The notes below the pieces were generated by a model that was given only the letters and a program-made list of their open reading frames with translations, ran no database searches and was not told the DNA's origin. DNA of 36,732 nt from Bacteroidota bacterium (GTDB lineage Bacteria; Bacteroidota; Bacteroidia; Bacteroidales; Paludibacteraceae), in assembly GCA_030706455.1 (NCBI GenBank), contig JAUZOL010000015.1, forward strand, positions 1 through 36,732, in the 5' to 3' direction. Below are positions 1-36,732 of this stretch, piece by piece. Both the position numbers and the translations under genes were made by a program. Numbering within the stretch: the stretch's first letter is position 1; each line of letters starts with the position of its first letter.

Positions 1-228
1 AGCTTCGCTCCACCAGTTAAATTTCTTAATTCCCAAACGAGGAATTGCGTCTGACTGATCGCACATCAGTGTCGCTTTTTCTGTAAGCGTCAATCGCGAA
101 ATAAGGTCTTTGGCTCGCGTTTCGGAACTCAGGTTCGGGTTTTGATAGGGCAGCTGTTGCCCCCGGGATGTTGCAGCCAACAACAAAAAAGCAGACACAC
201 AAATGCCTTTCACAAAATTCTTAAACAT
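1..228 (-). CDS. GH3 beta-glycosidase (beta-xylosidase/glucosidase type), N-terminal fragment
   Basis: This is the first 76 codons of a minus-strand gene cut by the left edge of the window. It begins with a signal peptide (K-rich start, hydrophobic stretch SAFLLLAA, then SRGQQ). After it comes the typical N-terminus of family GH3: [14 protein letters not shown], then [15 protein letters not shown], which in full-length relatives continues into LHG. The same block occurs in the full-length GH3 at 2361-6239 (RATDLVSRMTLEEK, IPRLGVKKYDVWGEA), so the two are paralogues. An in-frame ATG four codons upstream (position 240) is an alternative start; I prefer 228 because the signal peptide then begins directly with MFKN. 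It lies 43 bp downstream of the GH97 gene on the same strand and is probably the next gene of the operon. Family assignment is firm; substrate (xylose or glucose) is inferred from context. Confidence 0.85.
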
Positions 229-271
229 TGCTGTTTCCATGTATATTTAATTAATAATCTATTGGTTAGTC

Positions 272-2212
272 TCAAAACAAGGGTCTCAGGCAGGCAACAA
301 ATCCTCCTCTCCGGAGCATATTAACATCTACTGATGATGATTTATCTACCACCAGATATTGCGTAGCGAACTCTTTATCGTGTTTGCCATCGGCAATCAA
401 CGTCAGCTTATATTTCACACCTTCAGGCAGAAATTTGAACTCCAGTTTTGTTTTCTTTTCACGCATATTTTCGGCGCTAATGCCTCCAATGTACCAGTCG
501 TTGCCTTTCTGACGGGCAATGATGATGTATTTACCGGGGTAACCATCAAGGAGTTTGGTGTTGTCCCACGTATTCGGCACCTCTTTCAGGAAAGTGCGGG
601 CAGCATCGGGCAACGTGTAATACCCTTCGGGTCTGTCCGCAAAATGCAGGATTCCGGATTCAAAGACAACGCTCAGCGCCAGTTCGTGTCCGTAGGAAGT
701 GGTGTGCGGAAACTGAGAATTGGTAAACGTTACCGGCGTATAATCCATTGCACCAACCACGTTACGGGTAAACGGCAACACGGTGTTATGTTCGGGGGCT
801 GTCGTGGTGAATTCGGGTCCGTTGTTATACCATTCGGCACCCCTCACTCCTTCGTATGTCATCAGGTTCGGGTAAGTACGCGCCCAACCGCGGGGCACTA
901 AGCAACCATGAAAATAGACCATCATTCCAAACTTTGCTGCATCGTCCAGAATATCCAGATAATACTTAATCATATCCTGTTTTTCGCTTTCAAAAAAGTC
1001 GATTTTCACCCCGGCCACGCCCAGATTCTTCAGTTTGGTAAACTCTTCCACGCGGTTTTCGTGGGTCAGCATCCGATCTTTTGGCGTAGACGACACCCAA
1101 GTGTGGTCTCCACCTGAATTGTACCACATCAGCGGTTTAAGTCCTTTGGATTTGATGTATTTAAGCGCATCTTCCAGTTTTCCGCCATTGCCCATGGTAT
1201 CCCATTCCCAATCGAGCAAAGTGTAGGGCCAACCCATTGCAGCAGCCAAGTCGGCAAATTCACAAACGGTTTTGTAATCCTTCGTGCCGTGATTGTCCGA
1301 CCAGTAATTCCACGAAGCAATTCCGGGTTTGATCCAATCGGTTTTAGCTACGACCGAAGGAGGACAAACATCGTCAACCAACGTCGATTCGACAATATCC
1401 GCAAGGCTACCCACCACAATCACACGCCATGGCGATTTCCAGGGCAAGGTAACGGTCGGTTGTGATTCGCCTTTCCCGCGTCCGTTCCATTGATCGGGGA
1501 AAGTAATTTTATATTCAGTACCTGCTCCGGCGTTGGAAAGCTTCGACCCGCAGTAATTACGATCGAGATCGGCTTCGTGAATCAGGTACCAGCATGATTT
1601 GTCGGGAGTATTGAACAGAGCCGGATAGCCCCAGTCCTGCTGCACTTTTCCATCTACCATTGAGGAGTAAAGCCCTTCGTTGGCCGGGTTGAATTTTTCC
1701 AGCCATCGTTTCGTACTATCCGGTATGGAATAAGCTGTAAGTTCATCTTTTACCACAAACGAACCCGATTTTTCGGGAAATTCGTAACGGAATGCAACGC
1801 CATCGTTGTAAGCTCTCATTATAAGGTTCAGTTTTGCTTTCGACGGCGTTTCAAAAGCAACCGTTAGTTCGTTGGCCTGATTGGTACAATGCGCACGTTT
1901 GCCATGCACCACCGTATAATCTTCATGAATCGAAACCGGCTTGCCCGTCCTGACTAATTTTAGCGCCTTGGAAAAATCCTGATCGCTACGCAAAAGACCG
2001 AGGTTGATTTGCGGAATGACGTCTGTCTGTTTTACTCCGTCCTGGTAAGAAACTTTGAGATACCAGCTCCCAGCATCCGCGTTTTGACGGCTACAGAGTT
2101 CAACGCTAACCTTTTGATTGGGAGAAACTATTTTTGCGTTCTGCGCAAATGCTCCAGTGCAAAACATACAGGCAAAAGCCAGTAAAACAGTAGTTATCTT
2201 TATGTTTTTCAT
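272..2212 (-). CDS. GH97 glycoside hydrolase, retaining alpha-galactosidase-like
   Basis: Exported enzyme of 646 residues, a normal length for GH97. Residues 1-23 are a signal peptide (MKNIKITTVLLAF...GAFAQ). A beta-sandwich N-terminal domain (about 25-280) precedes the (beta/alpha)8 barrel with the GH97 motifs GIASWNYWSDN (297-307) and TLLDWEWD (331-338). In the barrel, VKIDFF places an Asp at 405 and TYEGVRGAE a Glu at 454. These match the nucleophile Asp and acid/base Glu of the retaining GH97 subgroup (such as Bacteroides alpha-galactosidase BtGH97b) rather than the two base glutamates of inverting SusB. The reading frame stays open to position 2335, but the ATG at 2212 directly starts the signal peptide and lies downstream of a strong stem-loop, so I chose it. 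It follows the large GH3 by a 148-bp gap. A role in removing alpha-galactose or a similar decoration from xylan is inference. Confidence 0.88.
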   Translation of the reverse strand: MKNIKITTVLLAFACMFCTGAFAQNAKIVSPNQKVSVELCSRQNADAGSWYLKVSYQDGVKQTDVIPQINLGLLRSDQDFSKALKLVRTGKPVSIHEDYTVVHGKRAHCTNQANELTVAFETPSKAKLNLIMRAYNDGVAFRYEFPEKSGSFVVKDELTAYSIPDSTKRWLEKFNPANEGLYSSMVDGKVQQDWGYPALFNTPDKSCWYLIHEADLDRNYCGSKLSNAGAGTEYKITFPDQWNGRGKGESQPTVTLPWKSPWRVIVVGSLADIVESTLVDDVCPPSVVAKTDWIKPGIASWNYWSDNHGTKDYKTVCEFADLAAAMGWPYTLLDWEWDTMGNGGKLEDALKYIKSKGLKPLMWYNSGGDHTWVSSTPKDRMLTHENRVEEFTKLKNLGVAGVKIDFFESEKQDMIKYYLDILDDAAKFGMMVYFHGCLVPRGWARTYPNLMTYEGVRGAEWYNNGPEFTTTAPEHNTVLPFTRNVVGAMDYTPVTFTNSQFPHTTSYGHELALSVVFESGILHFADRPEGYYTLPDAARTFLKEVPNTWDNTKLLDGYPGKYIIIARQKGNDWYIGGISAENMREKKTKLEFKFLPEGVKYKLTLIADGKHDKEFATQYLVVDKSSSVDVNMLRRGGFVACLRPLF

Positions 2213-2238
2213 GTGAATATAATTTTCTTGTTTAAATG

Positions 2239-2278
2239 CACATAAAACGATCCTGAAGTAACAAGATCGTTTCATGTG
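2239..2278 (-). promoter_or_regulatory. Strong stem-loop in the GH3-GH97 intercistronic gap
   Basis: Arms of 14 nt (2239-2252 and 2265-2278) enclose a 12-nt loop. Thirteen pairs are Watson-Crick; the remaining position is G-U in the minus-strand RNA but an A-C mismatch in the plus strand, which fits an RNA made from the minus strand. No U-run follows, so this is not a standard intrinsic terminator. It sits 26 nt before the GH97 start codon. It may protect or process the operon mRNA. Confidence 0.6.
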
Positions 2279-2360
2279 AGCACAATGGCTACTTAAGCAT
2301 CTCTGCAAAAGCCGTTTGCCTAGCCAAAGACACAAGTCTTCAGCTTAGCCGTGTATCGCG

Positions 2361-5300
2361 TTATTTTCGTCCGCTATTGGTGATGTGGAAATAGTCGAAC
2401 GAAACATCAAACGGAGTTGCCGGTTTGGTCGTATCGGGATCGAACCAGAATGTATTTTTCATACTTTGGATGATAACTCCGTCACATGCTATCAAACCCA
2501 CTTTTATGTTTTTGAGGAAGCTTTTTGCTGTGCCTAGTTTCTCGAATTTGGTTCCATCCAACGAATAATAAGCGGTATAAGCGCCACCGTTCTTTTCAAG
2601 TTTCAAAATCAACGAGTTGCTGCCCGTAATCTCTTGTCGGAGGTTGAAGGAAGCCGCCGACTTAGCAATGCCGTTCTCTTCTACCACCAGATCAACAGTT
2701 CCGGCTTGTACTCCGGGGCCACGTCCCTGACGCGAAGTCTTGGTTACCGCACGCAGCATTAATTTTACAAAATTATTATCATCCTGATAAGCAACAAGAC
2801 CAGCATTTTCGGGCTGAGACGGAACTCTCGAACCTACCAGCTTCGTTTCGGCCACCCAGTCGTTGTTTGCACTTTGTAGCAACACATTTTTTGCGTCATT
2901 GCTACCTTCGGATATATCGCCTTTTTCCGTAGTAATAGTGAGCGAACCCGGAACTTTGGTAAAGCTGTAATTAGCAGTATTTTCTCTAAGCCACTGCCAT
3001 TGTTTCCCGGCGGAAGCAGCATTGAAATCATCACTTTCCGAAGCAGCATCAAAGTTAAAATAATATGTGTTGGTTTCAAACGTATTGTTGTCGATAAACT
3101 TAACAATTGCAGTCCCCGGGACCTCTTTAGCCTGTTCGACATCCACCGAAATGCTATTGTCCAAAGCCGTTGCTTTGACTACCGGCAGTTTCGCGTTCTT
3201 CTTATTAAGCAAATAACCATATGCCTTCTCATCTTTACTAAAGCCCTGAATTTCTTTCCCGTTGATTTTGATCGATTTGGGTGTAAGATCAGGCATAACT
3301 TTTACCGGATAGCTATTGGAAACGGTGGTTCCGTCCACAGTTACAGAAGCGATGATCGATGCGACTCCGGCACTCTGAGCTGTTACTTTACCTGTGTTGT
3401 CAACACTGGCAACCGAAGGGTTATTGCTTTTGTAGGTTATCTGAGCTTTGCCAAGATTGCAGAAGCTATCGTCCGACATCGAAGCCGTCACACTGGTTTG
3501 CAAAGTATTGCCCGGACGTAAAACAGTTTTGTCGCCTTCGGCTACTACTGTGGATAAAACCGGTTTGTATGTGCCGCTCATGTTAGCCGAAACTTCGCCT
3601 TTAATATCTCTGGAAGAGGCTCCGATTTCAAAGACATATTTGCCCTGATCGAACATGATCCGTTTGTTAGCTGCATCCCAGAACCAGAGGTCGGCACAAT
3701 CAATATCTATCGAAACAGTTTGTGTTTGACCTCTCGGAATGGTCACTCTCTTAAATCCTTTCAGGCGTTTGATCGGTCTTTGGAGTGAAGCTGCACTTTC
3801 CGGAGTTTTTACATACACCTGAACAACTTCGTCTCCATCCACATCGCCTGTGTTTTTAACGTCGGCAGTAATGGTTATTTTATCGTTTGGGGTAATCGCT
3901 TTTTTGCTGATTCCGAAATTACTGTAAGCAAAAGTGGTATAGGAGAGTCCGTATCCGAATTCGTAGGTAACATCCTTGTCAAAATACATGTAAGTACGAC
4001 CGTTTTTACCGGTAGCGCCACGCAATGTATAATCGTTGAAATCGGGCAAATCGCTCAAAGACTTGTACCAGGTAACGCTTGTTTTGCCGCCGGGATTCAC
4101 TTCTCCAAATAATACTTTAGCCATGGCAGCGCCCTGATTCTGACCATTGTATCCGGTAAAAATCAGACCTGCAATGTTGGGATTATTTTTGAACTGTTCG
4201 GCTTCCACCATGCCCATACCCTGAATCACCACGATTGTATTCGGATTGACTGATGAAATAGCTTTAATCAGTTCGTTCTGATTACCCGGCAAATTGATAG
4301 AAAAGCGATCGGATTCTTCGCGCCCGGTTGTCTGATCGGTACCCACAAACACTAAAGCCACATCGGCAGAAGCTGCCATGTCAAGCGTTCCTTTATCGGT
4401 AGCAGGCACTTCGGCTTCGTGATAAACCAAAACAAGGGTTTGTGAGCCAGTGATACCCAGCGTGTTGATTTTAACAGGAATGGATCTTGGACGTCCTCCG
4501 CCAAAACCTCCGAATCCTCCATTTGTCTGAGGTATTCCCTCGATTTTCTTAGAAGCTAAAATATTACCGGTAGCTGATCCGACACGAATTTCGATCGTTC
4601 CTCCTTCCGGAGACACATTCATATTCAACCTGATTGAATCTACATCGGTTATATCCACGTTATTATAAGCGGTCCAGTCGCCGTCTTTTATTCCTTTGAT
4701 CGATTTGCTACCAAATCGTTCGGTAGCTATCAAACCGGGAGCAGAAGCATCGAATTTGGTTGCATCAAATTGTTTTACGGTTTTGTTTGTAGTGATAGTG
4801 GAAAATCCGGACATCATGAAGAAATCGGTACGTTTTTCGGTATTTCCACCGGATTTAGAAACCACTTCCGTGGTGTAGTTGTTGTCTGCAAGGTATTTTT
4901 TTATGCCTTCGAGCGGAGTTATTCTGTATTTGGACTCAATTTCACCCGAATAATCGCCTAACTCCACTTTATCGGCTTGCGGACCGAGCACCGCAATTCG
5001 TTTGATATTTGATGCATTGAGGGGCAATGCCTTTTTGCCTGTCTTCGCTAGGGCATTGTTTTTGAGCAATACCGGCGTTTTGGTGGCAACTTCCAATGCG
5101 AGGTCGTTATGGGAAGGATCGTTGATAATATTGGGGTTAATCCCTGCAAATGGAACAATGTTCTGTGGATCGAATTCGCCCAGTCTCATTCTGATGGCAA
5201 ACAGATTAATCAGCGCCTTGTCCATGTCGGCTTCGGTAACCAGTCCCTGCTTTAGCGCCTCCAGTGCACTGGATTGGTATATGCCGCCACAATCGGAATC

Positions 5301-6239
5301 GACACCCGTTTTGAGCCCCATGGCGGCAGCTTCCGCTTTCGATTTTGCATAATGATGACCATTCAGTATATCAGCCACCGCATCACAGTCACCGGTTACA
5401 TAACCGTCCAACCCGTAGGTTTTGCGTGCAATCGAATCGACCAGAAATTTACTTGCCGACATTGGGACACCATTCACGGCGCTATAGGCTGTCATGATAG
5501 CCGGAAGTTTATCTTTTTCTATCAACGACTTGTAAGGGTACAAATAGAATTCACGCATATCGCGATCATCCATATTGGCACTTCCCGTATGTCTGTTAAA
5601 CTCAGTATTGTTGGCAAAGAAGTGTTTTCCGCAAGGAACCGCTTTCAGGTACTTTGGGTCGTCCCCCATCAAGCCACGGATAAATCCGCTGCTTATTTGT
5701 GAAACCAGAAAAGGATCTTCTCCAAATGTTTCACCGGTACGTCCCCAACGTGGATCGCGGGTTGGTTCCACAACGGGCGACCAGTATGTGAGAGTGAAAA
5801 TATAGTTGTAATTAAATCCTCTTGCCTCATCTGCAATCACTTTTGTTTCTCGCTTAATCAGCTCAGGATCCCAGGTACATCCCACGGCAACACTGTTTGG
5901 AAAGGAAGTGGAAGTCATCCCGCTGTTGTCATTTCGGCCGGCAACACCGTGGAGAGCTTCTCCCCAAACATCATATTTTTTGACACCTAAACGAGGAATA
6001 GGAGGCATGGTATTTCCCAACTGACTCTGCTTTTCTTCCAGGGTCATTCGGGAAACAAGATCGGTGGCCCGTTCTTTAAAAGAATAGGCGGTATTGAGAT
6101 AAATCGGTAACTTCGGCTTTTCGGCTTTCACCAAAAAACTTTGGGGATTGAAACCGATCAACACTAACAAGAGAATTAAAAAACTTTGTCTGTAAAGATT
6201 GGAGCGTTCATCTTTACACGACACAAAAAAAAGTTTCAT
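2361..6239 (-). CDS. Large multidomain GH3 beta-glycosidase with inserted CBM6-like domain and C-terminal sandwich domains
   Basis: This GH3 enzyme has 1,292 residues, far above the usual 720-880. A hydrophobic signal segment lies at about 18-37. The GH3 N-terminal barrel (about 45-370) shows WGRTGETFGEDP (165-176), a KH pair (205-206) and GYVTGDCDA with the predicted nucleophile Asp284. The C-terminal alpha/beta domain is split: 385-475 and about 615-770, the latter with GREESDR, where Glu641 is the candidate acid/base. A CBM6-like beta-sandwich (about 476-608, with DGDWTAYNNVDI) lies in between and has a glycine-rich stretch at 574-582. Then follow an FnIII-like domain (785-875), a Big_2 Ig-like domain (895-983, NNPSVASVDNTGKVTAQSAG), an unassigned sandwich (985-1065) and a concanavalin-like/DUF1349-type domain (1068-1290). 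Probably a periplasmic or surface beta-xylosidase/glucosidase that holds on to polymer; activity is inferred. Confidence 0.9.
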   Translation of the reverse strand: MKLFFVSCKDERSNLYRQSFLILLLVLIGFNPQSFLVKAEKPKLPIYLNTAYSFKERATDLVSRMTLEEKQSQLGNTMPPIPRLGVKKYDVWGEALHGVAGRNDNSGMTSTSFPNSVAVGCTWDPELIKRETKVIADEARGFNYNYIFTLTYWSPVVEPTRDPRWGRTGETFGEDPFLVSQISSGFIRGLMGDDPKYLKAVPCGKHFFANNTEFNRHTGSANMDDRDMREFYLYPYKSLIEKDKLPAIMTAYSAVNGVPMSASKFLVDSIARKTYGLDGYVTGDCDAVADILNGHHYAKSKAEAAAMGLKTGVDSDCGGIYQSSALEALKQGLVTEADMDKALINLFAIRMRLGEFDPQNIVPFAGINPNIINDPSHNDLALEVATKTPVLLKNNALAKTGKKALPLNASNIKRIAVLGPQADKVELGDYSGEIESKYRITPLEGIKKYLADNNYTTEVVSKSGGNTEKRTDFFMMSGFSTITTNKTVKQFDATKFDASAPGLIATERFGSKSIKGIKDGDWTAYNNVDITDVDSIRLNMNVSPEGGTIEIRVGSATGNILASKKIEGIPQTNGGFGGFGGGRPRSIPVKINTLGITGSQTLVLVYHEAEVPATDKGTLDMAASADVALVFVGTDQTTGREESDRFSINLPGNQNELIKAISSVNPNTIVVIQGMGMVEAEQFKNNPNIAGLIFTGYNGQNQGAAMAKVLFGEVNPGGKTSVTWYKSLSDLPDFNDYTLRGATGKNGRTYMYFDKDVTYEFGYGLSYTTFAYSNFGISKKAITPNDKITITADVKNTGDVDGDEVVQVYVKTPESAASLQRPIKRLKGFKRVTIPRGQTQTVSIDIDCADLWFWDAANKRIMFDQGKYVFEIGASSRDIKGEVSANMSGTYKPVLSTVVAEGDKTVLRPGNTLQTSVTASMSDDSFCNLGKAQITYKSNNPSVASVDNTGKVTAQSAGVASIIASVTVDGTTVSNSYPVKVMPDLTPKSIKINGKEIQGFSKDEKAYGYLLNKKNAKLPVVKATALDNSISVDVEQAKEVPGTAIVKFIDNNTFETNTYYFNFDAASESDDFNAASAGKQWQWLRENTANYSFTKVPGSLTITTEKGDISEGSNDAKNVLLQSANNDWVAETKLVGSRVPSQPENAGLVAYQDDNNFVKLMLRAVTKTSRQGRGPGVQAGTVDLVVEENGIAKSAASFNLRQEITGSNSLILKLEKNGGAYTAYYSLDGTKFEKLGTAKSFLKNIKVGLIACDGVIIQSMKNTFWFDPDTTKPATPFDVSFDYFHITNSGRK

Positions 6240-6310
6240 TTTATAGATATTAGATGGTTATTTCAATATTATCAAAGTCATCACGACTTTTACATGTTTA
6301 AGTACTCGGA

Positions 6311-6355
6311 GAAGGGCTGTTTTATGAATAACAAAGCCGTAAAACGCCACCCTTC
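6311..6355 (-). promoter_or_regulatory. Stem-loop between the DUF3237 gene and the large GH3
   Basis: Two stacked six-base stems (6311-6316 with 6350-6355; 6319-6324 with 6340-6345) are separated by a small internal loop and capped by 15 nt. It lies in the 225-bp gap between the DUF3237 stop and the GH3 start on the minus strand. No TAnnTTTG promoter element was found in this gap, so the gap is probably intra-operonic. Terminator function is unlikely because there is no U-run. Confidence 0.4.
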
Positions 6356-6464
6356 CTCATCCACAACAAGAGACTAAGATTCGGCAAATAAAGCAATCGC
6401 ACTGTTTATACGACAAGCCAAGGAATGTCTAAGCAAAACAGGGTATTGCCGAACTCGACAATTT

Positions 6465-7001
6465 CTACAAAACCTTATAAACTCCGATTATTACATATGG
6501 CTCTTCGCCGGGCTTTAATGCCGGCATTCTCAATGTGCCCAGAAATATGGCATGGTTCAGATAACTATACGGGCTTTTCTCTGGTACTTCGAAATCCAAA
6601 ACCGATTTACAGTAAAACGCTTTAGTTGCAGCATCGATGTGAATCAAGGCCTGGTTAAGCACCTGAAAAGTGTATCCATCGTCCGTTTTCATGAGATAAC
6701 GGGCATTCAGTTCGGTATCGCCATCAGGACGAACCAGCTGCCAGTCTTCTCCTCCGGGCAAAACCACACCTTTAATCTTCGGGCCGCTGAAAGTGCCTCC
6801 TGTTATAGGAATGACTCTCCGCACGCCTCTTTTACTTTCGCCGACATTAATCATGCCGCTAATCTTTACCTTTGCTTCCCACATAAATTCGGTCTTGAAA
6901 TCTTTGTACAAAGAATCGGGTTTAACCGAATTGCTGCTTTGGGCATTCATGCTTTGAGAAGCACACAAAATAAATGCCGCGATATAAATGAGTTGTTTCA
7001 T
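6465..7001 (-). CDS. Exported DUF3237 family protein
   Basis: The protein has 178 residues, with a signal peptide at about 1-20 (MKQLIYIAAFILCASQSMNAQ). The rest matches the DUF3237 (UPF0311) pattern: a lead beta segment (FMWEAKVKISG), then ITGGTFSGPKIKGVVLPGG, DWQLVRPDGDTELNARYLMKTDDG, and a C-terminal PYVIIGVYKV strand. Members are small beta-barrels with no established function; most are cytosolic, so an exported copy inside a PUL is notable. The start codon lies 9 bp after the stop of the type-B carboxylesterase gene, which suggests translational coupling and a related job. Function unknown; a role in binding or cleaving a small aromatic or ester product is speculation. Confidence 0.85.
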   Translation of the reverse strand: MKQLIYIAAFILCASQSMNAQSSNSVKPDSLYKDFKTEFMWEAKVKISGMINVGESKRGVRRVIPITGGTFSGPKIKGVVLPGGEDWQLVRPDGDTELNARYLMKTDDGYTFQVLNQALIHIDAATKAFYCKSVLDFEVPEKSPYSYLNHAIFLGTLRMPALKPGEEPYVIIGVYKVL

Positions 7002-7010
7002 CTTTCAGAA

Positions 7011-8570
7011 TTATTTTCCCCAGGCTGCACCTTCCGGGCTTCTTCTCCATTTGAAATAATTGTCTAACACTTTGAGCGACTCCAGACTGGGCACTGATCC
7101 AACATGAGGTGTTTGTTGCAAATACATTACCGAAGGTTTGTCTTCGTTAAATGCAGGCCATTCAACGCTTCCTTTAGCATTAGGAGTCCCATATTTTGCA
7201 AAGTTTGTCCAGTAAGTCCCCATGGCTTCCGATATTGCAAGATCCGATTTTGTAGTTTGGGGATTAGATGGATCAAGGTGCATAAACACGTAAGCCACAT
7301 CCTGTCCGTGAGGCGATCCGAAGCCATATTGTGGCGATTCTTTAGGATAGTCGGGATGTTGGTCGAAATAGTACAAAAAGGCGTTGGACTTACCCGTTTT
7401 TGTCTGAAGACGAGCCCAACTCCATGTATGCCAGCCAAAGGCAGCATCACGGGCTAAGTCGCGAGCAGTTTTAGGAACCAAATTTTCTGTCACCGGATAA
7501 GCTTTGATAAGACCGTCCGCAAATTTTCCATAACGAGCTTTCACTCCTGCAATATAATCTTCGGGCTTTTTTTCGTGCGAGAAGCTGGCACCCTCATCAG
7601 AATTATAGCCAATAAGCACCGGAACATCGTTGTATTTGCCGGCTTCGTACAACTTATACTGATCGTCGGGAATTACAACGCCGTCCACAATCGGCCAGCC
7701 ACCGGGCATTCCGAATCCCATAGGAAGTTTGTCGGCTGAGATTTTCCGCAACTCGGCAAGAGATGTTACGCCGGCTTTCTTCATATAATTCTCTCCTTCG
7801 GCTTCCGCCTGTTTGAGCGTTTGCATGTTTTCGCCAGGGAAAGAGACCAAACGGGTAGGTCCGAAAGAGCCGCCGCTTTGAGAGATTGCTCCCTGAAAAA
7901 GTCCTTTTGCCAGAGGCGATGCGCACAGCATGCTGACTGAAATAGCTCCGGCAGACTCTCCGAAGATGGTAACTTTGTCCGGATCACCGCCAAAGGCTGC
8001 AATATTCTTCTTAACCCATTGCAATGCTGCTATCTGATCGAGTAAACCATAATTACCGGAAACGTGGTCAGGACTTTCGGCACTCAACTCGGGATGAGCT
8101 ATAAAACCGAGTTGACCAACACGGTAGGCTATGCTAACCAAAACAACCCCTTTTTGCGCCAGCTTTTCACCGGAATAACCCGGTTCCGAAGTAGATCCAA
8201 AACTAAATCCTCCACCGTAGATCCATACAAGTACCGGAACTTTGTCTCCTGCCGATTTCGCAGGAGTCCATACATTCAGGTACAAGCAATCTTCACTCTT
8301 TCCTGATGGAGTGTTTCCGCCCTGAAAAGGAGCAGGAGCAAATTTATCCGCCAGCTTTACGCCTTCCCAGCTTTTAGCCGGCTGAGGAGCTTTCCAGCGA
8401 AGATCTCCGACTGGAGGAGCAGCAAAAGGAATTCCTTTATAAACTGTCAGACCGTTTTCATAAATACCCTGAACAAGACCTTTGTCCGTTTTTACAGGAG
8501 CCGGTTGTTGTGCTGACATCAATTGAGCACTTAACAAAAATGCAGCTGCAATACAAGAAAAACATTTCAT
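7011..8570 (-). CDS. Type-B carboxylesterase (para-nitrobenzyl esterase family)
   Basis: An alpha/beta hydrolase of 519 residues with a signal peptide (about 1-20, ending MSAQQ). It shows the family landmarks in order: YKGIPFAAPPVGDLRW (44-59), SEDCLYLNVW (92-101), the oxyanion loop IYGGGF (117-122), the nucleophile elbow GESAG (Ser206), SDEGASF (Glu326) and SPHGQD (His421), a complete Ser-Glu-His triad. It sits 34 bp downstream of the GH43-CBM6 gene and 9 bp before DUF3237. In this context it may cleave acetyl or aromatic esters from xylan oligosaccharides, but the family is broad and the substrate cannot be read from the sequence. Confidence 0.92.
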   Translation of the reverse strand: MKCFSCIAAAFLLSAQLMSAQQPAPVKTDKGLVQGIYENGLTVYKGIPFAAPPVGDLRWKAPQPAKSWEGVKLADKFAPAPFQGGNTPSGKSEDCLYLNVWTPAKSAGDKVPVLVWIYGGGFSFGSTSEPGYSGEKLAQKGVVLVSIAYRVGQLGFIAHPELSAESPDHVSGNYGLLDQIAALQWVKKNIAAFGGDPDKVTIFGESAGAISVSMLCASPLAKGLFQGAISQSGGSFGPTRLVSFPGENMQTLKQAEAEGENYMKKAGVTSLAELRKISADKLPMGFGMPGGWPIVDGVVIPDDQYKLYEAGKYNDVPVLIGYNSDEGASFSHEKKPEDYIAGVKARYGKFADGLIKAYPVTENLVPKTARDLARDAAFGWHTWSWARLQTKTGKSNAFLYYFDQHPDYPKESPQYGFGSPHGQDVAYVFMHLDPSNPQTTKSDLAISEAMGTYWTNFAKYGTPNAKGSVEWPAFNEDKPSVMYLQQTPHVGSVPSLESLKVLDNYFKWRRSPEGAAWGK

Positions 8571-8604
8571 ATGAGAATAATTTTTTCGTCTGAACTAGTA
8601 TATC

Positions 8605-10554
8605 CTATTTGATGAACTTTATTGACTTTATAAACAGATCACCTTTACTCCCTTGCGGGAATTTCACGAATACGTCATGGTGACCCGAAATGGTTTTAAC
8701 TGGTACTGAAAAAGTTTTCCAAACTGCTGCACCTGTAGCATTGACCGGTATTTTGGCAAGAAGTTTCCCGTTTGTAAGGTCGTCCAGCCAGATTTCAATC
8801 ATACCTTTCGCTTGCGAGGTTGCCTCCAGTTGAACTGTTTTTACTGTTCCTTGTCCCAACTCGACACCGGATATCATAAACCAACCACCAAACTCTGAGG
8901 TGTTTGTCACGCATTTATCATTTCCTTTTACTTGTTTTTCCACACCATAATAGTTGCTATATCCAACAGCCGGCATAGAAGAATAACCATCTTTACAAAT
9001 GAAAAAATCGAAGTCGGCCGGTTTTCCTTCAGCGAACAAACCAACACTCGTGCCCACCCATGAGTTATAATTTGGTTGAACCTTATCCAGCTGAACGGCG
9101 CTAACGGGAGTTCCCAGTGCAATCCATTTACTACCGTCCCCACTGCAATATGCAGTCAGGTTGTGTTCATAACGCACCAGTTTCAACCACACAACGTTAC
9201 CGAACCGGTTGTCAATGCTACGCGTTTCAGCGTTGAAGTTTAGTATAATTTTCTGCCCGTTATCAAATCCGGTATAGAGTCTGACAAATTCTTTTTGATT
9301 ACCATTGGTAAGGTAAATACCGGCTTTTGATGCAGCATTAGTCGCGTTCAGATCCACCTTGGTTACAACCGTATAGTAATGATCTGTCTCTTTTTGCACC
9401 AAATGAGTACGGGTAGAATCCGGTGTTAATCTCACCCACCCTTTTCTTGCCGAAAGCGAATAATTAGCTGCAGCCTTCTTTGTGAGGAAATGCCAGTTAT
9501 TGCTTAACACATCTGCGTCAAAATTATCACTTTGTGCGCTTCTCCAAAGAATTCCGGATTGTGGCAGTTTGGGTTTCGCAATAGGTTGAGTCGTCGGAGC
9601 CAAACCCCAAGGGCGATCTTCTTCCCAGATAACCGGATAAAGAGAGGTTTGACGGCCTGTTCCCGACCAGTCATCATTATCATATTTCTCGTAGCTTTGA
9701 GCAATACACCACCAGGTACCGTCTGCCAGTTGATAGGGTGCCGACATGTGGTTGGGGCGACGGAAGCGAACATTAGGATCGGCAATAGGTTTGAAAAATT
9801 CTCCCAAACGTTCCCATTTCGTAGAGTCGGCAGTTAGTTCTTTTGACCTCAGAACATATTGACCTCCGGAAACATCACCTGCCGGGAAGTAAAAATAATA
9901 ACCGTTACGTTTGCACATTACAGGACCTTCTGCCCAGCTGTATTGCAGCTTTCTGTTGACCCAGTCAAGGTCAATAACCTTACCCGCTAACTGTCCATCA
10001 CGTCCGAGCGCTTGTAAGCGATTTGTTTTCTGCCCGTTCTTAATTACCATATAAGGAGTTCCGTCATCATCCACAAAGATAGAGTTGTCGTATCCTAAAG
10101 GTCCGGTTTCCGGATTGGATTGTACCTGTACCGGATTGCTCCACGGTCCCGTGGGAGAATCGGCTTTACAAAACCATTGACCACCGGCTGAAAAATAAAT
10201 CCAGTAAGATCCATAAAAATAAGTAATCGCTCCCTGCCAGATACCGGCTGAAGGACGATCTGTTACCCAGCCTGCCTTGGCAGGAGGCAACACACGCCCG
10301 ATTACTTCCCAGTGAACCAAATCTTTGGAATGATAAATGGGCATGTAGGGGTTAAAGTGAAATGTCGATCCGCAATGATAAAAATCGTCACCCACTTTTA
10401 AGAGTGTTGGATCAGGATGATCACCGGGCAACACCGGATTAACATACGTGTTTACTTGTTGAAAATTTGACTTATCCGAAACGGATTGTGCTTGCAAGCA
10501 AGAGAATGAAGATAAAAGCAATAGCCCTGCGATAGAGCAAAATAAATTGCGCAT
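8605..10554 (-). CDS. GH43 beta-xylosidase/arabinofuranosidase with ConA-like and CBM6-like domains
   Basis: The protein has 649 residues from the ATG at 10554, which begins the signal peptide MRNLFCSIAGLLLLSSF...LQAQ; the open frame extends to 10623 but the added residues make no signal peptide. The GH43 five-bladed propeller spans about 35-335. Catalytic residues are recognisable: base Asp48 in GDHPDPT, the pKa-modulating Asp156 in GYDNSIFVDDDG, and acid Glu209 in WAEGPV. A concanavalin-like sandwich (about 340-520), as in many GH43 beta-xylosidases, is followed by a C-terminal CBM6-like domain (about 535-649, with EFGGWFMISGVELGQGT). It lies between the CE6 esterase (122-bp gap) and the type-B carboxylesterase. 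Likely releases xylose or arabinose from arabinoxylan oligosaccharides; the choice between the two is not resolved. Confidence 0.9.
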   Translation of the reverse strand: MRNLFCSIAGLLLLSSFSCLQAQSVSDKSNFQQVNTYVNPVLPGDHPDPTLLKVGDDFYHCGSTFHFNPYMPIYHSKDLVHWEVIGRVLPPAKAGWVTDRPSAGIWQGAITYFYGSYWIYFSAGGQWFCKADSPTGPWSNPVQVQSNPETGPLGYDNSIFVDDDGTPYMVIKNGQKTNRLQALGRDGQLAGKVIDLDWVNRKLQYSWAEGPVMCKRNGYYFYFPAGDVSGGQYVLRSKELTADSTKWERLGEFFKPIADPNVRFRRPNHMSAPYQLADGTWWCIAQSYEKYDNDDWSGTGRQTSLYPVIWEEDRPWGLAPTTQPIAKPKLPQSGILWRSAQSDNFDADVLSNNWHFLTKKAAANYSLSARKGWVRLTPDSTRTHLVQKETDHYYTVVTKVDLNATNAASKAGIYLTNGNQKEFVRLYTGFDNGQKIILNFNAETRSIDNRFGNVVWLKLVRYEHNLTAYCSGDGSKWIALGTPVSAVQLDKVQPNYNSWVGTSVGLFAEGKPADFDFFICKDGYSSMPAVGYSNYYGVEKQVKGNDKCVTNTSEFGGWFMISGVELGQGTVKTVQLEATSQAKGMIEIWLDDLTNGKLLAKIPVNATGAAVWKTFSVPVKTISGHHDVFVKFPQGSKGDLFIKSIKFIK

Positions 10555-10676
10555 TGGAATGTGAATTATGTTGTAATGGCGTGTTCTATCAAAGTTGACC
10601 GATACCGTCCAAAGATGTTTCAACTTGTCCGTTTAGGAGTGTTGATACGATTTTCTTTTGATTCGGAAATAATCCT

Positions 10677-11618
<942 letters not shown>

Positions 11619-13691
11619 TTACTGTTCGTAATTTTGATGCCGTATTGTATCGGTGCGTATCAAATATTCCAGATTGTTTACCGGACGCTCGATTTCATAC
11701 GGGATCGGCATCTTACTATATTCCTGAAAATAAAGCAAACAACCATCTTTCCACAGCTGAGCATTCCGGCTTTGACTCCGCAGTTTACTCTGGACTTCAA
11801 CAAACCGTTCCGCATCAACATAAGATTGCACTGTATCCCAAATCTTTTGGAACTCTCGCACCTGATGCAGGCCTTTGTCATAGCGATAACACAATTCGTT
11901 CCACAACGAACGACCACTCTTCATCTTGAAACTCCAGGGCACATGATGAAACCACAACAAATACTCGTCCGGACAAGTCTGAATGTTGTCGAACAAAGTA
12001 TGCAAAGGTTCGTGATACTGGCTGACGGCATCACTACCGGTATGAGTTCTGTCAAATCCTACTCCGACGGTATCAGCCTGATGATAATATGGGGGTGTCC
12101 AATCCTTTCTCATTCTTTTCGGAGCCCACCACGGACCAGGACCATAGTGTTCATTGGCAGACATAATGTGATGCAAACCAAGTGGCATCATATAATTTAC
12201 AGCAGCTTCCCTGCTGTCGAGCATCATCTGCTTTACCGGGGTTAAAAAGTTGGTTTGCCAATCGCTGTTTTCAACAACAGTCCGTTGAAATGTCAGCTTA
12301 AGCCATTCATCTGCAATTTGCGCGCTCGTCAGTTTATTGTCCCACGCCAATCGACCAAATGCATACCAATTGGACTGAGCAAACTGATGTCCGCACCAAT
12401 TTACGTCCAACCCCACATTGGCAACTCCTGCAATGGCTGTATGTTTTTGAGGAAAGAGGCTTCCATCCGTACAACGGGCAACAGTGCTCCCCTCACCGTC
12501 CTGATAGGTGTCGCTTTTCAAAAATTCCTCCCACATGGTGGAAAGAAAAACCAAATGGATGGAATGTCCTAAATATTCCTGTGTAATCTGAACCTCCGGC
12601 ATCAGCGATGTCTTCCTCATTGCTCCGAACAACGGGCTGAACGGTTCGCGGGGCTGAAAATCAACCGGCCCATTCTTCACCTGAATGATTACATTATCGC
12701 GAAACTGCCCATCCAATGGCAAAAATTCTTCATAAGCCTGCTTCGCACGATCGTTATCCGATGCGCTGTAAACAAATGCCCGCCACATCACGATTCCACC
12801 GTAGGGTTTCAGCGCATCGGCCATCATATTTGCGCCATCGGCATGGGTTCGCTTGTAATCCTGAGGACCCGGTTGGCCTTCGCTGTTTGCTTTCACCAAA
12901 AAGCCGCCAAAATCAGGAATCATTGCATATATTTCCTTCACTTTGACCTGCCACCATTTTATTACGGACGGATCTAAAGGATCGCAGGTTTTTAAGCCTC
13001 CAACCTGAGACGGAGCTGAAAACTTAGCCGATAAATAAACCTTCACGCCATAAGGGCGGAACTCGTCTGCAATTGCCTTAACGCGCTTCAGATATACATC
13101 TGTCAATATATCTGCATTGGCATTCACATTGTTGAGTACAGCCCCATTTATGCCGACTGATGCATTTGCCCGTGCATATTCTTGCCAGAGTTTTTTGTCG
13201 GCTTCGGTAACATTCAATGAATCTTTGGTGTTTCTCCAAAAAATAGAACGTCCCGCATAACCTCTTTCAATGGTTCCATCCTGATTATCCCAGTGGTTCA
13301 GGACTCTACGCTCATATGACGGATTAAAGACTCCCCGGTTGATCGTTTCTCCCGTTTGCTGGTGGCGCAAAAGATCATACACCCCATACAAAACGCCCAA
13401 ATCGGTATTTGCCTGAACTCCTTCCGGAGTCAATTTATACCCATCTCCTTTTACCTGTTTATCCTGTTTTACGATAAGTTTGACGGAAGCTCCGGGTTGT
13501 CCCTGCCAGCCATTCTGCAACTCTTGCTTTGCGACCTCTATCACTGCCGACTTTTTACTACACACCACACTAACAGGCGAGGGACTCTGATATCGCAGCC
13601 AGAGCGAATGGCCATTTTCAGCCTGTAAATTCACGGAAAGAAAAAACAATATCAAGAAACCCGATACAATCTTTATCATCTCAATTTTCAT
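11619..13691 (-). CDS. aguA: GH67 alpha-glucuronidase
   Basis: The protein has 690 residues, the normal size of GH67, with a signal peptide (hydrophobic 7-24, ending LQAENG). After the start of the mature protein (GHSLWLRY) comes the N-terminal domain, then the barrel with FLVKANSEGQPGPQDY (Glu271, acid), IQVKNGPVDFQPREP (Asp344) and ITQEYLGH (Glu372). These match the acid Glu292 and the base pair Asp365/Glu393 of Cellvibrio GlcA67A. The motif GVANVGLDVNWCGHQF is also typical of the family. GH67 enzymes release 4-O-methylglucuronic acid from the terminal non-reducing xylose of xylo-oligosaccharides, so this gene is the strongest single pointer to glucuronoxylan as substrate. It is separated from the upstream GH43-CBM32 gene by a 204-bp gap containing two stem-loops. 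Confidence 0.94.
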   Translation of the reverse strand: MKIEMIKIVSGFLILFFLSVNLQAENGHSLWLRYQSPSPVSVVCSKKSAVIEVAKQELQNGWQGQPGASVKLIVKQDKQVKGDGYKLTPEGVQANTDLGVLYGVYDLLRHQQTGETINRGVFNPSYERRVLNHWDNQDGTIERGYAGRSIFWRNTKDSLNVTEADKKLWQEYARANASVGINGAVLNNVNANADILTDVYLKRVKAIADEFRPYGVKVYLSAKFSAPSQVGGLKTCDPLDPSVIKWWQVKVKEIYAMIPDFGGFLVKANSEGQPGPQDYKRTHADGANMMADALKPYGGIVMWRAFVYSASDNDRAKQAYEEFLPLDGQFRDNVIIQVKNGPVDFQPREPFSPLFGAMRKTSLMPEVQITQEYLGHSIHLVFLSTMWEEFLKSDTYQDGEGSTVARCTDGSLFPQKHTAIAGVANVGLDVNWCGHQFAQSNWYAFGRLAWDNKLTSAQIADEWLKLTFQRTVVENSDWQTNFLTPVKQMMLDSREAAVNYMMPLGLHHIMSANEHYGPGPWWAPKRMRKDWTPPYYHQADTVGVGFDRTHTGSDAVSQYHEPLHTLFDNIQTCPDEYLLWFHHVPWSFKMKSGRSLWNELCYRYDKGLHQVREFQKIWDTVQSYVDAERFVEVQSKLRSQSRNAQLWKDGCLLYFQEYSKMPIPYEIERPVNNLEYLIRTDTIRHQNYEQ

Positions 13692-13786
13692 GGTTAGAAC
13701 AAAAGGGTAATTACTTCACAGGGTTCCCTGCAAATTCAGCTATAGTTGAATCCTTCAATGCCCGACTGTTGAGTGCAATTAAAAGG

Positions 13787-13839
13787 AAACAGGATGACAT
13801 CGGCACTTTATAATACAAAGGTCGATGAAGATCCTGTTT
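13787..13839 (-). promoter_or_regulatory. Long stem-loop upstream of GH67
   Basis: Arms of nine bases (13787-13795 with 13831-13839) continue, after a small internal loop, into five more pairs (13798-13802 with 13823-13827) around a 20-nt apical loop. In the minus-strand RNA it is followed by a pyrimidine-rich stretch (GUUUCCUUUU). It could be a weak terminator or attenuator, or an mRNA-stabilising element, between the GH43-CBM32 gene and GH67. Confidence 0.5.
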
Positions 13840-13847
13840 ATCATTTC

Positions 13848-13884
13848 TAATTATCCACATTTTTGTTCTAAATTCGGATAATTA
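13848..13884 (-). promoter_or_regulatory. Stem-loop just after the GH43-CBM32 stop codon
   Basis: Perfect nine-base arms (13848-13856, TAATTATCC, with 13876-13884, GGATAATTA) enclose a 19-nt loop, beginning 11 nt after the stop codon of the GH43-CBM32 gene. The stem is A/T-rich and no U-run follows. Together with the hairpin at 13787-13839 it forms a tandem pair in an intra-operonic gap. Confidence 0.45.
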
Positions 13885-13895
13885 TAGGGGAGATT

Positions 13896-15632
13896 TTACT
13901 CCTGCTCTATCACTTTATCCCCTTTAGTAATGCCATTTTCGTTGAATGCGTCGACTACAAAATAGTATTTCTGCTTACTGTTCAGATTACCGATTGTAAC
14001 AGAGTTCTTTCCCAGAATTTGATAGTTATTATATAATTTATCTTTCTGTGTTCCGTATCTGACATTGTAACCTACGATATCCTGCTTGGACGGCCAGCTC
14101 ATTTTCACTACACAACGATCGATTTGGCTGCGTACAGCATCAACCTTATCGGGTGCTGTGGGAGCTTTTCCTCCTGCATTCCCGAATACGCGCAACCCTG
14201 CCAAAGCAAACGTACCGTCAGCCATGTGATAGTTGGTCAGTCGTACATAACGGGCCTTCACCGGCATTTTCAGCTCGATATAATCGTGGGGAACATCCGT
14301 CGTATTTTTGGTTTTATCCGCCAGCGGTTTCCAGTTTGTACCATCGGTAGAATATTCGAGCAGGTATTGATAATAAATGCCCGGTTTGCGCCCCATGGTT
14401 TTGGTATTATTTTCCGCAAAATTGATCTGCACGGCATTGATCGTACTCAATTTTTGCAAATCCATGGCAATCCACTCACCTTTGTTACCTGTTTTAGCAC
14501 TCCAGAAGGTTCTGATCTCCTCATCGGCAGCATACCGTGCCGGATGTCCCTGCAACTCGGAGGATGCAGCAACAGGTTTGTTGTGCGAGAGAAGCATCCA
14601 TTTCGGGAACAACTCTTCGGGACTGCTGATCTTCTTATTGGGCACTTTATACGGAAAATCTCCGAATCCGGTGTAAACGTACATCACTCCATCATTATCA
14701 AAAAACGTTGGGAACAAGCCCAAACGACGTTCAAACATATGTTTTTGAGAAATCGTCATGGTCGATATATGCCAATAATTGCCATAGATATCCTGAAACG
14801 TACTGCTGTGACCGGCTGCCGCAACAAATCCTTCCGGTTTTGCAGAAACAGGATTATGTGCAGCAACTGTAAACGGACCCAGCGGTTTGTCGGAAACATA
14901 CACCCCATCGCAATAACTCTTGAACTGTGTTCCGGGAACCGCATATTGCAGATAATACTTTCCATTGTGCTTTGTCATCCACGAACCTTCCACCCACGGG
15001 CTCTCGTCCTTTTCATTGTAATCACCAAAACGTTCCCATCCATGCTCCTTTTTGTTACTATTGAACAAAGCAATTGGCTGACCGATGGGATTCAATGTTT
15101 TAGCATCAAGTTCAACGGCATAAATCGGATTTTTATTCGAACAGCCATAGTAGAAATACAGGCGCCCGTCATCATCCAAAAACAGATCGGGATCTGTCAT
15201 TCCAATAGGAAAAGCAGCATTGGCCACACTCCATTTTCCTGATTTGAGATCACCGGTTTTATAAATAGTCAATGGGGCATCGTTCTTTGACGCCATGAAA
15301 TAGAGAGTATCTTTCATCACCACAGCAGTAGGTGCATAATCTTCTATCGGCAAATCCTTTGTCGTTATCAAATCCCAATGAATCATATCTTTCGAATGAA
15401 AATAACCTCCTGATTTGGAAGCAAACAAATAGTATTCATTCTTGAAAGTAACCATAGTAGGATCGGCAGCCTCACGCCTTGACGGAGCATCGAGACAGAA
15501 GCGATAACTAAGATTCATCGGATTGCAAATAGTTGTCTGAGAAGGTTTATTCACAGGCTTATTTTGCCCGAATGCTGCAAAGGCGCCCAGAAAACAGGCA
15601 AGGATAACGGATGTTTTTCTGAATGGTAACAT
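13896..15632 (-). CDS. GH43-like hydrolase with F5/8 type C (CBM32) and FnIII domains
   Basis: The protein has 578 residues from the ATG at 15632 (signal peptide MLPFRKTSVILACFLGAFAAFGQ). The frame is open to 15785, but that extension overlaps the end of the CE1 gene, so I reject it. The five-bladed propeller (about 36-345) has base Asp57 in EAADPTMV, Asp147 in MTDPDLFLDDDG and acid Glu215 in WVEGSW, the GH43 catalytic set. A discoidin/CBM32 domain follows at about 350-485 (TFWSAKTGNKGEWIAMDL, ARYVRLTNY) and a fibronectin type III domain at 490-575 (VKMSWPSKQDIVGYNVRYG). It starts 14 bp after the CE1 gene. Probably an arabinofuranosidase or beta-xylosidase that docks on polysaccharide; subfamily and linkage are not certain. 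Confidence 0.86.
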   Translation of the reverse strand: MLPFRKTSVILACFLGAFAAFGQNKPVNKPSQTTICNPMNLSYRFCLDAPSRREAADPTMVTFKNEYYLFASKSGGYFHSKDMIHWDLITTKDLPIEDYAPTAVVMKDTLYFMASKNDAPLTIYKTGDLKSGKWSVANAAFPIGMTDPDLFLDDDGRLYFYYGCSNKNPIYAVELDAKTLNPIGQPIALFNSNKKEHGWERFGDYNEKDESPWVEGSWMTKHNGKYYLQYAVPGTQFKSYCDGVYVSDKPLGPFTVAAHNPVSAKPEGFVAAAGHSSTFQDIYGNYWHISTMTISQKHMFERRLGLFPTFFDNDGVMYVYTGFGDFPYKVPNKKISSPEELFPKWMLLSHNKPVAASSELQGHPARYAADEEIRTFWSAKTGNKGEWIAMDLQKLSTINAVQINFAENNTKTMGRKPGIYYQYLLEYSTDGTNWKPLADKTKNTTDVPHDYIELKMPVKARYVRLTNYHMADGTFALAGLRVFGNAGGKAPTAPDKVDAVRSQIDRCVVKMSWPSKQDIVGYNVRYGTQKDKLYNNYQILGKNSVTIGNLNSKQKYYFVVDAFNENGITKGDKVIEQE

Positions 15633-15646
15633 AGATTGGGAATGGT

Positions 15647-17578
<1,932 letters not shown>

Positions 17579-17581
17579 TTA

Positions 17582-18484
17582 TTATTCTATTAATTTCATA
17601 CTCTTCATCCATTGAAACAGAGGCTCCATCCAACCCTTGTGTCCAAATACAAATCCGTGCCCTCCCTTGGGATAAATGTGCATTTCAACGGGGACATTAT
17701 GATGTCGTAACGCTTCAAAATAAACGATACTGTTATCCACATCAACCGTCCTATCATCGGCGGTCTGCGTAATGTATGCCGGGGGAGTAGCTTCATCTAC
17801 CTGCAGTTCGTTGGAATACAAATCGACGGTTTCTTTGCTCGGGTTATTCCCCAACAATTGAATACGCGATCCACTGTGAGTCAATTTCTCCTGCATTGAT
17901 ATCACAGGATAAACCACAACCTGAAAATCAGGCCGCAAACTGGTATTGTTTGTATTTTCAATCAAAGCTTTCTTGAAATGAGTGGCTTCGGTTGAGGCTA
18001 AATGGCCTCCGGCCGAGAAACCCATGATCCCGATCTTATTCGGATTAACACCCCATTTTGCAGCATTTTCACGTACCACTTTGATGGCTTGTTGCGCATC
18101 CTGCAATGGTCCGATTGATTTGTCGTTCATAATGGCATCATCCGGCAAACGATATTTGAGTACGAAAGCCGCTACTCCGTTTTTAGCCAACTCTTTGGCT
18201 GTCATAACACCTTCGCCGCTATACACAATCACACTGTAGCCGCCACCGGCACAAACAACGACTGCGGCTCCGGTTTCCTTTCCCTTTTCGGGAAGAAAAA
18301 CCTCAAGCGTAGGAGTGGTTACATTACGATACATTCCATTACCAAAACTCTCTTTTTCCAAAGTCGTCTCAGCTACTTTCGAATTAGGAACACCTCCATT
18401 ATATAACGGAATAATTTCCTGTGCACCTACCGACGGTAAGGCCACAAGGATGAAAGTAAATAGGATTAATAATTCTTTTTTCAT
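17582..18484 (-). CDS. Exported alpha/beta hydrolase, BD-FAE-like acetylxylan/feruloyl esterase
   Basis: The protein has 300 residues from the ATG at 18484, which starts the signal peptide MKKELLILFTFILVALPSVGAQ. The frame runs on to 18529 without adding sensible sequence. Landmarks of the BD-FAE/acetylxylan-esterase-like branch are VVVCAGGGYSV (76-86, oxyanion loop), GFSAGGHLAS (Ser157), TADDRTVDVDNS (Asp244) and YPKGGHGF (His276), giving a complete triad. It lies between the GH8 gene (105-bp gap) and the tandem CE1 gene (15-bp gap). It probably deacylates acetylated or feruloylated xylo-oligosaccharides in the periplasm; the exact ester is not readable from the sequence. Confidence 0.88.
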   Translation of the reverse strand: MKKELLILFTFILVALPSVGAQEIIPLYNGGVPNSKVAETTLEKESFGNGMYRNVTTPTLEVFLPEKGKETGAAVVVCAGGGYSVIVYSGEGVMTAKELAKNGVAAFVLKYRLPDDAIMNDKSIGPLQDAQQAIKVVRENAAKWGVNPNKIGIMGFSAGGHLASTEATHFKKALIENTNNTSLRPDFQVVVYPVISMQEKLTHSGSRIQLLGNNPSKETVDLYSNELQVDEATPPAYITQTADDRTVDVDNSIVYFEALRHHNVPVEMHIYPKGGHGFVFGHKGWMEPLFQWMKSMKLIE

Positions 18485-18589
18485 GTGAGCATATTGTTGA
18501 ATCCCTTGAAAAACAATGGCAAAGCTCATGCCGAAAACAAGACCAAGTCAATTATTCCGTCAAAGAGCTTTAGTGATATTTTGTTATAC

Positions 18590-19909
18590 TTATTTATGAT
18601 TTAATTGCGGCTTAATTATCTGATAATTACCACTTAAATGCATGATAGCAAACAGATAAAGCAATCCATCGTAGTAGGGATCAAAATAACCATCCTCATA
18701 GGGTTCCAGTTTGGCATTCCACAATGCATCCACAAACTTCCAGCTTTTGGGTTGAGTTCCCATGATAGAGGCTGCGGCAGCAGTTGCCACAAAACCTAAG
18801 GAATGGCGTAATTTTTTAAATCCTCCTGCTTGCAAAATAAACTCAGGATGGGTGCCATCTATATTATACTGATCTACAAAGGAATCGATTCCTTCTTGAA
18901 ACAGAAAATTCTGTATTCTTTTGGAGTAATCTTGCTGCCATTTATTGTCTTTGGCAAACCAGGAATAATCCATTGCAATATTCATCGGCACTCTCCAAGA
19001 ATCGTACCGGAAAGCAGCCGGCATCCAACGTGGAGAACGTATCTTACCGTCAAAATCGGTGTAGTCGGCATTCAGGCCTGTAACCGGATGACATGCCTTA
19101 TGAAGATAAACTCTGGCTGAATCGGCACAATCGCGATAAAACTGTTCGTGCCCATCTTTGCCATACTCAGCCCAGATTTCAAAAAAAGCAGGTAAATTGT
19201 AGGAAGGATCGGTCCAATTATATCCATAATTGTCCGGAGTAAAAGTAATTAGCTTATGCTCAACATTCATGAGGTTTTTAACGCCTCCTGTGCCATTCTT
19301 ACTCCACATGGCATCAAGAATCTTTTTTGCTTCGGCATAATAATTTATACCGGTATCATTTCCCCAACGGTTGGAGGCAAATAAAAGGTCGGTTATAAAG
19401 TAGAGTTCACCGTCAGATGCAGATCCCTCCGAGTTATGTTTCAAAGTTTTAGGATCGATACTCCAGGCAAAATAAGCATCATGAGGGCCACCATGATGTT
19501 GCAAGTATTTGCTTGTCCATCTCCAGATACGATCAAAAACGTCTTTTTTATTCAGTTGTACGGCAACCATCATACCGTATGAAAGGCCTTCGGTACGTGC
19601 ATCATGATTTTTAACGTCAGAGACATAAGCCATAGAATCACCCACCTCAAAATACACTTTATTAGGGCCTTCAAATACATCATAATATGCCTTTGCTAAT
19701 TTGGCATCAATCTCTGACGGCTTATATCCTGCATCCTTAAACACATTACGATACTTGCCTGTTTCCCATGCTCCGTTAGACCATGGAGTCATTTTCCCTC
19801 TGGAATCTTTAATGTTTTGTTTTGAATTAGTAGTTAATTTGTTCTGCTGTCCATACAGCGGCCCAAACATCAGAGCCGTAAAAAAAATAAGGAACCCAAT
19901 CTTTTTCAT
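18590..19909 (-). CDS. GH8 reducing-end xylose-releasing exo-oligoxylanase (Rex) type
   Basis: The protein has 439 residues with a signal peptide (MKKIGFLIFFTALMFGPLYGQQ). The (alpha/alpha)6 barrel of GH8 is shown by TPWSNGAWETGKYRNVF, the acid block DARTEGLSYGMM (Glu107), SASDGELYF (Asp166) and FRYDSWRVPMNIAMD (Asp303). Glu107 and Asp303 correspond to the acid Glu70 and base Asp263 of the Bacillus halodurans Rex enzyme. The overall resemblance is to Rex rather than to GH8 cellulases or chitosanases. Such enzymes trim single xylose units from the reducing end of xylo-oligosaccharides. It is the first gene of the enzyme run and has a promoter-like element directly upstream, with a terminator about 85 bp before its start codon, which suggests it begins its own transcript. 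Confidence 0.88.
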   Translation of the reverse strand: MKKIGFLIFFTALMFGPLYGQQNKLTTNSKQNIKDSRGKMTPWSNGAWETGKYRNVFKDAGYKPSEIDAKLAKAYYDVFEGPNKVYFEVGDSMAYVSDVKNHDARTEGLSYGMMVAVQLNKKDVFDRIWRWTSKYLQHHGGPHDAYFAWSIDPKTLKHNSEGSASDGELYFITDLLFASNRWGNDTGINYYAEAKKILDAMWSKNGTGGVKNLMNVEHKLITFTPDNYGYNWTDPSYNLPAFFEIWAEYGKDGHEQFYRDCADSARVYLHKACHPVTGLNADYTDFDGKIRSPRWMPAAFRYDSWRVPMNIAMDYSWFAKDNKWQQDYSKRIQNFLFQEGIDSFVDQYNIDGTHPEFILQAGGFKKLRHSLGFVATAAAASIMGTQPKSWKFVDALWNAKLEPYEDGYFDPYYDGLLYLFAIMHLSGNYQIIKPQLNHK

Positions 19910-19926
19910 TGTTTATTGTTGTTTTT

Positions 19927-19934
19927 CAAAGATA
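19927..19934 (-). promoter_or_regulatory. Putative -7 promoter element of the enzyme operon (GH8)
   Basis: The minus strand reads TATCTTTG, a full match to the Bacteroidetes -7 consensus TAnnTTTG, 17 bp upstream of the GH8 start codon. The start point would leave a leader of about 10 nt. No TTTG at the -33 position is evident. The 13-base sequence TTATATATCTTTG (19927-19939) is identical to that upstream of the HTCS gene (30218-30230). Confidence 0.45.
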
Positions 19935-19993
19935 TATAAAACCGCGCCATAAAATATTTTGGCACGTCGCTTCATTTATTTTAAAAAAATAAA

Positions 19994-20022
19994 AAAGACC
20001 CCTACCTCCCGTAGAGGTCTTT
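19994..20022 (-). terminator. Intrinsic terminator upstream of GH8
   Basis: Twelve-base arms (19994-20005 and 20011-20022) enclose a 5-nt loop, with one U-G pair on the minus strand that is a mismatch on the plus strand. In the minus-strand RNA the stem is followed by a long U-rich run (UCUUUUUUAUUUUUUU). It comes after another terminator 350 bp upstream, so it should end a second transcript that begins between the two. Confidence 0.75.
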
Positions 20023-20250
20023 CCTAAAAACCTTTCTAATAAAACTACAGTCTTAGTTCCTAACTAATACCTATATCTTGAACATAAAATATGAATTTTC
20101 ACACATCAATTTTTCACATCAATAACCTGTCAAGATATTGCAAAAGGTTTTGTTCGTAAGTCAAAGCTGTATGTTCTGCCTCTGCAATTTCAGAAATTGA
20201 ATCTCGATTTCCGATTCAACTTGTTCGTTGATTACTCTAAATCAAGACAA
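20023..20250 (-). ncRNA. Candidate small RNA between two terminators (speculative)
   Basis: A TATGTTTG element (20248-20255) matches TAnnTTTG and would start a minus-strand transcript at about 20240, ending at the terminator 19994-20022, so about 220-250 nt. A TTTG lies 15 nt upstream of the element, shorter than the usual spacing. Near the 5' end are two stem-loops: CAATTT/AAATTG around 3 nt (20185-20199) and seven-base arms TTGAATC/GATTCAA (20197-20219); they share bases and exclude each other. No known RNA family was recognised. Confidence 0.3.
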
Positions 20251-20373
20251 ACATACAAGCCTTTTATTTTCAAATTGCATAATATAACCTGATGGTTGTA
20301 TTATAAATAATACTGTACTTATTTTTCTCTTTATACTAAGATTCAAAAACAGATCTTTGTTGAATATCAAATT

Positions 20374-20434
20374 AAAAGAAAGGAAAGAGTAGCCATTCCA
20401 AACCTTTGTTACGGCTATCTTTCCCTTCTTTTTT
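20374..20434 (-). terminator. Intrinsic terminator after susD
   Basis: A long hairpin of about 20 base pairs (arms about 20374-20394 and 20413-20432) has one bulge and one G-U pair in the minus-strand RNA, and a loop of about 18 nt. It lies about 55 bp after the susD stop codon. The minus-strand RNA ends in UUUCUUUU; on the plus strand a run of seven T also follows, so it could work both ways, but no plus-strand gene approaches it. Confidence 0.7.
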
Positions 20435-20488
20435 TAAGTGTCAAGTAAACATTTCTGTTTCCAAAAAACGTTCTATAAATATTTACGA

Positions 20489-22309
20489 TTATTTATAAGC
20501 TGCATTTTGGTCACACAATGGGTTCTTCATCAACTCGTCAGTTGGAATTGGCATATCCATTTTCTTGATATCGAAATCAAAGTCACGATATGTGTGATAG
20601 TCATCCCATACTAAAGGATCATCATTTTTATGACCTACCCCTTTAGGATAATTGTGAGTAATATGATCTTCGATATAGCCTGAACGGATTAGATCCGGAG
20701 CTAAACACCATTCTGCATTAAATTCTCTACGACGTTCTTCGCCTAAAGCTACCAACCAAACCGGAGATGAGAAACCCTTCTGAGATTTCAATTGGGTATA
20801 ATAAGTCTTAGCATCCGGTACAGTAACCGCAGCTGTATTGAACGGAAGTGGATAACTGGTCAATGCTGGTGCTTTAAAGAATGTAGCAAGCTGATTAAAA
20901 TAGGGAAGATATGTAGAGGTCAATTCATCTGCATGACCAACTTCCAAATTACCCCACGCACGATCACGAATTTGCTTAACGATATCCCAAGCTGTTGCAT
21001 CATCTGCATTCACACGGAATAAGCATTCTGCATAGTCTAACAATACATTAGCATAACGTTTGTAATAAATCTGCTGTGCACCCCATGGAGCCACGTAATT
21101 TGAGCGGGTAGAACGCCAGTATTTATTTGTCCAAACTGCAGGAGCAGCTTCTCCATTCATGTTATAATGATAATGAGTATTCAAATGATCACCAGGGTCA
21201 AGGCTTTGTTGCAAATAAGGATGGTAACCGTAGTTGGTTGTTGATTTCAAGGCCGGATCGATGTTAGCAACAGGGGCTGTTACAGCAGATGCCTCACGAC
21301 GTTTGTCCCCCGATTCATAACAACTCCACCATTCCCAAGAGAGATACAATGTGCCCCATCCACCAAGAGCAGGACAGGCTGTAAACTGTACCATCCAGTT
21401 ATGAGCCTGTGACAGGTTAGACCATTGGTTCCATTGTGAGCCTTCGTCAAGAACTTCTTCCCAAATACACTCTTTTGTCCAAACAGCTCCCGGATCAAAC
21501 AACGTAGTGAATGATCTATTCAATTCGTATTTTTTACTATCAATTACTTGTTTTAATGCTGCAGCTGCTAATGCATAGTTTGCTGTAGCTTCAGTCGGAA
21601 CTTTATATGCTTTCCACATGTATGCTTCTCCAAGGAATGAAAGAGCAAAACCTTTGGTAATACGGCCATATTGACCATCCATTGGATCCCAGTCAAGTTC
21701 ATCAGCGGCAATTTTCAAGTCGTCAATAATGAAATTCCACATTTCATTATAATCTTTTGCACGGGCTTTTGCCGGTGTGTTAATGTAGTCTTCACCGGTA
21801 GCCAACATAGGTACGCGACCAAACGCCTTTGCCAGCCACATGTAAAAGAACGCACGAATACCACGTGCCTGACCATCCAAAGACTTTTTTAAAGCAGGCG
21901 TAATAGTATTTGGATCTGACTTTGCAAGACCGGCAAGAAAATCATTACAACGAGTAATTGCGTTGTAAGCATGTTTCCAACCTGACAATAACTCAGGACT
22001 ACCTGCTGTCCATTTCTGTTGGTTCCAGTCCTTATCCCAACCTGTTGCCTGTGTATCCATTGTAGGGTGGCCACCGATAAACAAGTTCGGCTTGATACCC
22101 CAGTCTCCGTCAGTTGCATCAGGCAGCATCATTGTGTAACATCCAACAAGTCCTCCCTTAGCATTATCCACTGTTTTAAACATCTGATCAGCAGCCAAAA
22201 TAGTAGTCTGATCTATCTTTAAAAAGTCCTTACTATCACAGGAGTTCATTCCAATAAGGAATAAAGCACCAATAAGGGTGAAATATAATATTTTTGAAAT
22301 TTTTTTCAT
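20489..22309 (-). CDS. SusD/RagB family outer-membrane glycan-binding lipoprotein
   Basis: The protein has 606 residues from the ATG at 22309. It opens with a lipoprotein signal (MKKISKILYFTLIGALFLIGMNSC, lipidated Cys24) followed by DSKDF. SusD landmarks follow: FLKIDQTTILAADQMFKTVDNAKGGLVGCYTMM, then the helical TPR-like core (HAYNAITRCNDFL, ARGIRAFFYMWLAKAFGRVP, AKARAKDYNEMWNFIIDDL), and the C-terminal ALGEERRREFNAEW with DLIRSGY. It is the surface lid of the SusC transporter encoded just upstream (27-bp gap) and would bind xylan oligosaccharides. The frame extends nine codons upstream to 22336 without signal-peptide character, so I use the inner start. Confidence 0.94.
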   Translation of the reverse strand: MKKISKILYFTLIGALFLIGMNSCDSKDFLKIDQTTILAADQMFKTVDNAKGGLVGCYTMMLPDATDGDWGIKPNLFIGGHPTMDTQATGWDKDWNQQKWTAGSPELLSGWKHAYNAITRCNDFLAGLAKSDPNTITPALKKSLDGQARGIRAFFYMWLAKAFGRVPMLATGEDYINTPAKARAKDYNEMWNFIIDDLKIAADELDWDPMDGQYGRITKGFALSFLGEAYMWKAYKVPTEATANYALAAAALKQVIDSKKYELNRSFTTLFDPGAVWTKECIWEEVLDEGSQWNQWSNLSQAHNWMVQFTACPALGGWGTLYLSWEWWSCYESGDKRREASAVTAPVANIDPALKSTTNYGYHPYLQQSLDPGDHLNTHYHYNMNGEAAPAVWTNKYWRSTRSNYVAPWGAQQIYYKRYANVLLDYAECLFRVNADDATAWDIVKQIRDRAWGNLEVGHADELTSTYLPYFNQLATFFKAPALTSYPLPFNTAAVTVPDAKTYYTQLKSQKGFSSPVWLVALGEERRREFNAEWCLAPDLIRSGYIEDHITHNYPKGVGHKNDDPLVWDDYHTYRDFDFDIKKMDMPIPTDELMKNPLCDQNAAYK

Positions 22310-22336
22310 AACGCTTATTGTATTTATGTATAACAA

Positions 22337-25300
22337 TTAGAATTGGACATTCAAACCTAAAGAATAAACACGTGGCATAGGATAACGGCCTGTGTCTAAC
22401 CCTGTATAGAGAACGCTACCTTGTCCGGCTTCCGGATCACCATATTTGTTATAGGATGAGATGCAAAGTACGTTTTGAATAGACGCGTTAACACGCATAC
22501 TCTGGAGACGAAGAGCTTTCAACACTTTCTTATCGAAACTATAACCCAATTGAATTGTTCCAATTTTGAAGTAATCGCCATCTTTAAGCCATGCATCAGA
22601 ACCGCGCATGTTGTAGTTCTTATCAAGGAATGACAATCTTGTATAGGTACCATTGGTATTTGTAGAAGTCCACGCATTTTTAGCAACTTCATTCAAAATA
22701 TTCGGTGTAGTACCATTATCACTCGGGAACATGTTCGTTAAAGTCATAGCAGAATAAGAATAGATTTGTGCCCCGGACACACCATATCCGTATACCATCA
22801 TATCAAAATTCTTATACGAAGCGGTGATGGTCAATCCATAGTTAAGTTTTGGGAATCCATTACCCAGAACAGTCATATCCTTTTCATCAAGGAACCCATC
22901 ACCATTCAAATCTTTAAATTTATAATCACCGGGAACAGTAGCTGAACCATTGTTGTATCCGGCTGAGTGTCCGGCTGCTTTAGCTTTTGCGTTATCAGCA
23001 TCGATCTCTGCCTGATTTTTATAGATATGATCTACCTTGTAACCATAGAAAGAACCTACGGCATATCCGTCACGCATAATAGAGTGGTTGTTCCAGTGTG
23101 TTCCGGAAGGTGCACCTATTGCACCCTGGTTAGAACCATCGCCAGAAGCGTCTGTGTTTTGATAGAATATATCGTTTCCAAGATTTTTAATTTTGTTTTT
23201 AATGCTTGAGCCCGTCACCGTAGCTCCGATATTCCAATCTTTATTCAATTGTTTCTTATAATTAATGCTGAATTCGATACCTTTATTGCTAATTCCACCC
23301 AAGTTTGTATACACTTTTTCGTAACCTGATGATGGACGGATGTACAAATTATTCAACAAATCTTTAGCGTCGCGGGTAAAATAATCCACCGTTATATTCA
23401 AATTGTTATTTAACAATCCAAGGTCAATACCGATATTTTTTTGTTCATTCGTTTCCCACTTCAACTTAGGATCAACCAATGTTTTAGCTGTACCAACGAC
23501 TGTAACTTTCGAAGAAGATCCGGCACCTAAAACTCCGTTTTGGGGATAAAAATTATACATAATATTAGATGATGTTAATGCAGGTGTGGCAAAATCACTA
23601 TTCATATTACCTGCATTTCCGGTTTGTCCCCATCCCAAGCGAAGTTTAAGGTTGCTGATAGCTGGGAAGTTTTTCATGAAATCTTCTTCCGAAATACGCC
23701 ATGCAGCAGCTGCCGAAGGGAAAGTTCCCCATGTGTTATCTGGTCCAAATCTCGAAGAACCATCCCGACGAATAGTACCGGTTAAAATATAACGATCCTT
23801 CAAGCTATATTGCATACGACCAAAGTAAGATAGATTATGAACGTCCAAATTATAAGCCCCATCACCAGTTCTTGCAGTAGCAAGATTAGTCAAAGAGATA
23901 GAACGGATGTTATCGCCCGGAAAATCATTACCGGAAGCGTTACTCCAGTTACCGAATTCTTTGCTTACAGAATTACCAGCCATAAGAGTCAAATTATGAA
24001 TAGCATTCTTCCAGTTGTAAGTCAAATAACTTTCAATCTGAGTTGTATTATAGTTACTGTTGTTGATACCCAGATTATATTTTGTATCATAGTTAACCAA
24101 TGTAACCTGTGTTATACCATCAGGCATGTAACGTTTTTTATTACCCCAGAAGTTATACCAGTTATTTGCAGAAAAATTATATGATCCTACAGTTTTAAAT
24201 GTCAACCCTTTCATCAATTTAATATTGGCATAAGCACTGATAATTGTCTGGTTACGCTTTGTTTTTCCAGTTTGCTCCATCTGCTCAGCTACAATATTAT
24301 TGCCCAAATTACCATCGTACACACTTGTTCCCTGCATTGGTGTACCATAAGTTCCATTTGCATTTTTTACATTCGGGCTTACATAGGCACCAGTCGAGGG
24401 ATCAATATAATCCATCGTGGGACATAAGAAAGCCCAGTCGCGGATAGAAGATAGGTTACCATTGTTACCAATACCTGCATTGTTACCATAAGATTCGCTA
24501 TGAATAAAATTGATATCACCACCAATTTCAAGGAAATCTGCTACCTTAGTTACGGTACTAGCACGTCCGGTTAAACGTTTAGCATTTGAATTAATAACAA
24601 TACCGTCATGATTCAAATAACTTAAAGAGAAGTATTGTTGAGTTTTTTCTGTTCCTCCCTGTGCTGAAAGAGTATATTGTTGTCTGAGGGCAGGACGTGT
24701 CATTTCTTTTTGCCAGTCGATGGTCTTTCTTTTGCCATCATACTGAGCAGAAAAAATTTGATTTACAAGATTATTCCCATCGTTAACACGTGCTTGACGA
24801 ATATTTCTTGCATACTGGTCAGCATCACCTACATCCAGTTTTTTAGCCAGATTCTGAATACCGTAGTCCGCTGTAAAAGTAATGTGTGCAGAACCTACCG
24901 AGCCATGTTTGGTTGTAATCATAACAACACCATTGGCACCAGCAGAACCGTAGATAGCAGTTGCAGAAGCATCTTTCAAAATTTCCATGCTTTCTACATC
25001 ACTTGGGTTAAGGAAGTTGGCATCTTTACCAACAACAACTCCATCAATTACATACAACGGTTTGGAATCACCATTAATAGTGGCGACACCACGGATTTGA
25101 ATAGCGCTGTTTGCATCAGGAGAACCGTCTTGTGCTGAAATTACAACACCCGCAGCCATACCCTTCATACCTTGAACGATATTGGTCGGAACTTTCCTCA
25201 TCATTTCTTCTTTATTCACAGAAACTACCGAACCTGAGATGTCGCTTTTTTTGGATGTACCATACCCAACAACAACAACTTCGTCCAATTGTTTTTTATC

Positions 25301-25654
25301 TTCTAATAAAACAATCTTCAGATTCTGACTTTTTGAGTTAATGGCAACTTCCTGTTGCAACATCCCAATATAAGAAACAATAAGAGTTTGATTTTGATCT
25401 GAAACAGAAAGGGTAAATTGACCATTTACATCTGTCACAGTTCCCTGTGAGGTATTGCCTTTGACAATAACGGCGGCTCCAATCAAAGGTTCTTGTTTTG
25501 AGTCGGTAACAACCCCTTTGACTATGTGTTTGTTTTGAGCATATGTGCATATGCTCACGGATAACATCATCAAAATCCAAATTTTTTTCAGGAACAATTT
25601 CGTTCTAAACTGTAGAAAGAAACTAATTGATGAAATCTCACAATTTTTCTTCAT
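22337..25654 (-). CDS. SusC/RagA family TonB-dependent outer-membrane transporter
   Basis: The protein has 1,105 residues from the ATG at 25654 (another in-frame ATG is at 25690). The signal peptide is unusually long, about 40 residues, with a charged n-region before KKIWILMMLSVSICTYAQ. Next are the carboxypeptidase-D-like regulatory domain (about 43-118, VKGVVTDSKQEPLIGAAVIVKG), the TonB-box region (LDEVVVVGYGTSKKSDISGSV, 123-143), the plug (about 145-250, with RGVATINGDSKPLYVIDGVVV and SATAIYGSAGANGVVMITTK) and the 22-strand barrel ending in SLGLNVQF with a terminal Phe. It forms the transport complex with the adjacent SusD and should import oligosaccharides across the outer membrane. Upstream lies a 579-bp gap after the HTCS gene, suggesting a regulated promoter. 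Confidence 0.95.
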   Translation of the reverse strand: MKKNCEISSISFFLQFRTKLFLKKIWILMMLSVSICTYAQNKHIVKGVVTDSKQEPLIGAAVIVKGNTSQGTVTDVNGQFTLSVSDQNQTLIVSYIGMLQQEVAINSKSQNLKIVLLEDKKQLDEVVVVGYGTSKKSDISGSVVSVNKEEMMRKVPTNIVQGMKGMAAGVVISAQDGSPDANSAIQIRGVATINGDSKPLYVIDGVVVGKDANFLNPSDVESMEILKDASATAIYGSAGANGVVMITTKHGSVGSAHITFTADYGIQNLAKKLDVGDADQYARNIRQARVNDGNNLVNQIFSAQYDGKRKTIDWQKEMTRPALRQQYTLSAQGGTEKTQQYFSLSYLNHDGIVINSNAKRLTGRASTVTKVADFLEIGGDINFIHSESYGNNAGIGNNGNLSSIRDWAFLCPTMDYIDPSTGAYVSPNVKNANGTYGTPMQGTSVYDGNLGNNIVAEQMEQTGKTKRNQTIISAYANIKLMKGLTFKTVGSYNFSANNWYNFWGNKKRYMPDGITQVTLVNYDTKYNLGINNSNYNTTQIESYLTYNWKNAIHNLTLMAGNSVSKEFGNWSNASGNDFPGDNIRSISLTNLATARTGDGAYNLDVHNLSYFGRMQYSLKDRYILTGTIRRDGSSRFGPDNTWGTFPSAAAAWRISEEDFMKNFPAISNLKLRLGWGQTGNAGNMNSDFATPALTSSNIMYNFYPQNGVLGAGSSSKVTVVGTAKTLVDPKLKWETNEQKNIGIDLGLLNNNLNITVDYFTRDAKDLLNNLYIRPSSGYEKVYTNLGGISNKGIEFSINYKKQLNKDWNIGATVTGSSIKNKIKNLGNDIFYQNTDASGDGSNQGAIGAPSGTHWNNHSIMRDGYAVGSFYGYKVDHIYKNQAEIDADNAKAKAAGHSAGYNNGSATVPGDYKFKDLNGDGFLDEKDMTVLGNGFPKLNYGLTITASYKNFDMMVYGYGVSGAQIYSYSAMTLTNMFPSDNGTTPNILNEVAKNAWTSTNTNGTYTRLSFLDKNYNMRGSDAWLKDGDYFKIGTIQLGYSFDKKVLKALRLQSMRVNASIQNVLCISSYNKYGDPEAGQGSVLYTGLDTGRYPMPRVYSLGLNVQF

Positions 25655-25731
25655 TGCATTAGAAATTAAATAGGTTAATAACTCTACCACTAAGGTGATG
25701 ATGGTAGTATAAACTGGTTTTTCTTGCGTTT

Positions 25732-25759
25732 ATAGCCTTAACTATCAAACTAAGGCTAT
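25732..25759 (-). repeat. Inverted repeat in the susC leader
   Basis: Perfect nine-base arms (ATAGCCTTA at 25732-25740 and TAAGGCTAT at 25751-25759) are separated by 10 nt, ending 78 nt upstream of the susC start codon. It could be an RNA hairpin in the leader or a protein-binding dyad. The minus strand repeats AGTTAAG on both sides. Confidence 0.55.
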
Positions 25760-25893
25760 GGCTTAACTGTCATTGTACATCATGCTTTTCAATTTAATCT
25801 TGGTTAACAACTACTGATAAATAATTATCTCTATATCTATTTATCTTTTATCATACATGAATTTCACACTGTCATCAAAACAAAGAACTCATC

Positions 25894-25926
25894 CCCTGAT
25901 TTATTTGGTTCAATTTAAATACAGGG
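25894..25926 (-). repeat. Imperfect dyad upstream of susC
   Basis: CCCTGATTTA (25894-25903) is complementary to TAAATACAGGG (25916-25926) with a single bulged base, around 12 nt. It lies about 240 bp before the susC start codon. An HTCS operator is one possibility, an RNA structure another. Confidence 0.35.
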
Positions 25927-26233
25927 AATAACAAACTTTACGCAAAAATTCATGGCACCAAAATCGCAATCCTATAAAAAAACAATAACAAAAACGGATA
26001 AATCATCATTTAACTCGTAACATACAGGATGCAAAAATGGGATTTTAAATTATATTAAACATGCAAATTTGGATATTTATATTTTAAATTTGAATAAAAG
26101 CCCATATCAAACATAAATCTAACCACAACGCCCCCCACACACAAATCCAATTCACATTACTATTATTCAGCCGATTAAAAAAGTCACAAAGCTCAAACAA
26201 CAGACCAATTTCTATACAATACAAAAAAAGGCT

Positions 26234-29200
26234 CTATGCATCTAAAATATCTGTAGGTGATTTGCCGAAATGTTTCTTAAACACTGTACTAAAATATCCG
26301 GCACTAGCAAAACCTGTAAGTTCACTCACCTCCGTAATTGAATATTTTCTGGATTTTAAAAGTTCTATTGCATAGTTCAATCGGATACTCTTAATGAATT
26401 CGTTCGGTGATTGATCGGTTAAAGTTTTTAACTTTTTATATAATAGAGAAGCACTCACATTCATTGCTGAAGCAAACTCCTCTTTGCCGAATTCCGTTTT
26501 TTCAAGATTCGCTCGTACAACCGACAAAGCTTTTTTTACAAACTGATCGTTATTCTTGTTTTCAAAAATTTGTTCTTCGCTGCCATCTCCGTCTATCATT
26601 TTCAGGGCTTTTTCCCTAACATTCACCCGATTCCGCACTATAGATTTTATACGTTGCTGCAAAATGGAGACATCGAATGGCTTTGTCAAATAATCATCAG
26701 CACCTAAGCCTAAACCGTGAAGTTGATCAGCTTGTTCCGATAGTGCTGTCAATAAAATAACCGGGACATGAGACGTCTGAAATGTTGATTTAATTAAAGA
26801 GCACAATTCAAAGCCATTCATAATCGGCATCATAATATCTGAAACTACCAGATCGGGTATCTCTTTCTGAATTATTTCCCAAGCTATCTGGCCATTCTCA
26901 GCAGCATGTACCTCAAACTCATTTCCGAGAGCAAAAAGAAGAAAGTTTCTAAGATCGCTATTGTCTTCCACTACTAGTAACTTCATTCTCTTGTGACTGT
27001 CGTCCGGTACCTGATCTGAAATTGGCAAATCGGGGTGTTCTACAGAAAAATCACTTTCTTGTTGACTTGAGGTTAACTTAATTATCTGGCTGTTATTTTC
27101 AACGTCTTTGTAAGGAATGACGATTTTAAAGCAAGATCCAACGTTCTCCTTACTTGAACAACTTATTTCACCTCCATGTAACAAAACATAGTTTTTTGCA
27201 ATCATTAAACCGATCCCCGATCCAATAACTTTGGCATTAACCGCATTGTCTCCTCTATAAAATTCATTAAACAGACTCTGCTGCGCTTTCTCACTAATGC
27301 CAATTCCCTGATCAATAACATCTAGCGTCCAGTTCTCAGGCGTACAATCTAAATTCAAAGTTACCCGGCTTTTAGGATGCGAATATTTAATCGCATTTGA
27401 AATCAGATTCCCAAGCACCTTCTCCATCATTGTCTCATCAATCCCTGAATTATACGCCGGCACATTCGTGTTAAATATAAGTTCTATGTTTTTTGATTGA
27501 GCATACGATTCAAACATCATTTTCTGAAGTTGAATCATATTGACAATATCAACATCACAAAGAGAAAGGTGCTCTTTACCGACATCAAGTTTTTGAAAAT
27601 CCATTATTTGAGTAACAACTCGCGATAACCGTTTTGATTGTTCCGACGCTAATCGAAGATAATACTTCCCAGCCTCCGAAATCGTAACATCTTTATTCAG
27701 CTCCTCTATTGGAGCTTTTATCAACGTAAGTGTAGTACGGATCTCATGAGCTGTATTAGCAAAAAATTGAACCTTTTCTTCTACATGTAATTTTTTAATA
27801 TGTTCAATATAGTATTTTGACAATATATATATTACGCCGGCTACTATCAAAAGCATCAGTAATACAAACCACCACCTTGCCCATACAGGAGGGACAATAC
27901 GTATGTTTATCGATCGTTCTGTAATTACGTGGTCCACTGAATTGTCATACAATCGGATTCTCAAAACATAGCTTCCGCTAGGTAGATTGGTATAGGTTAT
28001 TATCTTTTGGCTATTGGGCTGGCTCCAGGTTTTATCAAATCCCTCTAACTGATATGAATATTTGGAATCTGAAGTATTTTGTCCTAAAGCTAACAATTCA
28101 AGTGAAAATGTATTCTGTCTATAATTCAACTTAATCTCAGCCAGACTATCCAGAGGACACTTCAATTTAAAGGTCGGATCATCCTTTATAGAAACCCCTG
28201 AAATGGTAAGATCTTGCAAATATAAGCTGGCTTTTGATACGACATTTCTAATCGCAGCAGGACTAAACATCACTGCACCATTATTAGTTCCCCAAATCAA
28301 GCTTCCGTTCCTGAGTTGACACTGTGCATTAATATTATAAGAAGCCCTGCTTAGCGACAGATGAGATGAATAGGTAGTTACACTATAATTTTTAGGATTA
28401 AACTTACATAGTCCCGCTTCTGTTCCTATCCAAAAGCAATCACCAATTTTCATTATACCATTAATGAAATTAGAAGGCAAACCCGACGTTGTGGTAATTT
28501 TCTCAATTTTCTTTGTCGCCAAATTGAATCTTATCAAGCCATCACCACGAGTTGTTACCCAGGCCTCTCCGTTTGAAATTGTCATCCCTTGCGCCAAGAA
28601 TCCCTGCTTCAAAATTGATTCCGCTCCGGTTTTCTTATCCAAAGAACATAACCCGTAAGAACATGCGAGCAGCATAGTACCATGCTTATATTCCACAAAC
28701 GCAGACACTGGTTGCTCCGGATAAATTCGAAAGCGATTTTCTTTTACAATATAACAGGCTATATTTCCTCCTGATCCTCCTATCCAAAGGTCTCCATCAG
28801 AATCCTTATAAATGTCATGAATAAAATTATTGACAAATGGAGATTTTCCTGTATTTTGGCCGTAATGAGCTAATTCACGACCCGAAGTTCCATTCAAAAC
28901 ATAAACACCCGAAGCATATGTACCTGCCCAAATGTTTCCTTTGTTATCCTCGCATAACGCCAGAAAAACCTGTGCTTGTTTTCTCTCGTTATGATAATAG
29001 GTGGCCCAATGGTTAGAACGAACATCCCATTTTGAAATTCCATTGTTGGTAGCAAACCAAAGATTACCTCTTGAATCTTCAATTATTTTGTTGATGAAAT
29101 TATTGCACAAAGAGTTCGCGTTATTCACCGAATGTGAAACTTGAGTTACAAGCGATGGTCTTTGATCAAAAAATGAAATCCCGCCACTATATGTAGCCGT

Positions 29201-30124
29201 CCAAACCCGATTATTCCGATCACACAAAATATCGTACACGCCATCCCCATGAAGAGAGAATGCATTATCACTATCTTCTTTGTAAATATCTATTATTCTA
29301 TCAGCTTTCTTTCTGTCTATTTTCCAGATACCTTGTCCATCCACCCCTACGAGCAACGTGGAATCCGAATTGGCTGTTATCGCCAAGACTGGCTGATGCG
29401 GAAACGCATTGGCATTAAACTGAGAAAGAATTCGTTTGTTGAAATCATATTCGTACAAACCACTTGATACAGTCCCAACCCAAAGTTTATTTTGGGCTTT
29501 ATCAAAGTATAGTTTAGCTAAGACATTCGGATGCCCCAGCTTCACTAAAGGTTGATCAGTGCCAGTTTCTGTATCTAGTAATCTTACATTATCCAAATAT
29601 CCAACAAACAGATATCGATTATCATACCATGCAAATCCTCTTATCTCAACTCGTCGCTTTCCAATTAAAGATATCTTTTGCTTGTAGTATCGATATAGCC
29701 CAAACTTTGTTGCAATCCAAAATACACCTTTATCGTCAGCCTGAATGTCATTTACAACTAAAAATTTATCATTCAACAATTTACCCAGATGTACAAATGG
29801 TTCAAATTTATCTTTTATCGCATTATAATAGAACATTTGCCCATCATTTGCACAAACATAAAGGACATTGTTTGAATAGAGCAATCTTGACGAAATAAAG
29901 GCGATATCATATGGTAGTTTGTAAAGGCGACAATCATTCTCTGTCAGTCTTAGGATACCTGTTTTCGCTGATGCCCAAACAAATCCATTTTTATCGCTGC
30001 AAATGGAAGAGGTTTCTCTCAATGAAATACCGTAAATGGAATTAACACTATAAAATTTTGTATCCGCAGCTGAAACAGTACAGAAAAATAAGGTTACAAA
30101 TAAAAAAATATATCCAAATCTCAT
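26234..30124 (-). CDS. Hybrid two-component system regulator (HTCS)
   Basis: The protein has 1,296 residues with a signal peptide at 1-20. The periplasmic part carries repeated two-component-propeller units (for example GFVWASAKTGILRL, NLWFATNNGISKW, DLWIGGSGGN; about 25-640), then a Y_Y_Y domain (about 655-745, YQLEGFDKTW). One membrane helix follows (about 749-768). The HisKA domain has FFANTAHEIRTTLTLI with His793; the HATPase has NLISNAIKYS (907-916), DQGIGIS (938-944) and GSGIGL (968-973). The receiver has LLVVEDNSD, phospho-acceptor Asp1096 in VSDIMMP and Lys1148 in LTKPF. An AraC-type HTH ends the protein (about 1193-1296, MNVSASLLYKKLKTLTDQSPNEFIKSIRL). It is encoded next to susC and should sense a periplasmic xylan oligosaccharide and activate the locus. 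The residue normally Pro in HE[ILF]RTP is Thr798. Confidence 0.95.
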   Translation of the reverse strand: MRFGYIFLFVTLFFCTVSAADTKFYSVNSIYGISLRETSSICSDKNGFVWASAKTGILRLTENDCRLYKLPYDIAFISSRLLYSNNVLYVCANDGQMFYYNAIKDKFEPFVHLGKLLNDKFLVVNDIQADDKGVFWIATKFGLYRYYKQKISLIGKRRVEIRGFAWYDNRYLFVGYLDNVRLLDTETGTDQPLVKLGHPNVLAKLYFDKAQNKLWVGTVSSGLYEYDFNKRILSQFNANAFPHQPVLAITANSDSTLLVGVDGQGIWKIDRKKADRIIDIYKEDSDNAFSLHGDGVYDILCDRNNRVWTATYSGGISFFDQRPSLVTQVSHSVNNANSLCNNFINKIIEDSRGNLWFATNNGISKWDVRSNHWATYYHNERKQAQVFLALCEDNKGNIWAGTYASGVYVLNGTSGRELAHYGQNTGKSPFVNNFIHDIYKDSDGDLWIGGSGGNIACYIVKENRFRIYPEQPVSAFVEYKHGTMLLACSYGLCSLDKKTGAESILKQGFLAQGMTISNGEAWVTTRGDGLIRFNLATKKIEKITTTSGLPSNFINGIMKIGDCFWIGTEAGLCKFNPKNYSVTTYSSHLSLSRASYNINAQCQLRNGSLIWGTNNGAVMFSPAAIRNVVSKASLYLQDLTISGVSIKDDPTFKLKCPLDSLAEIKLNYRQNTFSLELLALGQNTSDSKYSYQLEGFDKTWSQPNSQKIITYTNLPSGSYVLRIRLYDNSVDHVITERSINIRIVPPVWARWWFVLLMLLIVAGVIYILSKYYIEHIKKLHVEEKVQFFANTAHEIRTTLTLIKAPIEELNKDVTISEAGKYYLRLASEQSKRLSRVVTQIMDFQKLDVGKEHLSLCDVDIVNMIQLQKMMFESYAQSKNIELIFNTNVPAYNSGIDETMMEKVLGNLISNAIKYSHPKSRVTLNLDCTPENWTLDVIDQGIGISEKAQQSLFNEFYRGDNAVNAKVIGSGIGLMIAKNYVLLHGGEISCSSKENVGSCFKIVIPYKDVENNSQIIKLTSSQQESDFSVEHPDLPISDQVPDDSHKRMKLLVVEDNSDLRNFLLFALGNEFEVHAAENGQIAWEIIQKEIPDLVVSDIMMPIMNGFELCSLIKSTFQTSHVPVILLTALSEQADQLHGLGLGADDYLTKPFDVSILQQRIKSIVRNRVNVREKALKMIDGDGSEEQIFENKNNDQFVKKALSVVRANLEKTEFGKEEFASAMNVSASLLYKKLKTLTDQSPNEFIKSIRLNYAIELLKSRKYSITEVSELTGFASAGYFSTVFKKHFGKSPTDILDA

Positions 30125-30217
30125 TGACTAGAATTTCTTATATTCGTTCAGTACTAAAAGAATCAATGCAACACTAATTAAACATTCAAAATGGTGCATA
30201 TTTCTATAGAGCAAAAG

Positions 30218-30225
30218 CAAAGATA
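30218..30225 (-). promoter_or_regulatory. Putative -7 promoter element of the HTCS gene
   Basis: The minus strand reads TATCTTTG, matching TAnnTTTG, about 94 bp upstream of the HTCS start codon. A TTG lies 14 nt further upstream, closer than the usual -33 spacing. The 13-base sequence around it (30218-30230) is identical to that upstream of GH8. Confidence 0.45.
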
Positions 30226-30555
30226 TATAATTCATCAGACAATATCCTGAAAAAATGTTGATAAAATTCGCATCTTGACTTCTAAAAATAGATACACCAC
30301 AATTCAAATATTAAAAATAAAACAGAAAGATAATCTCTACTTTATCGATTAATAGGGCATTTTATTGATATAATAAAATTAGTTTCACACAATAAGCCCT
30401 ACAGGACATACCATCCTTTTTGCATAGTTAATTTTCCATAACACAGTATCATCACTAAAGCCATTCTTATTTTATAACAAAGCTCAAAATACACCCTTAA
30501 AACTTAAAATAATATATCATATTTAACTTCCTCTGTAACCACAAAGCATTAAAAT

Positions 30556-30591
30556 AAAAAAGAGAATATCTTTTCAGATATTCTCTTTTTT
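30556..30591 (-). terminator. Bidirectional intrinsic terminator after the efflux operon
   Basis: A perfect 16-base-pair hairpin (30556-30571 with 30576-30591) around a 4-nt loop has A-runs on one side and T-runs on the other, so it can terminate on both strands. It lies 54 bp after the stop codon of the outer-membrane factor gene and separates the efflux operon from the HTCS gene. Confidence 0.85.
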
Positions 30592-30645
30592 ACATCCAAT
30601 TAATTTCCTTTTTAAGGACAAAATATAACCGACTAATAGAATTAC

Positions 30646-32052
30646 TTACCGCCAGCCTCCACCAAGCGCCCGATACAAAGTTATTTTTTGTTGAACTATC
30701 GTGTTGTAAGTGTTATAAAGAGCCAGTTCGCTCGATAAAACACTGTTTTGTGCTGACAATACCTCCAGATAGGTTGCATACCCGTTTACCAATAACTCTT
30801 GTGAATATTCATAGGCTTTCTTCAATGCATCCACCTGTTCCTTTTGAAATACAGCCTGCTGAGAGCTGAAGCGAATCGATGCTAGTGCATTTGACACTTC
30901 ATTTCCCGCCGTGAGTAAACTCTGCTTAAAATTCAATAAAGCCGACTCCTTTTGCAAGCGAGCAACCTCTTTCTGAGTTTTCAGTGTTCGGCCGTTCAAA
31001 ACAGGCTGCATGAGACCGGCAACTGCGTTCCAGAATAAAGAACCGGGCAAATTAAACCAGTTGTCAATTCCTTTCGCATCGGGCCCGATTGCTCCCGATA
31101 AAATAAATTGTGGATACATGGCCGATCGAGCCACATTGAACTGTTCATGTGCCGCTCGCAAAGAAAGTTCAGCAGCCTGCACATCCGGTCTGTTACTCAA
31201 AAGTTGTACCGGAAGCCCAACCGACGGAGCTTCAGGATGGAAAGCAGTCAAATCAATTCGGGAAGAACGATCAATAGAAGCCGGAGCTTTGCCCAACAGC
31301 GCACAAAGATAATTTTCGTAGTTTGCGATTGACGCTTCAATCTGAGGCAGATATGCTTTGGCGGTAGCCAATTGGGCTTTCGCCTGTAATACCGCAACCT
31401 CCGTCACTTGCGCCGATTTCTTCAAACTCTTAACAGTTTCCAGATACTTCGTATAGCTATCAATACTTCTATGTGTTATCTCCCTTTGCTTATCCAGTGT
31501 AACAAGCTGATAATAAACAGATGCAACATTAGCTACAATTTGAGTTCTCACAGCATTGACCGTGGATTGTTGTTGAAAATAAAGTGCCTGCTGAGCTTTT
31601 TTTGCACTTGAGAGTTTATTCCAAACATCTATTTCCCAACTCGATGATAGCGATAATTTTAAGTCCGTAAAAGGAGGATGTGCCGCCGGCATTGCATTCC
31701 CATATTTTGAATTATCTGACAGAGTCCCGCTCAACCCTGCATTGAGTGTGGGAAGAAAAGCTGCATTACTTTGCTTTACAGCTTGTTCTGCCTGACGAAG
31801 TTTTATGATTGCCATCCGAATATTCAAATTACTATCAAGAGCTTCGGTTATCAATTTTTGCAAATGCGGATCATCATAAAAATCCTTCCATGCAATTGCA
31901 GCGCTATTTTTAGCGGTATCCCCATTTATCGAATCACGAAACACCGTTTTATAGCCTGCCATGCCGGGGCTATTGTATTTTTGAACCGAACAAGCACAGG
32001 CTGTAATCATTCCATAGAGAACGAATATGCTATATATTTTCTTTGTCTTCAT
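30646..32052 (-). CDS. RND efflux outer-membrane factor, NodT/TolC-family lipoprotein
   Basis: The protein has 468 residues. The lipoprotein signal is MKTKKIYSIFVLYGMITAC with lipid Cys19, followed by further small residues (ACS). The body is the duplicated OEP structure: WKDFYDDPHLQKLITEALDSNLNIRMAIIKLRQAEQAV, long coiled-coil helices, then the second repeat LLSNRPDVQAAELSLRAAHEQFNVARSAMYPQFILSGAIG, and the C-terminal VNGYATYLEVLSAQNSVLSSELALYNTYNTIVQQKITLYRALGGGW. This ending is characteristic of the NodT/CusC group. It is the last gene of the efflux operon, 41 bp after the pump gene, and forms the outer-membrane channel. Confidence 0.94.
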   Translation of the reverse strand: MKTKKIYSIFVLYGMITACACSVQKYNSPGMAGYKTVFRDSINGDTAKNSAAIAWKDFYDDPHLQKLITEALDSNLNIRMAIIKLRQAEQAVKQSNAAFLPTLNAGLSGTLSDNSKYGNAMPAAHPPFTDLKLSLSSSWEIDVWNKLSSAKKAQQALYFQQQSTVNAVRTQIVANVASVYYQLVTLDKQREITHRSIDSYTKYLETVKSLKKSAQVTEVAVLQAKAQLATAKAYLPQIEASIANYENYLCALLGKAPASIDRSSRIDLTAFHPEAPSVGLPVQLLSNRPDVQAAELSLRAAHEQFNVARSAMYPQFILSGAIGPDAKGIDNWFNLPGSLFWNAVAGLMQPVLNGRTLKTQKEVARLQKESALLNFKQSLLTAGNEVSNALASIRFSSQQAVFQKEQVDALKKAYEYSQELLVNGYATYLEVLSAQNSVLSSELALYNTYNTIVQQKITLYRALGGGWR

Positions 32053-32093
32053 CTTCCTTCAATTGAACTTATTTCATCACACCCTTTCACTTA

Positions 32094-35000
32094 CTAATTA
32101 CGCCATTTTTTTCTCCGGATCTTTTCATCCAGATTCTCAAAAATAATGTACATAGTAGGAATCACGAAAATTCCGAAAACAGTACCGATGAGCATGCCGC
32201 CGGCTGCAGCCACACCAATAGAATTATTCCCGGATCTGCCGGCTCCGGTTTCCAGAATCAGCGGCATCATTCCAAAAATAAAAGCAAAAGACGTCATCAG
32301 AATCGGGCGAAGGCGTGCCGTAGCACCTTCGATTGCAGCTTCAACAATACTCATGCCATGTTCCCGCCGCTGTCGGGCAAATTCGACGATCAGAATACCA
32401 TTTTTACCCAAAAGACCGATCAACATAATGAGCGACACCTGCACGTAAATATTGTTGGTAATACCAAATATATTGATAAACATAAATACGCCAAACACAC
32501 CGATAGTGAGTGACAACATCACTGACAGCGGCAACATATAACTTTCGTATTGCGCGCACAAAACGAAGTATACAAACAAGAAGCAAAGAATAAAAATATA
32601 GATCGCCTGACTTCCAGATTTAATCTCTTCGCGCGACATGCCCGAAAATTCTATCTCATAACCGACAGGCAATTTGGAAGCTTCTTCCCGGACAGCGGCA
32701 ATGGCATCACCCGAGCTAAATCCTTTTTTTTGTTTCCCCTGCACGGTGGCTGCTGTAAACAAATCGTAGCGTGTAATGGTTTCCGGCCGATACACTTTTG
32801 AAAAGCTAATGAGGGTCGTGATCGGCACCATCTTTCCATACTTATTACGGACCATCACCTTGGTAAGAGAATTCAGGTCAGTTCTGTCTTCAGGAGCAGC
32901 CTGCATTACAACCCGGCAATATTTAGTGTAACGATTGAAATCGGAAACCATCATACCTCCATAATAGGCCTGAAGCGCCTGAAAAACATCGTTGATGGCC
33001 ACTCCTTCCATTTTACACTTATCAACCTGTATATCGAACTGATATTGTGGGAAATTCACATTAAAGGATGAGTTAACAAAATCGATTTCCGGACGAGCAG
33101 AAAGGTTACTCATAAAGTCTTTTACAACCTGATAAAACTTGGTAATGTCTCCACCTGTTTTATCCTCCACCTGCACCTCGAATCCATCCGAAGAACCAAA
33201 GCCGCGAATAGGAGGCGGAGCATAGAATATGATTTTACCTTCCTTTATTTTACCGGTTTTCTTATTGAGCATTTCAATGACATCCGTCGTTGAAGTATCA
33301 CCCCGCTGTTCCCAGGGGACCAGCGAGCAGGTCATCATTCCGTGTGAACTGCCATTTGTCCCGCTCAACATACTTTGACCAGCAATACTCATACGCGCAG
33401 CAAACAAATCACTGGCATTCATCGTACTGTCAATTTGTTTCATCACATTTTTTGTACGCTCGAGCGAGGCTCCCGGAGGTAAAGTCACATCTGCACTAAT
33501 CATTCCCTGATCTTCGTTAGGCACAAATGCTGTCGGTGTCATTTTAATCAACAAATAGGCTCCCAAAGCAAACGTTACTATTACAGCAACGGGAATCCAT
33601 CGATGCTTTGTAAAAAGACTCAAAGATTTCTTGTATTTATAAACAGTTGCATCAAAAGCCACATTGAAGTTGGCATGCAAACGGGAAATAAAGTTTTTCT
33701 TCTCTTCTTCATTTGAGGCCCTTTTGATAAAAAAAGTACAAAGCACCGGACTCAAAGTCAAAGCATTAATAGCAGAAAGGGTAATTGCAACAGCCAACGT
33801 AAGTCCGAATTGACGATAAAATGTTCCGGCAGGCCCCGACATAAAACTCACCGGAATAAATACAGAAGCCATCACCAGTGTAATCGAGATAATTGCTCTC
33901 CATATTTCATCCATAGCTTTGGAGGTAGCCTGCACAGTAGACAATGACTCGTCATGATCCATCTTTGCATGAACCGCTTCGACCACCACAATAGCATCAT
34001 CCACCACAATCCCAATTGCCAAAACCAAAGCAAACAGAGTCAATAGGTTGAGAGAAAACCCCAACAAATTGAGCATAAAGAATGTACCTATGATTGCAAC
34101 CAAAGCTGAAATCCCGGGAATAAGCGTCGATCTCCAGTTTTGAAGGAATAAAAACACTACAAAAAAGACCAAAATAAACGACTCTATAAATGTGCGTTTC
34201 ACCTTATGAATAGATGCCTCTAAAAATTTATTAGCATCATTAGGAATCGCATATTTCACTCCGGGAGGGAAACGTTTTGACAAGGTCTCCAGTTTTGCCT
34301 TGAGTGCATCTACCACGTCTCGGGCATTAGAGCCTGCCATCTGATAAACCGACATACCAACGCCTTCTTTCCCGTTTACCTTAGTATCGACAGTATAATC
34401 GTATCCCCCCAACTCTACACGGGCAACGTCTTTTAGTTTCAATATCCGTCCATCATCATTTGCCTTTATAACGATGTTTTCGTAATCAGGAACTTCCGTA
34501 AATTTCCCTTTGTAAGTCAGCGTATATTGAAATTGCTGATTACCGTTCAAGCCCAATTGTCCGGGAGCTGCTTCCACATTTTGTTCCTGAACTGCACTGA
34601 TTACATCACTCGGCATCAGTTTATAAGAAGCCATTTTCACAGGGTCAAGCCAAATACGCATAGAATAGTTGCGTGAGCCAAAAATATTAACCTGCCCCAC
34701 CCCATTAACACGCTCCAACTCTGGAGCAATATTAATACGAGCATAATTCTGAAGGAAAGTCTGATCAAATTTTGGGTTTTCGCTATAGAGTGAAGCAACC
34801 AGAAGTTGGTTATTCATCATTTTGCGGGTAGTAACTCCGTTTTGAGTCACAGTTGTAGGCAACTGGCTCAATGCTGCAGAAACACGGTTTTGGACGTTGA
34901 CCTGTGCCATATTGGGATCGGTACTCAAATCGAAATAGACGCTAATGCTAGCGCTACCGTTGTTTGTAGCATTCGACACCATATAGGTCATCCCTTCCAC

Positions 35001-35213
35001 TCCATTAATTTGTTCTTCCAATGGTGTAACGACGCTTCTTAAAACCGTTTGAGCATTTGCCCCCGGGAAATTAGCACTTACACGAACCATCGGCGGCGCA
35101 ATATTAGGAAATTGTTCCACCGGAAGACTTATATAACCCAGTATTCCTAAAATACAAATCAGGATAGAGATGACTGTAGATAAAACCGGACGACTCAGAA
35201 ATTTTTGTACCAT
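32094..35213 (-). CDS. RND multidrug efflux pump, AcrB/HAE1 family
   Basis: The protein has 1,039 residues, the normal length of an HAE1 pump. It begins MVQKFLSRPVLSTVISILICILGILGYISLPVEQFPNIAPP, as AcrB-like proteins do. The first periplasmic domain includes SGN-type motifs, and TM4 carries LAIGIVVDDAIVVVEAVHA with the proton-relay Asp405/Asp406. Other family blocks are RAIISITLVMASVFIPVSFMSG, the second loop PTAFVPNEDQGMISADVTLPPGASLERT, and the C-terminal LIGLLGKNGILIVEFA and ARLRPILMTSFAFIFGMMPL. It sits 5 bp after the fusion-protein gene. It should export amphiphilic compounds using the proton gradient; the substrates (bile salts, drugs, aromatic acids) are not readable. Confidence 0.96.
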   Translation of the reverse strand: MVQKFLSRPVLSTVISILICILGILGYISLPVEQFPNIAPPMVRVSANFPGANAQTVLRSVVTPLEEQINGVEGMTYMVSNATNNGSASISVYFDLSTDPNMAQVNVQNRVSAALSQLPTTVTQNGVTTRKMMNNQLLVASLYSENPKFDQTFLQNYARINIAPELERVNGVGQVNIFGSRNYSMRIWLDPVKMASYKLMPSDVISAVQEQNVEAAPGQLGLNGNQQFQYTLTYKGKFTEVPDYENIVIKANDDGRILKLKDVARVELGGYDYTVDTKVNGKEGVGMSVYQMAGSNARDVVDALKAKLETLSKRFPPGVKYAIPNDANKFLEASIHKVKRTFIESFILVFFVVFLFLQNWRSTLIPGISALVAIIGTFFMLNLLGFSLNLLTLFALVLAIGIVVDDAIVVVEAVHAKMDHDESLSTVQATSKAMDEIWRAIISITLVMASVFIPVSFMSGPAGTFYRQFGLTLAVAITLSAINALTLSPVLCTFFIKRASNEEEKKNFISRLHANFNVAFDATVYKYKKSLSLFTKHRWIPVAVIVTFALGAYLLIKMTPTAFVPNEDQGMISADVTLPPGASLERTKNVMKQIDSTMNASDLFAARMSIAGQSMLSGTNGSSHGMMTCSLVPWEQRGDTSTTDVIEMLNKKTGKIKEGKIIFYAPPPIRGFGSSDGFEVQVEDKTGGDITKFYQVVKDFMSNLSARPEIDFVNSSFNVNFPQYQFDIQVDKCKMEGVAINDVFQALQAYYGGMMVSDFNRYTKYCRVVMQAAPEDRTDLNSLTKVMVRNKYGKMVPITTLISFSKVYRPETITRYDLFTAATVQGKQKKGFSSGDAIAAVREEASKLPVGYEIEFSGMSREEIKSGSQAIYIFILCFLFVYFVLCAQYESYMLPLSVMLSLTIGVFGVFMFINIFGITNNIYVQVSLIMLIGLLGKNGILIVEFARQRREHGMSIVEAAIEGATARLRPILMTSFAFIFGMMPLILETGAGRSGNNSIGVAAAGGMLIGTVFGIFVIPTMYIIFENLDEKIRRKKWRN

Positions 35214-35218
35214 TGTGT

Positions 35219-36355
35219 CTAATTTTTTGTAGCCGCAGTTCTCTTGCCCCCTTTGTTTCTATCATGTGCTGATATCGGAATAATCTTATCTCCGTCTTTC
35301 AAACGGTTAAGACCATCTACCACAATTTTATCACCCTCATTAACTCCATCTTCCACAACATACTGATCGGACGTTGCATTTGCCACCGTAATGTTAGTAG
35401 CATGAATAACTCCACGAGAATCGACCACAAAAACCATTTTTTTATCCTGAATTTCGTAAGTCGCCTTTTGCGGCACTAACAATACATTCGTGTAGAACGT
35501 GGGAACTATTACTGTTCCGCTGGTTCCTGAGTGCAACAAAGCCTGAGGATTTGGAAAAACGGCTTTCATCTGCAACGATCCTGTAGTTTGATCCACAATG
35601 CTACTCCCCAATTGCAATTTTCCTTTATACTCATATTTCTGTCCATCCGCCAAAACCAGTTCTACAGGAGGCATTTTAGCAACTTTCTGCTTCAGAGTGC
35701 CCGATGAGTTATTGCATAATTGGATTAATTTCTTTTCATCAAAAGAAAAATAGGCAAAAACATCGCCACTACTGGCAACGGTTGTTATAGGATCTGCCAG
35801 TCCCGCCGTCACAAGACTTCCGGGTTTCAGCGTTATTCGCCCCACAACTCCAGAAACCGGACTTTTGATTACGGTATATCCCAAATTAATTCGGGCATTC
35901 TCATATGCAGCTCGTGCCGCCTGAAGATTACTCTGCGCAGTCTGCAACTGATAGGGACTAATAATACCTTTCTCAACCAACGGTTGAAGCTTTTTCACTT
36001 CCAATTGAGCAGTATCATAGACCGCTCTAGTCGAATTCACAGTCTGACGGTAATCTGCATCACTGATCTTTAGAATCGGGCTTCCTTTTCTCACATTATC
36101 CCCTTCTTTAACATAGATACGTTCAATGTAACCATTTGCTCGAGAATAGATATCAACGGTATTTTCACTTTCAATTTGTGTTGCAAAGCTTGTGCTGACA
36201 GTTGCATCGCCCCTTGTAACCAGCATAACCTGATATTTTGATGGTCCTTTTTTCTCTTTATCCGCCTTCTTATTCTGACAAGAAAAAAACAGTCCTACAA
36301 CCAACAATAAAAAAGAAAGAAAAATGAATGCCAACCTGTTACCATACTGTTTCAT
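35219..36355 (-). CDS. RND efflux periplasmic adaptor (AcrA/HlyD-like membrane fusion lipoprotein)
   Basis: The protein has 378 residues with a lipoprotein signal (MKQYGNRLAFIFLSFLLLVVGLFFSC, lipid Cys26). The biotinyl-lipoyl half motifs NGYIERIYVKEGDNVRKGSPILKISDADY and VIKSPVSGVVGRITLKPGSLVTAG flank an alpha-helical hairpin (about 110-160). The beta-barrel and membrane-proximal domains follow, with the usual LVPQKATYEIQDKKMVFVVD and KIVVDGLNRLKDGDKI near the end. It is the first gene of the operon and is followed after 5 bp by the pump. No TetR-type repressor gene lies next to it in the window, so control is not evident. Confidence 0.95.
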   Translation of the reverse strand: MKQYGNRLAFIFLSFLLLVVGLFFSCQNKKADKEKKGPSKYQVMLVTRGDATVSTSFATQIESENTVDIYSRANGYIERIYVKEGDNVRKGSPILKISDADYRQTVNSTRAVYDTAQLEVKKLQPLVEKGIISPYQLQTAQSNLQAARAAYENARINLGYTVIKSPVSGVVGRITLKPGSLVTAGLADPITTVASSGDVFAYFSFDEKKLIQLCNNSSGTLKQKVAKMPPVELVLADGQKYEYKGKLQLGSSIVDQTTGSLQMKAVFPNPQALLHSGTSGTVIVPTFYTNVLLVPQKATYEIQDKKMVFVVDSRGVIHATNITVANATSDQYVVEDGVNEGDKIVVDGLNRLKDGDKIIPISAHDRNKGGKRTAATKN

Positions 36356-36391
36356 AGCTATAGTGTGTTTATATTATACCAATAGATGCGA

Positions 36392-36399
36392 CAAATGTA
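36392..36399 (-). promoter_or_regulatory. Putative -7 promoter element of the efflux operon
   Basis: The minus strand reads TACATTTG, matching TAnnTTTG, about 37 bp upstream of the fusion-protein start codon. The leader would be about 30 nt. No good -33 box is seen at the expected distance. Confidence 0.4.
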
Positions 36400-36597
36400 A
36401 AACTTTTCAACGACAGTGTCCGCTTTTATTTAAGTTATTCTATTACGAATTCATTAAAGAACAGGATAGATACACCATAAAAAGTATGATTGACAAACGA
36501 CGGGAAGGTTTAAAACAGAATGTGCATTTTTTGCTTAAACGTTACACCCAACCTTTACACCTATATTTTCAAGAGAAAGAAGATTGTCTCAAAACGC

Positions 36598-36632
36598 AAA
36601 AACGCTTCACATCGTAAGATGCGAAGCGTTTT
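36598..36632 (-). terminator. Intrinsic terminator of the rRNA operon
   Basis: Arms of about 14-15 bases (36599-36613 and 36618-36632) surround a GTAA loop (minus strand TTAC). The one imperfect pair is G-U on the minus-strand RNA and A-C on the plus strand. The minus-strand RNA continues in U-rich sequence (GUUUUUGCGUUUUG). It lies directly after the 5S rRNA 3' end. Confidence 0.85.
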
Positions 36633-36638
36633 GTAAAA

Positions 36639-36732
<94 letters not shown>

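Follow-up and report, generated by a model that had tools for sequence, protein, structure and literature searches.

The strongest feature of the gap between susD and the GH8 gene is an almost invariant block at 20151–20026, directly before the second of two hairpins, which the first-pass annotation of this DNA had overlooked when it proposed a small RNA between them. This block is very likely a conserved non-coding element. Judging from its sequence and boundaries, we see about an even chance that the minus strand of the gap carries the gene of an independent small RNA of ~166 nt. Such an intergenic RNA would be restricted to the genus and belong to a glucuronoxylan PUL. Positions refer to the window, that is, the whole stretch of 36,732 nt that was analysed (contig C57 of a source genome of 4.0 Mb in 340 contigs), and the features are collected in Table 1.

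Table 1. Features of the susD–GH8 gap and its neighbours, in the order of transcription
Feature	Position	Strand	Basis
susD gene, upstream of the element	20489..22336	-	Pfam PF07980 and PF14322
First hairpin, following susD (probably a terminator or the susCD 3'-end hairpin)	20374..20434	-	Fold, conservation
Candidate -7 element of the proposed RNA, CAGCTTTG (both congeners: TAGATGTG)	20162..20169	-	Aligned three-species scan
Proposed small RNA, ~166 nt	19990..20155	-	5' end inferred from promoter-like site and conservation boundary
Conserved core, 126 nt	20026..20151	-	121/126 identical to G001, 122/126 to G005
Closing helix P1, 5' arm AAAACCUUUU	20142..20151	-	Invariant in three species
Invariant direct repeat TTGATGTG-AAAAA-TTGATGTG	20102..20122	-	Sequence and consensus fold
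Closing helix P1, 3' arm GAAAGGUUUU	20027..20036	-	Pairs with 5' arm; invariant in three species
Second hairpin, intrinsic terminator	19990..20026	-	Terminator scan; in G005 both partners of one pair differ
GH8 promoter motif (-7), TATCTTTG (TACTTTTG in both congeners)	19927..19934	-	Aligned scan
GH8 gene, downstream of the element	18590..19909	-	Pfam PF01270, E 7.1e-24

The main genes of the window lie on the minus strand and encode a hybrid two-component sensor, SusC, SusD, GH8, esterases and GH43, and also GH67, a SASA-type esterase, GH43, GH3 and GH97. Given what is established for these enzyme families, we read the set as that of a glucuronoxylan PUL. The susC–susD–GH8 order is the same in the congeners G001 and G005, and the element lies between the same genes in all three carriers.

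The first 58 nt of the core are invariant across the three species. The core as a whole is 96–97% identical, compared with 65% (101/156 in both congeners) at the four-fold degenerate sites of GH8 (Fisher test, P = 1.7e-11 and 3.1e-12 for the two congeners); at the four-fold sites of susD, 155/232 (G001) and 61/175 (G005) are identical. The adjacent non-coding flanks are identical at 156/185 and 147/185 positions, which is significantly less than the core (P = 0.0013 and 5.5e-6). In the stretch that separates the core from the first hairpin, identity to the two congeners is 93% and 73% at 20373–20256, and 85% and 76% at 20255–20153. Across the 8.7-kb three-way alignment, the core is the best-conserved non-coding window of 126 nt (0.952), and among the top non-overlapping windows it is exceeded only by coding windows of an esterase (0.968) and of GH8 (0.960); a coding window of susC is similar (0.944). 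Maxima in three other aligned intergenic regions of the window were 0.841, 0.833 and 0.889, and the intergenic stretch 13895–13692 nearly matches the core (mean 0.898); the contrast with other intergenic regions is thus clear but not vast. Of the six variable columns of the core, two retain pairing through G-U in the consensus model, and the other four fall outside its pairs.

The terminator that the first-pass annotation had placed near 19994–20022 on the minus strand is borne out by our scan, in which 20026–19990 was the top of the 19 terminator-like sites listed for 15000–25000 (mean of 7.0 sites in shuffled sequences), with 16 pairs and a T tract next to them. Its orientation, which had been deduced from G-U pairs, also stands: such pairs exist in the minus-strand RNA. 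One G-U pair is replaced by A-U in the congeners, and one A-U pair by G-C in G005. The proposed end of the susD transcript at 20374–20434 fared less evenly. The hairpin there is very stable (20440–20366, -31.4 kcal/mol, z = -7.05, with 0/200 shuffles as good), and its identity to the two congeners is 98% and 93%, but it is absent from the list of the terminator scan for 15000–25000, which we read as an effect of the U-run inside its 3' arm. The earlier argument, by which two terminators in a row imply a transcript start between them, was too strong, since a tandem arrangement can also deal with read-through. A run of 47 invariant nt (20409–20363, including TTAATTTG) takes in the 3' arm of the first hairpin and what follows it, while the 5' arm varies; the run may have an additional role, for example as a promoter or a processing site. 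A hairpin terminator resembling that of the element directly follows another susD of the same genome (L131, 1721–1875; Pfam PF14322 and PF07980).

The start of the invariant block coincides with that of the closing helix P1 (20151), and P1 closes just before the terminator. As a helix of 10 bp, P1 has a duplex energy of -8.9 kcal/mol, which was equalled by 4/2000 shuffles, although its ends were picked after viewing. The second copy of TTGATGTG lies inside a predicted 17-nt hairpin loop of the consensus fold. The whole 166 nt (20155–19990), terminator included, folds better than all of 200 shuffles (z = -3.88), and much of this quality is owed to the terminator; the core without it is slightly better than shuffles in the three species (33, 40 and 41 of 500 as good), and the inner folds of lowest energy differ between species. 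A covariation search, recommended in the first-pass annotation, did little for the element: all 52 pairs of the consensus model are kept in the three sequences, a single compensatory pair lies in the terminator, no core pair is changed on both sides among the three species, and the covariation counts are not above those of shuffles (172/500). Because the counts are no better than chance and the inner folds differ, we base the case for the element on how well it is conserved and where it begins and ends, and leave covariation aside.

We scanned the aligned susD–GH8 region for TAnnTTTG, allowing at most one mismatch per species, and obtained four sites. The site at 20169–20162, which departs from the motif at one position in each species and lies below a conserved TGAAATTGCAGA block, would put the 5' end of the RNA near 20155, or up to four bases earlier with another spacing of the -7 element, just before P1. 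We regard this as a lead only, as sites as good occur at 29 of 8614 aligned columns. Among the same 8614 columns, the only TAnnTTTG that is perfect in all three species is 19934–19927, which starts 25 nt before the ATG of GH8 and whose two free bases vary between species. If this motif is the GH8 promoter, the second terminator would not gate the start of GH8. The RNA is therefore probably not needed for GH8 transcription, and the conserved motif after the terminator favours an independent small RNA over an attenuator of GH8. The motif is not beyond doubt, because the 5' UTR that it implies is short (~11–14 nt), whereas the available text of PMC7366714 gives 23 nt as the commonest 5' UTR length in B. 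thetaiotaomicron, with few below 10 nt.

The promoter-like element TATGTTTG on which the first-pass annotation had relied (20255–20248, minus strand) is present and kept in G001, but it is lost in G005, and its motif is not enriched (45 TAnnTTTG found in the window versus 38.15 expected); it is probably not the promoter. The TATGTTTG at 26115–26108, before susC, is lost in both congeners too. The small stem-loops noted at 20185–20219 do exist, but the stretch 20245–20152 folds barely better than shuffles (34/500), and the surrounding 20255–20153 has the identity given above. In place of the transcript of 220–250 nt suggested earlier, one of ~166 nt (20155–19990) from the weak promoter-like site at 20169–20162 is likelier. 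A small RNA that ends at the second terminator survives as the best reading, and such an end is likely on sequence grounds, but what supports it is conservation and the GH8 motif, not TATGTTTG or the 5' stem-loops. We also considered a palindrome, GCCA...TGGC at 19946–19963, as an operator and rejected it: three are found in the window versus 1.68 expected, and the congeners have a one-base change in its spacer.

The minus strand holds no open reading frame of at least 20 amino acids within 20155–19990, and in a frame of 11 codons in the core, the differences between species are amino-acid replacements only. A 42-aa minus-strand frame between the hairpins (20370–20242) was rejected as a gene, with stops interrupting it in both congeners. 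The proposed RNA has two of the properties by which high-confidence intergenic sRNAs are defined in the available text of PMC7366714, namely a 3' intrinsic terminator and an intergenic position without a coding frame; towards another, a transcription start site with read coverage, the sequence offers the weak promoter-like site at 20169–20162.

The region was present in two (G001 and G005) of the seven congeners searched. In a first search of 61 genomes (the own genome, the seven congeners and others of the family or order), 28 had some match at E ≤ 0.1, and full-length matches were confined to the own genome, G001 and G005. A DNA search of 358 genomes of the family gave some match at E ≤ 0.01 in 26; the element was covered in three, the own genome included (E ≤ 9.1e-54), and the other matches listed were short (E ≥ 3.8e-4). 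When six of the short-match loci were aligned to the element, an AT-rich stretch was all that they had in common. With a covariance model, 30 of the 358 genomes reached E ≤ 1, the three real loci at 192–201 bits and the other listed matches at 36.7 bits or less. Of four such loci inspected, L122 and L026 align mainly at the terminator and lack most of the core, whereas L131 and L132 fit over the full length but weakly, some pairs being broken; the L131 match overlaps the end of another susD. Among the best 80 of 253 GH8-linked loci, a strong match was obtained only in L025, the locus of G001; L026 matched at the terminator, and the rest had E ≥ 0.9. The own genome contains one full-length copy and four short matches (E 0.01 to 0.5). 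Viral contigs gave no match to one exact 21-mer, and plasmids gave none to the element. In Rfam, the only match of the window to reach its gathering score is a partial 5S rRNA at the end (36637–36732), with none in the element region; the 12 sub-threshold matches in 19900–20500 are all far under the gathering scores of their families.

The GH8 gene occurs in four of the eight genomes of the genus, and three of these four carry the element. It was not found before GH8 in the fourth, G006, where the terminator before GH8 is similar to the second hairpin (27/34 nt). The 79 nt before that terminator, a cut picked after viewing the fold, fold better than most shuffles (10/500 as good), and the corresponding figure for 126 nt is 9/500; this stretch may correspond to the element in position, though not in sequence.

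The conserved domain could act in cis, as a riboswitch-like attenuator of GH8: with P1 formed, the terminator would stop transcription, and an alternative pairing, between AGGUUUU in the 3' arm of P1 and AAGACCU in the 5' arm of the terminator, would allow read-through into GH8. In favour of this reading, P1 abuts the terminator, conservation spans the whole core and not a seed alone, and the short 5' UTR implied by the GH8 motif leaves that motif in some doubt. The antiterminator pairing is available in all three species (-5.6 to -5.7 kcal/mol), but it is not clearly above chance (156/2000 shuffles as good). The place of the domain and terminator ahead of GH8 fits an attenuator, but GH8 need not depend on read-through, since the sole three-species-perfect TAnnTTTG follows the terminator. 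Two further findings tell against an attenuator: no Rfam family matches this region at its gathering score, and no element was found before GH8 in G006. A covarying aptamer at many loci is not what we found, with the element in 3 of 358 genomes and no core pair changed on both sides, and we consider this reading unlikely. Alternatively, the gap may encode no functional RNA, the tandem terminators closing the susCD transcript and insulating separately promoted GH8 genes, and the block serving as a control region at the DNA level. The similar second hairpin of G006, which lacks the element, fits this explanation, as do the promoter motif of GH8 itself and the direct repeat TTGATGTG, which could be a protein-binding site. 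However, 126 bp at 96–97% identity would be long for an operator, the block runs from P1 to the terminator, and the terminator separates it from the GH8 promoter motif; we rate this explanation, too, as improbable.

Read-through from susD could also be processed at or near the first hairpin to leave a stable 3'-derived RNA that ends at the second terminator. The scan did not call the first hairpin a terminator, its 3' arm with the next bases is the 47-nt invariant run, and the stretches between the hairpins are partly conserved. They are less so than the core, however (93%/73% and 85%/76%), and we hold such processing to be quite unlikely. Similarly a long shot is that glucuronoxylan PULs of the genus have a structured RNA of a new class of their own. 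The whole branched domain of 126 nt, and not a seed alone, would then be constrained because it binds a protein or a product of xylan breakdown, and the RNA would link uptake by susCD to the cleavage of xylo-oligosaccharides by GH8. An independent, trans-acting intergenic sRNA is the best-supported mechanism, by analogy with Bacteroides and given the weakness of the alternatives. Such an RNA would start near 20155 from a weak promoter of the sigma-ABfr type, its 126-nt core is predicted to fold into a branched domain closed by P1, and it would end at the terminator 20026–19990. It may act post-transcriptionally on messages for glycan uptake or use, like trans-acting sRNAs of Bacteroides, and the conserved TTGATGTG repeat, partly in a loop, would be the likeliest site of contact with them.

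Target prediction against the susC leader, which the first-pass annotation had advised, gave pairing with the susC start or leader that was not beyond chance. Duplex energies with the 17 gene starts in the window were unremarkable, the best being equalled by 17/200 shuffles (gene 35213, uncorrected for 17 tests), and that of the full susC leader by 40/200; the duplex program returned long gapped duplexes, which makes it a poor test of targets. At 11 gene starts, the seeds conserved in three species comprised one 8-mer (susC), compared with 1.75 in shuffles (146/200 had as many), and none of at least 9 nt.

To our knowledge, RNA control of PULs has been described mainly from Bacteroides, in the form of antisense RNAs and of the FopS and GibS sRNAs. 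A conserved sense-strand RNA gene in the gap from susD to the first enzyme in Paludibacter would extend it to environmental xylan degraders; the interest of the candidate lies chiefly in its being a well-delimited target (~166 nt) outside Bacteroides. The FopS sRNAs of Bacteroides, as far as described in the available text of PMC11697453, have intrinsic terminators and a tie to PUL control, and in terminator and PUL setting the candidate is alike. They are ~65–70 nt long, with 14 members in B. thetaiotaomicron and a single-stranded 5' seed, according to the same text (PMC11697453), whereas the candidate has ~166 nt, one full-length copy in its own genome and an end closed by P1. A relationship to FopS was rejected: local alignment to the published 35-nt seed scores 20, which 750/1000 shuffles equal, and the seed R1' is not shared by the candidate in this comparison. 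Like the candidate, GibS of B. thetaiotaomicron is a stand-alone intergenic sRNA in the account available from PMC7366714, but it differs in its single-stranded 5' seed and in having known targets, while our searches found no target for the candidate. DonS-type antisense RNAs are likewise encoded within PULs; in the available parts of PMC7366714 and PMC10994844 they are divergent and antisense to susC homologues, whereas the candidate lies between susD and GH8 and, by the orientation of its terminator, on the same strand as susC, susD and GH8. The intra-operonic (inter-CDS) sRNAs of B. thetaiotaomicron resemble it in being intergenic and in that they may end at an intrinsic terminator; the accessible portion of PMC7366714 reports six of them, in another genus, and the likeness is one of description. 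We found three RRM-domain matches in the own genome. RbpB, an sRNA-binding protein, is of the RRM-domain type (PMC11697453, available text), so that such proteins are permissive for sRNA function here, not evidence of it.

Several further observations concern the rest of the locus. In G005 (L106), the four-fold sites are 48% identical to those of the window in susC, 35% in susD and 65% in GH8; the divergence of susC and susD, exceeding that of GH8, suggests that the susCD part was exchanged between lineages. The intergenic stretch between GH43 and GH67 (13692–13895) is 90% identical in the three-way comparison and contains a hairpin, TAATTATCC...GGATAATTA, and a palindrome, CAGGGAACCCTG; it could be another conserved non-coding element, though G005 diverges little in this area (92% identity over 13568–17512). 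The longest three-way invariant run, of 59 nt (25683–25625), includes an ATG at 25654, which we read as in frame with susC and which is probably the start of this gene, in place of GTG 25690 of the mechanical ORF. In the susC leader, the aligned scan found no TAnnTTTG perfect in all three species. Upstream of susC, at about 26040–26110, lies a conserved AT-rich block with repeated CAAATTT, which may be the operator of the hybrid two-component regulator.
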